Source: Bacteroidales bacterium (GTDB lineage: Bacteria; Bacteroidota; Bacteroidia; Bacteroidales; VadinHA17). Taken from it: a stretch of 64,000 bases of DNA. The notes beneath the pieces are model-generated. The model searched no databases. It worked only from the letters and a program-made list of their open reading frames with translations, and was not told where the DNA came from. The DNA lies in assembly GCA_021157415.1 (NCBI GenBank), contig JAGGWN010000072.1, forward strand, positions 1 through 64,000. The letters are read 5' to 3'. A program made the translations under genes and the position numbers. This document shows positions 1 through 64,000 of this stretch, one piece after another. Numbering within the stretch: position 1 is the stretch's first letter; the number at the start of each line of letters is the position of its first letter.

Positions 1-82
1 AAAGCCGCATAAATACGGCAAAACAACGGCAGATATTATTATTTTTCGGACTTTTAAATCAGGACAGGATCATTACCATACC

Positions 83-1393
83 ATGAACAAAAGCATTCTA
101 CGTCTGGCCATACCCAATATTATCAGTAATATCACTGTTCCCCTGCTGGGGATGGTTGATTTGTCGGTGGTAGGACATCTGGAGCAAGTGTATTTTATAG
201 GTGCTGTATCCCTGGGTACAACCATCTTTAATTTTATTTTCTGGGGATTTGCTTTTTTACGTATGAGTACCAGCGGGATCACTGCGCAACTTTTCGGAGC
301 CGGAGACAAATCCGGGACCACCCGCGCCTTACACCGGGCAGCACTCGCCGCATTGTTTTTCGGACTGATCATTCTTCTGCTTCAAGTTCCTATTGACAAG
401 ATCAGTTTTTATCTGCTCAATGGTTCGGACAGGACGGAATACTTTGCTTCCCGCTATTTTTATATCCGAATCTGGGCTGCACCCGCCACCTTATTATTGT
501 ATGTGCTGAACGGATGGTTTCTCGGGATGCAGAATGCCAGGTATCCTATGATTATTGCCCTGGTGATCAATACTATTAACATCGTCCTGGATTTTCTTTT
601 TGTTTCGGGTTATGGTATGAACTCCGACGGCGTAGCACTGGGTACGCTTATAGCGAATTATTCCGGGCTGGCTGTTGGTATTTATTTCCTCCGTAAAAAG
701 TATCCTGAAACATTCTGTTTTGAGGCATTCTCTTCTTTGTTGAACCTGAAAGAATTGAAGTCATTGTTTAATCTGAATCTCAATATTTTCATTCGTACGG
801 TCTGCCTCATTGTAGTTTTTACCTTTTTTACCGCACGATCAGCGGTTTACGGAGATAACATCTTAGCTGTCAATACACTATTGTTGCAATTTCACATGTT
901 TTTTTCCTATCTCATCGATGGTTTTGCATTTGCTGCCGAAGCTCTCGCGGGCAGATATGCGGGAGCTTCCGACCCTTTAAGACTGAAAAAAGCTATAAAA
1001 AGTCTGTTTACCTGGGGTCTGGTGATCAGCATTCCGTTTTCCCTGGGATATTTTTTCTTCGGAAGCAATATTTTTTCGATTTTGACTGATAACCAGACGG
1101 TGATCCGGATGGCCGAACCTTATTTTTTATGGATCGTAGTCATGCCACTGCTCTCTTTCCCGGCTTTTCTGTGGGATGGCATATACATTGGCACTACGGC
1201 TTCCAGGGGGATGCGCGATACCATGCTGCTTTCTACACTGGTTTTCTTTTTTCCGGTATGGTATTTTTCACAAAACACATTGGGCAATCACAGTTTTTGG
1301 CTGGCTCTCGCAATTTTTATGATCAGTCGTGGAGTAACAATGACTATATTTGCAAAAAAATATATCTTTAAAGATTCATTAATATCCGTATGA
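83..1393 (+). CDS. MATE family efflux transporter
   Basis: A 436-residue, very hydrophobic protein with about 12 membrane-spanning stretches, the normal size and layout for the MATE (multidrug and toxin extrusion, DinF/NorM-like) family. The N-terminus (IPNIISNITVPLLGMVDLSVVGHL) is the usual MATE TM1 pattern, and the second half repeats the fold. It probably exports organic cations or drugs in exchange for Na+ or H+ across the inner membrane; the substrate cannot be told from sequence. The stop codon overlaps the start of the DUF1858 gene (ATGA), so the two are probably co-transcribed. A second, distinct MATE gene lies at 26.3 kb. Confidence 0.9.
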   Translation: MNKSILRLAIPNIISNITVPLLGMVDLSVVGHLEQVYFIGAVSLGTTIFNFIFWGFAFLRMSTSGITAQLFGAGDKSGTTRALHRAALAALFFGLIILLLQVPIDKISFYLLNGSDRTEYFASRYFYIRIWAAPATLLLYVLNGWFLGMQNARYPMIIALVINTINIVLDFLFVSGYGMNSDGVALGTLIANYSGLAVGIYFLRKKYPETFCFEAFSSLLNLKELKSLFNLNLNIFIRTVCLIVVFTFFTARSAVYGDNILAVNTLLLQFHMFFSYLIDGFAFAAEALAGRYAGASDPLRLKKAIKSLFTWGLVISIPFSLGYFFFGSNIFSILTDNQTVIRMAEPYFLWIVVMPLLSFPAFLWDGIYIGTTASRGMRDTMLLSTLVFFFPVWYFSQNTLGNHSFWLALAIFMISRGVTMTIFAKKYIFKDSLISV

Positions 1394-1662
1394 TCATGTC
1401 TATCACCAAGGATATCGAGATCGAAGAGTTGGTAGAGAAAATTCCGGCTTCCGTTTCGTATTTAAGCAAAAAAGGGATTCGTTGTATCATGTGCGGAGAA
1501 CCCATCTGGGGGACCCTCGAGGAAGCGGCCAGGGAAAAAGGGTTCTCGGACGAAGAAATAGATGTCTTTGTCAGCGAGATCAACGAACTGGGAAAAAAAG
1601 GAGAATCTCCCAGGCCGGCTGATCTGTCAAGGAAGATCAATCCTTTGGATATTTCCGAATAA
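1390..1662 (+). CDS. DUF1858 domain-containing small protein
   Basis: A 90-residue soluble protein that begins inside the MATE stop codon (ATGA overlap). The core resembles DUF1858: ITKDIEIEELVEKIPASVSYLSKKGIRC followed by a CxxC-like pair (RCIMCG) and a helical tail (LEEAAREKGFSDEEI). In other genomes this domain occurs alone or fused to hybrid-cluster or ScdA-type iron proteins, and the Cys pair hints at metal or redox binding, but no reaction is established. A second start three codons in (MSITKD) is equally possible. Tight spacing suggests an operon with the MATE and pterin genes. Confidence 0.75.
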   Translation: MIMSITKDIEIEELVEKIPASVSYLSKKGIRCIMCGEPIWGTLEEAAREKGFSDEEIDVFVSEINELGKKGESPRPADLSRKINPLDISE

Positions 1663-1685
1663 TACTTTCACCAAAAAAAATCATT

Positions 1686-2102
1686 ATGATCTACCTTACC
1701 CGCCGGGAACGTTTTAACGCAGCCCATCGCATGTACCGGGAAGAATGGAGTGATGAAAAGAACTATGAAGTCTTCGGGAAATGCTCTAACCCCAATTGGC
1801 ATGGGCACAATTATGAGCTCTTTGTAACCGTCAGGGGGAAACCGGACCCTCATACCGGACTGCTTATCAACCTGAAAGAAGTCAGCCGAATCATCCGGGA
1901 ATACGTTATTGACCGGCTGGATCATAAAAACATCAACCTGGAAGTAGATTTTATGCAGGGGAAGATTGCTTCCACTGAGAATCTGGCCACGGCCATATGG
2001 GACGTACTCGAGCCGCACTTCAAATCGTTGGGGGTTGCCCTGCATACCATACAGATCAAAGAGTCTGAAAACAATATAGTAAAATATCAAAAAGATAAAT
2101 AA
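1686..2102 (+). CDS. queD: 6-pyruvoyl-tetrahydropterin / 6-carboxytetrahydropterin synthase family (QueD-like)
   Basis: A 138-residue T-fold enzyme acting on 7,8-dihydroneopterin triphosphate, the product of the FolE encoded immediately downstream. The zinc ligands and catalytic Cys are visible in [13 protein letters not shown] (Cys plus HGH), with an N-terminal FNAAHR histidine, the LDHKNIN Asp-His pair, STENLA, and a C-terminal KESENN glutamate. The Cys-x5-HGH spacing is like animal-type PTPS, whereas E. coli QueD has a shorter Cys-x3-HGH spacing. Product could therefore be 6-carboxytetrahydropterin (queuosine route) or pyruvoyl-tetrahydropterin; family membership is secure, the exact product is not. 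One base separates it from folE. Confidence 0.85.
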
Positions 2103-2103
2103 A

Positions 2104-2742
2104 ATGGAAATATTCAATAACGGAAATGCTATAGATTCTGAAAAAGGATATGTACGCATTGATCACTGGAATAATGAGCAAACGGAACAACTAATCTTTC
2201 ATTATAAGGAGATTCTGAAGCTGATCGGGGAAAATGCCGCCAGGGAAGGATTACAGGACACTCCTATGCGGGTTGCCAAGGCCATTCAGTTCCTTACCCA
2301 GGGATACAATACAGATCCTTCTTCCATTCTAAGGTCGGCCATGTTTGAGGAGGATTATAAGGAAATGGTTATCGTGAAGGATATTGAGATCTATTCCATG
2401 TGTGAACATCACATGATTCCGTTTTTCGGAAAAGCACATGTGGCTTATATCCCCGACCGATATATTACAGGGTTGAGCAAAATCGCACGGGTGGTAGAAG
2501 CTTTTGCACGCAGGTTGCAGATACAGGAAAGACTCACCATGCAAATCAGGGATTGCATCCAGGATACCCTGAAACCGCTGGGAGTGGCAGTGGTCATTGA
2601 AGCTCATCATCTATGTATGATGATGAGAGGTGTGCAAAAACAAAATTCTGTTACAACCACTTCTGCTTTCACCGGCGAATTTCTGCATAAACAGGCCACC
2701 CGGGATGAATTTGTACATCTGGTCGGCTCCACGTTGCATTAA
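2104..2742 (+). CDS. folE: GTP cyclohydrolase I
   Basis: A 212-residue homodecameric-type GTP cyclohydrolase I, which converts GTP to 7,8-dihydroneopterin triphosphate, the entry step for folate and deazapurine pathways. Diagnostic motifs are [20 protein letters not shown] (zinc Cys and His), [22 protein letters not shown], the second zinc Cys in [13 protein letters not shown], and the closing [10 protein letters not shown]. Length is typical. It starts one base after the queD-like stop, so the two consecutive pathway enzymes are probably translated from one message. Confidence 0.95.
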
Positions 2743-2795
2743 TCCAAATATTCCGCAACAGAAAACCCAAAATGCTTTCTATTGCGGAACTTTAT

Positions 2796-2803
2796 TACTT
2801 TTG
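2796..2803 (+). promoter_or_regulatory. Candidate Bacteroidota -7 box for fabD
   Basis: TACTTTTG matches the Bacteroidota sigma -7 consensus TAnnTTTG exactly, 33 bases before the fabD start. No clear -33 TTTG is seen at the standard spacing. It falls inside the upstream extension of the fabD ORF, which supports the shorter start at 2836. Confidence 0.5.
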
Positions 2804-2835
2804 CTGTCCGATGCGAAAACAAAAACTCTGAATTT

Positions 2836-3726
2836 ATGACTGCACACGTATTTCCCGGTCAGGGGGCACAGTATCCGGGTATGGGCAAGGATCTGTACAA
2901 AAAATATCCGGCTGCCGGTGAGCTTTTTGAAAAAGCCAATAATATTCTTGGTTTCAGGATCACAGATGTTATGTTTGACGGCAGCGAAGAAGATCTGCGA
3001 CAAACACGGGTAACCCAGCCGGCTATTTTCCTCCATTCCGTTGTACTGGTTCATCTGCTGGGAGATCATTTTTCCCCGGATGCAGTGGCGGGTCATTCTC
3101 TGGGCGAATTCTCAGCCCTGGTGGCCAACGGCACCCTGGCTTTCGAGGACGGTCTTACGTTGGTTCATTTACGGGCTCTTGCCATGCAGAAAGCCTGTGA
3201 GTTGTTTCCTTCAACCATGGCTGCTGTTCTGGGACTGGATGATAAGATTGTAGCAGAAGTATGTAATCAGATCGATGATATTGTGGTCCCGGCCAACTAC
3301 AATTGTCCCGGGCAAGTGGTTATCTCCGGTACCGAGACCGGTGTTTACCGCGCTATGGAAGAGCTGGCTGAAAAAGGAGCCAAAAGGACGATAAAACTTT
3401 CTGTGGGCGGCGCTTTTCATTCTCCCCTGATGGAACCGGCACGCAAAGAGTTGTCTGACGCCATTGCCAACACGTCTTTTCACAAACCTTCCTGCCCCAT
3501 CTACCAGAATGTTACGGCTCGGTCCACTACCGACCCGGAAGCGATCAGGCATAACCTGATCGAACAACTCACTTCTCCCGTACGCTGGACACAAACTGTA
3601 CAGAACATGATCCATGATAGGATCACCCGTTTCGTAGAAGCAGGACCGGGAAAAGTGTTGCAAGGGTTGATACGAAAAATAGACCGTACTGTCGAAACAA
3701 GCAGTCTTACCCTGCCTGAGCATTAG
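2836..3726 (+). CDS. fabD: Malonyl-CoA:ACP transacylase
   Basis: A 296-residue FabD that moves malonyl groups from CoA to acyl carrier protein for fatty-acid synthesis. The GQGAQ motif at the N-terminus (VFPGQGAQYPGMG), the nucleophilic serine in GHSLGEFSAL, and the catalytic histidine in GGAFHSPLM are all present. I start at the ATG at 2836 (MTAHVFPGQ) because the ORF-track extension MRNFITF... precedes the conserved N-terminus and overlaps a promoter box. The 3' end overlaps the convergent PEP-synthase-like gene by 20 bases. Confidence 0.93.
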   Translation: MTAHVFPGQGAQYPGMGKDLYKKYPAAGELFEKANNILGFRITDVMFDGSEEDLRQTRVTQPAIFLHSVVLVHLLGDHFSPDAVAGHSLGEFSALVANGTLAFEDGLTLVHLRALAMQKACELFPSTMAAVLGLDDKIVAEVCNQIDDIVVPANYNCPGQVVISGTETGVYRAMEELAEKGAKRTIKLSVGGAFHSPLMEPARKELSDAIANTSFHKPSCPIYQNVTARSTTDPEAIRHNLIEQLTSPVRWTQTVQNMIHDRITRFVEAGPGKVLQGLIRKIDRTVETSSLTLPEH

Positions 3727-6715
3727 GTTTTCGAAGAATCTGCTCTACTCCCGGTTTCAGCGCCACCCCTGTATTCTTCCGGCCGTCTATCTTAATCAGC
3801 ACAGGCTCCTTGAACCGGACGTGCCGGATATATTTTGTTTCAAAAACGGCGGGTTGCCTGTTCAGATATTCCAGATCCAGGTATCCTTTGTTTTCATATG
3901 GGTTCACGGTAAAGTATCCCACCCTGAAAGAGGTCAGGTTCTGGAAAAAGTGTGTTCCCTGGCTCGGATCCACCCGGTAATTTTCCTGGCCGGCTTCCAC
4001 GATCAAACGGGCCTGTGAAATTTGGGGCCACTTGATGGGTATGCCCAGCCAGGGATCGGAAGAACCCCAGCGACCCGGTCCAATCAGGATGTAGTTTTTT
4101 TCTTCCCCGGCCAACATCCGGTTTCTTTCCTCTATTTCTTTTGCGATCTCTTTGCTGCGGGCAGCATCAAAAAATTCCGGTTTCACATACACAATATCCT
4201 GCACATCACGGATCACGCCATTACCCAGTGCCAAAGCGGAAAATAAAATAGTCTCCTTCTCTTTTACCTTTCCTATGTCTATTTTCACAGTCTGATCATT
4301 ATCCACGATAGGTCGTATTTGCAGGAAGTAAAACACTCCGGGTTGTCCGGGAGGCGTTTCCATATCTACGGCAAATTCAATCTCTATGGGATTTCCCATC
4401 TCACGTTGTCCGACAGAAAGCAGCTCGGAAAGGATATCAGCCAGAGGAAACTGTCCGTAATTCAGTATATTGGAGAAGGTAATCACTTTCTTCCCTTTTT
4501 CAATCACTCCATCCCTGATCATATGGTTCTCAAAATCATAAGTACTCGCAACATATGCAAGGGCGGCATCATCCGGGGCTTCCCGGATGTTTAGTTTCTT
4601 TAGGTTCACAGCATCATCCGTAGAAGGCACAAAACTATCGATATCCATATCCAGGGCATAAAAACAGCTTTGGGTTTCTTTCAGGGTGGCATCCGTAGAA
4701 TAGAGTTGCAGTATCTTTTTAGGATATTTAGGTGAAAAACGCAACGATTTTTCACCATCCACCACCAGCTTTCCCAGGCCAAAAGCCACATTGGCAATTC
4801 CATCTGAAGGTTTCTCGGGAGGTATCGGATAAAAATTGCTGGAACGGGCCACCCCGGAAAATGTCGGATAAAACAGATTTCCATGCGGACGGCCACATAC
4901 TTCCTGCAGGACGATCCCCATTTTCTCCTCGTCGATCACATTCGAGGTAGCATTCATATAAGCCTTACTATTCCTGAAATATACGGAGGCATACACTTGT
5001 TTGATTGCTGTATTCAAGGCCTCAAGCATTTTTGCCTTATCTTCCGTAATAGGAATCATATAGGTGGAATAAATCCCGGCAAATGGCTGATAGTGGGAAT
5101 CTTCCAATTTACTTGACGAACGGACGGCGATGGGATTACCGGCTATTGCAAGAAAAGCTTGCAGATCTTGCTGTAATGAATCCGGCAGGCGGGCGTCAAC
5201 AAACTTCTTCAGGATCACCTCATCCTCTGCATCGGACAGCGCAGTTTTATAAAGGTCGTTGGTTTCCATGAACTCATCAAAAATATCCGTCGCAATCACC
5301 ACTGTCCGCGGGATGGTGATCTGCGCTCCATCGAACTTATTATACAAACGATTATTTTTGATCATGGTATTCACAAATGCCAGTCCACGGGCTTTTCCTC
5401 CAATAGAACCTTCTCCTATGCGAGAAAAGGTCACATACTCATCATAGGTTTCCGGGTTAAAGGTGGCAATAACCCCCCTACCCTTTCCACGGCGATAACT
5501 GGAGATCGAGACATAAACGAACTTCCGCAGATCATCCGGCGTATCGAAATCTTCAGGACGGAGATATTTGAACATCTGGGCCAGCGGGAAGAGGGCACGT
5601 GCATTCAACCACTTGGAAAAATCATTTTTCCCGGTATGGTATTTCAGGGCTTTGTCGGGGATGGTCATCAATTTCTGCTGAAATCTCTGGAGATCGGCAG
5701 CCCTGTCAATTTCCTCCTTTGTATCAGGATCGCGGAAGATAAAAGGGCCGAATGCAAATTTCTCCATGATAAACTGTTTCAGCTCCCCCGGCAATGTTTT
5801 GGAATATTTGTGGATAAAACCGGCCCCCCTCTTCCGGGCTTTCCCGACCAGTCCTTTATCGGAAGATTGCAGCAAAAAGGGCATATGCCTGTCAAATGCC
5901 CGTATATAGTCCAGCAATTTAAAACCGGCCTCCGGATCTTTAACACTCTGATTTTTAAAACTAACATCTGAAATAACGCCCAGGATATTGTTCCTGTACT
6001 TATCAAAAAGAGTCCTGGCTTCTTCCATATTGGTCGCCAACAGGATTTTAGGACGGCCCCTCATGCGCAGCATTTGCTGGTGTTCATTCAGGCCTTCCAT
6101 CTGAAATTCTTTAGACTGACGAAGTATGATCCGGTATAAGTTTGGCAGATAAGAGGAGATATACCTGATAGAATCTTCAACAAAAAGGATCGCCTGCACT
6201 CCTGTTTTCAGGATATCGTCGTCGGCATTCATCCTGTCCTCTATCAGTTTTATTATTGCCAGCAGGATATCGGCGTTACCCAGCCAACTGAAGACATAAT
6301 CTATAGCCGAAAGATCTTCCTCCTCTAGTTTCTTGGAGACCTCCCTTGTAAAATAAGTAAGCACTACAATAGGAATATCCGGTTTAATCTTTTTCATTTC
6401 CCTGGCCAGGGTAAAAGCATCCTTATTTCCTACCCTGAGAGCTGAAATAATCAGGTCCACAGGTTCATGCGTGAGAATTGAAAAACCCTTTTTCGGGGTA
6501 TCCGCCTGAATAACCATCGGCGGATAACGAAGATTCAGAGAAACATACTCATTAAAGATCTGCTCTTCAATACGTCCATCCTCTTCCAGAATAAAAGCGT
6601 CATAATGACTGCAAACCAACAATACCCGACGGATACGCTTCTGCATCAGTTTACTGAAGGAAGTATCCGTAAAATCATAATTTAGTTTATCCCAGTTCAG
6701 TCTGTTTATTTCCAT
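3707..6715 (-). CDS. Dual-receiver PEP-synthase-like (PPDK_N ATP-grasp) protein
   Basis: A 1002-residue cytosolic protein. Residues ~28-160 form a receiver-like domain whose phospho-acceptor position is Ser (VDLIISALRVG, S91), so it is degenerate. Residues ~172-315 form a second receiver that keeps its key residues: acidic ED (VEDS, ~180), acceptor Asp ~250 (GVISDVSF), Ser ~284 and Lys ~303. From ~430 comes a pyruvate-phosphate-dikinase/PEP-synthase ATP-grasp domain (EGSIGGKARGL, IAVRSSSKLED, GPGRWGSSDPWLG near the end). I see no swivelling phospho-histidine domain or PEP/pyruvate barrel, so it is not a complete PEP synthase. Receiver-controlled nucleotide-dependent activity is inference. Ten bases separate it from the partner gene upstream. 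Confidence 0.8.
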   Translation of the reverse strand: MEINRLNWDKLNYDFTDTSFSKLMQKRIRRVLLVCSHYDAFILEEDGRIEEQIFNEYVSLNLRYPPMVIQADTPKKGFSILTHEPVDLIISALRVGNKDAFTLAREMKKIKPDIPIVVLTYFTREVSKKLEEEDLSAIDYVFSWLGNADILLAIIKLIEDRMNADDDILKTGVQAILFVEDSIRYISSYLPNLYRIILRQSKEFQMEGLNEHQQMLRMRGRPKILLATNMEEARTLFDKYRNNILGVISDVSFKNQSVKDPEAGFKLLDYIRAFDRHMPFLLQSSDKGLVGKARKRGAGFIHKYSKTLPGELKQFIMEKFAFGPFIFRDPDTKEEIDRAADLQRFQQKLMTIPDKALKYHTGKNDFSKWLNARALFPLAQMFKYLRPEDFDTPDDLRKFVYVSISSYRRGKGRGVIATFNPETYDEYVTFSRIGEGSIGGKARGLAFVNTMIKNNRLYNKFDGAQITIPRTVVIATDIFDEFMETNDLYKTALSDAEDEVILKKFVDARLPDSLQQDLQAFLAIAGNPIAVRSSSKLEDSHYQPFAGIYSTYMIPITEDKAKMLEALNTAIKQVYASVYFRNSKAYMNATSNVIDEEKMGIVLQEVCGRPHGNLFYPTFSGVARSSNFYPIPPEKPSDGIANVAFGLGKLVVDGEKSLRFSPKYPKKILQLYSTDATLKETQSCFYALDMDIDSFVPSTDDAVNLKKLNIREAPDDAALAYVASTYDFENHMIRDGVIEKGKKVITFSNILNYGQFPLADILSELLSVGQREMGNPIEIEFAVDMETPPGQPGVFYFLQIRPIVDNDQTVKIDIGKVKEKETILFSALALGNGVIRDVQDIVYVKPEFFDAARSKEIAKEIEERNRMLAGEEKNYILIGPGRWGSSDPWLGIPIKWPQISQARLIVEAGQENYRVDPSQGTHFFQNLTSFRVGYFTVNPYENKGYLDLEYLNRQPAVFETKYIRHVRFKEPVLIKIDGRKNTGVALKPGVEQILRKPNAQAG

Positions 6716-6726
6716 GTGTTTTCATT

Positions 6727-7755
6727 TCAGGTAATAATGTTTAACTTCCATTGCTCTGAAACAGGATAGCAGAAGCTCTTTTTTTCCCAGTCTTCCAGAA
6801 GCTTCACCATGGCAAAGAACACTTTTGAATCGCCGTTCCATACAAAAAAGTGATCGTGAGGTTCCAGTTTCCGGAGTTCATGCCGTATCAGGGGTATATC
6901 ATTGTTGTTATTCAGCAACAAGTAGGTAGGCAGATAGGGATGGGCTTTTTTTATTTTACGATACAGCCGGATCGGGGATTTCTTATCTGCCCCGATCATG
7001 ATAATGACCTGATCAAAATGCTTTGATTTCATCCTGTTGAGGGCCTCTTCGCCGGATGACACCGCCGTTATCCTCGGTATGAAGGTCAGGTTAAGCTGAT
7101 GGTACTCCCCCAGGATATGATCCGTAAACGGTTCTTCTCCTTCTATACTGTAAGCATCATACAAACTGGCCACCAACAGGATCTCCCTCACCTTAAAAGG
7201 CATCAGATCATGGAAGAGGTCTCTGTCGGCATTATGCTTATCCAGAAACAACTGCAGTAATTTCCTGCTTGTTAACTGTGTAACGCCGGAAGACAATAAT
7301 TCCTTGCTTGTCTCATCCTGCTCAAAAACAGCCTTGCTTCTGACACGATCTATATAATCGCTGAGAATACGCCCAATGTCACGAATAAGCATTATGTCAT
7401 CTCTGAGCATCAGTTCAATATCTTCATTATCTGGAAAATAGTCTTTGGAATAATAGATGGTAATATCTCCTTTTCCTCCATCCAGTGTATTAAACTCTTC
7501 GGTTATAAAAAGACCGGAGATATGAAAATCGGGGGAAAGGAATTTTTTGTTCTGACAACTGATACGCACACTCGTACCATTGGGGATTACGGCATATCGT
7601 TTTATCAGAAAGATCAGCTGGTCTATTACTTCATCCAATGATTTGTTCTGCCGGATAATTTCCGAGGCTTCACTGACATAGGCCAGTTCCCTGAACCTTT
7701 TGATTTTCTCATCCAGTGCTTTTTGATACTGATTGTCCGAAGGTCTGTTCTTCAT
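6727..7755 (-). CDS. GAF-like sensor plus degenerate receiver protein, partner of the PEP-synthase-like protein
   Basis: A 342-residue protein if started at MKNRPSDNQ; the ORF-track extension to 7914 runs back through the korB terminator and into the 3' end of korB, and is unlikely. Residues ~20-140 look like a GAF-type sensor (…DEVIDQLIFLIKRY…ITIYYSKDYFP…RDIGRILSDYI). Residues ~188-325 are receiver-like and clearly paralogous to the first receiver of the next gene: REILLVASLYDAYSIEGEEPF versus RRVLLVCSHYDAFILEEDGRI. The acceptor Asp is missing (VIIMIGADK). The tandem arrangement and shared domain suggest the two proteins interact. No DNA-binding or kinase domain is visible. Function not recognised beyond that. 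Confidence 0.7.
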   Translation of the reverse strand: MKNRPSDNQYQKALDEKIKRFRELAYVSEASEIIRQNKSLDEVIDQLIFLIKRYAVIPNGTSVRISCQNKKFLSPDFHISGLFITEEFNTLDGGKGDITIYYSKDYFPDNEDIELMLRDDIMLIRDIGRILSDYIDRVRSKAVFEQDETSKELLSSGVTQLTSRKLLQLFLDKHNADRDLFHDLMPFKVREILLVASLYDAYSIEGEEPFTDHILGEYHQLNLTFIPRITAVSSGEEALNRMKSKHFDQVIIMIGADKKSPIRLYRKIKKAHPYLPTYLLLNNNNDIPLIRHELRKLEPHDHFFVWNGDSKVFFAMVKLLEDWEKKSFCYPVSEQWKLNIIT

Positions 7756-7821
7756 AAATTGCTGTTTGATATCATAAGTAAAGATAAGGCTTTCATAATA
7801 AAAAGCTGGGAGATATGGGGC

Positions 7822-7861
7822 AAAAAAAACCCGACATTTTTCAATGCCGGGATTTTTTTTT
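7822..7861 (-). terminator. Intrinsic terminator after korAB (possibly bidirectional)
   Basis: An 8-bp stem CCCGGCAT/ATGTCGGG (one G-U pair, read on the minus strand) with a 6-base loop, flanked by A/T runs on both sides. On the minus strand it is followed by a run of eight T, about 40 bases past the korB stop. It separates korAB from the GAF/receiver gene. Confidence 0.8.
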
Positions 7862-7888
7862 GATTTATGAATTATATCGACAGGTGAT

Positions 7889-8923
7889 TTATTGCACCTC
7901 CCAGGTATTTCCACTGGTTAACAGGTCGTCCATTTTATTAATGGGAGAAGATTCTTTCACTTTGCCGATCTGGGCATGTACCGCCATGTCATAGGTAGGG
8001 GCTGCCACATTCCGGATAATCCCCAGGGCGACGGGATAATTTGGCCAGCGCATGTTGACCAGCATCATGTGTAGCCCGGGATTGTTTTCCGTACTGTTAT
8101 GTACAAGTATATCTTTTTCGCTGATTCCGTTTTCACCGATCTTTACCACTTTAAGTTTCATATGTTCCCGGTCGAGGATCAATCCTTTATCCCGTTCTTT
8201 TCCGAAGATCATCGGTTCTCCGTCGCGGAGGATAATCTGCCGGTCTTCTTTGTGTTCACGATCGGTAATATCTGCATAAGCCCCGTTATTATAAATAACA
8301 CAATTCTGCAGAATCTCCACCACAGACGTCCCTTCGTGCCGGGCAGCTTCGATAAATATATCCGTAGAGAGTTTAATGTTTCCGTCTAAAGTCCGGGCAA
8401 AAAATTTACCTTTGGCGCCAATGACGAGTTCTCCCGGATTAAAAGGAGGCTCGACCGTCCCGTAGGGGGAAGTCTTGGTAACCTGGCCTTTTACAGAGGT
8501 AGGAGAGTATTGTCCTTTGGTCAATCCGTAAATACGATTATTAAACAGTAAAAGATTAATATCCACATTCCTTCTTACAGCATGTATAAGGTGATTTCCC
8601 CCGATAGCCAGGGAATCCCCGTCGCCCGTAATGGTCCAGACCGAGAGTTCAGGGTTTGCCACTTTAACGCCTGTTGAGATAGCGGCAGCACGTCCATGGA
8701 TCCCGTGAAAACCATACGTTGCCATATAGTAAGGAAATCTTGAAGAACAACCTATTCCGGAGATAACGGCATATTTTTCCTTTTGTATCGCCAACTGGCT
8801 CATAGCCCTTTGTACACTGTTAAGAATGGCATGATCGCCACAACCCGGGCACCATCTTACTTCCTGATCACTTTTAAAGTCTTTGGGTGTATAAACCACC
8901 CCTTGTGATGTTTCTTTAGACAT
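7889..8923 (-). CDS. korB: 2-oxoacid:ferredoxin oxidoreductase, beta (TPP-binding) subunit
   Basis: A 344-residue thiamine-diphosphate subunit of a 2-oxoacid:ferredoxin oxidoreductase, most like KorB (2-oxoglutarate). Motifs: WCPGCGDHAILN near the start (cysteines for an Fe-S cluster), GIGCSSRFPYY, the TPP/Mg motif TGDGDSLAIGGNHLIHAVRRN, and the following NNRIYGLTKGQYSPTS. It couples oxidative decarboxylation to ferredoxin reduction, or the reverse. It lies three bases downstream of korA and ends in a terminator, so korA-korB is a two-gene operon. Substrate (2-oxoglutarate rather than pyruvate) is inferred from overall similarity. Confidence 0.88.
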   Translation of the reverse strand: MSKETSQGVVYTPKDFKSDQEVRWCPGCGDHAILNSVQRAMSQLAIQKEKYAVISGIGCSSRFPYYMATYGFHGIHGRAAAISTGVKVANPELSVWTITGDGDSLAIGGNHLIHAVRRNVDINLLLFNNRIYGLTKGQYSPTSVKGQVTKTSPYGTVEPPFNPGELVIGAKGKFFARTLDGNIKLSTDIFIEAARHEGTSVVEILQNCVIYNNGAYADITDREHKEDRQIILRDGEPMIFGKERDKGLILDREHMKLKVVKIGENGISEKDILVHNSTENNPGLHMMLVNMRWPNYPVALGIIRNVAAPTYDMAVHAQIGKVKESSPINKMDDLLTSGNTWEVQ

Positions 8924-8926
8924 ATC

Positions 8927-10771
8927 TTATCCCTCCAGTAAATTATTGACAGCTTCTTTGATCTCTGCCACGGTAAAAGGTAAACCTTGTACTTTATTTA
9001 ATTGATGATAATCGAACTGTGGAAAGTTCATTCTGAGGTAACCGGCAAACTGGCCCATATTCAATTCACAAACCAATATCTTTTCAAAATTCCCAAAGAC
9101 ATCCTCCACATTCCCCGGAAGAGGATTTATGTAGTTGAAATGTGCCAGTCCGACTTTTTTCCCTTCCTGGTCCATTTCCTCCTGTGCTGATTTCAGGTGA
9201 CCAAAGGTACTTCCCCAACCCACGAGCAACACATCGCCTTCCTGTTCCCCTTCCACTTTCAGTTCAGGAATATCATGAACGATTCTTTTGACTTTTTCAG
9301 TCCGGATATTGGTCATTACCTGGTGGTTTACAGGGTCGTAGGAAACATTTCCGGATATTTCATCTTTTTCCAGTCCGCCAATACGATGTTCCAGGCCCGG
9401 GGTACCGGGGATTGCCCATCCGCGTGCCAGTGTTTCCGGATCCCTCTTGTAAGGTTCGTAGTCGTCGGTACCTTCTGGGACGATTCTGGTTTTTATCTCC
9501 GGCATCTCACTCATAGCAGGTATCTTCCAGGGTTCAGAGCCATTGGCCAAAAAGCCGTCAGTCATCAGGACTACGGGGGTCATATGTTCCAGGGCAAGCC
9601 GTGCGGCTTCAAAAGCATAATAAAAACAGTTGGCCGGTGTGCTGGCCGCTACCACAGCAACAGGGCTTTCTCCGTTACGGCCATAGAGTACCTGCATCAA
9701 ATCAGACTGTTCCGTTTTTGTAGGAAGGCCGGTGGACGGCCCCCCCCGTTGAACATCCACAACCACCAGGGGCAACTCTGTGATCACGGCCAGGCCCAAG
9801 GCTTCGGATTTCAGAGCCAGTCCCGGCCCGGAGGTGGTCGTAGCTGCCAGAAGTCCGGCAAAACTGGCACCGATGGAAGTAGTAATCCCGGCAATCTCAT
9901 CTTCGGCCTGGACCGTTATAACACCCAGGTTTTTCCGCAAGGCCAGCTCTTCAAGAATCCCGGTAGCCGGTGTTATAGGATAGGAACCGACAAATAACTG
10001 TAATCCTGCTTTTTCAGCAGCGGCTATCAGCCCCCAGGCTGTAGCCGTGTTCCCGTTAATGTTTCTGTAAGTCCCCTTTTCAATCTCTGCCGGTTTGACA
10101 ACATAGGTAACATGCAAAGCCTCAATGGTCTCGGCATAATAATAACCGGCTTTCAGAACACGTTCATTGGCCTCAATGATCTCAGGTTTCCTTTTGAATT
10201 TACTTTTGAAAAAGTCTTCCGTAAACTTCAGGGGACGGTTAAAAATCCAATATATCATGCCCAGGGCAAACATATTCTTACTACGGAGCACACTTTTCAT
10301 ATCCAACCCCATATCCTCCAGTGCACGCTTTGTCAGAGATGTTATGGGAGCTTGAATGACATTATAATCTTCCAGCTTTTCTTCCCTGATCGGATCTTCT
10401 TTATAGCCTGCTTTTTCAATGTTCTTAGGGGTAAAGTTATCCACATCAATGATAATCATAGCACCGGGTTTCAGCCAGCGAGCGTTGGCTTTCAGGGCTG
10501 CCGGGTTCATGGCCACCAGAACATCCGCCAAGTCACCCGGGGTTTTTACGCGTGCATGTCCGAAGTGAACCTGAAAGCCGGACACACCTCCCACAGTCCC
10601 CTGTGGAGCACGTATCTCTGCCGGATAATCAGGGAAAGTAGCGATGTCATTGCCCAGCAATGCAGCCGTATTGGAAAACAACGTCCCCGTCAACTGCATG
10701 CCATCACCGGAATCTCCCGAAAACCGGATAACCACATCTTCCAGTTCAATAGGCTTATTCTTTTTTGTCAT
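8927..10771 (-). CDS. korA: 2-oxoacid:ferredoxin oxidoreductase, fused gamma-alpha subunit
   Basis: A 614-residue subunit with the gamma domain first (residues ~10-190: IRFSGDSGDGMQLTGTLFSN, PAEIRAPQGTVGGVSGFQVHFG) fused to the alpha (pyrimidine-binding) domain (from ~210: GNTATAWGLIAAAEKAGLQLFVGSYPITPATGILEELA, then EDEIAGITTSIGASFAG). This gamma-alpha fusion is the usual KorA form in Bacteroidota. It pairs with KorB to form the enzyme. The gene has an unusually long leader (~90 bases) holding a perfect inverted repeat, and a -7 box upstream, so regulation at the leader is plausible. Confidence 0.9.
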   Translation of the reverse strand: MTKKNKPIELEDVVIRFSGDSGDGMQLTGTLFSNTAALLGNDIATFPDYPAEIRAPQGTVGGVSGFQVHFGHARVKTPGDLADVLVAMNPAALKANARWLKPGAMIIIDVDNFTPKNIEKAGYKEDPIREEKLEDYNVIQAPITSLTKRALEDMGLDMKSVLRSKNMFALGMIYWIFNRPLKFTEDFFKSKFKRKPEIIEANERVLKAGYYYAETIEALHVTYVVKPAEIEKGTYRNINGNTATAWGLIAAAEKAGLQLFVGSYPITPATGILEELALRKNLGVITVQAEDEIAGITTSIGASFAGLLAATTTSGPGLALKSEALGLAVITELPLVVVDVQRGGPSTGLPTKTEQSDLMQVLYGRNGESPVAVVAASTPANCFYYAFEAARLALEHMTPVVLMTDGFLANGSEPWKIPAMSEMPEIKTRIVPEGTDDYEPYKRDPETLARGWAIPGTPGLEHRIGGLEKDEISGNVSYDPVNHQVMTNIRTEKVKRIVHDIPELKVEGEQEGDVLLVGWGSTFGHLKSAQEEMDQEGKKVGLAHFNYINPLPGNVEDVFGNFEKILVCELNMGQFAGYLRMNFPQFDYHQLNKVQGLPFTVAEIKEAVNNLLEG

Positions 10772-10800
10772 GGATAGTTATTATTTAGTATCAATATGTT

Positions 10801-10837
10801 AAATGCATATAATAACCCATAGGCCTTATATGCATTT
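10801..10837. repeat. 12-bp perfect inverted repeat in the korAB leader
   Basis: AAATGCATATAA and its exact reverse complement TTATATGCATTT are separated by 13 bases, in the 5' leader between the candidate korA promoter and the korA start. It could be an operator for a dimeric regulator or an RNA hairpin in the leader. No T-run follows on the minus strand, so it is not a typical terminator. Confidence 0.75.
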
Positions 10838-10868
10838 GTTTCAACGTTTTCTTTTTTAATTCTCTTCG

Positions 10869-10876
10869 CAAAAGTA
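10869..10876 (-). promoter_or_regulatory. Candidate -7 box for korAB
   Basis: TACTTTTG on the minus strand, an exact TAnnTTTG match, about 100 bases before the korA start. A clear -33 TTTG is not seen. The same octamer precedes the Vor-type operon and fabD. Confidence 0.5.
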
Positions 10877-10987
10877 AGGATTTTATACTATGACAGCCCC
10901 GCTTTTTTTATGTTTTTTAATAGTTTTTTATATCTTTCAGTGATTAAGTTGCTTTTTGATGCTTTTCTACACCTAAGAGATTGATTT

Positions 10988-11503
10988 ATGAATATCAAAA
11001 CCATACGTGGTATTACCCCAAAAACCGGTAAAGACTGTTTTATTGCTGATACGGCTATGTTGATCGGGGACGTGATAACCGGGGACCGGTGCAGTTTTTG
11101 GTTTGGTTCGGTTCTCCGGGGAGATGTTAATTATATTCGTATCGGTAACCGTGTAAACATTCAGGATGGCTGTATCCTTCATACGACCTATCAAAAGACA
11201 ACCATACACATCGGAGACAATGTTTCGGTAGGTCATGGCGTAATCCTTCACGGAGCCACCGTTGAAGAGGAAGTGCTTATCGGAATGGGAGCTGTTATCA
11301 TGGACTATGCACATATCGGGAAGCATGCCATCATTGCGGCCGGGGCCCTGCTCAGGGAACATACCATCGTTGAACCCGGGAGTATCTATGCCGGAGTGCC
11401 TGCAAAAAAAACCGGAGAAGTCAGTGAAAAACAAATAAGGGAACTGATCCTGCGGACAGCGGATAATTACATCAGCTATGCCCAATGGTATCTGGAAAGA
11501 TGA
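10988..11503 (+). CDS. Gamma-class carbonic anhydrase family protein (hexapeptide repeat)
   Basis: A 171-residue left-handed beta-helix protein of the YrdA/PaaY/gamma-carbonic-anhydrase group. Hexapeptide repeats run from ~15 to 145 (IGDVITGDRCSFWFGSVLRGDVNYIRIGNRVNIQDG). The three zinc histidines fit HTTYQKTTIHIG and GHGVILHG. It may hydrate CO2 near the CO2-handling Kor enzyme encoded divergently, but many members have no proven activity. It stands alone on the plus strand, ending 11 bases from the convergent murI. Confidence 0.8.
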   Translation: MNIKTIRGITPKTGKDCFIADTAMLIGDVITGDRCSFWFGSVLRGDVNYIRIGNRVNIQDGCILHTTYQKTTIHIGDNVSVGHGVILHGATVEEEVLIGMGAVIMDYAHIGKHAIIAAGALLREHTIVEPGSIYAGVPAKKTGEVSEKQIRELILRTADNYISYAQWYLER

Positions 11504-11514
11504 TCAAATGTTTC

Positions 11515-12339
11515 TCATTCATCCTTCCACAGATCCAGCTTTTTAAGATTTATTTTTTCTTCAAAGAACATGCCTGAAATCTTTTCAAAGTAAGAGGTAT
11601 AGTCTGACACGTAAAAGACATCTTTTTCCCCATCCCCTTTTTTCCTGCGCAGCAGACCTCTTCTGTCCAGCAGATTTTTCACGGTACGGGCCACAATAGC
11701 GGCCGAGTCCAGGATTTCCACGGAAAAATCATAAAACTTACTAATCTGGTTTTTGATGATAGGATAATGGGTGCAACCCAGAATCAGTGCTTCCACCGAT
11801 CGGAGCGCTTCATCAGACAGGTAGGCGCGAATGATAGCATTGCTGATGTTATCAAAAATAAAGCCTTCTTCAATCATGGGAACCAGCAGAGGGGTTGCCC
11901 TGGAGATCACGTTAGCCTCAGGGCTTATCCCCTTGATTTTTTTTTCATATGCTCCCGAGCGGATGGTTGCTTTGGTACCAATCACTCCAACCTTTGCAGG
12001 AGCCAGATGGCTCAGGTAATACTCCACCACCGGATCGATCACATTGACAATATCCACCTCCTCACCGTAGGAATCCCTGAGAGGTCTGTATGCCACGGAT
12101 GATGCTGTATTACAGGCAATCACCACGGTTTTGCAATTTTGGTCCATCAAAAAACGGGTAATCTTATCAGCATAATGAAGAATGGCCTCGGGGGATTTTT
12201 CCCCATAAGGCAGATGGGCCGTATCCCCGAAATAGATCATAGATTCTTCTGGCATTACCTGTTTGAGGGCATGGGCTACCGTAAGTCCTCCGACACCCGA
12301 GTCAAAAACACCAATAGGTCTGTTGGCATCTGTCTTCAT
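11515..12339 (-). CDS. murI: Glutamate racemase
   Basis: A 274-residue racemase supplying D-glutamate for peptidoglycan. The two catalytic cysteines sit in VIACNTASSVA and LILGCTHYPIIK; the N-terminus has IGVFDSGVGGLTV. I start at MKTDANRPIGVF because the extra MVFLFLQKICL in the track precedes the conserved region. It is the last gene of the minus-strand envelope block, 76 bases after the second OmpH gene, an order commonly seen in Bacteroidota. Confidence 0.94.
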   Translation of the reverse strand: MKTDANRPIGVFDSGVGGLTVAHALKQVMPEESMIYFGDTAHLPYGEKSPEAILHYADKITRFLMDQNCKTVVIACNTASSVAYRPLRDSYGEEVDIVNVIDPVVEYYLSHLAPAKVGVIGTKATIRSGAYEKKIKGISPEANVISRATPLLVPMIEEGFIFDNISNAIIRAYLSDEALRSVEALILGCTHYPIIKNQISKFYDFSVEILDSAAIVARTVKNLLDRRGLLRRKKGDGEKDVFYVSDYTSYFEKISGMFFEEKINLKKLDLWKDE

Positions 12340-12415
12340 AAGACATATTTTTTGCAAAAAAAGAAAGACCATCCCCTCGATGGCCTTCCAAGATAATAAA
12401 TTAAAGACATATTTT

Positions 12416-12934
12416 TTACTGGATTCCCAGTTTCTTTTTTACCAATGGTAAGATATCAATGCTCTGATCGGAAAAATAAAGTATGGTTCCTCTGGAGATA
12501 TCGAAGATATAGGTAAATCCATTTTCCTGAGCTACATCCTTAATCGCCTGGTTGGCTTTGTCGATGATGGGCTGAAGCACTTCGGCCTGTTTTTTCTGCA
12601 TTTCCTGTTGGGCATTGTTCTGAAAATCCTGCATTGTTTGCTGTATGTGTTGCAGTTCTTCCAGTTTTGTTTTCTTGATCAGTTCGGTCAGGTTATTTTG
12701 CTGATCCTGAAATTCCTGTGCTTTTTTATTGTATTCCACCTGCATGGCATCATACTGGTCTTGTAGTTCTTTTGCAAAACGTTGCAGATGAGCCTGTGCA
12801 CTGTCATTCTCAGGCATAGCCTGCAAAAGTTCCTGACTGTTAATATGTCCGAACTTGAATTTCTGTTGTGCCTGTACCGACAGGCCCCATCCAAACAATA
12901 TCAACACCATTAAAATACTAACTCTTTTTTTCAT
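12416..12934 (-). CDS. OmpH/Skp-family periplasmic chaperone (second copy)
   Basis: A 172-residue protein with a signal peptide (KRVSILMVLILFGWGLSVQA) followed by FKFGHINSQELLQAMPE, the Skp/OmpH start of the mature chain, and a long charged coiled-coil segment rich in Gln/Lys (~45-120). The C-terminal part AQENGFTYIFDIS…LYFS is the conserved beta-strand body. Skp-type trimers hold unfolded outer-membrane proteins for the BAM complex, whose BamA is encoded two genes upstream. The start at MKKRV is chosen because it begins the signal peptide. Confidence 0.88.
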   Translation of the reverse strand: MKKRVSILMVLILFGWGLSVQAQQKFKFGHINSQELLQAMPENDSAQAHLQRFAKELQDQYDAMQVEYNKKAQEFQDQQNNLTELIKKTKLEELQHIQQTMQDFQNNAQQEMQKKQAEVLQPIIDKANQAIKDVAQENGFTYIFDISRGTILYFSDQSIDILPLVKKKLGIQ

Positions 12935-13005
12935 CTGGTTATTTTTATAGTTAAACTTCAAATATAAAATCCGGTAAATTTCAGCGACAAATGTAAAAAA
13001 TATAT

Positions 13006-13521
13006 TTATTCTTTATATCCCATTTGTTTCAAAACCTGATCGCTCAGGTCATAACGCGGATTGGTATATAAAAAGACCGGTCCGCCTGCGGTATCAAAGA
13101 TCACGGCATAATTTCCTTCAACGGCCAATTTCTTTACGGCATTGTACACTTCGTCCTGGATAGGTTTGACCAGTTCTTCTCTTTTTTTGAAAAGATCTCC
13201 TTCGGGGCCAAAATATTTTTTCTGAAGATCTTTCGCCGCCTGTTCCTTTGAAATGATTTCATTTTCCCTTTTTTTCTTCATTTCCGGGGTTAGCAAAACC
13301 GCTTCATTCTGATAGGCCTTGTATAGCTTATCTATCTCGGCGTATTTGTCAGAGATTTCTTTTTCCCATTGTTTTGAGAGGGTATTCAGTTTATCCTGGG
13401 CTGCTTTGTAAGAAGGAATATTGTTTAAAATATATTCGGTATCCACAAAAGCATATTTTTGTCCCCAGCTTATGCCGGCGGACAAAATTATCATCGAAAT
13501 TAAAACTATTGACTTTTTCAT
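13006..13521 (-). CDS. OmpH/Skp-family periplasmic chaperone (first copy)
   Basis: A 171-residue Skp/OmpH homologue with signal peptide MKKSIVLISMIILSAGISWG and mature start QKYAFVDTEYILNNIPSY. A charged coiled coil fills residues ~40-120, and the end (EGNYAVIFDTAGGPVFLYTNPRYDLSDQVLKQMG) is typical of the family. It lies 30 bases downstream of bamA and 72 bases upstream of a diverged paralogue. Two tandem copies after bamA are normal in Bacteroidota. Confidence 0.9.
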   Translation of the reverse strand: MKKSIVLISMIILSAGISWGQKYAFVDTEYILNNIPSYKAAQDKLNTLSKQWEKEISDKYAEIDKLYKAYQNEAVLLTPEMKKKRENEIISKEQAAKDLQKKYFGPEGDLFKKREELVKPIQDEVYNAVKKLAVEGNYAVIFDTAGGPVFLYTNPRYDLSDQVLKQMGYKE

Positions 13522-13551
13522 AACTCATAAATTATTATGTTAAACATAAAA

Positions 13552-16065
13552 TCAGAATTCCTGGCCAATGGTGAAATGGAAATGACCGCCGCTGGGACCG
13601 GGTTGTCCCGGTAAGGAGTTAAAGCCATATCCCCAGTCAATTCCGAGCAATCCAAACATAGGCAGGAAAGCCCGTAATCCAATACCTGCAGACCTTTTGA
13701 TCCCAAACGGGTTATAATCCTGGATCCTGCTCCAGGCATTTCCTCCTTCCAGAAAACCCAGGACAAATACCGTAGCTTGTGCCTGTAAGGTAATGGGATA
13801 CCTCAATTCCAGGGTAACTTTCTGATATACATTCCCTGCTTTTTTGTATACTCCCTGTCTGTTTTTTCTGTAAGGTGTCAAAGAACCGTTTTCATAACCA
13901 CGGAGACCGACGGTGGTTACTCCGTACAGGTTGTATCCGGACATCCCGTCGCCCCCGACGTCAAATCTTTCAAAAGGCGAGGGGCCAACATCCCGGTTAT
14001 AATATCCGAGATAACCGAAGTCGAACCTGGTACGTAACACCAATTTTCCTGCCAAAGTTTGATACCAGTCTGTTTTAAACAGCCATTTATGATATTCGAC
14101 CCATCTATAAAATTCACTATCAAGCATTTCCGGGTCGGCATAATTTTTATTATTAAACCAAGAATAAGGAGGGGTCAGTTGCAGGGAAAGGGAGACATTG
14201 GATCCTCCCTGGGGATAAACAGGATTCGGTCCTGCCGAAAACCTGCCAAAAGTTGTGGTAAAGCTAAAGTTGTTTGAGTTCCCGTTTTCAAATAAGAAGC
14301 TACGGTTCCAGTTTCTCAGTTCATAGTTCTGAAAAGAGAGGCCGGTGTAAAGGCTAAAATAGTCATCGGGCCATTTCAGTCTTTTTTGCAATCCTACGCT
14401 TGCTCCTGAGATATTCAGGGCCTGGCGCGCCAGATCACCTTTTTTCCGGCCGTTGGTTTGTCCGGTCCGGTAAACAGAAAAAGAGAATGTATTATGTTTC
14501 TTACCGCCGAACCAGGGTTCCGTAAACCCGAAGCTGTAGGCCTGATAATATTTCCCATTGGTTTGGGCACGCAAACTAACCGACTGACCGTCCCCTGTAG
14601 GAATGGGACGCCAGGCTTTTGGATTAAACAAGTTTCTAACCGAGAAATTATTAAACCGCAGACCGACCGTTCCCACAAGCATATTGGCCCCCCAGCCTCC
14701 GGAAATTTCAAACTGGTCGTTGGCTTTCTCCTCCAGGTTATATTCCAGGTCCACCGTGCCACTGGCCGGATTGGGGATAGGCACGGGATTGATTTTCTCA
14801 GGGTCAAAGTGACCCAACTGGGCCAGTTCACGTACCGAACGTACAATATCCGATTTGCTGAACAACTCACCCGGAAGCGTCCTCAACTCCCTGCGGACCA
14901 CATGTTCATTCGTCTTGGTATTTCCCTTGATAATTACCCTGTTTACAGTAGCCTGCTCCCCTTCGAAAACACGCATTTCAAGGTCTATGGAATCATGCTC
15001 TATTTTTTGTTCTACCGGGGTTATATCCGAAAACAGGTAACCATCATCCATATAGATTGACTGTACAGCATCTTCATCCTCTTTCAGTCGCTTATTCAGC
15101 ATCTTAAGATCATAAGGGTCCCCCTTCTTTATACCCAGACGCTGGTTCAGCAGGGCCGAAGGAAATTTGGTGTTACCCACCCAGGTAATATTCCTGAAAT
15201 AATACCGGTCTCCTTCATAAATTTTTATGACCAGGGCTATCCTGTTTTCTTCAAGGATATAGGTTGTGTCGCCCAATATTTTGAAATCACGGTATCCGTT
15301 TTCATTATAGAACTCAATCAATTTCTTTTTATCTTCCTTGTAGTCTTTCTCAACAAATTTGGAAGCTTTGAAAATATTCCAGTCTTTTTTTTTGGTCTTT
15401 TTCATGACATGCCTCAACTTCTTATCAGAGAAAACCCTGTTTCCTTCGAAGTCAATCAGGCCGATCTTCACTTTTTTACCTTTTTTGATATCAGCCACCA
15501 GCAATACACTGTTCTGAAAACGGGGATCTTTCTTTTGTTGAATATTTACCGACACATCCAGAAACCCTTTTTCAATATAATGTTCACGGATGATTTTACG
15601 GGTGTTGTTAAGGAGATTCTCCGTCACCTGACTTCCCGCCAGCACATTGATTTTCTCCTGCAGGTCGTCCTGTTCGCTTTTTTTGATCCCTTTGAATTCA
15701 ATCTTTGACAGACGAGGCCTTTCCTGCAAATAATAATCCAGATAGATTTTCCCGCTGTCAATTCGTGAATAGGTAACTTTTATATCGGAAAACAAACCTT
15801 GTTTCCACAGTTTTTTTATGGAATTTGTCACATCCGATCCGGGGATCTGTATCCGCTGGCCGGCATTTAAACCGGTAAGTTGCACCAAGATACCTTTGTC
15901 CAGATATTTGATTCCCGAGATAGTTATACCACCCAGGATATAATTTCTGGGTTTTGAATAGTCCACCACGGGGAGGTTCTGTGCCAGGGTATCTTTATCC
16001 TGCGAAAAAGAAACAAACTGAATTCCTGAAACAAATACGAGCAATAATAAAAATTTTCTCCACAT
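13552..16065 (-). CDS. bamA: BamA, outer-membrane protein assembly factor
   Basis: An 837-residue Omp85 protein. After a signal peptide (WRKFLLLLVFVSGIQFVSFSQ) come POTRA domains (IKYLDKGILVQLTGLNAGQRI…, with GNRVFSDKKLR, GNTKFPSALLNQRLGIKKGD and GNTKTNEHVVRREL marking later POTRAs) and a C-terminal barrel with the surface-antigen motif VGLRGYENGSLTPY and terminal ...FHFTIGQEF. It inserts beta-barrel proteins into the outer membrane. I start at MWRKF; the nine-residue extension overlaps the uppS stop. Placed between uppS and the Skp genes, as expected. Confidence 0.95.
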   Translation of the reverse strand: MWRKFLLLLVFVSGIQFVSFSQDKDTLAQNLPVVDYSKPRNYILGGITISGIKYLDKGILVQLTGLNAGQRIQIPGSDVTNSIKKLWKQGLFSDIKVTYSRIDSGKIYLDYYLQERPRLSKIEFKGIKKSEQDDLQEKINVLAGSQVTENLLNNTRKIIREHYIEKGFLDVSVNIQQKKDPRFQNSVLLVADIKKGKKVKIGLIDFEGNRVFSDKKLRHVMKKTKKKDWNIFKASKFVEKDYKEDKKKLIEFYNENGYRDFKILGDTTYILEENRIALVIKIYEGDRYYFRNITWVGNTKFPSALLNQRLGIKKGDPYDLKMLNKRLKEDEDAVQSIYMDDGYLFSDITPVEQKIEHDSIDLEMRVFEGEQATVNRVIIKGNTKTNEHVVRRELRTLPGELFSKSDIVRSVRELAQLGHFDPEKINPVPIPNPASGTVDLEYNLEEKANDQFEISGGWGANMLVGTVGLRFNNFSVRNLFNPKAWRPIPTGDGQSVSLRAQTNGKYYQAYSFGFTEPWFGGKKHNTFSFSVYRTGQTNGRKKGDLARQALNISGASVGLQKRLKWPDDYFSLYTGLSFQNYELRNWNRSFLFENGNSNNFSFTTTFGRFSAGPNPVYPQGGSNVSLSLQLTPPYSWFNNKNYADPEMLDSEFYRWVEYHKWLFKTDWYQTLAGKLVLRTRFDFGYLGYYNRDVGPSPFERFDVGGDGMSGYNLYGVTTVGLRGYENGSLTPYRKNRQGVYKKAGNVYQKVTLELRYPITLQAQATVFVLGFLEGGNAWSRIQDYNPFGIKRSAGIGLRAFLPMFGLLGIDWGYGFNSLPGQPGPSGGHFHFTIGQEF

Positions 16066-16078
16066 AATACACAACACT

Positions 16079-16840
16079 TTACCTATCCACATTCATTTTT
16101 GTCTGTTCACTAACACGTCCAAATCTTCTTTCACGGCGTTGATAGTCGATGATCGCCTTAACGAGATCTTTTTTTCTGATATCAGGCCACAATTTTTTAG
16201 TAAAATACAATTCGGTATAGGCAATTTGCCACAGGAGAAAATTGCTGATCCTGTATTCTCCGCTTGTACGGATCAATATATCGGGGTCAGGGATATCTTT
16301 TGTTTGCAGGTAATCTGAGAAGCGATTTTCATCAATGCTGTCAACATCCAGGTTTTCTTCAGTCACCTGCCTGGCCATCTCGCGGGCTGCATTGGCAATC
16401 TCCCACCGTGCACTATAGCTTAAAGCGAGGACAAGCGTCATCCCTTTGTTGCCGGCTGTCCGGTTCATGGTTTTCATCAGGTTTTCCCTCACTTGCGCAG
16501 GCATAATATCCAGATTTCCTATGGCTCTTAGCTTAATATTATTTTTCATCAAAGTACTGATCTCCGCATTAAGGGTAGTCACAAGCAAAGACATCAGGGC
16601 ATTCACTTCCTCGGAAGGCCGCTGCCAGTTTTCGGTAGAGAAGGCAAAAAGCGTCAGATATTTCACACCCAGTTCAGCGGCAGCCACGGTAACCTCTCTC
16701 ACGGCCTTTACGCCATGCTGATGGCCTACGACCCTCTCCTTCCCTTTCCGTTTGGCCCAGCGGCCGTTGCCATCCATAATGACAGCAACATGAACCGGTA
16801 TTTTGTCTTTATCTATATCTATTATATTATTTAAAGCCAT
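16079..16840 (-). CDS. uppS: Isoprenyl transferase (undecaprenyl diphosphate synthase)
   Basis: A 253-residue cis-prenyltransferase. The conserved P-loop-like motif VAVIMDGNGRWAKRKGKERVVGHQHG starts near residue 17, FAFSTENWQRPSEEV follows, and PDILIRTSGEYRISNFLLWQIAYTELYF is present near the C-terminus. It makes the C55 lipid carrier for peptidoglycan and O-antigen. It sits three bases after a DUF6089-like barrel gene and just before bamA, so envelope lipid-carrier synthesis and outer-membrane assembly are co-transcribed. Confidence 0.95.
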   Translation of the reverse strand: MALNNIIDIDKDKIPVHVAVIMDGNGRWAKRKGKERVVGHQHGVKAVREVTVAAAELGVKYLTLFAFSTENWQRPSEEVNALMSLLVTTLNAEISTLMKNNIKLRAIGNLDIMPAQVRENLMKTMNRTAGNKGMTLVLALSYSARWEIANAAREMARQVTEENLDVDSIDENRFSDYLQTKDIPDPDILIRTSGEYRISNFLLWQIAYTELYFTKKLWPDIRKKDLVKAIIDYQRRERRFGRVSEQTKMNVDR

Positions 16841-16843
16841 CTT

Positions 16844-17551
16844 CTATTTATCATTACTATCCCAGTAAGCCGGGCAAATCTCCCTGTCATAAAATATTTT
16901 GAAGCTTGCAAATATACCAACAAATGAATACCAATCATTATTATGTAAGAAAGATTTTACATCCGGTGGTATCAATCCGACGGAGGGGTCGGCAGGAGAC
17001 CAGGTATCCAGGTAATCATTAAATGTTTTTCTGAAGCCCCATTCAGCGCCTACGTCCACCTTTTTACTCAGATTAACTTTGAGACCCAGGTTTACAGGTA
17101 AAACAAACTGATTGGCTACTTTAGGATTGCCAAAAATAAAGACAAAGCCTGCGCCCCCGGCAACATACGGAGTAAACAATATTTTTCTGGGATCATGCCC
17201 GTAAGGCAGAAAATTAAACTCAAACTGGATGGCCATATCCAGGAAAGATTCCGAAAAAGAAGCATTACGTAAAGGCAGGAATGAATAATCAAAATCCTGT
17301 CCGCTGGCCTTCAGCCCCCCGTAGTAAACATTGGTCCGTACGGCATATCTTTTATTAATCCAGAAATTATAAAAACCTCCGAAAGCCGGGGACAGATCGT
17401 AAAACATTTTCTCAGGATTAATATCACCAAAATAATAAGATCCTCCGGCAAAAACGCCTATATTCTGAATGATTTTGGTCTTTTGCTGTGAAAAAGCAAT
17501 CTGCCATCCCGATACTGTCAGGAGGAAAAGGAGTAACCAATGTTTTCTCAT
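16844..17551 (-). CDS. DUF6089-like outer-membrane beta-barrel protein
   Basis: A 235-residue protein with a signal peptide (MRKHWLLLFLLTVSGWQIAFS) and an outer-membrane barrel pattern of alternating strands. The segments GGSYYFGDINPEKMFYDLSPAFGGFY, SFLDMAIQFEFNFLPYG, EWGFRKTFNDYLDTWSP and HNNDWYSFVGIFASF…CPAYWD fit the DUF6089 family that habitually precedes uppS in Bacteroidota. Function is unknown; the conserved neighbourhood with uppS, bamA and skp suggests a role in envelope assembly. A second, more distant barrel lies directly upstream. Confidence 0.75.
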   Translation of the reverse strand: MRKHWLLLFLLTVSGWQIAFSQQKTKIIQNIGVFAGGSYYFGDINPEKMFYDLSPAFGGFYNFWINKRYAVRTNVYYGGLKASGQDFDYSFLPLRNASFSESFLDMAIQFEFNFLPYGHDPRKILFTPYVAGGAGFVFIFGNPKVANQFVLPVNLGLKVNLSKKVDVGAEWGFRKTFNDYLDTWSPADPSVGLIPPDVKSFLHNNDWYSFVGIFASFKIFYDREICPAYWDSNDK

Positions 17552-17569
17552 ACAATTTTCTTTTGGCTC

Positions 17570-18328
17570 CTAGAACCTGAAGATCGGAAGATTCTTCCTG
17601 GAGGTCCTCAGTTTCCAAATAACATGAACGCTCGTAAAAAAATAAACGTCGTTAAATTTGGAATATTGTGGTGAGGTAAAACCATCGGCATAGTCTGTAG
17701 TAGTATAGTGAGGCCCTACTTCAAAGCCCAGGTCCCAGTTGGGATCCAAAGCAAACCGGACAGCGGCACCAGCGGGGATGCTCAATGTCACCTTAAGGCC
17801 GGGATTCATCCGGTTATAAGGATCTTCTAAGGATCTGACGTTGAGTATGGCAGCCCCCAGGCCGGCAAAAACGTAAACACTCAGACTATTGGCAAAAGAA
17901 GAGATACCCCTGCCTTTCATCATGAGATAACTTCTGTTGGAACGTCCGTTGATAATCGCCTGTTCATAACGCAAGGAAGGTTCTACAAGAAAAGTCCTGA
18001 ATTCTATTCCCCTTCTCTCATTTACGCCGCCTGCATCGCTACCATGCAATGCTCCAAAAGAAAGGTTGAAGTTAAGCCAGCCTATTTCGTAAAGCTTATA
18101 CCTCATACCCACATGCAGCATCGGACGTGTACTCTGAAAAGACAGGTCTTTTAATCCCAACAGGTTATCTCCCGGTGAATAACCGCCAATATCTCCAAAA
18201 TAGTTAGCTATGCCAATCCCTGCACTCATTTCATACCTGCGCAACTTCCAAACCTGAGATTGACCGGTAACTGCAAACAGAGAAAATATAGTGATAAACA
18301 AGGTTACCCTACCAAATAACTGTCTCAT
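17570..18328 (-). CDS. Outer-membrane beta-barrel protein, DUF6089-related
   Basis: A 252-residue protein with an N-terminal signal sequence (GRVTLFITIFSLFAVTGQS) and mature start VWKLRRYEMSAGIGIANYFGDIGG. The GxxNYFGDIG pattern and alternating amphipathic strands indicate a small outer-membrane barrel related to its downstream neighbour. It is the first gene after a 323-base gap from nadK and has its own candidate promoter. No function is known. Confidence 0.7.
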   Translation of the reverse strand: MRQLFGRVTLFITIFSLFAVTGQSQVWKLRRYEMSAGIGIANYFGDIGGYSPGDNLLGLKDLSFQSTRPMLHVGMRYKLYEIGWLNFNLSFGALHGSDAGGVNERRGIEFRTFLVEPSLRYEQAIINGRSNRSYLMMKGRGISSFANSLSVYVFAGLGAAILNVRSLEDPYNRMNPGLKVTLSIPAGAAVRFALDPNWDLGFEVGPHYTTTDYADGFTSPQYSKFNDVYFFTSVHVIWKLRTSRKNLPIFRF

Positions 18329-18346
18329 GTTATGATTTCTTTATGA

Positions 18347-18354
18347 CAAATATA
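18347..18354 (-). promoter_or_regulatory. Candidate -7 box for the barrel-uppS-bamA block
   Basis: TATATTTG on the minus strand matches TAnnTTTG exactly, 19 bases before the barrel gene start. No -33 TTTG at the usual spacing. It would drive the downstream envelope genes. Confidence 0.45.
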
Positions 18355-18448
18355 GAAATTTTTTCATTTTTATCCATGTGTCGGATCTAAAAAGGTAGAT
18401 TTTCGTTAAAATCGAGTCGTAGAGAATTTTGAAACAGAAGTTAACTTA

Positions 18449-18479
18449 TTGTTAATGAGGATTGAAAAATCCTTAACAA
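18449..18479. repeat. Imperfect inverted repeat (hairpin) in the nadK-barrel gap
   Basis: TTGTTA-ATG-AGGATT pairs with AATCCTTAACAA around a GAAA loop: 12 paired bases with one 3-base bulge. It lies in a 323-base interval (18329-18651) that otherwise holds only a doubtful 76-codon ORF and the candidate promoter at 18347. No T-run follows on the minus strand, so a regulatory site is as likely as a terminator. Confidence 0.55.
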
Positions 18480-18651
18480 CGAAGAGTTTGGCAACCAAGA
18501 CCCTTTGCAGGCGGTACTCATCCATTTTAACTTGCTTTTTGTTGATCGATAACAAATAACCAGGGCTAACTTTTTCAGATAAAAGAAAGCATGGTGATTT
18601 ATGATCCATCGACACCAGAACACTATTTTTCTTCAATAGACGATCATCATT

Positions 18652-19530
18652 TTACATTCTTTTATCAGCACCCCACATCAATTTTGTCCGCAACGTCTCA
18701 AAATAGTCTATATTTTCCAGTTTGAGTACCTGGATAAAAAAGCCGGCTTTTTTAATTTTCAGGGGTACCTGTCCGGTATAGACTTCCGACCTTGAATCCA
18801 TAGATACCCAATAGGCATTCTGGCGGGTGGATACTTTTACCGTCAGCTCATAATTATCAGGTATCACCACCGGCCTGACCGTAAGGTTGTGAGGAGCTAT
18901 CGGACTGAGAATAAAATTCATGGATCCGGGAATCACAATCGGACCGCCTACGCTCATGGAATAGCCGGTAGAGCCTGTGGGAGAGGAAACAATCAATCCG
19001 TCGGCCCAGTATGTATTAAGATGTTTGCCGTCCATCATCACTTCAATGTTTATCATGCCTGTTCCTTTTTTCTGAACGGCAAACTCGTTTAAGGCAAAAG
19101 GGAAATCCTGCAGGATCCCTTTTGGATCTTTCAGTTCGATCAATGATCTTTTTTCCAGTGTAAATTTCCTGCTAAAAATAGCATCAATGGACTTACTGAT
19201 ATTTTCGCGAGAGATACTTGCCAGAAAACCCAACCGGCCACTGTTTATTCCGATAATCGGTATGGAATGCCTGCGCACAAACGAAACCGACTCCAGAAAA
19301 GTACCGTCTCCGCCTACACTGAGTAAAAAGTCAACCTCTTTACCCAAATCAGTATATTCTGAAAAGAAATGATTATGATTAAACTGATAGTCGAAATCAT
19401 GTCTGACATTCTCATATAACTCCCTGTAAAGGATGATATCAGCACCATATTGACTGAATTTCTCACATATCAGTTGAAAATATGGAAAAAACTCAGTGGA
19501 AATTTTCTTCCCGTAAACAGCGATTCTCAT
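18652..19530 (-). CDS. nadK: NAD kinase
   Basis: A 292-residue ATP-NAD kinase that makes NADP. Motifs: SVGGDGTFLESVSF (GGDGT), GINSGRLGFLA, ADGLIVSSPTGSTGYSMSVGGPIV, and ILSPIAPHNLTVRPVVIPD. I use the ATG at 19530 (MRIAVYGKK) rather than the TTG six bases upstream. It is downstream of the CBS-domain gene with an 18-base gap, a typical Bacteroidota pair. Confidence 0.95.
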   Translation of the reverse strand: MRIAVYGKKISTEFFPYFQLICEKFSQYGADIILYRELYENVRHDFDYQFNHNHFFSEYTDLGKEVDFLLSVGGDGTFLESVSFVRRHSIPIIGINSGRLGFLASISRENISKSIDAIFSRKFTLEKRSLIELKDPKGILQDFPFALNEFAVQKKGTGMINIEVMMDGKHLNTYWADGLIVSSPTGSTGYSMSVGGPIVIPGSMNFILSPIAPHNLTVRPVVIPDNYELTVKVSTRQNAYWVSMDSRSEVYTGQVPLKIKKAGFFIQVLKLENIDYFETLRTKLMWGADKRM

Positions 19531-19548
19531 GCGCAAGGTATATCAAAA

Positions 19549-20214
19549 TCAAATATTCAGGTACATCATAAATTCATCAAACCGGCTGGCATAAAAGGAA
19601 TCCAGCTCCTGGTTGTTCATAAACGATGCTTTCAGATTATAATCATAACGCTCAAAAGTGCTAATGATAGAAGACACCTCTGTTCTGTTAATCTTCAGGA
19701 TCACTTCCATCTTTGTAGAATCTTCATGCGATTGAATATACATACTCAGTATCTTGGCATCATTCGACTCAACCATCTGAGCAATCTGGCTCAGGGAATA
19801 ATCATTCTGGTGCAATTCAAGTACCAGAATGGCCCCGGGATTTTTAACTGCGGTAAGTCCTGCAAAATATTGGATCAAATCATGATTGGTGATCATTCCC
19901 AGATAATTCTTTTGTCTGTCCAGCACGGGCACCACCGTTAACTTCAGGCGGGAAACAATCTCGATCACCTCATAGATATGTTGATCCAGATAGACAAAAG
20001 GACTGAACAGGGAAAGATTATGATTCCCTATGGGTTCATCCGCCATGTTCATGTCATAGATATCCGTATCTGAAATCAATCCCAGGAATTCCTTGTCATT
20101 TACTATAGGCAGATGGGATACCCTAAACACTTCCATCCAGTTCAATGCTTTTTGTCCGGTATCGGAGGTGTGGAGTGCCGGAACAATACCTGATATAAAA
20201 TCTTTTGCCAACAT
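19549..20214 (-). CDS. CBS-domain protein with ACT-like tail
   Basis: A 221-residue soluble protein. Residues ~1-120 contain two CBS motifs (MLAKDFISGIVPALHTSDTGQKALNWMEVFRVSHLPIVNDKEFLGLISDTD, and VSRLKLTVVPVLDRQKNYLGMITNHDL), the usual adenosine-nucleotide sensor pair. The C-terminal ~90 residues (AILVLELHQNDYSLSQIAQMVESNDAKILSM…) look ACT-like. No enzyme domain is present. Start is the ATG at 20214; the track start is a TTG. It is the first gene before nadK and may sense nucleotide state, which is inference. Confidence 0.8.
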   Translation of the reverse strand: MLAKDFISGIVPALHTSDTGQKALNWMEVFRVSHLPIVNDKEFLGLISDTDIYDMNMADEPIGNHNLSLFSPFVYLDQHIYEVIEIVSRLKLTVVPVLDRQKNYLGMITNHDLIQYFAGLTAVKNPGAILVLELHQNDYSLSQIAQMVESNDAKILSMYIQSHEDSTKMEVILKINRTEVSSIISTFERYDYNLKASFMNNQELDSFYASRFDEFMMYLNI

Positions 20215-20239
20215 AATGATCAATCCAGAAAAAACCTTG

Positions 20240-20247
20240 TAACTTTG
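20240..20247 (+). promoter_or_regulatory. Candidate -7 box for pdxJ
   Basis: TAACTTTG matches TAnnTTTG, 29 bases before the pdxJ ATG. The -33 element is not obvious. It lies in the short divergent gap with the CBS-domain gene. Confidence 0.5.
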
Positions 20248-20276
20248 CCGAAAGATAATACAAAAAGATAAGAATT

Positions 20277-20990
20277 ATGACGCGTTTAAGTGTAAATATA
20301 AATAAAATTGCAACGATACGGAATGCCCGTGGCGGAAATATTCCTGATGTGCTGGAAGCAGCCATCAACTGTGAACGTTTCGGAGCCGAGGGGATCACGG
20401 TTCATCCAAGACCGGATGAGCGTCATATCCGGTACCGGGATGTCAGAGATATGCGACCGGTACTGCAAACCGAATTCAATGTGGAAGGATATCCGGGAGA
20501 GCGTTTTATGGAACTGGTGCTGGAGGTCGTTCCCGATCAGGTAACCCTGGTCCCGGATCCGCCGGACACCCTTACTTCCAATGCCGGATGGCAGATAAAT
20601 AAAAACATTGCTTTCCTCACGGAAATTATCGGCACATTGCATCAGAAAGGAATCCGCACATCTCTTTTTGTAAATACGGACCCTGAAAATATCAGATATG
20701 CCCCGGAAACAGGTACCGATCGCATTGAATTATATACCGAGCCGTACGCTGCCGGATACCACAAAAACAGGGAAAAAGCGATCCTGCCTTTCGCAGCGGC
20801 AGCCAGGCTGGCCCATCGTCTGGGGCTTGGGATCAATGCCGGTCACGATCTGAATCTGGATAATTTAAGGTACTTCCATCAGCATATTCCTCAGCTTGAC
20901 GAGGTGTCCATAGGACATGCCCTGATTTCCGATGCATTATATTACGGACTGGAAAACACGATCCAGATGTATTTACAACAACTACGTTAA
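20277..20990 (+). CDS. pdxJ: Pyridoxine 5'-phosphate synthase
   Basis: A 237-residue TIM-barrel enzyme that condenses 1-deoxyxylulose 5-phosphate with 3-amino-2-oxopropyl phosphate to make pyridoxine 5'-phosphate. Diagnostic stretches: [79 protein letters not shown] and [17 protein letters not shown]. Length is normal. It is followed after five bases by an alpha/beta hydrolase. Confidence 0.96.
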
Positions 20991-20995
20991 ATCTC

Positions 20996-21802
20996 ATGAC
21001 ACTTTTTTACCGGGAACTGGGGGAAGGGCCTCCCCTGATTATTCTACACGGATTGTACGGATCATCGGACAACTGGCTTTCCATAGCACGCAAGCTGTCG
21101 GATCGTTATCACATCTACCTGGTGGACCAACGCAACCATGGACAATCTCCCCATGATCCCGTACATGACTTCCCTGTACTAAGTGATGATCTGGATGAAT
21201 TCATACTGGAACACCGGCTGGATCATGTCATTCTTCTCGGACATTCCATGGGAGGCAAAACAGCCCTGTTCTATGCTGTCAGCCATCCCGACAAAACAAG
21301 CGCTCTGGTCGTCGTTGACATATCTCCCCGCACGTATCATATTGGTCAGGGATCCGGCACTTCTTTCGGAATGCACAAGGAAATGATGGAAGCCATGTTG
21401 CATAGTGACGTAAGTCTTTTGTCATCACGTCAGCAAGTGATGGAAGCATTGAGACCGGCGATACCCCAGGAAAGGGTTCGGCAATTTCTGCTGAAAAATC
21501 TCACGAGGGATGACAACCACCATTTCAAATGGAAAATCAACCTGCCTGTACTGTATGACCAACTCCCCAATATCCTGAAAGGGCTGGACAGCTATCCGGA
21601 ACTAAAAGACCGACAGATCACCTCATTTCCCGTTTTATTCATCAAAGGTGAAAAATCAGGATATATCAGCGAAGAGGATCTGCCTGTTATACACCAGTAT
21701 TTTCCCCTGGCCGAGATTGAGGTCATTGCGGATGCCGGTCACTGGGTGCATGCTGAGCAACCAGAGGTATTCGTAAAAACCATCCTGGATTTTCTGGCAT
21801 AG
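20996..21802 (+). CDS. Alpha/beta-fold hydrolase (YbfF-like esterase)
   Basis: A 268-residue alpha/beta hydrolase with the oxyanion motif LIILHGLYGSSDNW, the nucleophile elbow GHSMGGKTAL, and a C-terminal catalytic His in ADAGHWVHAEQPEVF. The acid residue is probably in the KGEKSGYISEEDLP region. The pattern VDQRNHGQSPHDP is typical of the YbfF/ABHD11 acyl-esterase group. Natural substrate unknown. It is probably co-transcribed with pdxJ (5-base gap) and ends 4 bases from the convergent exonuclease gene. Confidence 0.85.
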   Translation: MTLFYRELGEGPPLIILHGLYGSSDNWLSIARKLSDRYHIYLVDQRNHGQSPHDPVHDFPVLSDDLDEFILEHRLDHVILLGHSMGGKTALFYAVSHPDKTSALVVVDISPRTYHIGQGSGTSFGMHKEMMEAMLHSDVSLLSSRQQVMEALRPAIPQERVRQFLLKNLTRDDNHHFKWKINLPVLYDQLPNILKGLDSYPELKDRQITSFPVLFIKGEKSGYISEEDLPVIHQYFPLAEIEVIADAGHWVHAEQPEVFVKTILDFLA

Positions 21803-21806
21803 ACGA

Positions 21807-22544
21807 TTATTCTTTCTCCTCCAGACCTGTGGCAGAAGCCACCTGGTCGTCCGACACAGGGTCCGCTCCCAGATAACGTTGATACACCCGTGCCGTCGTC
21901 AAAACATCTTTTTCACAATACACCGCAATTCTTTGCAGGTCTTTGTCCTTATAGTACACCTCTGCTACCTGGCTGCCGTCAATATCATCTTTGGGTGTGG
22001 GAATATCGAAAACGGCGGCGAGCAGTTCCAGGGATGTATAATGCTTGTAATCGCCGAATTTCCATAGCTCCATCGTATCCAGGAAGGGCACCTCCCACGG
22101 TTTTTTCCCTGCCACATCCAAAAGAGCCGGTAATTTTAACCTGTTTATCAGGATGCGACGAGCCAGGTAGGGAAAGTCAAATTCTTTTCCGTTGTGTGCA
22201 CACAGGTAAGGATTTTTATCCCTCATCCCGTTCAACAAATCAATAAAACCTTTCAACACTTCCGTTTCATCCTCTCCAAAAAAAGATTTCAGTCTGAAAT
22301 GCCATTCTCTTTCTTTGGGATGAAACATTCCCACGGATATGCAGACGACTTTGCCGAATTCTGCATAAATGCCTGCTCTTTCAAATTTATCTTCAGCCGA
22401 TTCTCCTTCCTCGCCGCGCAGCATATCCGCCTTGCGGGACCATAATTTTCTAAAATTTTCAGGCAACTCATCAAATTTTCCCGTCATTGGAACGGTTTCA
22501 ATATCCAGGAAAAGAATCTGTTGAAGAGGAATTTTATCCGGCAT
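21807..22544 (-). CDS. 3'-5' exonuclease, PolB-like (DEDDy)
   Basis: A 245-residue RNase-H-fold exonuclease. The acidic motifs are visible: ILFLDIETVP (DxE), AHNGKEFDFPYL (second Asp), and YCEKDVLTTARVYQRYLG (YxxxD-type third motif). It resembles the predicted PolB-like 3'-5' exonucleases of Bacteroidota rather than DnaQ. Probably acts in DNA or RNA turnover or repair. It lies 11 bases after udk on the same strand. Confidence 0.82.
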   Translation of the reverse strand: MPDKIPLQQILFLDIETVPMTGKFDELPENFRKLWSRKADMLRGEEGESAEDKFERAGIYAEFGKVVCISVGMFHPKEREWHFRLKSFFGEDETEVLKGFIDLLNGMRDKNPYLCAHNGKEFDFPYLARRILINRLKLPALLDVAGKKPWEVPFLDTMELWKFGDYKHYTSLELLAAVFDIPTPKDDIDGSQVAEVYYKDKDLQRIAVYCEKDVLTTARVYQRYLGADPVSDDQVASATGLEEKE

Positions 22545-22555
22545 AAGAAAAAAAT

Positions 22556-23173
22556 TTAGGATTTGATTATCAGGTTTTTTTCAATGATCGTTGTCAGGAT
22601 ATCAATGGCCACCACATTGCTTCCTCCTTGTGGAACGATGATATCGGCATACCTTTTCGTGGGTTCGATAAATTGCAGGTGCATGGGTTTTACAGTCTTG
22701 TCATATCTTTCCAGCACTTTGTCCACCGAGCGGCCTCTCTCACGTATATCTCTCTGTATCACGCGACTCAGTCTGTCATCGGCGTCGGCATCCACATAAA
22801 CCTTGATATCCATTTGGTCCCGCAATGCTTCATCTGTCAGGATGAGTATTCCTTCCACCACAATAACATGTTTGGGGCTTATAGTCACCGTCTCACGAGC
22901 CCTTGTGCAGGACAGGTAGGAATATACCGGTCGCTGAATAATTTTTCCGGCTTTCAGCATTTTCAGATGTTTAACCAGCAGGGAAAACTCAATGGAAGAA
23001 GGATGGTCAAAATTAATCTCCTGCCGCTGTTCCAAAGGCAGGTGACTGTTATCCCTGTAATAGGCATCCTGGGGTAAGACGGCCACTTCACCGGCTGGCA
23101 GCCGCTCAATAATCTTCCGTACAACGGTGGTTTTTCCAGAACCGGTACCTCCTGCTATCCCGACAATCAGCAT
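22556..23173 (-). CDS. udk: Uridine kinase
   Basis: A 205-residue kinase that phosphorylates uridine and cytidine in pyrimidine salvage. Walker A is VGIAGGTGSGKTTVVRKI at the N-terminus; PQDAYYRDNSHLPLEQRQEINFDHPSSIEFSLL and VVEGILIL follow, and RDIRERGRSVDKVLERYDKTVKPMHLQFIEPTKRYADIIVPQGG is typical. First gene of a two-gene minus-strand unit with the exonuclease. Confidence 0.95.
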   Translation of the reverse strand: MLIVGIAGGTGSGKTTVVRKIIERLPAGEVAVLPQDAYYRDNSHLPLEQRQEINFDHPSSIEFSLLVKHLKMLKAGKIIQRPVYSYLSCTRARETVTISPKHVIVVEGILILTDEALRDQMDIKVYVDADADDRLSRVIQRDIRERGRSVDKVLERYDKTVKPMHLQFIEPTKRYADIIVPQGGSNVVAIDILTTIIEKNLIIKS

Positions 23174-23243
23174 TTTTTTATATTTTCGCAGTCGTTAATA
23201 AACAAATATGGCAGCAATTTAAACATTCAAATACTTATCTGCA

Positions 23244-23402
23244 ATGGTCAGACATATCGTTTTTTCCAGATTATCCGGAAATCCCGATGAAACGGAGAAA
23301 AAAAAGCAACTCGATTTTCTGAAAAAATTTTTCTGCCCGCTATCAGGAATGATTCCTGCCATGCGGCCATACGAGGGCACCATGATTCTCTACCCTGATT
23401 GA
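23244..23402 (+). pseudogene. Truncated stress-responsive A/B-barrel (Dabb) domain remnant
   Basis: A 52-codon ORF not in the ORF track. It begins MVRHIVFSRLSGNPDETEK and includes LDFLKKFFCPLSGMIP, which follow the first half of Dabb-domain proteins (normally about 95-100 residues). It then stops, and no continuation is seen in the other frames before manA. Most likely a decayed gene; a real small protein is less likely. Confidence 0.45.
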
Positions 23403-23428
23403 TTATCAAACCAAATAATATTTATGTT

Positions 23429-24409
23429 ATGACATCATTATATCCTCTCTTTTTTCATCCAGTTTACAAAACCAAGATCTGGGGCGACGACAAGTTGCGT
23501 AACCTGCTCCACAAAGATACGGGAGCACTGCAAAAAGTCGGTGAAAGCTGGGAAATATCGGGCGTACAGGACAATATTACGGTCGTTAAGAACGGTTTTT
23601 TAGCCGGAAACAACCTGCAAGAACTGGTAGAAATATATATGGGCGATCTTGTCGGCGACAAGGTATATGATAAGTTCGGAGTGGAATTTCCCCTGCTCAT
23701 AAAATTCATTGATGCCAGCGACGTCTTATCCGTACAGGTTCATCCCGATGATAAGACTGCTTTCGAGAGGCATCATGCTTATGGTAAAACGGAAATGTGG
23801 TATATCCTCCAGTCCGATCCGGGGGCGGAAATTATCATCGGATTTAAAAATGATACGAGCAGGGAGGAATATCTGCGGCACCTCAAAAATAAAACCCTCC
23901 GGGAAATATTGAATAGCGAAGAGGCCCGGGCCGGGGATGTGTTTTTTATCCCGCCCGGCCGGGTTCATACCATCGGCGCCGGCATTCTGCTTGCCGAGAT
24001 CCAGCAAACTTCAGATATCACTTACCGCATCTACGACTGGGACCGGGTGGATGCCAACGGAAAAAGCAGGGAGCTGCATACCGACCTGGCCCTGGACGTG
24101 ATAGATTTCAAATCCTATCCTGAATATAAAATTCCTTATCAGGACCAGCTTAACGAGATTACCGACCTGGTGCAATGTAATTATTTTAACACCCAGCTCA
24201 TACACTTCAACAAACCCTTGAAAAAAGACTATTATGATCTGGATTCTTTCGTTATCTATATTGGCGTGGAAGGAGAAACCACTATCGAACATGAAAACGG
24301 GAGTTCCTTCCTGAAAAAGGGAGAAAGTGTACTGGTCCCTGCCGTATTGAAAGATATCACACTGATCCCCAAAGGGGAGGCCAGGATACTGGAGGTGTAT
24401 ATCAAGTAA
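23429..24409 (+). CDS. manA: Mannose-6-phosphate isomerase (type I)
   Basis: A 326-residue cupin-fold zinc enzyme interconverting mannose 6-phosphate and fructose 6-phosphate. Zinc-site motifs are SVQVHPDDKTAF, YGKTEMWYIL (Glu) and PPGRVHTIGAGILLAEIQQTSDITYRIYDWDR. I start at the ATG of MTSLYPLFFHPVYKTKIWGD, since the track start is a TTG inside the Dabb remnant. Size fits the short Bacteroidota/Firmicutes form. It ends before a possible shared terminator with the convergent T9SS gene. Confidence 0.93.
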   Translation: MTSLYPLFFHPVYKTKIWGDDKLRNLLHKDTGALQKVGESWEISGVQDNITVVKNGFLAGNNLQELVEIYMGDLVGDKVYDKFGVEFPLLIKFIDASDVLSVQVHPDDKTAFERHHAYGKTEMWYILQSDPGAEIIIGFKNDTSREEYLRHLKNKTLREILNSEEARAGDVFFIPPGRVHTIGAGILLAEIQQTSDITYRIYDWDRVDANGKSRELHTDLALDVIDFKSYPEYKIPYQDQLNEITDLVQCNYFNTQLIHFNKPLKKDYYDLDSFVIYIGVEGETTIEHENGSSFLKKGESVLVPAVLKDITLIPKGEARILEVYIK

Positions 24410-24410
24410 A

Positions 24411-24441
24411 AAACACCCCACCTTTAAACAGCAGGGGGTTT
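24411..24441. terminator. Weak terminator between convergent genes
   Basis: AAAC-A-CCCC pairs with GGGGGTTT around a 14-base loop (8 pairs, one bulge) right after the manA stop, in the 48-base convergent gap. Short flanking A/T runs on both sides would suit a bidirectional terminator. Confidence 0.4.
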
Positions 24442-24457
24442 CAACCGGAAAGATGCT

Positions 24458-26128
24458 TTATTGTTTAATAATCTTGAACACCTTATTCCCCTGATCACTA
24501 TGTATTCTCACAAAATAAAGACCTTTGGGGTGGTTACTCATATCCATCTGCAAGCGATCTGCCGTCCGGATATCTACTTTTCTTTTCATCACCTGTTGAC
24601 CGAGAATATTCGTCACGGATATCTCCAATAACCCGCTCCCTTCTTTGGGGATCTCCAGAACAAAACTTTCTTCAAACGGATTGGGATAGATCCTGATACC
24701 GGCAACGTTGTTACGTACCTGTTCCACATGCGTACAGGCATCTACATGCACCACCATCGAATCGGTGAGTGTACAGCCGCCTGTATCCACCACCGTCACC
24801 CAATACGTGCCACTGTCACTTACCGGGAGGGTTTGTGCCATGCTGGAATCGGACCACAGATAAGCAGAATACCCGCTGCCTGCATCCAGCACCAGGATAT
24901 CGTTCAGACAGATGGTCGTATCATGGACAGCGAACAGACTGGTCGTATCGGTATAACTGCATTTGCTCTCCAGCCACAGGTCGTCCAGGTATAAAGTGGA
25001 TCCGGGAGCATTGCTTCCACCGCCTCCGAAAGCCTGTCCTGAAAGGCAGATAATGTTTACCGTATCTACCACCAGATCGCCCAGATTGAGGGGTTCATGA
25101 AAGTAGGTATATTCGGGAACAGGAGGCAGGTTAAACACCCGAATGGTCTGATCACGGCTGTCAGACTGGTCATTCCAGTGCGAGCAAAAAACCACAATCT
25201 GTGCACTGTCAACACCCACCGGCATATATTTATAGTAACCACTTATGGCCCAGGGTGTATCATTGTATGGAAAACCTCCGCTGATATCCTCCATTCCTAA
25301 ATTTCCTGCGGCTGCAATTCCTATGTTCATCTCTGCGAAGTCGAGGTACACGGTTTTCAGTTTCATAGCATAATTCCCCGAGTGTGCATCTTCTGTGCGG
25401 AAACACATCCCATCACTTTGTGTAAGCGCGGATACCCAGTTCCCGCTCTCCCATCCTACAGGATCGTTATAGGTAAGCATGTCCCAATCCTCAAAATCCC
25501 CGTTGGGGATGGTCTGGGTTTCCTCATCAAACTGAAGATGATCGACATACAGGTAACTTCCCGTAACAGGATCCCAGGGGGTACCGGCAGAGAATCCCAC
25601 CAGAGCGGTATCAGGCACCTCGGTAACTGCACTGAGGGGAAAAGCCACACGTTTATACGACTGCTGTTCTCCGGTCAGCGTAAACCAGTTTTCCGAAATG
25701 GTATTTCCGTCTTTTCTAAATATTACAAGAATGCGGGCTGTATCTCCGGTTTCGATGTTGTACTTAAAATATCCGCTCAGAGAATCCGGTTGTCCGGTAT
25801 AAGGAAATCCACCGAGATATTTGAGGTCAGGGTAATCTCCGGACACACGGCCTTCACAAAAAGCAAATCCGGGAATTTTTTCCTGATCATATACACGATT
25901 TTCCAAATACAAGGCATAAGAGCCCGAATATGCATCATCGGTTTTCCTCACAGATAATGCAGTATCACCGTTAAGAGCACCCAGGATATCTGACGTAAGC
26001 CACGACCGTGGCTGTTCAAACAGCTGACAGGTTTCCCAGTGTTCAAACCCCCTGTTGGGAATATTCTGTGGCACGGCAGCTGTAAGGATGAACAGGATAA
26101 AAACGAAAGTAAAAATCCATTTTTTCAT
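24458..26128 (-). CDS. Secreted T9SS cargo protein with duplicated carbohydrate-binding-like modules
   Basis: A 556-residue secreted protein. A signal peptide (KKWIFTFVFILFILTAAVPQ) is followed by two related ~180-residue modules: one starts NIPNRGFEHWETCQ and has GGFPYTGQPDSLSGYFKY, the other starts TIPNGDFEDWDMLTYNDPVGWESG and has GGFPYNDTPWAISGYYKY. Both end in a short DxL segment like PCMD-type jelly-rolls. Next comes a PKD/Ig-like stretch (TICLNDILVLDAGSGYSAYLWS…TYWVTVVDTGGC), then a type IX secretion C-terminal domain (IRIYPNPFEESFVLEI…GLYFVRIHSDQGNKVFKIIKQ). The T9SS would export it and anchor or release it at the cell surface. No catalytic motif seen. Confidence 0.82.
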   Translation of the reverse strand: MKKWIFTFVFILFILTAAVPQNIPNRGFEHWETCQLFEQPRSWLTSDILGALNGDTALSVRKTDDAYSGSYALYLENRVYDQEKIPGFAFCEGRVSGDYPDLKYLGGFPYTGQPDSLSGYFKYNIETGDTARILVIFRKDGNTISENWFTLTGEQQSYKRVAFPLSAVTEVPDTALVGFSAGTPWDPVTGSYLYVDHLQFDEETQTIPNGDFEDWDMLTYNDPVGWESGNWVSALTQSDGMCFRTEDAHSGNYAMKLKTVYLDFAEMNIGIAAAGNLGMEDISGGFPYNDTPWAISGYYKYMPVGVDSAQIVVFCSHWNDQSDSRDQTIRVFNLPPVPEYTYFHEPLNLGDLVVDTVNIICLSGQAFGGGGSNAPGSTLYLDDLWLESKCSYTDTTSLFAVHDTTICLNDILVLDAGSGYSAYLWSDSSMAQTLPVSDSGTYWVTVVDTGGCTLTDSMVVHVDACTHVEQVRNNVAGIRIYPNPFEESFVLEIPKEGSGLLEISVTNILGQQVMKRKVDIRTADRLQMDMSNHPKGLYFVRIHSDQGNKVFKIIKQ

Positions 26129-26171
26129 AACTATTCCTCCTCTGATTAAATAATGAAGTTGGTATTCAATA

Positions 26172-26203
26172 CAAATTTACAGAGATCTCACCATAATGTC
26201 AAG
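26172..26203 (-). promoter_or_regulatory. Promoter of the T9SS cargo gene
   Basis: On the minus strand CTTG (one mismatch to the -33 TTTG) is followed by 20 bases and TAAATTTG (exact TAnnTTTG). It ends 43 bases before the ATG at 26128. This is one of the better two-box promoters in the window. Confidence 0.55.
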
Positions 26204-26341
26204 TTTTTACAATGAGTTGGTTATAATTAATTTACGATAACAAAAATTGAACCAAAGCAGGTTCATATAATTCAGTTCTTTATTTCGAATTCATGATTTC
26301 AAGACTTTTTCACACCTTTGTGTGGTATTTTTTTATGCTCC

Positions 26342-27679
26342 ATGAAAGACCTGACACAAGGAAAAGAAGCGAGGCTGATCCTGCATTTTGCCACTCCGAT
26401 GTTGCTTGGAAACATATTTCAGCAACTCTACAATATTGTGGACAGCATCATCGTGGGCAATGTACTGGGGAAGCAGGCTCTGGCAGCCGTCGGGGCATCT
26501 TTTCCGGTAATTTTCATGGTTATCTCTCTGCTGATCGGGGTAGCCAGCGGCACCACCATTGTAATCGCCCAGTATTTCGGTGCCCGCAAGCTGGAAGAGG
26601 TAAAAAAAGCCATGGATACCTTTTACATCTTCGCTTTCTTTGCCTCTATTCTCATGTCTATACTGGGCATATTCTTCAGCGAGGATCTGTTTCACCTGCT
26701 TAAACTCCCGGAAGAAATACTGCCCCAGGCCAAGACTTACCTGCACATCATCCTGGCCGGGATCATTATCTTTTTCGGTTTCAACGGTACCAATGCCATA
26801 TTGCGGGGGTTAGGAGATTCCAAGACTCCCCTGTACTTCCAGATTGCAGCAACACTGGTCAACATCGGTTTTGATCTGCTCCTTGTCATGGTTTTTGGCT
26901 GGGGCATTGCAGGGGCTGCTATTGCTACGGTTCTGGCCCAGGCCGGTGCCCTGATTACAGCTATATGGTATCTCAACAAATACCACTCACTCATCCGTAT
27001 CTCTTTGTTCGGGATGAAATTCGACCGGGACATTTTCAAGAAAAGTCTGCGCATCGGTCTTCCTACAGGTTTTCAGCAAACCTTCGTAGCCCTTGGAATG
27101 ATGGCCCTCATGGGCATCGTCAACACCTTTGGTACCGACGTCATTGCTGCTTACTCCGTGGCAGGACGCATCGATTCCCTTGCCACGCTGCCGGCCATGA
27201 ACTTTGCAGCGGCTCTGGCTACCTTCGTCGGACAAAACCTGGGTGCCGGCAAACCCGAAAGGGTGAAACACGGCCTGATTTCTACCATTTGGATGAGCAG
27301 TATCATCTCGCTCACCATAACACTCGTTGTTCAACTTTTTCCTTCCCAACTGATGGGTTTATTTACCAAAGACGCCTCTGTGATCGCAATAGGCCGACAA
27401 TATCTGATTATAGTAAGTGCCTTTTATATTATTTTCTCGGCCATGTTCTCCATCAGTGGCGTGATGCGGGGAGCAGGAGATACATTAATCCCTATGTTCA
27501 TTACTCTTTTTGCCCTGTGGTTTATACGTATCCCGGCAGCCTGGCTGTTGTCCCGTCACCTGGGAGTCATTGGCATCTGGTGGGCCGTACCCATGGGCAT
27601 GTTTACCGGATTCCTGTTATCATTCCTCTATTATCTTACGGGAAGGTATAGGAACAAAGTGATTGTAAAGGAAAGCTAA
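26342..27679 (+). CDS. MATE family efflux transporter
   Basis: A 445-residue multidrug exporter with about 12 membrane helices. Conserved MATE residues include HFATPMLLGNIFQQLYNIVDSIIVGNVLGKQALAAVGAS, NGTNAILRGLGDSKTPLYFQI and FSISGVMRGAGDTLIPMFITLFALW. It is more like the NorM/DinF-type MATE seen widely in Firmicutes and Bacteroidota than the MATE at 83. Start at MKDLTQGKEA; the ORF-track extension is upstream and hydrophobic without MATE motifs. Stands alone, with an intergenic repeat downstream. Confidence 0.9.
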   Translation: MKDLTQGKEARLILHFATPMLLGNIFQQLYNIVDSIIVGNVLGKQALAAVGASFPVIFMVISLLIGVASGTTIVIAQYFGARKLEEVKKAMDTFYIFAFFASILMSILGIFFSEDLFHLLKLPEEILPQAKTYLHIILAGIIIFFGFNGTNAILRGLGDSKTPLYFQIAATLVNIGFDLLLVMVFGWGIAGAAIATVLAQAGALITAIWYLNKYHSLIRISLFGMKFDRDIFKKSLRIGLPTGFQQTFVALGMMALMGIVNTFGTDVIAAYSVAGRIDSLATLPAMNFAAALATFVGQNLGAGKPERVKHGLISTIWMSSIISLTITLVVQLFPSQLMGLFTKDASVIAIGRQYLIIVSAFYIIFSAMFSISGVMRGAGDTLIPMFITLFALWFIRIPAAWLLSRHLGVIGIWWAVPMGMFTGFLLSFLYYLTGRYRNKVIVKES

Positions 27680-27683
27680 TGCC

Positions 27684-27804
27684 CGTTGGCATACAATGGT
27701 CATACACTCAAGGTGTTCGTTGTCATATACATTTGCTGCGCGAAAGAAATTAGATCTTCATTTCGTGCAGATCGAAATGAGTTACTGTGTGACAAAATGT
27801 ATTG
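27684..27804. repeat. Intergenic repeat, copy A
   Basis: Begins CGTTGGCATACAATGGTCAT and later contains TTTGCTGCGCGAAAGAAATT and GACAAAAT…ATT, which align with a second copy at 44904-45006. An internal CATTTCG…CGAAATG palindrome could form a hairpin. No ORF of substance. It fills most of the 281-base gap before yicC. Confidence 0.55.
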
Positions 27805-27922
27805 TTTCTTTCTAAATACAATGCATGCTAATTTCGCGAATGAAGTCTATTCATTTCATGAGCTTTAACGAACAAATTTTTCAGACAAAGCCTGCTGTTT
27901 TTTTCCCTCTCATAAATTATCG

Positions 27923-27930
27923 TAAATTTG
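27923..27930 (+). promoter_or_regulatory. Candidate -7 box for yicC-gmk
   Basis: TAAATTTG, an exact TAnnTTTG match, 31 bases before the yicC ATG. The sequence 19 bases upstream is T-rich (TTTT) rather than TTTG. Confidence 0.5.
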
Positions 27931-27960
27931 TTTTTTTTTAATACAAAATACATAAAAACC

Positions 27961-28836
27961 ATGATCCAGTCAATGACCGGATACGGAAAGGCGACCCATA
28001 ATTTTACAGACAGGCAGATCACGGTAGAAATCAAGTCCCTCAATTCCCGACAGGCTGATATATCTACCCGGTTGCCAGCTGCTTACCGCAACAAGGATCT
28101 TATCCTCAGAAAACTTTTGACAGAAAAACTGGTACGGGGGAAAATTGATCTATCCATGACAGTGCTGGACTTTACCGGAGAGACCTATCCCGATGTCAAC
28201 AAGGCAGCTGTTAAACATTACCTGCGTCAGTTAAGGGATATGGCTGAAGAATTGGATATACAAACCGAAGATTCCCTGGTACAGAGCCTGTTGCGGTGGC
28301 CGGAAATACTTACCGATATCACGCGTGAAGTTGATGAGACCGAATGGGATCAGATTGTTCAAACTGTCGAAGCAGCCCTCACACAGGTGAAGAAGTTCAG
28401 GGAACAGGAAGGGAACTCGATCGAGCGGGATATGCGTGTCCACGTGCAGGATATACAGTCTCTTTTGGACCAGGTTACCCCTTTTGAAAAAGAGAGAATA
28501 CAAACTGTACGGAAACGACTGGAGAAAAACCTGCATGAGTTGGGGAGTATGAACACATCCGACCGTGAACGCTTTGAGCAGGAAATTGCTTACTATCTGG
28601 ACAAACTGGATATCAACGAAGAAAAAATCCGTCTGTCCAATCATTGCAGGTATTTCACAGAAACCCTGAACAACGGTGGGGATATAGGAAAGAAACTCGG
28701 GTTTATTGTACAGGAAATGGGACGGGAGATCAACACCCTGGGTTCCAAGGCCAATCATGCCGGAATACAGAAGCTGGTAGTCATGATGAAAGATAAACTG
28801 GAAAAAATCAAGGAACAAACTTTTAACGTTCTCTAA
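27961..28836 (+). CDS. YicC-family endoribonuclease
   Basis: A 291-residue YicC protein. The N-terminus MIQSMTGYGKATHNFTDRQITVEIKSLNSRQADISTRLPAAYR is diagnostic, and the C-terminal DUF1732 part (LSNHCRYFTETLNNGGDIGKKLGFIVQEMGREINTLGSKANHAGIQKLVVMMKDKLEKIKEQTFNVL) is complete. E. coli YicC is a metal-dependent endoribonuclease implicated in mRNA decay. Start at MIQSMTG, preferred over the MFFFNTKYIKT extension. Followed by gmk and nadD, a conserved Bacteroidota order. Confidence 0.93.
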   Translation: MIQSMTGYGKATHNFTDRQITVEIKSLNSRQADISTRLPAAYRNKDLILRKLLTEKLVRGKIDLSMTVLDFTGETYPDVNKAAVKHYLRQLRDMAEELDIQTEDSLVQSLLRWPEILTDITREVDETEWDQIVQTVEAALTQVKKFREQEGNSIERDMRVHVQDIQSLLDQVTPFEKERIQTVRKRLEKNLHELGSMNTSDRERFEQEIAYYLDKLDINEEKIRLSNHCRYFTETLNNGGDIGKKLGFIVQEMGREINTLGSKANHAGIQKLVVMMKDKLEKIKEQTFNVL

Positions 28837-28849
28837 ACACACCTTGTTT

Positions 28850-29455
28850 ATGACTACAAAAAACCGTCAGGAAAGACCCGCCCGCCCCCAGAGAAAAATC
28901 TTAATCTTCTCTTCGCCTTCGGGTGCCGGAAAGACCACCATCGTCAGACACCTGCTCAGAACATTTCCCAACCTGGCATTCTCGGTATCCGCCACTACCC
29001 GACCCCGCCGTGACCATGAAGAAGACGGCAAAGATTATTATTTTTTATCCGTGGATGAATTCAGAAACAAGATAGAAGAGGATGCCTTTGTAGAATGGGA
29101 AGAGGTATATAAAGGCACCTATTACGGCACTTTGAAATCGGAAGTGCAACGTCTCCTCAACAGAGGATACCATGTTGTTTTTGATGTAGATGTAAAAGGA
29201 GCGTTGAGCATAAAAAAGCTGTACGGGAAACAGGCTTTGGCGGTATTTGTGATGCCTCCCTCCGTCGAAGAGTTAAAAAAACGGCTGCACCACCGCTCCA
29301 CCGACCCGGAAGAAAGTATCCGGGAAAGGGTGAACAAAGCCCGGCAGGAAATGAAATTCTCAGACAAGTTCGATGTCATTCTGATCAATGACAAACTGGA
29401 AGAAAGTCTGCCCAAGGCCGAAGAAATCGTAAAGAGATTTATAATAGAAGACTGA
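28850..29455 (+). CDS. gmk: Guanylate kinase
   Basis: A 201-residue GMP kinase. The P-loop IFSSPSGAGKTTIVRHLL, the GMP-binding TTRPRRDHEEDGKDYYFLSVDEFRNKI, and VVFDVDVKGALSIKK are present; the R-rich lid is RRHHRSTDPEE-like (KRLHHRSTDPEESI). An ATG at 28850 is used instead of the TTG two codons upstream. It starts 13 bases after yicC, so they share a transcript. Confidence 0.95.
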   Translation: MTTKNRQERPARPQRKILIFSSPSGAGKTTIVRHLLRTFPNLAFSVSATTRPRRDHEEDGKDYYFLSVDEFRNKIEEDAFVEWEEVYKGTYYGTLKSEVQRLLNRGYHVVFDVDVKGALSIKKLYGKQALAVFVMPPSVEELKKRLHHRSTDPEESIRERVNKARQEMKFSDKFDVILINDKLEESLPKAEEIVKRFIIED

Positions 29456-29589
29456 AACGATTATGATTTTTTAAAATCAATAATTCACAAATGAAAATGA
29501 TTAAAATAAAAATCATCAGAGTGCAAATCAAGCACAGCGAGCTCAAGAACCCTTTTACTGTGAGAAATCAGTTGCATGCGTTCTGTAAT

Positions 29590-29620
29590 TTATAATTAAT
29601 TTTTATTCAATTAATTATAA
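29590..29620. repeat. 12-bp AT-rich inverted repeat before nadD
   Basis: TTATAATTAATT and its exact reverse complement AATTAATTATAA, 7 bases apart, 12 bases before the nadD start. Pure A/T arms make it a weak RNA hairpin but a plausible operator. The 177-base gmk-nadD gap holds nothing else I recognise. Confidence 0.6.
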
Positions 29621-29632
29621 CATTATAAATCC

Positions 29633-30232
29633 ATGAAAACGGGACTTTTTTTCGGCAGTTTCAACCCGGTTCATATCGGCCATACAGCCATTGCCAATTA
29701 TTTTGTGGAATATGCGGGGCTGCAACAGCTATGGTTTGTTGTATCTCCTCATAATCCTCTGAAAGAAAGAGCGTCCCTCCTTGCCGAATACCACCGCCTT
29801 GAGCTGGTTAACCTGGCTCTGGACGATGATCCCCGTTTTCGGGCTACAGACATAGAGTTCCACCTGCCCAGGCCTTCCTACACCATAGACACCCTGGCTT
29901 ATCTGTCGGAAAAATTTCCGAAACGGGAATTTGTACTGATCATGGGGGCTGACAATTTGGTAACCCTGCACAAATGGAAAAATTTTGATCAACTGGTCCA
30001 AAAGTATGAAATCATCGTGTACCCCAGAAGAGGCTCCGAGACCCAATCATTGCCTATGCCGGTAGAGCAATTGTTACCGAAAGCCCGCATCAGCATCTCC
30101 CGGGCACCGCTCATAGAGATCTCATCCAGTTTTTTGCGCCAGGCGATCCGCGAAGGCAAGGATATGCGATTCTTTTTTCAAAAACCGGTGTGGGAATATA
30201 TCAGGGATATGCATTTTTACGAAAAACAATAA
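29633..30232 (+). CDS. nadD: Nicotinate-nucleotide adenylyltransferase
   Basis: A 199-residue enzyme joining nicotinate mononucleotide with ATP to make deamido-NAD. The nucleotidyltransferase motif GLFFGSFNPVHIGHTAIANYFVE is at the N-terminus, PHNPLKERASLLAEYHRLELV and LIMGADNLVTLHKWKNFDQLV in the middle, and ISRAPLIEISSSFLRQAIREGKDMRFF at the end (ISSTxxR-like). Length is normal. It has an AT-rich inverted repeat just upstream. Confidence 0.95.
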   Translation: MKTGLFFGSFNPVHIGHTAIANYFVEYAGLQQLWFVVSPHNPLKERASLLAEYHRLELVNLALDDDPRFRATDIEFHLPRPSYTIDTLAYLSEKFPKREFVLIMGADNLVTLHKWKNFDQLVQKYEIIVYPRRGSETQSLPMPVEQLLPKARISISRAPLIEISSSFLRQAIREGKDMRFFFQKPVWEYIRDMHFYEKQ

Positions 30233-30392
30233 GATAGAAACCTTCCTTCTTTGCCCACCGGGTTACAGCAGACAGTGGAAAACAGTAGTGAGAAAAAATG
30301 TGTTAGCGCAATATGTTACAGCAGGAACTCAGTGACTCTCCTCTTTTTTATATGCCCTTTGCACCAAATGAAACATTACAAAACAGTATAAA

Positions 30393-31913
30393 ATGAATTT
30401 TTTTAAGTATTATTTTGGAATCCTGGCGGGACTAATATTAGCCACAGGAATAATGTCAGCCCAAGGGGAAATGGGTGTTTTTGACAGTCAAACCGATGTA
30501 GGCAATTGCAAGAACAAAGGTTTTGCCATTTTCAACCCTACCGACCAGACATACCTGGTCGGGGGATCCGGGGCCAACATGTGGTTTGGCCAGGATGAGT
30601 TTCACTATCTGTGGACAACCCTGCAGGGAGATTTTATTCTGCGTGCAGAGTTAACATTTCTTGGGAAAGGAGTGAATCCTCATAGAAAAGCCGGATGGGT
30701 AGTCCGGAATACTCTTGATGACAATGCTCCCCAGGTCAATGCTACCGTTCATGGCAGTGGCTTGACCAGCTTGCAATACCGCAAAATCCCGGCTGGAACA
30801 ACGGAAGAAATTGTCTCTCCCGATTCTTTCCCGGATGTTATTCAACTGGAAAGAAAAGGAAATACTTTTATTATGTCCGTGGCCCGGTTCGGAGAACCTT
30901 TTACCCGTATTTCGCTGGATTCCATGATGCTGGACCATGAAGTATTCGCAGGGATCTATGTCTGTTCCCATAACCCTGACATTGTGGAAACCGCTACCTT
31001 CAGGAATGTACGTATTATACGAGCAGCAGATCCAGGATTACAACCTTATCACGACTATCTGGGCAGTCATCTCGAAATTCTGGATATCGCAAGCGGCCTG
31101 CGGAAGATCATTTTCAGTGCAAACAACTCCATTCAGGCCCCGAACTGGACACCGGACGGGAAGAAACTGATCTATAATTCCAAAGGTCATCTGTTTCAGT
31201 ATATTCTGAAAAACGGCACGGTTCAACCACTAAATACGGGATTTGCCACACGTTGTAACAACGATCATGTTCTGACTTTCGACGGCACTCTTCTGGGCAT
31301 CAGCAACACAGATAATCACTCCGGCAAATCTGCCATTTATTACTTACCGGCCACCGGCAATTCTACGCCTGTCAGGGTTACAAAACCGGGTGCCGATGCT
31401 TCCTATTTGCACGGATGGGCCCCTGACAACAAAACAATGGTGTTCACGGGATACCGGAACGGAAAGTTTAATATTTTTTCAGCAGACATTCATACAGGGA
31501 AGGAAACCCAACTGACCGATCAAGCAGTGCTGGATGACGGACCCGAATACAGTCCGGACGGGAAATACATTTTCTTCAATTCGGCACGGACAGGGAAGAT
31601 GAAAATATGGCGTATGGATCCGGACGGAAAAAACAAAGTGCAACTTACTTTTGGAGACGAGTACAACGACTGGTTTCCACATGTTAGTCCCGACCGGAAA
31701 TGGATTGTTTTCATCTCGTTTCCAAAAGAGGTGGACCCCCAGGACCATCCTTTTTACAAGCATTGCCTGCTACGCATAATGCCCTACGAAGGGGGAAACC
31801 CGAGGGTCCTTGCATATATTTACGGCGGCCAGGGGACCATAAATGTCCCCAGTTGGTCTCCGGACAGTCAAAGAATCGCCTTTGTGACAAACACCGGAAT
31901 GCAATTCCGGTAA
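30393..31913 (+). CDS. Secreted TolB-like beta-propeller protein with N-terminal jelly-roll
   Basis: A 506-residue exported protein (signal peptide KYYFGILAGLILATGIMSAQ). Residues ~25-210 resemble a concanavalin/DUF1349-like module (LVGGSGANMWFGQDEFHYLWTTLQGDFILRAELTF … AGWVVRNTLDDNAPQVNATVHG). The rest is a PD40/WD40-like propeller with repeats such as IQAPNWTPDGKKLIYNSKG, DDGPEYSPDGKYIFFNSARTGKMKIWRMDPDG and NVPSWSPDSQRIAFVTN. In other secreted Bacteroidota proteins this layout is seen in predicted glycan- or protein-binding proteins. No catalytic motif is seen; role unknown. It stands alone, and a palindromic terminator follows the stop. Confidence 0.75.
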   Translation: MNFFKYYFGILAGLILATGIMSAQGEMGVFDSQTDVGNCKNKGFAIFNPTDQTYLVGGSGANMWFGQDEFHYLWTTLQGDFILRAELTFLGKGVNPHRKAGWVVRNTLDDNAPQVNATVHGSGLTSLQYRKIPAGTTEEIVSPDSFPDVIQLERKGNTFIMSVARFGEPFTRISLDSMMLDHEVFAGIYVCSHNPDIVETATFRNVRIIRAADPGLQPYHDYLGSHLEILDIASGLRKIIFSANNSIQAPNWTPDGKKLIYNSKGHLFQYILKNGTVQPLNTGFATRCNNDHVLTFDGTLLGISNTDNHSGKSAIYYLPATGNSTPVRVTKPGADASYLHGWAPDNKTMVFTGYRNGKFNIFSADIHTGKETQLTDQAVLDDGPEYSPDGKYIFFNSARTGKMKIWRMDPDGKNKVQLTFGDEYNDWFPHVSPDRKWIVFISFPKEVDPQDHPFYKHCLLRIMPYEGGNPRVLAYIYGGQGTINVPSWSPDSQRIAFVTNTGMQFR

Positions 31914-31916
31914 AAA

Positions 31917-31944
31917 AAATCTACGTAGGTCCCTACGTAGATTT
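31917..31944. terminator. Perfect palindromic terminator between convergent units
   Basis: AAATCTACGTAGG and CCTACGTAGATTT are 13-base perfect arms separated by TC. On the minus strand it is followed by eight T, so it ends the Vor-type operon whose last stop is at 32016; it lies directly after the plus-strand propeller gene too. Confidence 0.8.
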
Positions 31945-32015
31945 ACAATTCATTACGTAACATAAACCGGAAGATTCATACTGCATTTTTCCCGGGCAGA
32001 TCACGGATTCTCACT

Positions 32016-32576
32016 TCATACTTTTTTCACCACATGGATATCCTGCACGATTTCCATACCGCGGTGGATGGCTTTCTCGTTCAGGGGAAGGAGATGGTGA
32101 TAGCGTTCGGGCAGGGATTTTTTCAGGCCTTTGATCACATTATCCAGTTCGACAATGGGTTTGATCTTCAGGAAGGCCCCCAGCATGATCATATTAAAGG
32201 TACGGGTCGTCTCCATTCTGGCAGCTTCCTCAGCCCCGTCGGCCCGATAGATATAAATATCCGTTCGGGTAGGATGTCTGGAGATTCCGTTGCCGTCATA
32301 CAGAAGTATTCCTCCCGGCTTGACCGTTTTTTCAAACTTATCCATGGATTGCTGATTCAGGATAATGGCCGAGTCGTACGCATTGAGGATGGGCGAGCTG
32401 ATGCGTTCGTCACTGATGATTACGGTCACGTTGGCCGTGCCCCCTCTCATCTCAGGTCCGTAGGAAGGCATCCAGCTCACTTCCTTCCCCTGCATTACGC
32501 CTGAGTAACAAAGGATTTTCCCCATGGAGAGGACCCCCTGTCCACCAAAACCGGCTATGATAATTTCTTCAGTCAT
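32016..32576 (-). CDS. 2-oxoacid:ferredoxin oxidoreductase, gamma subunit (Vor/Por type)
   Basis: A 186-residue gamma subunit. The N-terminus IIIAGFGGQGVLSMGKILCYSGVMQGKEVSWMPSYGPEMRGGTANVTVIISD is the conserved gamma-domain signature. It is the last gene of a four-gene operon (ferredoxin, alpha, beta, gamma) and 28 bases after beta. Unlike KorA, the gamma subunit is separate here, which is usual for Vor (branched-chain) and some Por enzymes. Confidence 0.9.
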   Translation of the reverse strand: MTEEIIIAGFGGQGVLSMGKILCYSGVMQGKEVSWMPSYGPEMRGGTANVTVIISDERISSPILNAYDSAIILNQQSMDKFEKTVKPGGILLYDGNGISRHPTRTDIYIYRADGAEEAARMETTRTFNMIMLGAFLKIKPIVELDNVIKGLKKSLPERYHHLLPLNEKAIHRGMEIVQDIHVVKKV

Positions 32577-32604
32577 AATTGTATATTTTCCTGTTTTGTT
32601 TCAC

Positions 32605-33381
32605 TTACTTTTCCGGAACTTTGATATCACCCAGCGGATAGAAAGGCAGCATGTTTTCGTCCAGCCATTTGACAGCCTGTACCGGTGGCATTTTCCATCC
32701 CGAGTTACAGTTGGAGACCACCTCTACAAAGGACACTCCTTTGTTAAGCTTTTGATATTCAAAAGCTTTTCTTATGGCTTTTTTGGTTTTCCGCACCAGA
32801 TTAGGGGTATGCACGGCTTGCCGGGTCACATAGTAAGTTCCGGGCAGTTGAGCCACCAGTTCGGTCATTTTTATCGGGTGTCCCATAAGACCGGGATCCC
32901 GTCCGTAGGGGGTGGTTGAGGTGTGCATACCTTCCAGAGAGGTAGGGGCCATCTGTCCGCCGGTCATGCCGTAGATCCCGTTGTTGATAAAGATCATTGT
33001 GATGTTCTCACCCCGGTTGCAGGCATGAATGGTTTCGGCCGTACCGATGGCCGCCAGGTCGCCGTCACCCTGATAAGTAAACACAAACCTGTCTGGCAGT
33101 AATCTTTTGATCGCAGTGGCCAATGCGGGTGCCCGGCCGTGGGCTGCCTCCTGGGTGTCCACATCAATGTAATCATACATGAATACCGAACAACCCACCG
33201 GGGCAATGCCGATGGTCTTGTCCTGAATACCCATTTCCTCGATCACCTCGGCGATGATCCTGTGGGTTGTACTATGTCCGCATCCCGGGCAGTAGTGCAT
33301 TACATTGTCGGTAAGAACGCTGGTCTTTTTATAGACTATATTTTCTTTCTTTACAATATCTTTAATATCTATGTCAGCCAT
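32605..33381 (-). CDS. 2-oxoacid:ferredoxin oxidoreductase, beta (TPP) subunit
   Basis: A 258-residue TPP-binding subunit. YCPGCGHSTTHRIIAEVIEEMG, GIAPVGCSVFMYDYIDVD and the TPP motif GDGDLAAIGTAETIHACNRGENITMIFINNGIYGMTGGQMAPTS are present. One base separates it from the alpha gene. Together with alpha, gamma and the small ferredoxin it forms a 2-oxoacid ferredoxin oxidoreductase; the neighbouring genes favour a branched-chain or aromatic 2-oxoacid. Confidence 0.9.
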   Translation of the reverse strand: MADIDIKDIVKKENIVYKKTSVLTDNVMHYCPGCGHSTTHRIIAEVIEEMGIQDKTIGIAPVGCSVFMYDYIDVDTQEAAHGRAPALATAIKRLLPDRFVFTYQGDGDLAAIGTAETIHACNRGENITMIFINNGIYGMTGGQMAPTSLEGMHTSTTPYGRDPGLMGHPIKMTELVAQLPGTYYVTRQAVHTPNLVRKTKKAIRKAFEYQKLNKGVSFVEVVSNCNSGWKMPPVQAVKWLDENMLPFYPLGDIKVPEK

Positions 33382-33382
33382 A

Positions 33383-34459
33383 TCAACCTCCGATAAATTT
33401 TTGTATTAACACTTCTACGATTTCGTCGGGCGTAGGAATCACTCCACCCATTCTGCCATAATGTTCGACCGGCACCTTTCCATTCGTCGCCAGCCGTACA
33501 TCTTCTACCATCTGGCCGGCGCTCATTTCCACGCTCAGCATCCCCTTTACCTGGTCGGCAAGGGCTCCCACTTGTTTTTCCGGGAACGGAAACAGGGTAA
33601 TGGGTCTGAACAGGCCTGCCTTGATGCCTTTTTCCCTTGCCAGCTGAACTGATTTCTGGCATATCCGGGAGCTGGTGCCATATGCCACGAAGAGGTACTC
33701 TGCATCTTCACATTGGAAAGTTTCGAACCGCACCTCTTCCTCTTTCATCTTCTGGTATTTTTCGATCAGTTTCCGGTTAAACCGTTCCTGACGATAGGGA
33801 TCCAGGTCGAGGCTGGTGATGATATTCCGTTCACGGTCCGGTGTTTTACCGGTGGTAGCCCAACCCGGCAGTTCTTCATCTTTCATTCTGGGACGTTGTG
33901 GTTGGAATTTCACTTTCTCCATCATCTGGCCGATGGCCCCGTCGGACAGGATCATAACCGGATTGCGGTATTTGAAAGCCAGGTCGAAAGCCAGGGGCAT
34001 AAAATCGGCCATTTCCTGTACGGACGAGGGTGCGAGTACCAGCAGATGATAGTCGCCATGGCCTCCGCCTTTGGTGGCCTGAAAATAATCTGATTGTGAG
34101 GGCTGGATTGTTCCCAATCCCGGGCCTCCCCGCACAACATTGGCGACCACCACCGGCAGCTCGGCACCGGCGATATAGGAGATCCCTTCCTGCATGAGAC
34201 TTATCCCCGGGCTGGAGGAAGAGGTCATAACTCTTTTACCGGCGCCGGCGCCACCATACAACATGTTGATCGCCGACACTTCACTTTCGGCCTGCAGGAC
34301 CACCATCCCGGTACGTTCCCAGGGTTTGGCGGCCGTAAGGTATTCCATCACCTCACTCTGCGGCGTAATAGGATATCCGAAATAGCCATCGGCACCTGCC
34401 CTGATAGCTGCCTCGGCCAGAGCCTCATTTCCTTTCATCAATACAAAATCTTCTTCCAT
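33383..34459 (-). CDS. 2-oxoacid:ferredoxin oxidoreductase, alpha subunit (VorB-like)
   Basis: A 358-residue alpha subunit. Motifs: LMKGNEALAEAAIRAGADGYFGYPITPQSEVMEYL, QAESEVSAINMLYGGAGAGKRVMTSSSSPGISLMQEGISY, and PVVVANVVRGGPGLGTIQPSQSDYFQATKGGGHGD. I start at MEEDFVLMKGNEAL; the 32-residue track extension (MYQLCCSMS...) overlaps the ferredoxin gene and lacks family similarity. It lies 14 bases after the ferredoxin. Confidence 0.9.
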   Translation of the reverse strand: MEEDFVLMKGNEALAEAAIRAGADGYFGYPITPQSEVMEYLTAAKPWERTGMVVLQAESEVSAINMLYGGAGAGKRVMTSSSSPGISLMQEGISYIAGAELPVVVANVVRGGPGLGTIQPSQSDYFQATKGGGHGDYHLLVLAPSSVQEMADFMPLAFDLAFKYRNPVMILSDGAIGQMMEKVKFQPQRPRMKDEELPGWATTGKTPDRERNIITSLDLDPYRQERFNRKLIEKYQKMKEEEVRFETFQCEDAEYLFVAYGTSSRICQKSVQLAREKGIKAGLFRPITLFPFPEKQVGALADQVKGMLSVEMSAGQMVEDVRLATNGKVPVEHYGRMGGVIPTPDEIVEVLIQKFIGG

Positions 34460-34473
34460 ATTTTTCAATTTTT

Positions 34474-34716
34474 TCAAACTTCGGTTTTTTCCTCCACTTT
34501 CATACGATAAACCGTGATCACCCCGTCGGGACATACTACAGCACAGTTGGTACATCCGTTACAGGCATCGGGATTTTCCATATAGGCATAGTGATAGCCT
34601 TTGATGTTCACCTTTTGGGACATGGCAATCACATGGGTCGGACAGGAGATCACACAAAGCTCACAGCCCTTGCATCGTTCCGTATCCACCACGATCGCCC
34701 CCTTGACTTTAGCCAT
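34474..34716 (-). CDS. 2x[4Fe-4S] ferredoxin-like subunit of the Vor-type enzyme
   Basis: An 80-residue ferredoxin with two 4Fe-4S motifs: CKGCELCVISCPTHVI and CNGCTNCAVVCPDGVI. It is the first gene of the Vor-type operon and would be the delta subunit that carries electrons from the alpha-beta core. The cluster cysteines are complete. A -7 box lies 27 bases upstream of its start. Confidence 0.92.
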   Translation of the reverse strand: MAKVKGAIVVDTERCKGCELCVISCPTHVIAMSQKVNIKGYHYAYMENPDACNGCTNCAVVCPDGVITVYRMKVEEKTEV

Positions 34717-34742
34717 AATTATATATTTTAAATTTAACCGAC

Positions 34743-34750
34743 CAAAAGTA
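34743..34750 (-). promoter_or_regulatory. Candidate -7 box for the Vor-type operon
   Basis: TACTTTTG on the minus strand, identical to the boxes at korAB and fabD, 27 bases before the ferredoxin start. No clear -33 TTTG. The Vor operon and the aminotransferase upstream are separated by only 95 bases. Confidence 0.5.
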
Positions 34751-34811
34751 ATATTTTCAAATAATATCTGATCCTGTTTTTTGTCATATTAAAAACTGCT
34801 CCTTGGCAATG

Positions 34812-36131
34812 TTAAGCCACCGGGTGATCTTTCCGGAACCATTTCAGTCTCTCCTCCAGGTCTTTAAACTGATCAGGCATGACCTGGGAGACACAGGCCC
34901 GTATTCCTTCGGTGCGACTGCTTCCGGTAATTTCCAAAGAAATAGCTCCAATACCGTAATAGAGCAGTTCTTCTACCAGTTCCATCCCGGAGAGCCCCGG
35001 ATAAGATACCGTAAAGTAAAAACCATCGGCCACCGGTTGGTCCACATCCTTGTCGTAAACGATACGAAAACCGTTTTTGGTAAATATCTTTTTCATAATA
35101 GCGGCCTTCCTGCCATATTCACGCACCTGTTCCACAAAATTATAAGTTCCGTCATTGGCGGCTTTCAGGATTCCCTGCAAAGCATACTGTGAGGAATGGG
35201 ATACGCCTGCCGAGAGGGAATAGAGTGCTCCGTAGATCATGGCATAGCCGAACTCGGAAGAGGGGAAATAGCGTTTCAGAGCCGGGAAACGGCGATGATA
35301 AAGCACGTCCGATATGATCATCATTCCGACCCGTTGTCCGGCATAACTAAAAGACTTGGAACTGGATATCAGCAACACATAATTGTCGGTATATTTTGCC
35401 ACGGTAGGCTGATAAGGCGGTTCTCCGGGTTTTGAATAATCTTTGCGGAAATCCATGCCAAAATAAGCCAGGTCTTCAATGACTACCACCCCGTATTCGG
35501 TAGCAATCTCGCCTATAATCTGTAACTCTTCTTCGGTAAGGATAAACCAGGCGGGGTTATTGGGGCTGGAATAGAGGATACTGGATACTTTGCCTGTCTC
35601 AAGGTATTCAAACAGCTTCTCTTTCAGTTTAGGTCCACGGTGGTCAAAGACGTCGAAAGACATAAAATTATGTCCCAGTACGTGGCATTGTTGCTTCTGC
35701 ACGGGAAATCCAGGATCGAGGAACAGGGTTCCTTCCTTGGCAGGATCGGTGCGGTTGACCACCATGAAAGCAGCCATAGATCCCATCATACTGCCTACGG
35801 TAGGCAGGCATCCTGTGGGGTCAACTTCGATATCCATAAACAATCTGGCGAAACGGGAAATCTCTTCTTTCAATTCTTTTACCCCTTCGATCATCGGATA
35901 ACTGGCTGCCACCCCTCTTTTCAGCGCTGCTATTTCGGCCTCAACACCGGGATACGCTGCCGGCAGTCCGGGCACTCCCATTTCCATGCGGATGTAACGT
36001 ATGCCGGACTGTTCCTGGAGTTGATTTACAATACGTACGATTTCCCGTATTGAACCTTTCCCAACCCTTACCAGACAACCTTTCCGGATGACCTCTTCAA
36101 CGATATGTGCATCAACAGGTGTTTTTCTCAT
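34812..36131 (-). CDS. PLP-dependent aminotransferase (class I/II)
   Basis: A 439-residue fold-type I aminotransferase. The pyridoxal-phosphate lysine is in LLISSSKSFSYAGQRVG; SSPNNPAWFILTEEEL and VVIEDLAYFGMDFRK carry the cofactor Asn and Asp; the C-terminal Arg probably lies in GSSRTEGIRACVS. I start at MRKTPVDAHIV. The amino acid is not clear from sequence. Its place between the Vor operon and a flavodoxin, with an ADP-forming acyl-CoA synthetase next, suggests it makes the 2-oxoacid for the Vor enzyme. Confidence 0.85.
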   Translation of the reverse strand: MRKTPVDAHIVEEVIRKGCLVRVGKGSIREIVRIVNQLQEQSGIRYIRMEMGVPGLPAAYPGVEAEIAALKRGVAASYPMIEGVKELKEEISRFARLFMDIEVDPTGCLPTVGSMMGSMAAFMVVNRTDPAKEGTLFLDPGFPVQKQQCHVLGHNFMSFDVFDHRGPKLKEKLFEYLETGKVSSILYSSPNNPAWFILTEEELQIIGEIATEYGVVVIEDLAYFGMDFRKDYSKPGEPPYQPTVAKYTDNYVLLISSSKSFSYAGQRVGMMIISDVLYHRRFPALKRYFPSSEFGYAMIYGALYSLSAGVSHSSQYALQGILKAANDGTYNFVEQVREYGRKAAIMKKIFTKNGFRIVYDKDVDQPVADGFYFTVSYPGLSGMELVEELLYYGIGAISLEITGSSRTEGIRACVSQVMPDQFKDLEERLKWFRKDHPVA

Positions 36132-36195
36132 AAAGACAGGATTCAATGAAACAAAAAAGGGCAGCATTATTTTTGCCGCCCTCTATATTTATTCT

Positions 36196-36714
36196 TTAGC
36201 TGAATTCCTTAAGGATATTGTCCAGCCATTTATCCAGACGTTCCGGGGTTTTTTCCGATTCATAATCCTCATCCAGGGGGAGGCCGATAAAATGGTCATC
36301 GATCACAGCTTCAGAATCACCGAACTCATACTCCACCACCGGCACCTGCCCGACAATCCGGGCACCCTGTCTGAGCAGTTCCTTGCCCAAGACCCCCATA
36401 GCATCCACAAAATGGCTGGCATAGGTAATGTGATCCCCCAGACCGAAGATGGCATAGGTTTTTCCCTGGTGATTTACTTTGCCCAGTTCGGGCATAAAAC
36501 GCGCCCAGTCATCGCTGGGGTTTTCCATCACCCAGGTTTCCGTGCCCACGGTAGAAATGCCAAAAATGATATTCCTGTATTTTTCCAGGTCCTGTGCCGT
36601 ACTGTTTTTCACCAATAACAGATCTCCCCGGTCTTTCAGACGATCCTTGATCATCCGGGCAACTTTCTCAACATTCCCTCCTTCCGGGCCATAAAACAAT
36701 CCTATTTTTTCCAT
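36196..36714 (-). CDS. Flavodoxin (long-chain)
   Basis: A 172-residue long-chain flavodoxin. The FMN phosphate loop is YGPEGGNVEKVARMI at the N-terminus, and GISTVGTETWVMENPSDDWARFM and GLGDHITYASHFVDAMG are the other FMN loops. It could replace ferredoxin as the electron carrier for the nearby oxidoreductase. The C-terminal third includes an acidic stretch (LPLDEDYESEKTPERL). It ends 64 bases before the aminotransferase. Confidence 0.9.
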   Translation of the reverse strand: MEKIGLFYGPEGGNVEKVARMIKDRLKDRGDLLLVKNSTAQDLEKYRNIIFGISTVGTETWVMENPSDDWARFMPELGKVNHQGKTYAIFGLGDHITYASHFVDAMGVLGKELLRQGARIVGQVPVVEYEFGDSEAVIDDHFIGLPLDEDYESEKTPERLDKWLDNILKEFS

Positions 36715-36966
36715 TATTATATTATTCTAAATTTATTGCCAGTTCATTTTACTAAAAAAAGAAGACACAAATTTAAAATTATTTCGGAATTTTAATCATG
36801 ATAAATGATGGAATAGTGAACTTCGGATATATTTTATAACATATGAAATGATAAATTATCATTGCCAAACCATCCGGACGGGACACAGGTTGACCCTCTG
36901 TTTTTCCGTTATTATTTCCAAAATAAGGTCCTGAGGGCTTTACCCACAAAGCCGCAACTATTCATT

Positions 36967-39024
36967 TCAGGCACTTTGTATTTTTCCGATTCTTATTCTT
37001 GCGTCCACGACGGTAATCCTGTTTTCTTCCGCCAGGAGGGGGTTCAGGTCCATTTCCGCAATGGCAGGATATTTCTCGGTCATGCGGGCAAGAGCCATCA
37101 GGATCCTGGCAAATGTCCGCTCGTCTATTCCCGGTTTGCCTCGAGTGCCTCTGAACAGTTTATAACCTTTCAGGTGGCGGATCATATAGAGGGCTTCCTC
37201 CTCTTCGAGGGGTGCCAGGGCAGCCATGTAGTCACGCAGCACTTCTATAAATATACCTCCCAGTCCACACAGGACGACATGTCCAAAGCCGGATTCCCGC
37301 TTCACCCCGGCAAACAGTTCCGTACCCTGTAGCATAGGCTGTAATAAAATGCTGTTAACTCCTTCTATTTGCATAATTTTCCCGAAACTTTTCTCCACTT
37401 CCTTTTCGGAGGCAATGCCGGCAATAACTCCACCTGCATCCGATTTATGAATGAGGCCAACGGCCTTCATTACAACCGGGAAGCCCATCTCCCTGGCAAA
37501 AGCCAGAGCATCCGGCAGCGAGCTGCACACCTTTTCCTTAACCACGGGGATCCCTGCTTCCGTCAACAAACGATGTACCGTAACCGGACTCAGGTATCCT
37601 TCCGGGAAATATTCTTCTTCGGCTTGCTCTTTTTTTTCAACCGTTTTTTCCTCAAAAAAAGGCCCGGGGCGGTTCAGGACTTTCCCCAGGGCTCTCCCCA
37701 GCACCACCTCATCCGGAAAATTAATTCTGCCTCTGGCAATAAAATTTTCAATTTCCCGCTCCACATTTATTACGGAAGGGAGGACGGGAAAAACAGGCTT
37801 CCGGCTGCTTTTCATCTTCTGATCCAGCAAGTCATACACATCATCCACGGGGAAAAGTCCGGGGCTTCCGAATATCACTACCATGGCGTCAATATTCTCA
37901 AAATCTTTTTCACAGGCATCCAAGATATACCCCAGTTGTTCAGCCGTGCCGGTAGCAAGAAAATCGACGGGATTTTTCACCGACGATCCGGGAAAGAGTT
38001 TGTCTTTCAAAGCTTCTGCCGCCGGACCTGTCAGGGGAGGTACATGCAGGCCTTCTTTCGAGAGGGTATCTGTAAGCATCACCGCCGGGCCGCCGGCGTG
38101 GGTGATAACGGCAAAGTTTTTTCCTTTCGGCAGGGGATGACTCATCACACCGGCTACGGTGACCAGTTCTTCGCGGCTGTAACAGCGTACGATACCGGCT
38201 TTCCTGAAGAGAGCTGCAGCCGCTTCATCCGACCCGGCCATGGACCCCGTGTGTGATGATGCGGCCCGGCGACCTGCCGCCGAGGTGCCTGCTTTCACAG
38301 CCGCTATGCGGCATCCTTTACGTACAAGAGAGGAGGCATGTCTCCATAAGGATAGTGGATCATGTATGGCCTCCAGATAGAGCAGGATTACTTTCGGACT
38401 GTTTTCCGGGTCAAAATGTTCATCCAGATAGGCCAGCACATCTTCCACGCCGTTCTGTGCGCTGTTACCCACGGAATAGACGGACGAAAAAGCAAGACCG
38501 TTGGGTATGCCTGCCTCCATGATAAAAACAGCTGTAGCGCCGGAGCCGGAAATAAGGGTCACTCCTTTCGGATCGAGTTTGGGTACCGGTGTGGTAAAAA
38601 CACCGCTATACATAGGTGTGATCACCCCGATGCAGTTGGGGCCGATCAGCGCTCCGCCATTTTCTTCGATCACCCGGACGATTTGTTTTTCCAATTCGGC
38701 TCCTTCGGGGCTTTCTTCCCCAAAACCGGCCGAAAGGATAATAAATGCCTTTGTCTCTTTTTGTCGTGCCAGCACTTCCACAGCAGGCAAGGTAAACCGG
38801 GCTGCAATGGCAAGGATAGCAAGATCCACCCGAGGCAGGTCTTTGACATCATAAAAGGAACGAATACCCTGTACCCAATCCGCTTTGGGGTTGACCACAT
38901 ACAACCTGCCCGCATAGTTTCCCTTAATCAGGTTTTCCAGCACCTTACCCCCGGGCTTGCGGGTATCATCAGATCCCCCGATCACCACAATGCTTCCCGG
39001 GTTCAGTAATTTTTCATTGATCAT
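36967..39024 (-). CDS. ADP-forming acyl-CoA synthetase (acetate-CoA ligase family)
   Basis: A 685-residue fused alpha-beta protein. The N-terminal half is the CoA-binding and succinyl-CoA-synthetase-like part (NPGSIVVIGGSDDTRKPGGKVL, GGALIGPNCIGV, and the phospho-histidine in RAASSHTGSMAGSDE, H258). The C-terminal half is an ATP-grasp domain (VKEKVCSSLPDALAFAREMGFPVVMKAVGLIHKSDAGGV). It turns an acyl-CoA plus ADP plus phosphate into acid plus ATP (or the reverse), so it can yield ATP from the acyl-CoA made by the Vor enzyme. Substrate range unknown. A 252-base gap precedes the flavodoxin; I see only AT-rich sequence there. Confidence 0.88.
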   Translation of the reverse strand: MINEKLLNPGSIVVIGGSDDTRKPGGKVLENLIKGNYAGRLYVVNPKADWVQGIRSFYDVKDLPRVDLAILAIAARFTLPAVEVLARQKETKAFIILSAGFGEESPEGAELEKQIVRVIEENGGALIGPNCIGVITPMYSGVFTTPVPKLDPKGVTLISGSGATAVFIMEAGIPNGLAFSSVYSVGNSAQNGVEDVLAYLDEHFDPENSPKVILLYLEAIHDPLSLWRHASSLVRKGCRIAAVKAGTSAAGRRAASSHTGSMAGSDEAAAALFRKAGIVRCYSREELVTVAGVMSHPLPKGKNFAVITHAGGPAVMLTDTLSKEGLHVPPLTGPAAEALKDKLFPGSSVKNPVDFLATGTAEQLGYILDACEKDFENIDAMVVIFGSPGLFPVDDVYDLLDQKMKSSRKPVFPVLPSVINVEREIENFIARGRINFPDEVVLGRALGKVLNRPGPFFEEKTVEKKEQAEEEYFPEGYLSPVTVHRLLTEAGIPVVKEKVCSSLPDALAFAREMGFPVVMKAVGLIHKSDAGGVIAGIASEKEVEKSFGKIMQIEGVNSILLQPMLQGTELFAGVKRESGFGHVVLCGLGGIFIEVLRDYMAALAPLEEEEALYMIRHLKGYKLFRGTRGKPGIDERTFARILMALARMTEKYPAIAEMDLNPLLAEENRITVVDARIRIGKIQSA

Positions 39025-39157
39025 CTCTCTCCTGAGTTGTTTTCGATAAAAATAAGTTTTTTAATTTAAATGGAATCGCGAGACTTTTTTATCCTTCTGA
39101 CTTCAGCGGATAAAATATGATGAGTTATTGTTTTTCCGGTATGAGGGGGAAAAATAA

Positions 39158-40156
39158 TTACCCGGGATTTGAATCCAGCACTTCCTTGTTAACGCAATAT
39201 TTGAGTGTCTTCCCTGAAAAAAAGTCAAGGATATTACGGGCTGCCTGACGGCCTATCTCCACACGTATTTCCCAGGCGGCCGTGCCGATATGAGGAACGG
39301 CAACGACATGATCCATTTGGAGGAGAGCGTCCGGTATTTCCGGTTCATTCTCAAACACGTCGAGGGCGGCGCCGGCAATTATCCTCTCCTGCAACGCCCG
39401 GATCAGAGCCTGTTCGTTCACCACTGCCCCACGGGCCGTATTTACCAGGATTGCAGAGGGTTTCATTAACTCCAGTTCTTTTTCTCCAATCAGGTGTCTG
39501 GTTTCTTTTGTCAGCGGAATATGAAGAGACACTACATCGGCAGTCTGTAACAGGGTATCGAGGGTCAGATACCTTGTCTCCAGTTTTTTCTCCTCATTCT
39601 CAGGCAAGCGGTGACGGTTACAATAGACAATCTTCATCCCGAAAGCGCGGGCCCTGCGGGCTGTAGCTTTTCCGATACGTCCCATTCCTATGATACCGAG
39701 GGTTTTATTTTCCAGTGTAAAACCCAGGTTTTCCATCACCCCCCATCGCACCTGATGTTTGTCCTGCCGGAGTTTCCGGTCCATTTCCGTAACACGGCGA
39801 GCCAGCGACAGCATTAAGGTCATGGCCAGCTCAGCCGTAGGCTCTGTCACCTGGTCGGGTGTGTTGGTAACTACAATTCCTTTTTCAGTAGCCAGCGCCA
39901 GGTTGATATTGTCCACCCCGGCACCGTAATTACTCAGGATCTTCAGGCGGCCTGCTTTTTCGATCAGTTCATCCGGAAAAGGATTCCCGAAAACAGACAT
40001 TACCGCATCGCAACAGGTAAGATTTTGTTTAATTTCTTCCAATGTGGCTTTTCGTCCTTCGGGCCATATTATTTCATATCCGGCCTGTTGCAAAGGTTCA
40101 ACACTCTCCCGGGGAATCCGGTAGGTTATGAATACACATTTGGGTTTATCTTTCAT
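39158..40156 (-). CDS. D-2-hydroxyacid dehydrogenase
   Basis: A 332-residue NAD(P)-dependent enzyme of the glyoxylate/hydroxypyruvate reductase type. The dinucleotide motif is GIIGMGRIGKATARRARAFGMKIVYCNRHR; catalytic Arg is in LVNTARGAVVNEQAL, Glu in DVFENEPEIPD, and His in VVAVPHIGTAAWE. It would reduce 2-oxoacids to 2-hydroxyacids or the reverse. It lies 133 bases upstream of the acyl-CoA synthetase gene on the same strand and could dispose of surplus 2-oxoacid, which is inference. Confidence 0.9.
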   Translation of the reverse strand: MKDKPKCVFITYRIPRESVEPLQQAGYEIIWPEGRKATLEEIKQNLTCCDAVMSVFGNPFPDELIEKAGRLKILSNYGAGVDNINLALATEKGIVVTNTPDQVTEPTAELAMTLMLSLARRVTEMDRKLRQDKHQVRWGVMENLGFTLENKTLGIIGMGRIGKATARRARAFGMKIVYCNRHRLPENEEKKLETRYLTLDTLLQTADVVSLHIPLTKETRHLIGEKELELMKPSAILVNTARGAVVNEQALIRALQERIIAGAALDVFENEPEIPDALLQMDHVVAVPHIGTAAWEIRVEIGRQAARNILDFFSGKTLKYCVNKEVLDSNPG

Positions 40157-40209
40157 AGTCCTATAATAAATAGTGAGTTACGAAACCGGGGTATTTGTGT
40201 GCAGGGCCT

Positions 40210-42963
40210 TTATTCATATTCAAATCCATACACTCCCGATCCCAACTCCAGGATCATATTCCCATTTTCTTTCCTGATCTTATCGGAAGAAACAGTTCGC
40301 TCAACCGGTCGTCCATCCAAAATTACATTTTTCCCGGCAGCACCCGGAAGAACAACGGTGGCGGTAGTGTTGCATGGAATCTCCACGTCAACGGTAAATC
40401 CGCCGGAAACATTTCTGCTCCAATAGGTTGACACTTTTCCGTAATGGGTCATCAAAGAGGCAGAAGCAAAAGAAAAGCCTCCCCCCGGTCTGGGATGAAT
40501 AATAATGTGTTTGTATCCGGGGTATTGTTCATCCGGATTCAGACCGGCCATATAACGGTACATCCACTCCCCTATGGCTCCATAGGCATAGTGATTGAAT
40601 GAATTCATACCGGGATTCTGGAAGGTACCGTCGGGTTTGATACCGTCCCATCGTTCCCAGATGGTCGTCGCCCCTTTGGTGACAGGATAAAGCCAGGAAG
40701 GATATTTTTTCCTTTTCAGTAACCGGTATGCCAGATCCGTATATCCGTAATCCGACAACACCGGGCACAACAGGAAAGCACCCAAAAAGCCGGTGGTCAG
40801 ATGGCCGAAAAATTCCACATTGCCGGCCAGACGATGAGCAGCCTTTTTTTCCAGATCTTGTGGAATAAGTCCGAGTGACAAAGCCTGCACATAAGCCGTT
40901 TGGGTATTGGGTGACAACCGGCCTTCTGGGGTAATGAATTCATCCCGAAAGACTTTTTTGATCTTTTCAAACAATGCCCTGTAATGGGTGGCATCCTCCT
41001 TTTTCCCGAGCACTTCAGCTGTTTTTGTCATCAACAGAGCAGAGCGGGCAAAATAGACCTGTTCCAAAAAATCCTTATCGGTATAGGCTCCCGGATAATC
41101 CGAAGCATCGGAATGGTAGGACAGCCAGTCTCCATAAGTAAAGTCGGTATTCCAGAAGTAGGTATTGCCAGCACGGGCAGCCTGATAGTCCACCCATCTT
41201 TTCATACTTTCATACTGATTTTTGAGTATTTTCTTATCCCCATAATTGACATAAACGGTCCAGGGCACGATCACGGCAGCATCGGCCCACCCTGCAGCAG
41301 CGGAAGCTCCTTGGCCATGGCGCGACAGCACATCTGGGATCACATGAGGGATCTGTCCCTGCTGTTGCTGATCCGCGGTAAAGTCTTTCATCCACTTCCG
41401 GTAAAAAGCAGCCACGTTGCCGTTAAAACAGGCCGTGGGAGCGAAGACCTGGGCATCACCTGTCCAGCCCAGGCGCTCGTCCCGCTGCGGACAGTCGGTG
41501 GGCACATCCAGAAAATTACCTTTCATACCCCACTGTATATTATGTTGTAACTGGTTGACCAGAGCATCAGAACATGAAAAGACGCCGGTGCGCTCAAAAG
41601 CCGAATGGATGACAATACCGGTGAGCTTGTCTGCCGTCAGTTTGCCGGGATATCCCTGTACGGCCACATACCGGAAGCCGTGAAAAGTAAAATGAGGCTC
41701 AAAAACCTCTTCCCCTTTCCCTTTCAGGATATAGGTATCCGTCTGTTTGGCGGCGCGCAGGTTTGCAGTGTAGAAGTTTCCGTTTTTATCAAGCACTTCC
41801 GCATGACGCAGAACCACTTTTGTGCCGGCTGGGCCCTGCACTTTGAGACGTATCCAGCCAACCATGTTCTGTCCCATGTCCACGACCGTATCACCTGCAG
41901 GGGTTACAAACAACTTTACGGCTCTCACTTCCTCAATGCGTTTTACCGGTAACCCTTCAGAGGCCACCAGAATATCTTTAGGATAATCTTTCACATTCAC
42001 TCCTTCCCATGTATTATCGTCAAAGTCTGGAGTTTTCCATGCCGGATTTTCCAGACGGGCATCGTAAGTCTCCCCGTTGTATATGTCGGACATACGCACC
42101 GGTCCTGTGGAAGATTTCCAGGACTCATCCGTTCCAATGATTTCTTTTGTTCCGTCCGTATATTCCACGACGATCTGCATCAGCAGGGCCAGTTTTGATC
42201 CGTACACATGACGGTTACCACGGAAAGCCAGATGTCCTCTGTACCAGCCATCCCCCACCAGGGCCCCGGCAACATTATCGCCCTTCCGGAGCAGGTCGGT
42301 GACATCGTAAACCTGATATTGCAATCGTTTATGATAGCTGGTCCATCCGGGGGTAAATAATTGATCTCCCACTTTACTACCATTCAGGTACATTTCGTAA
42401 AGACCATGTGCCGAGACATAGGCCCGGGCCGTTCTGACCTTCTTGGTCACAGTGAACGCATGCCGGAACATCTGGGCCGGGGTTGACTTCATCGTATCTT
42501 CCGGCACCAGCGATTCGATCCAGGAGGCTATCCAGTCTTCCCGCAGCAGCAGCCCCATCTCCCACCAGGCCGGTTTGCTCCAGGCTGACCGGTGGCCACG
42601 GTTATCCCATACACGCACCTGCCAGTAAACCCGCTGACCGGACGACAAAGCAGGTCCGTCATACGGGACATACACCGATTGATTCCTGTCCACCTTGCCA
42701 CTGGACCAGATAAGTTTAGACGTCATCAGGAGTTGCTCCGGTGAAGCTGCTGCCCGGATTTCATAAGCAGTCTGCAGGATACCTCTCCCTTCGCCCGTCA
42801 ACTGCCAACTCAGTCGGGGATGCAGGTCATCCAGTCCCAATGGGTTTGTAAGGTCTTCACAAGTGGTATGAGAGACCTCCAGAGAAGCCGGATTCAAAAT
42901 AAGGCCGGTGGTCCATATCACTACCAGCAAAACGGTAAAGGATGTTACAACTTTTTTAATCAT
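40210..42963 (-). CDS. Alpha-L-rhamnosidase (GH78)
   Basis: A 917-residue secreted or periplasmic glycosidase (signal segment KKVVTSFTVLLVVIWTTGLI) with the full GH78 layout: N-terminal Fn3-like (LEVSHTTCEDLTNPLGLDDLHPRLSWQL), jelly-roll domains, and an (alpha/alpha)6 catalytic domain with DCPQRDERLGWTGDAQVF, where the general acid is the Glu in RDE. A beta-sandwich ends the protein (SVRPVERTVSSD-like region). It releases alpha-L-rhamnose from plant glycans or rhamnogalacturonan. No SusCD or regulator gene is adjacent. Confidence 0.93.
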   Translation of the reverse strand: MIKKVVTSFTVLLVVIWTTGLILNPASLEVSHTTCEDLTNPLGLDDLHPRLSWQLTGEGRGILQTAYEIRAAASPEQLLMTSKLIWSSGKVDRNQSVYVPYDGPALSSGQRVYWQVRVWDNRGHRSAWSKPAWWEMGLLLREDWIASWIESLVPEDTMKSTPAQMFRHAFTVTKKVRTARAYVSAHGLYEMYLNGSKVGDQLFTPGWTSYHKRLQYQVYDVTDLLRKGDNVAGALVGDGWYRGHLAFRGNRHVYGSKLALLMQIVVEYTDGTKEIIGTDESWKSSTGPVRMSDIYNGETYDARLENPAWKTPDFDDNTWEGVNVKDYPKDILVASEGLPVKRIEEVRAVKLFVTPAGDTVVDMGQNMVGWIRLKVQGPAGTKVVLRHAEVLDKNGNFYTANLRAAKQTDTYILKGKGEEVFEPHFTFHGFRYVAVQGYPGKLTADKLTGIVIHSAFERTGVFSCSDALVNQLQHNIQWGMKGNFLDVPTDCPQRDERLGWTGDAQVFAPTACFNGNVAAFYRKWMKDFTADQQQQGQIPHVIPDVLSRHGQGASAAAGWADAAVIVPWTVYVNYGDKKILKNQYESMKRWVDYQAARAGNTYFWNTDFTYGDWLSYHSDASDYPGAYTDKDFLEQVYFARSALLMTKTAEVLGKKEDATHYRALFEKIKKVFRDEFITPEGRLSPNTQTAYVQALSLGLIPQDLEKKAAHRLAGNVEFFGHLTTGFLGAFLLCPVLSDYGYTDLAYRLLKRKKYPSWLYPVTKGATTIWERWDGIKPDGTFQNPGMNSFNHYAYGAIGEWMYRYMAGLNPDEQYPGYKHIIIHPRPGGGFSFASASLMTHYGKVSTYWSRNVSGGFTVDVEIPCNTTATVVLPGAAGKNVILDGRPVERTVSSDKIRKENGNMILELGSGVYGFEYE

Positions 42964-43121
42964 GATGAAGAAGTTTGAAGTGTGTTAGAAATCAGGGTTG
43001 ATAGATAAGGGATTGAGTTATCTGAGAAAATCTGCGTAATCTGCAAGAAACAATCATAAGCCATAAACATCATAAACTATACAAAGAACCATAAATCATG
43101 AACTCTGCACCATAAACCAAT

Positions 43122-44591
43122 CTATCTTTTTCGTGCAATATTTCGTTTCAGGTTTTCTTCGGCAAGCTGTCCTGTGAATTTGGTGATCATATCGCGGGCC
43201 TTGTCAGGATCACTGTCGAAAAGAGGCAATACCATCCGTTCAAAGCTTTCCATGTTGTTCCGGACATCTGCTTCAAACTTCAGGTTGGACGGTTTTACTT
43301 TGGCGATCAGGGAGGCGTAGCTGCTGTCAGCATACAGACAGAAGTCTGTGAAACTGGTATAAGCAGGTGCTTTTTCCAGGGTATGCAATGACTCATCCGG
43401 ATGAAAATGGTTTTTCAGGGCTTTCAGATAATCTCCTCCGTCATAATCCCGGGGGATACTTGTAATCCCGGCATACCAGGGGGTAAAAGCCTGGGTACAT
43501 GGACGGCGTGGTGCCAGCCACATCACCGCCCCGATCTGTGGAGGCATCCAGTTTCTTAATTCGGCCACAAAACCATATTGTGTGGTAGCTGTACAGATCG
43601 TACGTTCTTTGGTGTAATGGGGGCTGCCTTTTTTATACCCGTCTGTCAGGTCGAGGGGGGTCCCTTCATAATGGTTTCTAAGTATGGTCATCAGCACAGG
43701 TATCGTCACCTTTCGAGCCGGTTTGAAGCTGAACGGAAAAGGTTCATCCAGTAGGTATTGTTTGGCAGAGAGGATGTTCAGAGCCGCCCATTCGCGGGTA
43801 ATGTTTCCTCTGTTCCTCTGATTTGCCGGACGCCCGTATGCCTTCCTGAAGCTGAATGGTCCGTCTTTGGCAGGGTCATACCACCCACGTTCCCGGGCAT
43901 AAGCGATAAGGTCAGGAGAAGCATAAAAATTCACCGTATCCTTTAAATCCACACGGGTGATGGTGTAATAGTTCGGGATAACAGCCACTTCGTCATCAGG
44001 TACGCGTTGTGCCACCCAGTGTTTTCCGTTGACCACCGAGAGCATCCATGCTTCTTCCGGGCCGGCAATACAATATGTACGGCCGGAGGAAGCATAGCCA
44101 TATTTTTGGACCAGCGCTCCCCCTATTTTCACCGCCTCCCGTGCGCTGTGGGCCCTTTCGGCCATCAGGCGTCGCAGATTCCAGGTAATCCCTCCGTCCG
44201 TCAGCTCAGGCTGTTCTTCCCGCGAAGCACAAGCATCGGAAGCAATCACCACGCCGGCTTCATTCATAAAACCATCGGAAAATTTCATCCCCGGCATCTC
44301 CAGCCACAGATAAGCCAGGGTATGCGACACCTCGGATGCTTCCGCACCATGCAACAAAGGTATTTTTTCATTCTTTTTATGATCCCGCCCGGGCACCTTG
44401 AACCAACGCACCACCTGATGGCCTCCGTCGTCTTCATTATGGGCAAACAAAACAGCGTGGTTTAAGGTTGCGTCCCGCCCCACCAGTACGGAAAAACAGT
44501 TGAAATCCTCCTGGGCCCGGAGGTGTGTTTGCATGAGCAAAAGCAAAAAAACCAGCAGAAACAGAAATCTTTTTACGACATTATTTAACAT
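43122..44591 (-). CDS. C69 family dipeptidase (PepD-like)
   Basis: A 489-residue exported peptidase (signal peptide KRFLFLLVFLLLLMQTHLRAQ). The N-terminal nucleophile is the Cys in EDFNCFSVLVGRDATLNHAVLFAHNEDDGGHQ (C32), preceded by a short pro-segment that is probably cut autocatalytically, as in Ntn-hydrolase dipeptidases. NWHVLAQ-type motifs appear as EAWMLSVVNGKHWVAQRVPDDEVAVIPN. It would cleave dipeptides outside the cytoplasm. It lies between glycosidases, with no clear operon link. Confidence 0.88.
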   Translation of the reverse strand: MLNNVVKRFLFLLVFLLLLMQTHLRAQEDFNCFSVLVGRDATLNHAVLFAHNEDDGGHQVVRWFKVPGRDHKKNEKIPLLHGAEASEVSHTLAYLWLEMPGMKFSDGFMNEAGVVIASDACASREEQPELTDGGITWNLRRLMAERAHSAREAVKIGGALVQKYGYASSGRTYCIAGPEEAWMLSVVNGKHWVAQRVPDDEVAVIPNYYTITRVDLKDTVNFYASPDLIAYARERGWYDPAKDGPFSFRKAYGRPANQRNRGNITREWAALNILSAKQYLLDEPFPFSFKPARKVTIPVLMTILRNHYEGTPLDLTDGYKKGSPHYTKERTICTATTQYGFVAELRNWMPPQIGAVMWLAPRRPCTQAFTPWYAGITSIPRDYDGGDYLKALKNHFHPDESLHTLEKAPAYTSFTDFCLYADSSYASLIAKVKPSNLKFEADVRNNMESFERMVLPLFDSDPDKARDMITKFTGQLAEENLKRNIARKR

Positions 44592-44618
44592 AAATCCTCA
44601 GGGTGTTAGTTTATTTCT

Positions 44619-44626
44619 CAAATGTA
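44619..44626 (-). promoter_or_regulatory. Candidate -7 box for the C69 dipeptidase
   Basis: TACATTTG on the minus strand matches TAnnTTTG, 28 bases before the start. -33 not evident. It is in the 496-base gene-free gap 44592-45087. Confidence 0.45.
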
Positions 44627-44762
44627 ATTATTTTATAGAAATTTTCTTTCATACAAATCATACAAAAAATGCGCTTTTTTTATTCCCTGCATGTATGCTT
44701 TTCTTTTATATCTTTTCGGGATACCATGCTCCTGTCACACAACGTAACAGATTATTGATCCG

Positions 44763-44783
44763 GGGAGGGCATGATGACCTCCC
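44763..44783. repeat. Hairpin in the 496-base gene-free gap
   Basis: GGGAGG…CCTCCC, 6-bp arms with a 9-base loop; a short GCGG/CCGC hairpin and the palindrome CGTGGATCCACG follow within 80 bases. The gap 44592-45087 holds these, the -7 box at 44619, and repeat copy B at 44904. No convincing gene: the 67-codon minus ORF resembles nothing I know. Confidence 0.4.
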
Positions 44784-44903
44784 TGACACTTAAACAGACC
44801 GATATCTTCAGGACAGTCGTGGTGGGAGGCGGTATGCCGCAGACAGCTAAAATCGTGGATCCACGCGGATGACCCCGGTCGAACATGCAAGGTCCGCTGC
44901 GTT

Positions 44904-45006
44904 CGTTGGCATACCATGGTCATTTGTTTGCTTAGCAAACGTAATTAGCTTTTCACTTTGTTCAAATCGCAATGTCGCAATGAGTCATTTCTTGACAAAA
45001 TTTATT
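44904..45006. repeat. Intergenic repeat, copy B
   Basis: Begins CGTTGGCATACCATGGTCAT, one base different from copy A at 27684 over 20 bases, and goes on with TTTGCTTAGCAAACGTAATTAG and TTGACAAAATTTATT. It carries the tandem octamer TCGCAATGTCGCAATG where copy A has a palindrome. Two diverged copies in gaps suggest a small interspersed repeat family. Confidence 0.55.
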
Positions 45007-45087
45007 ATTACGCCCATGCCTTTCGCATGTAAAGCCAACTAATTTCAATTCATATTTCACATACAATCTTTTTCCCTTACCTTGATT

Positions 45088-47319
45088 TTATTTTACAGAT
45101 AAGTTTTTCTTTAACCGTAGATCCTCCGAAGAGCTCCCGACCAACAATTCATAATTTCCGGGATCCGTGCCGAAGCTTTCTTCACCGGGATGATAAATGG
45201 CCAGGTTGTTTATTGCCAGAGGAATATTTACTACCTTATCTTCTCCTTTTTTCAAAAAGACACGGCTGAATCCTTTCAGGGAGCGTCTGGGACCGTTCCG
45301 GTCAGCCGGATTCCGTACATAGAGCTGCACCACCTCTTCCCCATCGTAGTCTCCGGTATTTTTAACCGCTATCTGCACGTTTATGGTATCGCCTGTGACG
45401 GTTTCTGTTTTGGAGAGGGAGAGGCCGGTATAATCAAAAGAGGTGTAGCTTAATCCATATCCGAAAGGATATAAAGGTTTTCCTGTAAAGAAACGGTACG
45501 TACGGCCTTTCATAAAATAATCCGTAAAGGGAGGCAGGTCATTCACCGAACGGTAGAAAGTCACGGGCAGTCTTCCTGCCGGGTTATATTTCCCAAAGAG
45601 GATGTCAGCCAGGGCTGTGCCTCCTTCCTCCCCGGGGTACCAGGCCATCAGGATAGCCGGAACATGTTCTTCGGCCCAGTTGACGGCCAGGGCACTTCCT
45701 CCGGTGAGTACCAGTACTACCGGTTTGCCCGTGGCATAAACAGTCTTTAGCAGTTTTTCATAAGGAGCAGGAAGTTTCAGGCTGGTACGGTCGCCTCCCT
45801 GAAAGCCTTCCATTTTTATGGGCATTTCCTCCCCTTCCAGCCTGGGAGAAATACCCACCACAACAACTGCCACGTCTGCCTTCCGGACATCATCCACAGC
45901 CTGACGTATCAAGGCATCTCTGTTTTTTTCAATATCTGATGCAGCCTTTTCCGCGTTTTTGTTCTTCTTCTTTCCGGCCAACTTTTCTATGGGTTCTACT
46001 CCTTTTGCCCACAGCACATTCATTCCTCTGGATTGAGCTTCTTTTTTTATCCCTTCCAAAAAATTCACCGCGTGAGAAGGGGTTCCATGGTAGTTTCCCA
46101 GTAATACATCCATATTATCAGCATAGGGCCCCACTACCGCCAGGGTATGTATTGCTTTGGACAGAGGCAGAATATGATTCTCATTTTTCAGCAGCACCAT
46201 ACTTTTACGGGCCACCTCTGCGGCCAGTTTTCTATGTTCCGGTGTATCATTCAAGGAATACGGAATTTGTGCATACTTAACTTTTTCAGGTGGGTCGAAC
46301 ATCCCCAGCAGGAAACGGGCTTTCATCAATCTTTTTACGGCCACATCTATTTCTTTTTCACTAATAAGACCCTGTTCCACCGCCTTTTTCAGGGAGCCGT
46401 ATTCATTGCCGCAATCCAGGTCACAACCTGCTTTTACGGCCATAGCCGAAGCTTCTTCGAGAGAATTTGCTTTTTTATGCCCGGACATAATATCACGGAT
46501 GGCTCCACAGTCGGAGACGACATAGCCTTTGAAGCCCAGTTGTTGCCGGAGGATGGTATCGAGCAGGTAATGACTGGCATTGCAGGGAACCCCCTTGTAA
46601 GCACTGTAAGCACCCATCACCGAATATGCCCCGCCTTCGCTGACCGTAGCCCGGAAAGCGGGCAGATAGGACTCATAGAAATCTCTGTCCGAGGTAACAG
46701 CATTGAATCCGTGCCTCAGCGGCTCGGGACCGGAATGCACCACAAAATGCTTGGGCGTGGCAATCACTTTGAAATACTTAGGATCATCTCCCTGCAGTCC
46801 TTGTACAAAAGCCACGCCGATCCTGGATTCCAGGAACGGGTCTTCGCCGTAAGTCTCCTGTCCCCTGCCCCAGCGTGGATCCCGGAACAGGTTGACATTG
46901 GGCGACCAGAATGTCAGCCCCTGATAACGGCCATGCTTACCGTTCCTTACATCTTCGTGATGTTTGGCCCTGGCTTCGGTGGCAACCACATCTGCTTCCT
47001 TCCGGATGAGCTCCGGATCCCAGGTAGCAGCCATAGCGATGGCCTGCGGAAAAACCGTAGCCACCTTGTTACGGGCCACGCCATGCAAACATTCGCTCCA
47101 CCAATGATACTCAGGAATCCCAAGGCGGGGTATGGCAGCTGCATGACTCTGCATCTGGCTGATCTTTTCTTCCAGGGTCATGCGACCGACCAGGTCGTCA
47201 ACCCTTTTATCAACAGACAGGTCCGGATTCAGAAAAGGATACTTATTAGTCTGGCAGGCAGGTGTCAGAAACATCAGAAAAAAGATGGAAATGACGGGAA
47301 GAATTTTTTTTGGATTCAT
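45088..47319 (-). CDS. Beta-xylosidase/beta-glucosidase, GH3 lipoprotein
   Basis: A 743-residue GH3 enzyme. The signal sequence ends in a lipobox (FLTPAC), so it is probably anchored as a lipoprotein. The catalytic nucleophile is Asp in GYVVSDCGAIRDIM (D270), and the substrate-binding KHFVVHS (residues ~190) is present. The SDCGAI form and RWGRGQETYGEDPFLES resemble the GH3 beta-xylosidases of plant and Bacteroidota origin rather than plain beta-glucosidases. The C-terminal Fn3-like domain (VQLYVRNPADRNGPRRSLKGFSRVFL) is present. Genes on either side are also glycosidases. Confidence 0.92.
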   Translation of the reverse strand: MNPKKILPVISIFFLMFLTPACQTNKYPFLNPDLSVDKRVDDLVGRMTLEEKISQMQSHAAAIPRLGIPEYHWWSECLHGVARNKVATVFPQAIAMAATWDPELIRKEADVVATEARAKHHEDVRNGKHGRYQGLTFWSPNVNLFRDPRWGRGQETYGEDPFLESRIGVAFVQGLQGDDPKYFKVIATPKHFVVHSGPEPLRHGFNAVTSDRDFYESYLPAFRATVSEGGAYSVMGAYSAYKGVPCNASHYLLDTILRQQLGFKGYVVSDCGAIRDIMSGHKKANSLEEASAMAVKAGCDLDCGNEYGSLKKAVEQGLISEKEIDVAVKRLMKARFLLGMFDPPEKVKYAQIPYSLNDTPEHRKLAAEVARKSMVLLKNENHILPLSKAIHTLAVVGPYADNMDVLLGNYHGTPSHAVNFLEGIKKEAQSRGMNVLWAKGVEPIEKLAGKKKNKNAEKAASDIEKNRDALIRQAVDDVRKADVAVVVVGISPRLEGEEMPIKMEGFQGGDRTSLKLPAPYEKLLKTVYATGKPVVLVLTGGSALAVNWAEEHVPAILMAWYPGEEGGTALADILFGKYNPAGRLPVTFYRSVNDLPPFTDYFMKGRTYRFFTGKPLYPFGYGLSYTSFDYTGLSLSKTETVTGDTINVQIAVKNTGDYDGEEVVQLYVRNPADRNGPRRSLKGFSRVFLKKGEDKVVNIPLAINNLAIYHPGEESFGTDPGNYELLVGSSSEDLRLKKNLSVK

Positions 47320-47343
47320 GGTGTGGTTGATTTAGCGTTGAGC

Positions 47344-47363
47344 ATTGAGAATTATTGAGAATT
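47344..47363. repeat. Tandem 10-bp direct repeat
   Basis: ATTGAGAATT occurs twice in direct succession in the 65-base gap between the GH20-like and GH3 genes. Too short to judge; it lies in the leader of GH3. Confidence 0.4.
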
Positions 47364-47384
47364 ATAAATATAGGAATTTATTTG

Positions 47385-50081
47385 TTATTGCTTTGAGTTT
47401 TTTCCGTTTAGTAATATTTCATCGGTAAAGATCCAGGCTTTGCCGCCGGCACTTTTATGCCAGGACGGCAAGGTTCCGGTATTTTTAGCATGAATCCGGA
47501 TAAACCGGATGTTTTTCCGGTGTATGGCAAATGAGAAAGGTTGTATCCAGGTACCGGTTTTTTGCCAGTCTATTCTGTTTTCCATTTTTTGTTCCTCCGA
47601 AAAGGAGTTCCCGTCTTCCGAGACAACACAGCTCACCCATTCAGGAAAAAGAATCCATGATTGCACATTCTGCAGGAAAGTGACGGTAACCGTATCAAGA
47701 TCCATGGCTTTCTTCAACCGGAGATCAGCGATCAGGTCTGTGCCTTCCAATCCCAGCCAATGTCCGTCACGGTAGTTTTTCGATCCCCGTATGCTGTCAA
47801 CCAGGCTGATCATGCCCCGGGCTGGGTATTTTTCAGAAAAGGGATATTTAAGTTTGATTTCAACTACCGGGCCGTGATAAACCCGGACCATCTTCTCAAA
47901 TACAGGATTTCCGCATTTACCGTCGTAAACCGTTGCTCTGATTCTGGTGGTATGATCCACCATAAAAGGTTCTTTATACAAGGTGGAGGAAGTATCGGGA
48001 GGAGTTCCGTCCAGGGTATAATAGATGTTATCCGCAAAAAAACTCCGGAGAGTGACTTTACGTTCCGGGGCGAAGAAGGAAGTATCTGTTTCAATGAAGA
48101 CATAACAGGGAACTTCTTTCAGGTCTTTTTCCATCCGGTCAAACTTCGCGAGGATATGATCCAGCCACCACGGCCGGTTTTCCATATTCCACAATCTTGC
48201 ATAGTCTTTCTTCATAACGGCCAGCTGGTTCTCCAGCCCCTTCAGGTTCCTTTGCAAATCAGCCTTTCTGACGTGTGTCATTTCCAGGGGATCGTTCAGC
48301 CGGTATTTGAGTTCATTTTTTCTGGCCATATACTGCGCTCTCCGGGTGGCATAGATAAGATAATCAAGATCATTCCGGTGAAAGGGAATTTTCCGCCGGG
48401 CAGACAGAAAAGCTCTTAACAATACGGAAGATTCTTTTTCCAGTCCCATGGCATCGGACAAGAGATCAACCATTTGAATCTTCGGGTTCGGTTCGATCAT
48501 AGGGCTCCAGAAAGCCTTGTCGGTGAGATGACCTGCAGAAACATACTTTTTCAGTCCGTCCAGATGGAGCATATCATTCGCGATACCGGCATCCGTACCA
48601 TAGTAAAGCGGGTCAAAGGCCCTTGTAAATGATTGAAACCTCAGGTTCATCAGAGAGTCGTTTTCTTCACGTACCGGTTTCCAGGCACATGCCACACCCC
48701 AGGAGAGAGGGAACCAGTTGTACGAGAAAAAGTTCTCTCCATCGTCGTCCCAGGTAGTGTTCATCATCCCCAGGGCACTCATATTCACGCCGTCTCTGAC
48801 AAAATGAGAGATATTCACCTCGGCCGTGGACAGGTCAGGAAAAATGCGGTTCCAGCAACTTACCCCCGGACAGACCCAAAAATTCATGCCTGCCTTTTGG
48901 AAGGGTTCAATCATAAATTTAAAAGAAGGAGCAGACTGATAAGCCCAGGGCAGAACAACCACATCATCCGGTAATTTAGAGATGATCTCCGGATAATCGG
49001 CGGCAATATCCCCCCACATCAGGATGATTTTGTGGAAGGGTTTCAGGATCTGCACAAGTTTATTAATATGATAAGCATATACCCCGGCAAGTCCCATGGT
49101 GTCCACCATTGTTTTGGCAGGTCCGCTGCCCAGGCCAAATACTTCGTCACAGTTGATCATAAAAAACCTGCTGTCGTAGGCAGAAGCGATTTCGCGCAGG
49201 ATGTCTCCCAACAGATCATAGGACTCCGGGAAAGCGGGAGAAATCACGGAAGGAGTCTCAGCCAGATGAGCATAATAAGGTTTTTGGAGGATCTTCCCGA
49301 AATGACCGAAAGCCTGAAAGTTTCCCACCAAATCAATATGGTATTTCCGGGCATAGGCAGACAGTTCTTTTACCTGAGCAGCCGTAATGCCATCCGGAGG
49401 AGCGATACCGGGGTGAGATTTCAGTTTGAAAACATTTTCGGTATAAAGGGTAAAAATATTCATTTTAAAATATGACATCCTGCGTATCTCCGCTTTTAAA
49501 AACTCCATAGTCGGAATAGGTCCGCGGCTTATATCATCCTGCCAGCCGCGGTATCTCAGTGCAGGCCAGTCGGTAATATCCAGTGCCGGAATCCGGTTTT
49601 CCATCCGATTGCCCCGAACCAGTTGGCGCAATGTTTGTACCCCGTAAAAGATCCCGGTATCATTGTTGGCAACCAGGATAAGACGATCCTGGTCTATGTG
49701 CAGGACATAACCTTCTTTTCCACACTGCCCTAGTTTCCGGAGATAGGGTTCTGCAATCTTATCAAACTTTTTATCCTGTCCGGGATACCCTACCAAAAGA
49801 GATGCTTTCTTAATCGTTTGCCCGTAGTTCATATCAAAACCCAGATCCTGCTTAACCTCCCGGAAGAATTCATTTACGTCAAACAACAAGGCAGTATCGT
49901 CCGGGTTCACGATATAAACAAGTTTCTCCGGTGTAAGAGTAAATGTTGCATCATTCCTGTTGAGTATTTGCGGTTGCGGAATAAGATACAGTTGTGTTCG
50001 GTTTGTCTGGGCATACCCAAACGTAACTGCACATAACTCAAACATAATCAAGATAATAAACGATGTGAAAAATCGTCTCAT
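47385..50081 (-). CDS. Exported GH20-like glycoside hydrolase (beta-hexosaminidase family)
   Basis: An 898-residue exported protein. After a signal peptide (MRRFFTSFIILIMFELCAVTFGYAQ) comes the GH20b-like domain (LYLIPQPQIL…GYVLHIDQDRLILVANNDTGIFYGVQTLRQL) and a TIM-barrel (LRYRGWQDDISRGPIPTMEFLKAEIRRMSYFKMN). The acidic pair is NCDEVFGLG (D312-E313), but the usual GH20 HxGGDE is not conserved in the same form. A chitobiase-type segment (YYTLDGTPPDTSSTLYKEPFMVDHTTRIRATVYDG) and a carbohydrate-binding module follow. Likely substrate is N-acetylhexosamine glycans, but activity is inferred. Confidence 0.78.
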   Translation of the reverse strand: MRRFFTSFIILIMFELCAVTFGYAQTNRTQLYLIPQPQILNRNDATFTLTPEKLVYIVNPDDTALLFDVNEFFREVKQDLGFDMNYGQTIKKASLLVGYPGQDKKFDKIAEPYLRKLGQCGKEGYVLHIDQDRLILVANNDTGIFYGVQTLRQLVRGNRMENRIPALDITDWPALRYRGWQDDISRGPIPTMEFLKAEIRRMSYFKMNIFTLYTENVFKLKSHPGIAPPDGITAAQVKELSAYARKYHIDLVGNFQAFGHFGKILQKPYYAHLAETPSVISPAFPESYDLLGDILREIASAYDSRFFMINCDEVFGLGSGPAKTMVDTMGLAGVYAYHINKLVQILKPFHKIILMWGDIAADYPEIISKLPDDVVVLPWAYQSAPSFKFMIEPFQKAGMNFWVCPGVSCWNRIFPDLSTAEVNISHFVRDGVNMSALGMMNTTWDDDGENFFSYNWFPLSWGVACAWKPVREENDSLMNLRFQSFTRAFDPLYYGTDAGIANDMLHLDGLKKYVSAGHLTDKAFWSPMIEPNPKIQMVDLLSDAMGLEKESSVLLRAFLSARRKIPFHRNDLDYLIYATRRAQYMARKNELKYRLNDPLEMTHVRKADLQRNLKGLENQLAVMKKDYARLWNMENRPWWLDHILAKFDRMEKDLKEVPCYVFIETDTSFFAPERKVTLRSFFADNIYYTLDGTPPDTSSTLYKEPFMVDHTTRIRATVYDGKCGNPVFEKMVRVYHGPVVEIKLKYPFSEKYPARGMISLVDSIRGSKNYRDGHWLGLEGTDLIADLRLKKAMDLDTVTVTFLQNVQSWILFPEWVSCVVSEDGNSFSEEQKMENRIDWQKTGTWIQPFSFAIHRKNIRFIRIHAKNTGTLPSWHKSAGGKAWIFTDEILLNGKNSKQ

Positions 50082-50146
50082 GATACCATACGTTTATTTA
50101 TTTCAAAACTATATAAATTTTCATGTAAATATACACAGTCTGATTG

Positions 50147-50300
50147 AAAAAAACCTAAGCCGGCTTTCACCAAATAAGGTTCCCCTGCCTCTCCGTATCG
50201 GCAGGTACTGAATCAAAGTCACACGGGCGGGACCGTCCGAACGAAATCAACCGGAGAGCACGTCTCCGGGAAATTCATTGGATTAAAGCAAATCTTTTTC
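50147..50300 (-). ncRNA. Candidate structured RNA or leader upstream of the GH20-like gene
   Basis: Read on the minus strand, a segment ending CAATGAATTTCCC can pair over long range with GGGGAACCTTATTTGG, and the adjoining TTTGCTTT with AAAGCC. Inside are hairpins CCGGAGA-CGTGC-TCTCCGG (7 bp) and CCTGCC…GGCAGG (6 bp), plus ACGG…CCGT. The 3' end is followed by seven T. It resembles no class I can name; the B12-box-like phrase CAGTACCTGCC is in the wrong order for a cobalamin riboswitch. It is in the 515-base gap 50082-50596, which contains no gene. Confidence 0.35.
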
Positions 50301-50523
50301 CAGAGGCAAATTACAAAATTCCTACTCAAAAATGTTAAAAAAACACCCGGAAAGGATTTTTTTTCCTTAAAGCTGTAATATGATTGTCTGATAATTCAGA
50401 AAAGATAATATATCTTTATGACCGGAGCCATTGTCTGGTTGTTCAGTACATTTTCTATGAAATAAATATAAATTTTCAGCATCCGAAATATGCCAACCGG
50501 GGATGATTAGATTTTTTGTGAAA

Positions 50524-50549
50524 ACCAGATTTACCGGAGCGGTTCTGGT
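50524..50549 (+). repeat. Two-part hairpin in the GH31 leader
   Basis: ACCAG-ATTT-ACCG-GAG-CGGT-T-CTGGT: nested arms ACCG/CGGT and ACCAG/CTGGT, 48 bases before the GH31 start. A regulatory operator or leader hairpin is possible. An AT-rich palindrome (ATATTTTTAAAATAT) lies just after it. Confidence 0.45.
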
Positions 50550-50596
50550 GCATATATTTTTAAAATATAGTCTATTCAATATAAAATCTACAAAGA

Positions 50597-53500
50597 ATGA
50601 AAAAAAACTTCCTTATTTTTCTGGCACTGGTCATGCCCATGGTTTCTTTCGGGCAACAGGAAAAAAAAGTATTCTGGTCTGAAGATTTTTCCGGGGGAAA
50701 ACTGCCGGAGGGTTGGACTGTAAAAAGTTTAGGTGACAGCACGGTTTTATGGCATTGCACCGACCAGCCCTATCCCGGCTCACATCAATACAACAGGCAG
50801 GCACCGCCCATTGCGTCGGACAGCAGAGGTCATTTCATGCTTTTCAGTCCGGGCGTTAAAGTGGATAAGAACATCAATAAATGGAGAGATGCAAAGGTTT
50901 ATCCGGATGGTTATTTTACGACATCAGCCATCAACTGTACCGCTCTGAAGTCGGCCATACTGCGTTTTCAGCAAAAATTCTGTTACATTCCGTGGGGCCG
51001 GGCAAAGGGGGCCGGTTTGTATGTGGGCATCAGCAGCAATGGAAAAGACTGGAAAGACTACCCCGTCCACCATGGGGTAAAAGGATGGAAAGACAGTCCC
51101 AATCCGATGACGACCGAACTGAATGTTTCTGATCTGGTGGCCGGAGAGCCAAAGGTATATATCCGGTTTTTGTGGAAAGGATTTTTTGCTTTCTACTGGA
51201 TGGTGGATGACATCGCGCTGCTGGAAGGCTATAAACATGACCTGGGCGTCAAAGCATTGGTATCCCCGGCACCCCTGGACAACGTGTTCACGAAACAGGA
51301 CACCATCAGGGTACTTGTAAAAAATATGGGATCGGAAGATATTTTGAGGAATTACAAAGCTACCTGTTATCTTGACGGTAAAGAGATCATGACCCTGCTC
51401 GCCAAAGGGGAAGATCAACCTTTGAAAACCAATACTACGACGGAGTTAGATTTCTATCCTGTTGATTTATCACAAAAAGCCTCCTGGGACATTAAAATTA
51501 AAACAGACCTTCCGGGGGATGAAGACACTACCAACAATACGGCTGTTTTCACGGTATATTCCAAACCGGTCATGCTCGGGAAAATTACCAGCATGGCAAA
51601 AAACAAAGACGGCAGTTTTCTTTTCAGCAGTCATGAAGCCCAGGTAAAAGTTTCTTTTCTCACTACGGATATTTTCCGTATTCAACTGGCCCCGCTGGGC
51701 AAGTTTGACGATCCCACCCATGGTAAGATCGTGGTGCCACAGGATCATCCGCCGGTAAAGGTAATTCTCAAAGACGAAGGGGAATCCTATGCCATGGAAA
51801 CAAACGACATCATTGTGCGGGCCTATAAGGATCCTTTACGTTTCGGGCTGTATGACAAAGGCACGGATTTGCCCGTCTGGGAAGAAATACGACCTCTCAC
51901 CTACGGAGCTTCTACGGTACAGACTCTGTCGCGCAAGGACCGTGAATACTTTTACGGCGGTGGCATGCAGAACGGTTATTTTTCACATCGTGACAGTACC
52001 ATACGCATAGAAATCGGTGGCGGATGGAATGACGGAGGGCGCTCCAACCCGGCGCCTTTTTATCTGAGCACGGCCGGTTACGGAGCTTTTCGCAACACCT
52101 TCAAACCCGGTGTTTACAGCTTTCACGATCCGGTAACTCTAACACACAATGAATTCCGTTTTGATTGTTATTATTTCTATGGTCCTTCCCTGAAGAAGAT
52201 ACTGAATGAATACACCTCGGTCACGGGTCGTCCTTTTATGCCCCCCCGCTGGGGTCTGGAGATCGGCGATGCCAACTGTTACAACCGCAAGGGGGTCACT
52301 ACGCCGGTCGTTATCGACTCGGTAGCACGCAAATACCGGTCCCACGATATGCCCGGGGGATGGATCCTGCCCAACGACGGGTATGGCTGTGGTTATACCG
52401 ACCTGGATTCCACGGTACGCGAATTACATAAACTCGGTTTTTACACCGGTTTGTGGACGGAAAACGGGGTGGACCGGATTGCCTGGGAAGTAGGCACTGC
52501 CGGCACGCGCCTGTGCAAACTGGATGTAGCCTGGGTATACCGGGGATATGAATTTGCACTGGATGCCTGTAAGACTGCCTATCAAGGGATTGAAGACAAC
52601 TGCGACGGTCGGGGATATATCTGGTCGGTAATGGGTTGGGCCGGAACGCAACGTTATTCCACCATTTGGTCTGGCGACCAGGTGGGTAACTGGGAATATA
52701 TACGGTTTCATATTCCAACGGTCATCGGAGCGGGTCTCTCAGGATTCAATGCAGCCACCGGGGATGTGGATGGTATTTTCGGAGGTAGCGCCAAAACGTA
52801 TGTACGTGATCTGGAATGGAAATGCTTCACGCCGGTATTGATGAATATGTCGGGCTGGGCCAAGTATATGAAACAACCATACATCCATGGAGAACCCTAT
52901 ACCTCCTATAACCGGAAATACCTGAAACTTAAGATGCGCCTTACTCCTTACATCTACACTTATTGTCATAAAGCTTATGAGACGGGGATGCCTACGGTCA
53001 GGGCTATGGTGCTGGAATTTCCCGATGACCCTGTCACCTGGGGAAAAGAAACCCGGTATCAATTTATGTCGGGAAAATGGTTGCTGGTAGCCCCGGTTTA
53101 TAAAGATGAAGAAAAACGGGACAGCATATATCTGCCCGGAGGCACATGGATCGATTATTGGGACGGTACCCGGTATTGGGGTCCCAGTTGGCTGAATAAT
53201 TATCAGGCCCCTATGGACAAACTGCCTCTTTTTGTCAGGAGCGGAGCCATCATCCCGATGTATCCGGAAATGCTGTATGACAATCAAAAACCCAAAGACC
53301 CCGTCACGTTGGATATCTATCCGGAAGGCCATAGTAAATTCGTTTTGTATGAAGATGACGGAACAACACGCGAATACCAAAAGGGGGAATTTGCAAAGAC
53401 ACTTATACAGTCTGATGTGGATGAAAATACCGGCATTCTGCATATTTCCTTATACGGTAACAGGGGAACATATGACGGCATGCCCGTATCCAGAAAATAC

Positions 53501-53701
53501 ATACTTCAAATCCATATGGAAAAAGCCCCAAAAAAAATCACACTGGATAGTAGAAAACTGAAGGATCTGAAAAACGTCAAAAGATTTGAAAGAAATACGG
53601 AAGGATGGTTTTTTGATCCGACTGATCGAAAAGGAATTATTTTTATAAAAACGATGCCAATCAGTTTGGAAAAAGGATTCAAGATCGAAGTGGCAGAGTA
53701 A
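50597..53701 (+). CDS. Multidomain exported GH31 glycosidase
   Basis: A 1034-residue exported glycosidase. Signal peptide KKNFLIFLALVMPMVSFGQ; residues ~25-210 look like a lectin-type jelly-roll (FWSEDFSGGKLPEGWTV … GRAKGAGLYVGISSNGKDWKDYP); ~215-320 a CARDB-like Ig domain; ~330-540 the GH31 N-terminal sandwich (YFYGGGMQNGYFSHRD); ~548-860 the barrel (RPFMPPRWGLEIGDANCYNRKG, candidate nucleophile D643 in CKLDVAWVYRGY, acid D694 in TIWSGDQVGNW); and C-terminal sandwiches (FVRSGAIIPMYPEM). The nucleophile context is unlike the common WxDMNE. It probably acts on alpha-linked glucose or xylose. A stand-alone plus-strand gene. Confidence 0.9.
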   Translation: MKKNFLIFLALVMPMVSFGQQEKKVFWSEDFSGGKLPEGWTVKSLGDSTVLWHCTDQPYPGSHQYNRQAPPIASDSRGHFMLFSPGVKVDKNINKWRDAKVYPDGYFTTSAINCTALKSAILRFQQKFCYIPWGRAKGAGLYVGISSNGKDWKDYPVHHGVKGWKDSPNPMTTELNVSDLVAGEPKVYIRFLWKGFFAFYWMVDDIALLEGYKHDLGVKALVSPAPLDNVFTKQDTIRVLVKNMGSEDILRNYKATCYLDGKEIMTLLAKGEDQPLKTNTTTELDFYPVDLSQKASWDIKIKTDLPGDEDTTNNTAVFTVYSKPVMLGKITSMAKNKDGSFLFSSHEAQVKVSFLTTDIFRIQLAPLGKFDDPTHGKIVVPQDHPPVKVILKDEGESYAMETNDIIVRAYKDPLRFGLYDKGTDLPVWEEIRPLTYGASTVQTLSRKDREYFYGGGMQNGYFSHRDSTIRIEIGGGWNDGGRSNPAPFYLSTAGYGAFRNTFKPGVYSFHDPVTLTHNEFRFDCYYFYGPSLKKILNEYTSVTGRPFMPPRWGLEIGDANCYNRKGVTTPVVIDSVARKYRSHDMPGGWILPNDGYGCGYTDLDSTVRELHKLGFYTGLWTENGVDRIAWEVGTAGTRLCKLDVAWVYRGYEFALDACKTAYQGIEDNCDGRGYIWSVMGWAGTQRYSTIWSGDQVGNWEYIRFHIPTVIGAGLSGFNAATGDVDGIFGGSAKTYVRDLEWKCFTPVLMNMSGWAKYMKQPYIHGEPYTSYNRKYLKLKMRLTPYIYTYCHKAYETGMPTVRAMVLEFPDDPVTWGKETRYQFMSGKWLLVAPVYKDEEKRDSIYLPGGTWIDYWDGTRYWGPSWLNNYQAPMDKLPLFVRSGAIIPMYPEMLYDNQKPKDPVTLDIYPEGHSKFVLYEDDGTTREYQKGEFAKTLIQSDVDENTGILHISLYGNRGTYDGMPVSRKYILQIHMEKAPKKITLDSRKLKDLKNVKRFERNTEGWFFDPTDRKGIIFIKTMPISLEKGFKIEVAE

Positions 53702-53747
53702 TAAGAAAGAAAAAATATTCTTCGATAAATATTCATAAAATAAAAAA

Positions 53748-53778
53748 TTTGCATGTTAGTATCTATTTACTAACTTCG
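53748..53778 (+). promoter_or_regulatory. tetR promoter with an operator between its boxes
   Basis: TTTG (53748-53751), 19 bases, then TAACTTCG (53771-53778), one mismatch from TAnnTTTG: a near-ideal Bacteroidota promoter. The 20-base palindrome GTTAGTATCTATTTACTAAC (53755-53774, 7-bp perfect arms) fills the spacer. A dimer bound here would block RNA polymerase, implying self-repression. Confidence 0.75.
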
Positions 53779-53804
53779 CAGCCTGTTAAATAAAATTATG
53801 CAGA

Positions 53805-54383
53805 ATGCAAACTGAAAGACAAAAGGAAATAATCGAAGCAGCCTTGGATCTGATATATAAAAAAGGAATCCAGGGATTAACCATAAAGAATCTTTCTGAA
53901 AAAATAGGGATTACAGAACCTGCCATATATCGTCATTTTGAAAATAAAATCAGTATTCTCGTTTCCATACTTGATTTTTTTAAGAATAATACAGAACAAA
54001 TATTCGAGAATGAATTGAAAAACGATGACAATGCCATTGATAAGATCGAACATCTTTTCAGTCGCCATTTTTCCACTTTCTCAAAAATGCCATCACTGGT
54101 TTCGGTCGTTTTTTCAGAAGAGATCTTTGTCAATGAACCTGTCCTGGTTGGAAAAATTGCTGAAATCATGGATAAAAACGACAAAATTCTCACAGAAATC
54201 ATTACCAATGGTCAAAGAAAAAATGAAATACGGAATGATATTCCCGCTAAATATCTTTCAATCATTATCATGGGTTCTCTGCGTCTGTTTGTAAAAAAAT
54301 GGCAGTTTCTGAAATCTGTTAAAAATCTTCCCAGACAGGGCAAAGAGCTATTCAATTCAATAAAATTGCTGATACAAGAATAA
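53805..54383 (+). CDS. TetR/AcrR family transcriptional regulator
   Basis: A 192-residue TetR-type repressor. The N-terminal helix-turn-helix is classic: RQKEIIEAALDLIYKKGIQGLTIKNLSEKIGITEPAIYRHFENKISILVSILDFF. The remaining ~130 residues are an all-helical ligand-binding domain with no family-specific motif I can name. It has an operator-like palindrome inside its own promoter and lies directly upstream of the RND operon, which carries two similar sites. It therefore probably controls both itself and the transporter; the ligand is unknown. Confidence 0.92.
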   Translation: MQTERQKEIIEAALDLIYKKGIQGLTIKNLSEKIGITEPAIYRHFENKISILVSILDFFKNNTEQIFENELKNDDNAIDKIEHLFSRHFSTFSKMPSLVSVVFSEEIFVNEPVLVGKIAEIMDKNDKILTEIITNGQRKNEIRNDIPAKYLSIIIMGSLRLFVKKWQFLKSVKNLPRQGKELFNSIKLLIQE

Positions 54384-54450
54384 TTTACCGTGACGGATAA
54401 GATAATAAGACGATGATTTTCTAAATACAACCATAAATAGATTAAAACAG

Positions 54451-54477
54451 TCCGGATTTTATTGCCGGATTCTTTTG
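54451..54477 (+). terminator. Possible weak terminator after tetR
   Basis: TCCGG…CCGGA with a 9-base loop followed by TTCTTTT, 68 bases after the tetR stop. Short stem, so weak; it lies just before the tandem operators of the RND gene. Confidence 0.35.
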
Positions 54478-54487
54478 GGTACCTAAA

Positions 54488-54507
54488 GTTAGTGAAGATT
54501 AATTAAC
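54488..54507 (+). promoter_or_regulatory. TetR operator-like site, distal
   Basis: GTTAGTGAAGATTAATTAAC shares 16 of 20 bases with the proximal site at 54521 and has the same GTTAGT…TAAC ends. The two sites start 33 bases apart, about three helix turns, so two dimers could sit on one face. Confidence 0.6.
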
Positions 54508-54520
54508 ATATATAAAGACA

Positions 54521-54540
54521 GTTAGTAAATTATAATTAAC
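54521..54540 (+). promoter_or_regulatory. TetR operator-like site, proximal
   Basis: GTTAGTAAATTATAATTAAC shares 15 of 20 bases with the reverse complement of the tetR palindrome (GTTAGTAAATAGATACTAAC), including the first ten. It ends six bases before the RND start codon. No clear TAnnTTTG box was found nearby. Confidence 0.62.
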
Positions 54541-54546
54541 AAAAAA

Positions 54547-56880
54547 ATGGAAAAGTTTTTAAAAAAGATATTAGACAGGCCCTGGCTGGTCATTGTGTCA
54601 ATCCTGGCCATAAGTGTTTTTTTGTTTTTTCAGATGAAAGAACATTCAAGGATGGAAACCAATCTGGACAAGTACATGCCACAAAATCATCCTGCGTTCA
54701 TTTACAGTGACAGTGCAGAAGCACAGTTTAACATTAAAGATGGGATCATCATAGCACTGCAAAATAAAAAAGGGGTTTTCAATACGGCCACACTGGATAC
54801 GCTAAAACAACTTACCAGGCGTTTGCAGAAAATGCCGGAGATTGAAAAAAGTGATGTTACGTCTCTTTATACGGCCGATAATATTATCGGTACGGAAGAT
54901 GGAATGGATGTCCGGCCTTTTTTCAAGCGGGTTCCCAAATCTTCTGAAAAGCTGGCCGAGATTAAACATAATGTGGAAAAAAATGAAATGATATTTGGCC
55001 GGCTGGTCTCCAATGATGAGACAGTAACCGTGATCGTGGCCGAAATTGATGACGGTGTTTTTTCTCAGGATTTTTACAACAGGATCCTTAAAATGACAAA
55101 AGCATCTTCGACGGATGATATAAAAATTTATGTTGCAGGCCGGCCTATCGTTGAGGGAACGCTGGCATTATTAGGCCCTGCAGACATGCAACGAATGGTA
55201 CCTATCGTTATTATTGTAATTACGCTGGTATTGGTTTTCATTCTTCGCAGCATTAAAAGCACACTGATTACATTGGGTGTTGTTTTTTTCAGCACTATAT
55301 GGGTTTTTGGACTGATGGCCTGGATACGGATCCCGATTTATTCGGTATCCACGATGATACCGGTAATGCTTATTGCCATAGGGGTTGCATATGGGATACA
55401 CCTGTACAGCCATTTGCAACTGTATTTACGAAAAAACCAGGATGCATCCAAAAAAGAGGCAACCCTTGACATGATCCATTACATGTGGAAACCCGTTGCC
55501 ATGACAGCCATTACAACGGCTATCGGATTTATTTCCCTGCTCACCTCCCAGGTTTATCCGATCAAATATTTTGGGTTATTCACTGCTTTTGGTGTCATGG
55601 TCGCCCTGCTGCTGTCCCTTATTTTCATCCCGGCATCCATTATTATTTTCGGACTGCCTAAAGTGAAAATGAACAGGAAAAATACGGAAGAAGAGAAAGG
55701 GCTCTCTTTTCGTTTTGCTGCCGGAGTCATTAAAAAGAAGTGGATCTCCATCATTCTGACTACACTTGTCATTATTGTCTCCATCATCGGTATGCAGAAG
55801 ATATGGATCAATTCAAGTTTTCTTGACAAGTTTGAAAAAGACAGTGATATTGTAAAAACAGACAGGTTTATCAATGAACATTTTGGAGGTACCACAACCC
55901 TGAACCTGATTCTGGACGGGAAAAAACAAAAAGACATCTTTAAGGAACCGGCCGTTTTAAAACTGGTGGAAAAAATGCAGAGGAATACAGAAAATAAGTT
56001 ACAAGTGGTAGGAAACTCATTTTCGCTGGCTGATTATATCGACCGGATGAACAAGGTAATGAATGCCGATAAAGAAGAGTACAACCGTATTCCCGACAGC
56101 AAAAATATGATTGCCCAATATTTGTTATTATATGAAATGTCAGGTGATCCGGAAAACCTGAATAAAGTGGTTAATTACGATTATGATAAACTGAATGTCA
56201 CTTTTCAGTTGAAAAGTGATGATTCAAAGGCCATTAATTCGACAATTGCCAACATAGATTCGTATAAAAAAGATTTTGCCAAATACGGGATTACATTGAA
56301 TTATGCAGGAAGCGGTTATAAAGGGCTTGTTTTTGCCGATCTGATTCTGGAAGGTCAGATCAGAAGTCTGATTATGTCATTAATCATTGTGATCCTTTTA
56401 CTTTCCCTGATGTTCAAAAACATCTGGATAGGACTGTTCGGTTCTGTACCCATTATTGTAACAGCGTTGATCAGTTTCGGGGTAATGGGTTTTTTAGGAA
56501 TCCCATTAAACACCACCACGGCTTTATTATCCAGTATAGCTGTAGGTATCGGCATTGATTACGCCGTACATTTTATTGATCAATACCGTCATAATGCACA
56601 AAACACAGGGGACAAAATGCTTACGGCTCAGCTGACCATGGCTCATTCGGGAAGAGCCATTATTTTCAATGCGATTGCCGTGATCGCAGGATTCCTGGTA
56701 CTTATATTTTCCGTTTTTCCCCCCAACCGTGAGCTTGGCGCCCTGGTGTCGCTCAATATGTTTACGAGTTTCCTGGGTACATTGACTATCCTGCTGGTGC
56801 TGCTGTATGAAAGCAACCTGTATTTCAAAAAAAAAAAAGAAAAAATAGACCATCAAATAAATCAATCTACAAACCATTAA
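54547..56880 (+). CDS. RND/MMPL family transporter
   Basis: A 777-residue inner-membrane transporter of the MMPL/HpnN-like type. Two halves each have one leading TM, an extracytoplasmic domain and a sterol-sensing-like helix bundle: QRMVPIVIIVITLVLVFILRSIKSTLITLGVVFF…GVAYGIHLYSHLQ and SLIMSLIIVILLLSLMF…GIGIDYAVHFIDQYRH. The second keeps the GxxxDY acidic residue expected for proton coupling; the first has GVAYG instead, so it is asymmetric. With the LolA-like protein and barrel downstream it likely moves lipids or hydrophobic molecules across the envelope. No periplasmic adaptor or TolC-type gene is nearby. Confidence 0.88.
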   Translation: MEKFLKKILDRPWLVIVSILAISVFLFFQMKEHSRMETNLDKYMPQNHPAFIYSDSAEAQFNIKDGIIIALQNKKGVFNTATLDTLKQLTRRLQKMPEIEKSDVTSLYTADNIIGTEDGMDVRPFFKRVPKSSEKLAEIKHNVEKNEMIFGRLVSNDETVTVIVAEIDDGVFSQDFYNRILKMTKASSTDDIKIYVAGRPIVEGTLALLGPADMQRMVPIVIIVITLVLVFILRSIKSTLITLGVVFFSTIWVFGLMAWIRIPIYSVSTMIPVMLIAIGVAYGIHLYSHLQLYLRKNQDASKKEATLDMIHYMWKPVAMTAITTAIGFISLLTSQVYPIKYFGLFTAFGVMVALLLSLIFIPASIIIFGLPKVKMNRKNTEEEKGLSFRFAAGVIKKKWISIILTTLVIIVSIIGMQKIWINSSFLDKFEKDSDIVKTDRFINEHFGGTTTLNLILDGKKQKDIFKEPAVLKLVEKMQRNTENKLQVVGNSFSLADYIDRMNKVMNADKEEYNRIPDSKNMIAQYLLLYEMSGDPENLNKVVNYDYDKLNVTFQLKSDDSKAINSTIANIDSYKKDFAKYGITLNYAGSGYKGLVFADLILEGQIRSLIMSLIIVILLLSLMFKNIWIGLFGSVPIIVTALISFGVMGFLGIPLNTTTALLSSIAVGIGIDYAVHFIDQYRHNAQNTGDKMLTAQLTMAHSGRAIIFNAIAVIAGFLVLIFSVFPPNRELGALVSLNMFTSFLGTLTILLVLLYESNLYFKKKKEKIDHQINQSTNH

Positions 56881-56891
56881 ATTAAAAGAAA

Positions 56892-57671
56892 ATGAAAACA
56901 TTAATATTGAAGACATCCATTATTGCAATGTTCTTTGCAATAAATTTTGGTGCCCAGGCACAATTAACGGGGAGACAAATCATTGAAAAAGTGTACAACC
57001 GGCCTACCGGGAAGGATCAGACCTCGGAACTTACCATGACTCTGATCAATAAAAACGGAAGTGAAAGAATAAGGCAGCTCAAGCAGTTTATCAAAGATAA
57101 CGGAAAGATCAAGAAAAAGATCATGTTTTTCATATCTCCTGCAGATGTGAGAAACACTTCTTTCATGAACTGGAGTTATGATAACAGCAGCAAACCGGAT
57201 GATCAGTGGATCTACCTGCCGGCACTGAAAAAGATCAAAAGAATTTCGAGTGAGAGTAAAAGTGACTACTTCATGGGGTCCGACTTTACCTATGATGATC
57301 TCGGCGACCGTAAGGTGGATGACGACACCCACAAACTACTCCGAGAAGAGAGTATTAACGGAGTTGATTACTACGTCGTTCAGAGCATTCCGAAAGATCC
57401 TGACTATATGTACAGTAAAACCATTACCTGGATACGCAAAGACAATTTCATGGGACTGAAAAAAGAATTCTATGATGAAGATGGTGCATTACTTAAGATG
57501 CTTCATGTGGTAAAATTTGAAAAAGTATCCGGCATCCTGATCATTACCCATTCGGAAATGGAAAATGTACAAAAAAAACATAAAACCATTATGCAATTGA
57601 AAAACGTAAAAATCAATACGGGTATTTCTGATTCATTTTTCACTGAAAGGATGATGATGAGAGGTATTTAG
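56892..57671 (+). CDS. LolA-like outer-membrane lipoprotein-sorting protein (DUF1329-like)
   Basis: A 259-residue periplasmic protein with a signal peptide (LKTSIIAMFFAINFGAQAQ). The mature chain (TGRQIIEKVYNRPTGKDQTSELTMTLINKNGSERIRQLKQF, DQWIYLPALKKIKRISSESKSDYFMGSDFTYDDLGDR, YVVQSIPKDPDYMYSKTITWIRKDNFMGLKKEFYDEDG) fits the LolA-like outer-membrane sorting family that accompanies MMPL transporters. It probably carries lipid or hydrophobic cargo from the transporter. The 11-base gap from the RND gene indicates one operon. Confidence 0.85.
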   Translation: MKTLILKTSIIAMFFAINFGAQAQLTGRQIIEKVYNRPTGKDQTSELTMTLINKNGSERIRQLKQFIKDNGKIKKKIMFFISPADVRNTSFMNWSYDNSSKPDDQWIYLPALKKIKRISSESKSDYFMGSDFTYDDLGDRKVDDDTHKLLREESINGVDYYVVQSIPKDPDYMYSKTITWIRKDNFMGLKKEFYDEDGALLKMLHVVKFEKVSGILIITHSEMENVQKKHKTIMQLKNVKINTGISDSFFTERMMMRGI

Positions 57672-57693
57672 TGTGATATACAAAGCTAAAAAA

Positions 57694-58944
57694 ATGAAAA
57701 ACAAAGTAATTATTTTTTTATTACTGGTCACCTCGGCAAGCCTGTCTTTTGGTCAGCTTGTTGACATAACCGGTTTTGCCAGAACCTACGAAGGAGTTAA
57801 GGTTAAAGACGGGGATTTTGCCATCATCCAGCAGACCCTGAACCTGAATTTTGAGAAACGGGGAGAGAAAGTCGCATTCAAAGCCAATCCAATGCTGTAT
57901 TTCTACAATGCCGACAGTCTGAATTTCACAATGCGTGAGATATATACCGATATGTATTTTAAACATTTTGACGTACGTTTGGGCAAGCAGCAGATTGTCT
58001 GGGGGAAAGCCGATGGAGTGTTTATCACCGATATCGTCTCCCCGCTCAATCTTACAGAATTTCTTTTACCGGACTTTGATGAGATCAGGACAGGGGTGAT
58101 CGCTGCCAAGATTGATTACTACACTGGAAACAGCACCATTGAAGGGATATGGATCCCTCAGTTTACACCTACGACCAGGCCTCAACCGGGATCCATATGG
58201 TATATCCAACCTGATTTTCCGGCCCCACCCACTTTCGACTGGAGTAAAAGCAAGGTGAAAGCGTCATTGAAAAACAGCGAAGCATTTCTGAAATACTCCT
58301 TCATGGGGTCAAACATTGACTTTGATCTGATGGGCGGATATACATGGGATGCCAACCCGACAATGCATGCGCAGAAAAAAATGGAAATGGACACTGCAAC
58401 CATGCCTCCCACTCCGGTGTTAACAGGATTACTGATCACCCCGGAACATCACCGGTTATATGTTACCGGTGGATCTTTCAGTACGGAGATAGGAGGTTTT
58501 ATCTTACGCGGAGAAGCTGCCTATTATGATGGAAAGTATTTTCAAACCATGGATCCAAAGGCCGAGGATGCTCTTATTCAGAAGGATTACATAAACTATG
58601 TCGTCGGACTGGATTACAGCATAGGAGGTGTAAAGGTGAGTGGCCAGTTCATCCAGAAGCTAATCCTCGACTATAACGATTATATCACCGAGGATAAATC
58701 CCAGAATATGGCTACCTTCCTGGCACATTACGATATGCTCAGGGAAACGTTACATCTTGAGCTGTTTTCATATATCGGATTGACCAACGGGGATGCACTT
58801 ATCCGGCCAAAAATCACTTATGATTTCGACGACAGCTTTAATATTTTATTGGGGAGCAACATTTTTGTAGGAGACCGGGACGGCTGGTTCGGTCAATATA
58901 AGGACAATACCATGGCTTATGTTAAGGTCAAATATAATTTTTAG
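57694..58944 (+). CDS. Porin-like outer-membrane protein (DUF1302-like)
   Basis: A 416-residue exported protein (signal peptide KNKVIIFLLLVTSASLSFGQ) with a barrel-like strand pattern. The segment VRLGKQQIVWGKADGVFITDIVSPLNLTEFLLPDFDEIRTGV is typical of DUF1302-type outer-membrane proteins, which in Proteobacteria accompany DUF1329 and MMPL proteins. The start is the ATG at 57694; the track begins at a GTG seven codons earlier. A strong terminator follows. It would complete an inner-membrane, periplasm, outer-membrane path. Confidence 0.75.
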   Translation: MKNKVIIFLLLVTSASLSFGQLVDITGFARTYEGVKVKDGDFAIIQQTLNLNFEKRGEKVAFKANPMLYFYNADSLNFTMREIYTDMYFKHFDVRLGKQQIVWGKADGVFITDIVSPLNLTEFLLPDFDEIRTGVIAAKIDYYTGNSTIEGIWIPQFTPTTRPQPGSIWYIQPDFPAPPTFDWSKSKVKASLKNSEAFLKYSFMGSNIDFDLMGGYTWDANPTMHAQKKMEMDTATMPPTPVLTGLLITPEHHRLYVTGGSFSTEIGGFILRGEAAYYDGKYFQTMDPKAEDALIQKDYINYVVGLDYSIGGVKVSGQFIQKLILDYNDYITEDKSQNMATFLAHYDMLRETLHLELFSYIGLTNGDALIRPKITYDFDDSFNILLGSNIFVGDRDGWFGQYKDNTMAYVKVKYNF

Positions 58945-58973
58945 AAACATTGGTGTGTTTGGTTTGAAAAGGG

Positions 58974-59013
58974 ATAGCAGAGATGTCATGTATGGTGTCT
59001 CTGCTATTTTATT
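58974..59013 (+). terminator. Terminator of the RND operon
   Basis: ATAGCAGAGA pairs perfectly with TCTCTGCTAT (10 bp, 14-base loop) and TTTTATT follows. It sits in the 67-base convergent gap and its T-rich tail overlaps the end of the DUF4252 gene on the other strand. Confidence 0.8.
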
Positions 59014-59569
59014 ATTCTTCTTTTTTGAAATTAAAATCGTCCTGATTGATCTTATAAACAATCTTTCCCAGGGTTTTCATGTCGATATCCCCCACCAGGC
59101 TCAGGCCGAGGAATTCGTCTTTTGAGGTAATCATGATCATGGCCTCGTCCGTTTTGTCTCCTTCCTCATGTACCTTCACCACAATCTTCTCTCCACCCTG
59201 ATTTATCATCATCAGGTCTTCGAAGTTTTCCTTCTCCAGGGCTTTGGTAAAACGGGCAACTACTTCCGGCAATTTCTTCTCTTTTGTTTCCGCCGCATTG
59301 ATAATAATTACCTTGATGGTCTCCATCCCTGACAAAAAGTTCTTTACATCCTGATCATCCTGTCCTTTCATCACCATACTGACCAGGCCGGTAGGAATAC
59401 GGAAGGTATATACACCGGGCAAGCCTTCATAATCGCGCATCACATGGTCAGCCACCGGATCCGGTCCGGAGGAGCAGGAGGAAAACAAAATGAAGGACAC
59501 TGTTGAGATAAACAATGCTATCCTGACCGGGAAACTTGTTTTCTTTTTCTGTGTTATCATTTTTTTCAT
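59012..59569 (-). CDS. DUF4252 lipoprotein
   Basis: A 185-residue predicted lipoprotein (ALFISTVSFILFSSCSSG, lipobox Cys). The rest (GPDPVADHVMRDYEGLPGVYTFRIPTGLVSMVMKGQDDQDVKNFLSGMETIKVIIINA … IVKVHEEGDKTDEAMIMITSKDEFLGLSLVGDIDMKTLGKIV) follows the DUF4252 fold shared with the two other genes in this locus. Function unknown; DUF4252 genes are widespread in Bacteroidota next to ECF sigma operons. It is last in the unit, and a G-rich run sits about 10 bases upstream of its start. Confidence 0.8.
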   Translation of the reverse strand: MKKMITQKKKTSFPVRIALFISTVSFILFSSCSSGPDPVADHVMRDYEGLPGVYTFRIPTGLVSMVMKGQDDQDVKNFLSGMETIKVIIINAAETKEKKLPEVVARFTKALEKENFEDLMMINQGGEKIVVKVHEEGDKTDEAMIMITSKDEFLGLSLVGDIDMKTLGKIVYKINQDDFNFKKEE

Positions 59570-59579
59570 GAATATAATG

Positions 59580-59601
59580 CCCCCTCCCCAACCCTCCCCC
59601 G
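59580..59601 (-). promoter_or_regulatory. G-quadruplex-type G-run cluster before the DUF4252 lipoprotein start
   Basis: On the transcribed (minus) strand: five G, A, three G, TT, four G, A, six G. Four runs with loops of 1-2 bases fit the quadruplex pattern, ending about 10 bases upstream of the start, where the ribosome would load. An adjacent CCCTTTCCC could instead pair with it as a hairpin. Confidence 0.5.
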
Positions 59602-59638
59602 GGAAAGGGAAAGGAGAAGCTGAAAGGGAGAAATATTA

Positions 59639-60175
59639 TTACTTCTTTTCTTTTTGTTTCGAGTCATTAAGTTTTTGCAGTTCCTCCATCCCGCTTACAT
59701 TGATAGCTTTGGAGAGCTGGGCAATCTCCTTCATATCGATAATACCGCGAATGTCTATCACGGCATTGTCGTCCTTCCCTCCTACCACCAACAGCAGTTC
59801 TATAACCTTCCCGTCTTTCTCTTTCATCAGAAACTTCACTTTCTGATCCTTTTGCTGTACGACCATCAGCTCTTCATATTCCTTCACAGGAAGACTTTTC
59901 ATGATCTCGTCATAAAAATTCACTTTTTCCTGTGACGGGGCATTGTCGTCCGTAGCCAGAATGCGAATACTTTTAAGATTGTTCATCATCTTATTAAATT
60001 CAGGGTCATCCAATTGTGCCTCGGAAAACATACTGAACATCTTGCTGGTAATATACACCGTAGTATAGCCGTCTTTCCCGCCATATTTGTCAAACAGTTG
60101 GTCCACGGCATCCTTTTGTGCGAAAACGGGAACAGCCATCGATGTCAGCAATACTGCAAAAATCCATTTTTTCAT
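59639..60175 (-). CDS. DUF4252 exported protein
   Basis: A 178-residue exported protein with signal peptide KKWIFAVLLTSMAVPVFA and mature start QKDAVDQLFDKYGGKDGYTTVYITSKMFSMFS. Later DEIMKSLPVKEYEELMVVQQKDQKVKFLMKE and LLLVVGGKDDNAVIDIRGII match the DUF4252 protein at 61456 closely, for example SEVVRDLPVKGYEELMVIQ and LLLVAGGKDDNALIIIRG. Tandem paralogues flank the sigma and anti-sigma genes. I start at MKKWIF; two codons more (MK) are possible. Confidence 0.85.
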   Translation of the reverse strand: MKKWIFAVLLTSMAVPVFAQKDAVDQLFDKYGGKDGYTTVYITSKMFSMFSEAQLDDPEFNKMMNNLKSIRILATDDNAPSQEKVNFYDEIMKSLPVKEYEELMVVQQKDQKVKFLMKEKDGKVIELLLVVGGKDDNAVIDIRGIIDMKEIAQLSKAINVSGMEELQKLNDSKQKEKK

Positions 60176-60191
60176 TTTCATAGCGGTAAAT

Positions 60192-60830
60192 TTATTTATT
60201 TGTATTATTATTTGTATTATTATTATTTTTCAAATATTTGTTTATTATTTTTTGGGTATGTGATAAGGTTTTAAGTTGTCTCATCATCCCGACTCCGGCA
60301 GACAGGTGATTCAGATATTTCAGCTCGTTTACAGGTTTGGCTGCTTGTTGTATCCGGCTCATCTCCCTGGCCGGTGTATTTATTTCATCCAGCCGTGTCA
60401 GTTGGCCGGCACCTTTATTAAACTGTTGTGATACATACAAAAGAATACGTTGGGTTTCCTGATAAGCCAGTTGAGGATCGGAAAAGGTGTCCTTTGGAAC
60501 TTGCCTCATCCAGGCAAAATATACCCCCACCAGTATGAGCAAAGAGGCTGCCACAGAGAGACTCCAGGCCAGGACAGGTTTGATGTGCAGACGGCGCACC
60601 CTGGTTTCCGGCACATGGACATCTATCAGCTTTTCCAGACTGGCAGAGAGCAAAGAGGAGGCTTTTCCATTCCGGGCATTGGCCATCGCCAAAAAATATT
60701 CCCGATCTGCTGCCAAAGGTTCCGGCACCTTGCCGCTCAGAAAATAGTCGCGCAGTTTCTTTTCTTCCTCCAGTGTAGTCCCGCCGTTATAGAATTTCTC
60801 TAACAGCTTTTGTATCTGTTCCTGTTTCAT
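60192..60830 (-). CDS. Membrane-anchored anti-sigma-factor-like protein
   Basis: A 212-residue protein with an N-terminal soluble segment (MKQEQIQKLLEKFYNGGTTLEEEKKLRDYFLSG) often seen in Bacteroidota proteins encoded after ECF sigma genes, one TM (VLAWSLSVAASLLILVGVYFAWM, ~85-107) and a periplasmic remainder. It overlaps the sigma gene by 44 bases, so coupled translation and an anti-sigma role are likely. The C-terminus is Asn/Thr-rich (KNNNNTNNNTNK) from a triplet microsatellite. Confidence 0.7.
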   Translation of the reverse strand: MKQEQIQKLLEKFYNGGTTLEEEKKLRDYFLSGKVPEPLAADREYFLAMANARNGKASSLLSASLEKLIDVHVPETRVRRLHIKPVLAWSLSVAASLLILVGVYFAWMRQVPKDTFSDPQLAYQETQRILLYVSQQFNKGAGQLTRLDEINTPAREMSRIQQAAKPVNELKYLNHLSAGVGMMRQLKTLSHTQKIINKYLKNNNNTNNNTNK

Positions 60831-61329
60831 TGCTTATTGTTTTAATATAGGCCTCTCTCACACTCTTCCGAGCCCTGGACAACACGACCCGGACATTGTT
60901 CACCGTCATATTCACTGTTTCCGCTATTTCCTCAAAACCGAGTCCTTCCACATCGCGCATATGCAGGATGGCACGCTGGGTTTCGGGCAGTTGATGTACG
61001 ATCTGCATGACATTTTTCACTTTTTCTTTCCGGTCAAGCTGCACATCCGGGGGATCTTCTGGCTGTTGCTTCTCCAGGATCCCCGGTTCCTCCATAGATA
61101 CGGTATGCCGGGCCTTGATCTTATCGAGACAGAGGTTCCGCGTGACCGTAAAGGCCAATGCCTCCTTGCTGCGATATGTATCCACTTTTTCTCCCATCTT
61201 TAACAGCTTCAAAAACACTTCCTGCACTATGTCTTCCGCCTCTTCATGATCGCGGCTGAACCGCAGGGCAAAACGATACAGTTTATCGCTCATCGGCAAG
61301 AAAGTCTCCTTAAATTCCCGTGCATCCAT
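60787..61329 (-). CDS. ECF RNA polymerase sigma factor
   Basis: A 180-residue ECF-type sigma-70 factor. Region 2 is MDAREFKETFLPMSDKLYRFALRFSRDHEEAEDIVQEVFLKLL, and region 4 is LPETQRAILHMRDVEGLGFEEIAETVNMTVNNVRVVLSRARKSVREAY. I start at MDAREF; a 20-residue extension to 61389 is possible. The 44-base overlap with the next gene and DUF4252 genes on both sides form the usual Bacteroidota envelope-type sigma operon; the target genes are unknown. Confidence 0.9.
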   Translation of the reverse strand: MDAREFKETFLPMSDKLYRFALRFSRDHEEAEDIVQEVFLKLLKMGEKVDTYRSKEALAFTVTRNLCLDKIKARHTVSMEEPGILEKQQPEDPPDVQLDRKEKVKNVMQIVHQLPETQRAILHMRDVEGLGFEEIAETVNMTVNNVRVVLSRARKSVREAYIKTISNETGTDTKAVREIL

Positions 61330-61455
61330 ATTGTCCGGTTCTGTTTGCCCTGTTCTATACTGAAAGTTAAAGATACTGTTTTTATGCATAAGGAAATCCC
61401 GGAAATTCCGAAAGTTTATCCGGCCTTCCCCGGGACTTGCCCTGCACGGTGGTTG

Positions 61456-61995
61456 TTACTTTCCTGCTTCCAGTTCCTCCAGAACCTCCAGATATTCCAG
61501 TCCGGCTCCATGCACATTCATTCCTCTGGATATGGATACCAGGCTGTTAGGTTTAAGTTTGCCCCGGATAATGATCAGGGCATTGTCATCTTTTCCGCCG
61601 GCCACCAGTAACAGCTCCCTGATATAACCGGCTTCCATACGCGCCAGAATCTTCACTTTTTCATTTTTTTCCTGTATTACCATCAGCTCTTCATAGCCTT
61701 TGACCGGCAGGTCACGCACCACCTCACTGTAAAAATCCACCCTTGTATTACCGACCTGATCGTCATCCCTTGCCAGGATTTTAATTGACTCCAGTCCGCT
61801 GATCAGTTCGGCGGTTTCCTTATCCTCCGGGTCTAGCTGAGACACCAGGTTGAACATTCCTTTGGTAATATGCACAGTGGTAAATCCGTCTTTCCCGGCG
61901 TATTTCGCAAACACACGGTCAGCCGCACTTTCCTGGGCCTGTAATAAAAACGGCATCAGCAATCCTGCCAGCAATAAAAAACCTGTCTTTTTCAT
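61456..61995 (-). CDS. DUF4252 exported protein
   Basis: A 179-residue exported DUF4252 protein (signal KKTGFLLLAGLLMPFLLQAQ; mature ESAADRVFAKYAGKDGFTTVHITKGMFNLVSQL). It shares the family pattern with the gene at 59639, especially YAGKDGFTTVHITKGMF versus YGGKDGYTTVYITSKMF. It is first in the order DUF4252, sigma, anti-sigma, DUF4252, DUF4252, with 126 bases to the sigma gene. No catalytic residues are apparent. Confidence 0.85.
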   Translation of the reverse strand: MKKTGFLLLAGLLMPFLLQAQESAADRVFAKYAGKDGFTTVHITKGMFNLVSQLDPEDKETAELISGLESIKILARDDDQVGNTRVDFYSEVVRDLPVKGYEELMVIQEKNEKVKILARMEAGYIRELLLVAGGKDDNALIIIRGKLKPNSLVSISRGMNVHGAGLEYLEVLEELEAGK

Positions 61996-62089
61996 GATCG
62001 TCTTTTTTTAGTTAAATAATTGGTTCGTTGTTCAAAGGGATGACGACCAAAAGAGAAATTCATTACAGGATCAGCGTAAAAAACAGTAC

Positions 62090-62275
62090 CTAAGCCGACA
62101 TCCCGCCCAGTAAGCCATGCATGGGAAAGTCTATCTTTTTTGGAGCAATAAATTCACCTGCCGGAAATTCCCGTTTTACCACCAGACCTATGAAGAAAAG
62201 CAACACAGCCATTTGTCCGTCATTCATTTGCAATAAAAACGGTTTGTGTGGATAAACCACCCCAAGTTGTGCCAC
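62090..62275 (-). pseudogene. NhaA Na+/H+ antiporter fragment
   Basis: A 61-codon ORF. MNDGQMAVLLFFIGLVVKREFPAGEFIAPKKIDFP…LGGM closely follows NhaA residues around the second helix (canonical [21 protein letters not shown]…SPRKA…). Neither the earlier nor the later parts of NhaA (~390 residues in all) are seen. This is a decayed fragment, probably not expressed. Confidence 0.75.
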
Positions 62276-62386
62276 TCATTCCGGTGATATTGTATATTAC
62301 TTCCCAAAATTAGGACCACTGATTAAGTTGAAAAAAAGTTTAATTTTAACCCGTGAATTATGAAAAGAAAAAGAAGAAAATTTTGA

Positions 62387-62428
62387 CTTCGTCGAGCTCG
62401 GACAGTAAACTGTCCTTTGGTAACGAAG
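62387..62428. repeat. Nested hairpin in the 890-base gene-poor stretch
   Basis: Outer arms CTTCGT/ACGAAG enclose an inner 6-bp stem GGACAG-TAAA-CTGTCC. It lies in the 61996-62885 interval, which otherwise holds the NhaA fragment and a 77-codon ORF that I do not trust. Possibly a terminator or a fossil of a mobile element. Confidence 0.4.
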
Positions 62429-62885
62429 ATTTATTTGGTTCCTCAAGTGCATTTCTTTTAACCCAATCTTCCTGAGGACTATTTTCCTGTCTTAAATATC
62501 CTTGTATTGTAAAAGCCATATTCTTTTTGAATAACATACGGCATATAATAAAAATAATATTTGCCGGGCTTATCAACAGGACCGAATGCAAGCCGGCAAC
62601 GTTCGTTGTTTACCTGGAAACGATAAATATTTTTGATCGTGTCACCACTTTCAGCATTAACAATAATAAATTGCTTTTTTTCAGGGAACCGGTCATGTCT
62701 TTACAATGTTAAAATGACTAACACTGAAGTCCGCCAGTCCTGTTTTCTATGTGTACAAGTATAATTTATTAGTTATGTATGTTTCATTTTATTTTTCAAA
62801 TATTCCGGTTTCTACAACTATTGGTTTATGTATGGATCTGCTGTTCCCTTGTTTCCTAACGGCCAAATCGGGTTTAATAATTAGA

Positions 62886-64000
62886 TTACTCAAACGTTCT
62901 CAGGAAATCCAGTAACAGCTGAAAATAAGGATCAACAAATTTTGTGTCATAAGCCATTGCCGGGCCGGAATTATTCAGGATTAAATTTTCAATCTTTTTA
63001 TCGTTGCCATTTTTTTCAATTTTTGCTGCAACCCACTTCATATAATTACTTTCCGGATATTCTTCCAGGAATTTTGTCATTAACCGTTTGGCTTGCTTTT
63101 CTTCCCCATTTTGAATTAACAGTTTAAGCTGCAAATACAATTTTGAGTTTTCCTGCTGATAACCGGGATGTGAATACTGCATCACTTTACCGGCAAAGAC
63201 AGCTTCATTCTTTTTATCTCCTTTTGCCTTGTATGCTTTCGATAAAATATAATCTTCCAATCGTTCATCAACATCATATGGTCTTCCAACACCCAGATTC
63301 TGCGGCCATAATTTTGCTTTCTCAGCATATTTTATTGCTTTATTATTTTTCCCGTTTTTTAAAGCGGAAAATGCGGAACGAATACAAGCTTCGTAGTACA
63401 AATCTCGTCCTATTGTAGCACCTTCAAAAGGTAAAAGTTCGTAATCTTCAAGGAAAGATATTGCTTCCTCATACTTATGCTGCCCGGTTAACGATTGTGC
63501 ATAACACAAACCTATTGCCGGTTGCTCAGGGTACTTTTTCACAAAAGGCCGGATCAGATTAAATGCCTCAGCAGATTGTTTGTTTGAGATGTAGAAATTC
63601 GCCAATGCCAGGGCCGGGCGCCAATCATCAGGAGCCAGTTCCCTCGCTCTTGTCAAACATTCTAACTTCTCCTTATCCGAATCTGCCAGTTTTGATTTAG
63701 CGAGATAAAACGGTGCAAAATCAGGTTCCGTTCCACAAGCTGCAAATTGTTTTTTGGCATCTTTTATTAAATTTTTATTCCACAAGATCAAACCGAGATA
63801 ATAATGCAATTTCCAGTCCGGCTTTTCAGTAAGCATTGTTTTTAAAATCTCAGCTGTTTCCGTGCGATGAGGAAAAACAAATTCGGGCGATTGACTCAGT
63901 GTTTTATTCAGATACAGCTCCTTATTGACGGGTGACAATTGTGCCAGCCACAAATCAACAATAACATTATCCGGTGCCAGACTCAACACTTTAACGGCCT
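62886..64000 (-). CDS. TPR-repeat protein, partial (C-terminal part)
   Basis: At least 371 codons; the reading frame stays open through the window edge at 64000 (…AVKVLSLAPDNVIVD), so the true start lies outside and the track's GTG start is an artefact. Helical TPR-like repeats: DWKLHYYLGLILWNKNLIKDAKKQFAACG, DWRPALALANFYISNKQSAEAFNLIRPFVKKYPEQPAIGLCYAQSLTGQHKYEEAISFLEDYE. It resembles the C-terminal half of DUF5107-type TPR proteins of Bacteroidota linked to glycan use, but the N-terminal domain needed to confirm that is missing. Confidence 0.7.
   Translation of the reverse strand, partial: AVKVLSLAPDNVIVDLWLAQLSPVNKELYLNKTLSQSPEFVFPHRTETAEILKTMLTEKPDWKLHYYLGLILWNKNLIKDAKKQFAACGTEPDFAPFYLAKSKLADSDKEKLECLTRARELAPDDWRPALALANFYISNKQSAEAFNLIRPFVKKYPEQPAIGLCYAQSLTGQHKYEEAISFLEDYELLPFEGATIGRDLYYEACIRSAFSALKNGKNNKAIKYAEKAKLWPQNLGVGRPYDVDERLEDYILSKAYKAKGDKKNEAVFAGKVMQYSHPGYQQENSKLYLQLKLLIQNGEEKQAKRLMTKFLEEYPESNYMKWVAAKIEKNGNDKKIENLILNNSGPAMAYDTKFVDPYFQLLLDFLRTFE

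Follow-up and report, generated by a model that had tools for sequence, protein, structure and literature searches.

A candidate structured RNA upstream of a GH20-like gene is very probably a degenerate copy of a mosaic repeat in a Bacteroidales genus

The element that lies upstream of a GH20-like gene on the minus strand of a Bacteroidales MAG (own genome, G000) is very probably a degenerate MITE/BIME/BOX-like mosaic repeat copy without conserved RNA function. We studied it in a window of 64,000 nucleotides, the whole stretch of DNA analysed, and in the sister genomes G002 (WFSC01), G003 (JANTHB01), and G006 (DRPN01/HyVt-56). Copies of the repeat family, which belongs to one Bacteroidales genus, are built from two fixed AT-rich ends that enclose interchangeable GC-rich palindromic modules in varying number. 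An earlier note had offered three readings of the element: a mobile repeat, a small RNA, or an attenuator leader. The first was borne out by an independent profile match, some 50 family matches in a single sister species, and patchy presence at the orthologous site; the other two were not.

As the earlier note had stated, the element is located in a 515-base gap without genes (50082-50596). This gap separates a GH20-like beta-hexosaminidase gene on the minus strand, downstream of the element (47385..50081; Pfam Glyco_hydro_20b, E 4.5e-19, and Glyco_hydro_20, E 2.1e-8), from a divergent GH31 glycosidase gene on the plus strand (50597..53701) with Pfam Glyco_hydro_31 domains. Read along the minus strand, a promoter-like block (50345-50306) is followed by the element (50287-50147), a conserved 72-base flank, and the GH20 ATG. 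The block contained TAATTTGC, with a box of the Bacteroidota -7 type, and aligned with G003 and the element-free G002; its sequence points to a promoter role. The flank, which extends on the minus strand from the T-run as far as the GH20 ATG (50082-50153), was 94% identical to G006 and 87% identical to G003, and was well kept in G003 although the GC core is missing there. Its identity to G006 exceeded that of the GH20 gene itself (91%). The flank is a candidate proximal promoter and 5' UTR of GH20, and with its TATATTTAC and TAGTTTTG boxes it is probably the promoter of this gene. A scan for sigma-70 promoters, a poor test for promoters of Bacteroidota, gave no sites on the minus strand and a plus-strand count similar to that of shuffles.

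A DNA search of 60 relatives returned one orthologue of the element and many partial, repeated matches in the sister genomes G003 and G004. Both ends of the family are fixed (left, TTTAATC[ACT]AAAGAATTCCYCGGG; right, GGGGATCGTTCGTTTTAAGAAATTTCTTTATT), and between them lie zero to several exchangeable GC-rich modules. The GC-rich palindromic module was about 28 bp in length (CCCGCCCGGATGAA.CCGTTCGGACGGG), in some cases with a longer hairpin module after it. Searches of the genus by pattern identified 12 sites of the left end and 19 of the right, compared to none in the reversed controls. The left-end pattern TTTAATCNNANNAATTYCYCGG was found at further sites in G003 (9), G006 (1), and elsewhere in the own genome (1), with none in the reversed-pattern control, and the module pattern, at no more than 3 mismatches, was found in G003 (14), G004 (17), the own genome (7), and G006 (3), with a single occurrence in all reversed controls together. 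Complete copies measured 52-230 bp and held 0-2 GC modules, with the extra hairpin module in some; 9 of the 11 complete copies checked overlapped no ORF of at least 150 aa. For a covariance profile (R1), we used 13 copies, all from G003 or G002; the window copy was left out. At E <= 0.1, most matches of R1 in the genus lay in G003 (52, or about 50 once a few that are the two strands of one copy are allowed for); G002 had 5, G006 had 4, the own genome had 3, and G004 had 1. Outside the genus, R1 had a match at E <= 0.001 in 1 of 110 family genomes, and this match reads as a genuine copy.

Head-to-tail arrays of GC-rich modules at 26-28 bp spacing were seen in G004 (C90, C110, and C38; L039, L038, and L132), some of them framed by TGAATG-type short repeats; the modules therefore exist outside the family ends too. 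At an orthologous insertion (G000:C115:100645, L049, versus G006:C11:4256, L048), the left parts aligned and the right modules differed, which suggests module exchange in place. A second dispersed family, with 17-18 matches each in the own genome and G006, starts with TTTAATCCGCCAAAAGGCGGAC, often preceded in G006 by ATGAAACGAACATGAATTTT (e.g. L147, L158, L164, and G000:C51:46581-46727); at G000:C120 (L161) it has a short, fully palindromic form.

When the 64 kb window was searched with R1, the top match was 50287-50212 on the minus strand (34.1 bits, E 9e-4), with the runner-up at E 1.4. The recognisable repeat part (50212..50287) comprises the left end and one GC-rich module. The left terminal motif TTTAATCCAATGAATTTCCCGGA (50265..50287, minus strand) fits TTTAATC..A..AATTYCYCGG, and the module adjoining this end, CGTTCGGACGGTCCCGCCCGT (50223..50243, minus strand), has 2 mismatches to the module pattern; modules of this type stand in tandem at 26-28 bp spacing in G004 and are repeated in G003. 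In a search of the complete own genome, the window copy was marginal (E 0.048), so membership does not rest on that score alone. It is also backed by the left-end motif, the GC module, and the agreement of the G006 orthologue with the R1 match, this orthologue itself matching R1 (E 0.015 in that search). The window copy resembles the family over its left 76 bases only, and its right part (50154-50212) is common to G006 alone. The right terminal motif GGGGATCGTTCGTTTTAAGAAATTT was not recognisable in the window and aligned weakly in the G006 orthologue. As for the T-run being flank or element, TTTTTC was retained in G003, yet R1 could be aligned over the T-run in G006.

Alignment of the sequences upstream of GH20 showed the element to be patchily present. 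It was found in G006, where the upstream part differed. In G003, both flanks were retained and the element was reduced to remnants, one of which, a TTTCCTCAAAAAATTCTCCGG piece, looked left-end-like by eye and was not reported by R1. G002 had a promoter-like block near the ATG and no element. Most simply, the element would have been inserted after the split from G002, with loss in G002 as the alternative, and the state of G003 might be a deletion scar rather than an older state. The identity of the element to G006 was 72% over 50213-50287 (with many gaps) and 74% over 50154-50212, compared to 84% at third codon positions (GH20, first 900 bases) and the 94% of the flank. Judged by these identities, the element changes faster than third codon positions and gives no sign of constraint. 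This pattern is that of an unconstrained decaying repeat, unlike that of a conserved leader RNA.

These comparisons bear directly on an attenuator or riboswitch-like leader, in which an RNA from the upstream promoter would fold, end at the T-run, and control read-through into GH20. The element does lie in sense orientation between the conserved promoter-like block and GH20, and in the own genome it carries a terminator-shaped hairpin (50151-50182) followed by the seven T on the minus strand (50147-50153) that the earlier note had pointed out. However, the folding energy of this hairpin was -11.2 kcal/mol in the own genome, -5.5 kcal/mol in G006, and -4.4 kcal/mol in G003; it is not conserved, being lost in both orthologues that retain the flank. 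Given also the rapid change of the element, its absence from G002, whose GH20 retains the promoter-like block near the ATG, the lack of covariation and of an Rfam family, and a candidate second promoter after the T-run, we regard such a leader as highly improbable.

Both GC-rich inner hairpins described previously were present. The first, a perfect 7-bp hairpin (CCGGAGA-CGTGC-TCTCCGG; 50251..50269, minus strand), overlaps the left end; when the element was shuffled with its dinucleotides preserved, a perfect 7-bp GC-rich stem arose in 1.3% of cases, and in the G006 orthologue both partners were present and pairing for only 2 of the 7 pairs. The second, CCTGCC(GATACGGAGA)GGCAGG (50184..50205, minus strand), is a module common only to the G006 orthologue. 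Three perfect 6-bp GC-rich stems were observed in the element, compared to 0.14 expected from dinucleotide shuffles; the GC-rich hairpins thus exceed chance. The hairpins, the T-run, and the gap were therefore sound landmarks, whereas the long-range closing stem of about 20 bases per arm claimed alongside them was rejected. Its arms paired at -9.4 kcal/mol, a level matched by 19% of shuffled arm pairs and, across the window, by 36% of all positions of the same geometry, and the helix was not formed in the minimum-energy fold of the element. The folding energy of the whole element was ordinary (z -0.77 for 50147-50300; for 50140-50305, z -0.67 on the minus strand and -1.06 on the plus strand). 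Of the 35 base pairs in the predicted fold, 22 could form in G006, and only 1 change was compensatory.

The search with Rfam covariance models, a check that the earlier note had proposed, left the window without a match at gathering score and gave nothing relevant in the gap up to E 10. The CAGTACCTGCC string at about 50200-50210 had reminded the earlier reader of part of a B12 box; the element, like the rest of the gap, matched no cobalamin riboswitch model even at E 10, and the resemblance was set aside. An independent small RNA gene on the minus strand (50300-50147) would draw on the promoter-like box upstream and the terminator shape. Its sequence, however, is unconstrained, patchily present, and without an Rfam match. 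With pairs that lack compensatory maintenance, fast change, and a terminator hairpin lost in both orthologues, a small RNA is scarcely credible.

A mobile palindromic repeat could also have been co-opted and now tune GH20 expression. There are precedents for some BOX and BIME copies (PMC3049150; PMC4596501), and the position of the element between the promoter-like block and GH20 would suit such a role. However, the window copy shows no constraint, and G003 lost nearly all of the element while keeping the flank, leaving co-option with a very slim chance. It is likewise very unlikely that the modules form a system in this uncultured Bacteroidales genus in which interchangeable hairpins are exchanged from locus to locus and alter the leaders of neighbouring glycoside-hydrolase genes, with module number tuning expression between species.

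We further considered how a decayed repeat of this family may have moved in the past. Y1 (RAYT-type) transposases were found in 5 of 7 genomes, but a family end lay within about 1.5 kb at only 1 of the 16 Y1 transposase loci. GTAG or CGTC tags were absent from the family ends. A RAYT-mobilised REP was rejected on these two grounds, the other 15 loci having no family ends nearby. By eye, the family ends AATCAAAGAATT and AATTTCTTTATT were imperfectly inverted, a feature not evident in the window copy. Since the ends are imperfectly inverted, our best guess is that the family is a MITE, which some transposase would have mobilised. Inspection by eye of the flanks of 12 complete copies revealed no consistent target-site duplication. 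One Y1 transposase gene, at G000:C78 (L097), had two in-frame stops and adjoined a reverse-transcriptase/maturase-like sequence, which was also seen by eye at G006:C99 (L096).

Complete copies combine two unlike fixed ends with middle modules that vary in number, as in BOX-like and BrickBuilt-like repeats. BrickBuilt, a MITE of Porphyromonas gingivalis, has a 23 nt module, a leader and tail of up to 285-318 nt, and about 20 copies per genome (PMC4596501). Both it and the present family are intergenic repeats of Bacteroidales in which short tandem modules, varying in number, stand between an unlike leader and tail; both include copies without ends and are host-restricted (PMC4596501). Compared by description rather than by sequence, they differ in that the module here is about 28 nt, GC-rich, and palindromic instead of 23 nt, the leader and tail of BrickBuilt are much longer, and leader-to-tail versions without modules occur here but not in BrickBuilt. 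The BOX elements of Streptococcus likewise have two fixed end modules (boxA and boxC) that enclose zero to several copies of a middle one (boxB), and are interspersed, predicted to form stem-loops, and without coding capacity (PMC3049150). They belong to another phylum and have module sequences of their own, and the family described here is known from sequence alone. REP/BIME and GTAG/CGTC-tagged repeats (PMC3733652) are also palindromic intergenic mosaics, and Y1 (RAYT-type) genes exist in the genus, but the present family differs from them in its untagged ends and in the scarcity of these ends near Y1 loci. The element is of an ordinary kind. The family itself was not found in the open-licence papers searched and seems to be previously undescribed, with sequences that appear peculiar to the genus.

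Together, our results are consistent with a repeat copy that was inserted between the upstream promoter block and GH20, most likely in the lineage of G000, G003, and G006, and that has since decayed, its RNA fold being under no apparent selection. Its hairpins would have been inherited from palindromic modules. To judge from conservation, expression of GH20 most likely depends on the block immediately before its start codon (50082-50153), so the element is probably near neutral and most likely does nothing specific now. Co-transcription from the upstream promoter would make it a passive structured 5' leader.

The dissection of this locus removed one false structured-RNA candidate, and provides a recipe for such removal, in which sister genomes supply the repeat copies for a profile and third codon positions serve for comparison. 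Repeats of this kind can mimic riboswitches or terminators in intergenic scans. For marine and vent Bacteroidales, the analysis adds an apparently unreported family of modular palindromic repeats, which parallels BrickBuilt and BOX.

Follow-up and report, generated by a model that had tools for sequence, protein, structure and literature searches.

The window analysed here is a 64,000-nt stretch of a Bacteroidales contig, and it contains a predicted operon that begins with a TetR-family regulator gene (tetR) and continues with genes for an RND transporter, a LolA-like protein and a DUF1302 protein, all of known protein families (Table 1). The tetR product combines a TetR_N domain (PF00440, 44.3 bits against a cut-off of 24) with a YsiA/FadR-like C-terminal domain and misses the cut-off of the FadR equivalog NF053878 (64 versus 200 bits). 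The transporter carries MMPL domains (PF03176, 161.8 bits against a cut-off of 20.5) and likewise misses the curated cut-off of TIGR00921 (259 versus 351.9 bits). Three related 20-bp palindromes, O1 to O3, lie within the first part of the operon, one in the tetR promoter and two ahead of the transporter, together with a predicted intrinsic terminator that sits directly upstream of O2. Beyond the operon, the minus strand at 59012-61995 encodes a PG0214/GFO_1088-family ECF sigma factor, next to which lie DUF4252 genes.

Table 1 Features of the tetR-transporter locus, in window coordinates.
Feature	Position	Strand	Remarks
-33 box TTTG of the tetR promoter	53748-53751	+	19-bp spacer to TAACTTCG
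O1 GTTAGTATCTATTTACTAAC, promoter-type predicted TetR operator	53755-53774	.	16/20 positions palindromic
-7 box TAACTTCG (consensus TAnnTTTG)	53771-53778	+	first four bases overlapped by O1
tetR	53805-54383	+	192 aa; TetR_N and YsiA/FadR-like C-terminal domain
RNA hairpin of the predicted terminator	54449-54471	+	stem about TCCGG/CCGGA; shuffle p 0.005
T-run TTCTTTT	54470-54476	+	-18 to -12 relative to O2
O2 GTTAGTGAAGATTAATTAAC, leader-type predicted TetR operator	54488-54507	.	top matrix score in the window
O3 GTTAGTAAATTATAATTAAC, extra predicted operator	54521-54540	.	peculiar to this genome
MMPL/HAE3-like RND transporter	54547-56880	+	777 aa; PF03176 2.6e-47
LolA-like outer-membrane lipoprotein-sorting family protein	56892-57671	+	PF17131 2.4e-66
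DUF1302 outer-membrane family protein	57673-58944	+	PF06980 7.9e-13; last gene of the predicted operon

Several described systems share parts of this inventory. AmeABCD of Castellaniella is an HAE3-type RND pump with DUF1302 and LolA-like partners, as here, but no AmeC-like gene was seen in this operon, whose LolA-like protein falls in PF17131, not primarily in DUF1329 (PMC6394551). Similar gene content, at the level of protein families, is also found in Porphyromonas gingivalis (PG1178-PG1181) and in Prevotella loci, where a TetR, an MMPL transporter and a LolA-like gene occur together and are strongly induced by iron limitation; no operator or terminator arrangement was noted in that account (PMC10434189). 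The regulator itself shares its TetR_N and YsiA-like C-terminal domains with the Bacillus-type FadR/YsiA proteins. The FadR operator, TGAATGANTANTCATTCA, appears to have its spacing and inner bases in common with the operator in the window. The two part company in their outer bases, and the predicted target here is an RND operon. No paper turned up in a limited search of the literature for this operator and for the FadR consensus string.

The sequence-only reading of this DNA had placed the three sites exactly where we find them. The starts of O2 and O3 are 33 bp apart, and 6 bases separate the end of O3 from the transporter ATG. Of the similarities that had been given to the two transporter sites, 16/20 matches hold for O2 against O3 only, and 15/20 are reached only by O1 against O3 read on the other strand (14/20 otherwise), while O1 and O2 share 14/20. 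Allowing one mismatch and counting per strand, GTTAGT-N10-TAAC occurs eight times in the window against 2.4 expected; O1, O2 and O3 are its only perfect matches, and nothing else in the 3.28-Mb genome lies within two mismatches of GTTAGTNANTANTNACTAAC. A matrix built from 140 orthologous sites, with the window excluded, ranks O2 (21.8 bits), O1 (18.5) and O3 (17.1) first to third in the window. The clustering of the three sites is not due to chance, and on sequence grounds we take all three to be real operators. The fourth matrix match, GATAGTTATTATTTAGTATC at 10773-10792, scores 12.3 bits, about 5 bits under the trio, and is probably a chance hit.

The relatives found belong to Bacteroidales and to other Bacteroidota; a few contigs carry labels such as Neomarinimicrobiota and Latescibacterota. 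In most of about 100 orthologous loci, which are related by descent so that counts across them are not independent, a 20-bp palindrome, GTTAGTgAATATTaACTAAC, is present at tetR between the -33 and -7 boxes. O1 occupies this place in the window: it begins 4 bp 3' of the TTTG, and the 19-bp spacing between the boxes is that of a Bacteroidetes -33/-7 promoter. The main promoter type, represented by 54 non-redundant tetR upstream regions, has a nearly invariant operator whose right half runs straight into the TTTG of the -7 box (88-100% conserved per position), with a TTTG-like -33 element at -7 to -4 ahead of the operator left half. In a second set of tetR upstream regions the operator instead lies immediately 3' of the -7 box. 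The outer operator bases covary with Pro/Ser and Ile/Phe in the recognition helix: EPA helices go mostly with GTT, and ESA or EAA helices mostly with GTG or GTA. Mutual information at helix positions 14 and 17 reaches z about 9-10 against shuffles, a score that relatedness among the loci inflates. This is the pattern that would be expected from a TetR that binds the palindrome. Predicted autorepression through O1, as had been proposed, is well supported because the operator is conserved, sits within the regulator's own -33/-7 promoter and covaries with the recognition helix.

Ahead of the orthologous transporters that follow tetR there is almost always one site, GTTAGTTAATATTAACAAAC or GTTAGTGAATATTAATTAAC, which in most loci stops 0-20 bp short of the ATG and of which O2 is the counterpart; its left half is invariant and its right half deviates from the palindrome. 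Nearly all loci with a tetR-transporter gap of at least 50 bp have this second operator. The proposal that the same TetR controls the transporter is supported by this matching single site, and in the orthologues both the O1 and the O2 types are conserved. O3, on the other hand, has no counterpart in orthologues except for a possible tandem copy in one locus (L113), so it was ruled out as a conserved second site.

A promoter is much harder to find here than at tetR. TAnnTTTG occurs in 0 of 46 transporter leaders, and the best score for TTTG-N18-21-TAnnTTTG upstream of transporters is no better than in shuffled sequence, while tetR upstream regions score far above shuffles; a standard -33/-7 promoter ahead of the transporter was ruled out on these two counts. 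An Escherichia coli-type promoter scan gave 5 hits against 4.5 expected, which is no signal, and an Rfam search of the region gave a chance match to JPX_2 alone. The earlier proposal that O2 and O3 form a cooperative pair repressing a transporter promoter therefore does not hold up well, since O3 is missing from nearly all orthologues and O2 has no recognisable promoter beside it. The 33-bp spacing, close to three helical turns, would suit such a pair, and both sites fit the orthologue matrix, but we now consider this reading improbable.

What does lie in front of the transporter operator is a T-run, and it lies at a fixed distance. Across orthologues the T-run is found at -18 to -12 from the operator with T at up to 95% per position; one of the two spacing analyses favoured the offset -18, and the unbiased run-length analysis agrees. 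Runs of at least five T end at -14 to -10 from the operator in 29 of 32 cases, against 0.64 in shuffles. T-run and operator keep a tight distance (quartiles 10-12 bp); T-run and ATG are more loosely spaced (40-50). Just 5' of the T-run, 31 of 46 leaders have a hairpin that folds better than shuffles, with a mean folding z of -2.5; about a third of the leaders have no such hairpin, which counts against the roadblock reading given below. The hairpins are mutually unrelated in sequence, yet their spacing to the operator is fixed. In the window the hairpin segment folds at -10.6 kcal/mol (z -2.4) and is directly followed by the T-run, as in an intrinsic terminator; a stock terminator scan did not report it because its loop of 9 bases exceeds the limit of 8. 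Taking the T-run as a -33 box is disfavoured by the presence of hairpins and by the scarcity of TTTG, which just 7 of the 46 leaders contain.

The tetR gene is flanked by two operators in nearly all loci, which would also allow a DNA loop between O1 and O2 held by contacts between TetR dimers. TetR-family proteins usually act as dimers, however, and the O1-O2 distance is very variable (a tetR-transporter gap of 63 to 858 bp plus tetR itself). A loop would moreover leave the fixed T-run spacing unexplained, and we hold it to be very improbable. Equally improbable is a further role of the palindromes in the mRNA, where a hairpin close to the start codon would restrain translation. The leader palindrome does fold, at -3.4 kcal/mol, but this is weak, and the operator bases are kept as a DNA palindrome that covaries with the TetR helix. 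In the window O2 and O3 can also pair in RNA to give one long hairpin (54482-54550, -8 kcal/mol, z -2.0), which is possibly a side effect of the extra site O3.

In every locus in which the two were found together, the transporter gene follows tetR in the same orientation. Many loci were gathered by a tetR query, and linkage to tetR in that set is partly selected because tetR itself was the query. A search by DNA alone, for T5-N8..13-GTTAGTnAnTATTAAC in 393 Bacteroidales genomes, is free of that bias. It matched 11 genomes, in all of which the module lies behind a tetR on the same strand; eight of the 11 modules precede a transporter and three precede other genes. Where the module precedes unrelated genes, namely those for degenerate TetR-like proteins, small cysteine-containing proteins and a NorZ-like nitric-oxide reductase, its T-run ends at -9 to -13. 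The module occurs in many Bacteroidales families and ahead of several unrelated target genes. In two loci the T-run and operator stand immediately behind tetR even though a further stretch intervenes before the transporter. Three tight tetR-transporter pairs (gaps of 18, 44 and 46 bp) have neither the terminator nor the second operator. In locus L130, a 72%-identical transporter has no adjoining tetR and no T-run; there a perfect palindrome lies inside TTTG-N19-TAACTTTG. A promoter-type site was also found in locus L133, with no tetR on the examined part of the contig.

The terminator-operator layout suggests that the bound regulator helps to end transcription short of the pump genes. We propose that a single tetR promoter drives the operon and that TetR on O2 acts as a roadblock that enforces the terminator, a reading to which we give a probability of roughly 55%. 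The adjacent TetR-family protein would bind all three palindromes; on O1 it would cover the -33/-7 boxes of its own promoter. The tetR and transporter genes would be transcribed mainly from the tetR promoter, with a terminator of moderate strength between them. TetR on O2, 10-12 bp past the T-run, would hold RNA polymerase on the T-run and so let the hairpin release the transcript; general RNA polymerase geometry implies that the front edge of a polymerase paused there would reach O2. The repressed state would then yield little TetR and almost no pump. A ligand, perhaps an acyl-CoA or another lipophilic molecule given the FadR-like domain, would remove TetR, so that the promoter opens and the terminator turns leaky. 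O3 would be a genome-specific second block. The sequence itself shows the sites and their conservation, their placement in the tetR promoter, the terminator with its spacing, the missing standard promoter at the transporter and the association with tetR; binding, read-through, the roadblock and the ligand are what we infer from this arrangement. That O2 at its fixed distance makes termination efficient and that induction opens promoter and terminator together, as a ligand-gated terminator, is in our judgement a matter of even odds.

The chief rival is that the terminator merely ends the tetR transcript and that a weak, non-consensus transporter promoter in the T-run and operator stretch is occluded by TetR on O2 (and O3). 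It is common for a promoter to follow a terminator, the T-run could stand in for a weak -33 element, with bases rich in A/T at a plausible spacing within O2, and the O2-type site lies 6-20 bp ahead of most start codons. An A/T-rich transporter promoter that lacks the standard boxes may exist, and we count this against the roadblock reading. The rival nevertheless has to accommodate a -33/-7 signal that is clear at tetR but not above shuffles at the transporter, and leaders that are devoid of TAnnTTTG. It also sits poorly with a DNA-only search that never returned the module without an upstream tetR, and with the transporter of L130, which stands apart from tetR and does bear a canonical -33/-7 promoter. 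We consider it unlikely, though well ahead of the alternatives discussed above.

Roadblocks, in which a repressor that sits beyond the transcription start halts the elongating polymerase, are well documented in bacteria for PurR, GalR, ArsR, LexA, CcpA and CodY, with LacI as the model (PMC10310618, PMC4132739). The arrangement proposed here would differ in that the operator lies at a fixed spacing behind an intrinsic terminator within the repressor's own operon, a coupling that a limited literature search did not find described for bacteria. In E. coli it is mostly Mfd that clears a roadblocked polymerase (PMC4132739); a terminator would then not be strictly required, which counts against our reading. 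The Pol I terminator matches the layout, with the same order of hairpin, T-rich element and Reb1/Nsi1 site. There Pol I stops 15 bp short of the protein site, and the T-rich element and the roadblock jointly push the polymerase back to the hairpin (PMC12366685). This is an analogy and not homology: Pol I terminators are eukaryotic and constitutive, whereas the proposed blocker here is a ligand-responsive repressor, and a ligand-gated terminator would be the bacterial match to them in layout. Caution is called for by the same Pol I assays, in which other roadblocks (LacI, LexA) gave no efficient hairpin termination at a distance (PMC12366685). Chlamydia YtgR between trpR and trpBA was considered as a precedent and dropped, because what is described there is the control of a second promoter.

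Intrinsic terminators and roadblocks tend to be viewed as separate controls. If the conserved, fixed geometry between repressor site and terminator has the role proposed, a single protein would shut its own operon at two places, the promoter and an internal gate, which would account for production of the regulator without the costly pump. The signature of terminator, 10-12 bp and operator could then be used in genome scans to find similar gates, and the module could serve as a compact part for engineering tight switches.

Six loci have, between tetR and the terminator, a gene for a conserved small cupin-like protein that ends in VRVLVVKAPKPT, sometimes accompanied by one for a DsrE-like protein (both named from their sequence); the cupin-like gene is absent in the window. 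With such genes in front of it, the gate would divide a regulatory front part from the transporter. The module is not universal, and was rejected as such, given that a sister subgroup with ESA helices has no hairpin and carries the operator inside or before other genes. TolC-like genes of this subgroup carry the operator within their reading frames or where these begin, with LVNIH codons in most; an operator within the first codons lies in transcribed DNA, and we count this in favour of the roadblock reading. Six loci with such operators also have a AAAAAAATTT stretch upstream.

In two further loci a leader operator comes about 70 bp after a promoter-type one, an arrangement in keeping with the proposed roadblock. 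These two are among six loci in which TetR-like proteins of about 184 aa with a decayed DNA-binding domain are encoded behind a leader operator; in two such proteins that were tested, TetR_N gave no match or fell below the cut-off, and they are possibly non-binding partners of the regulator. In locus L152 the module stands ahead of the NorZ-type nitric-oxide reductase-like gene, again named from its sequence, and with such a target the reach of the regulator family may extend beyond pumps.
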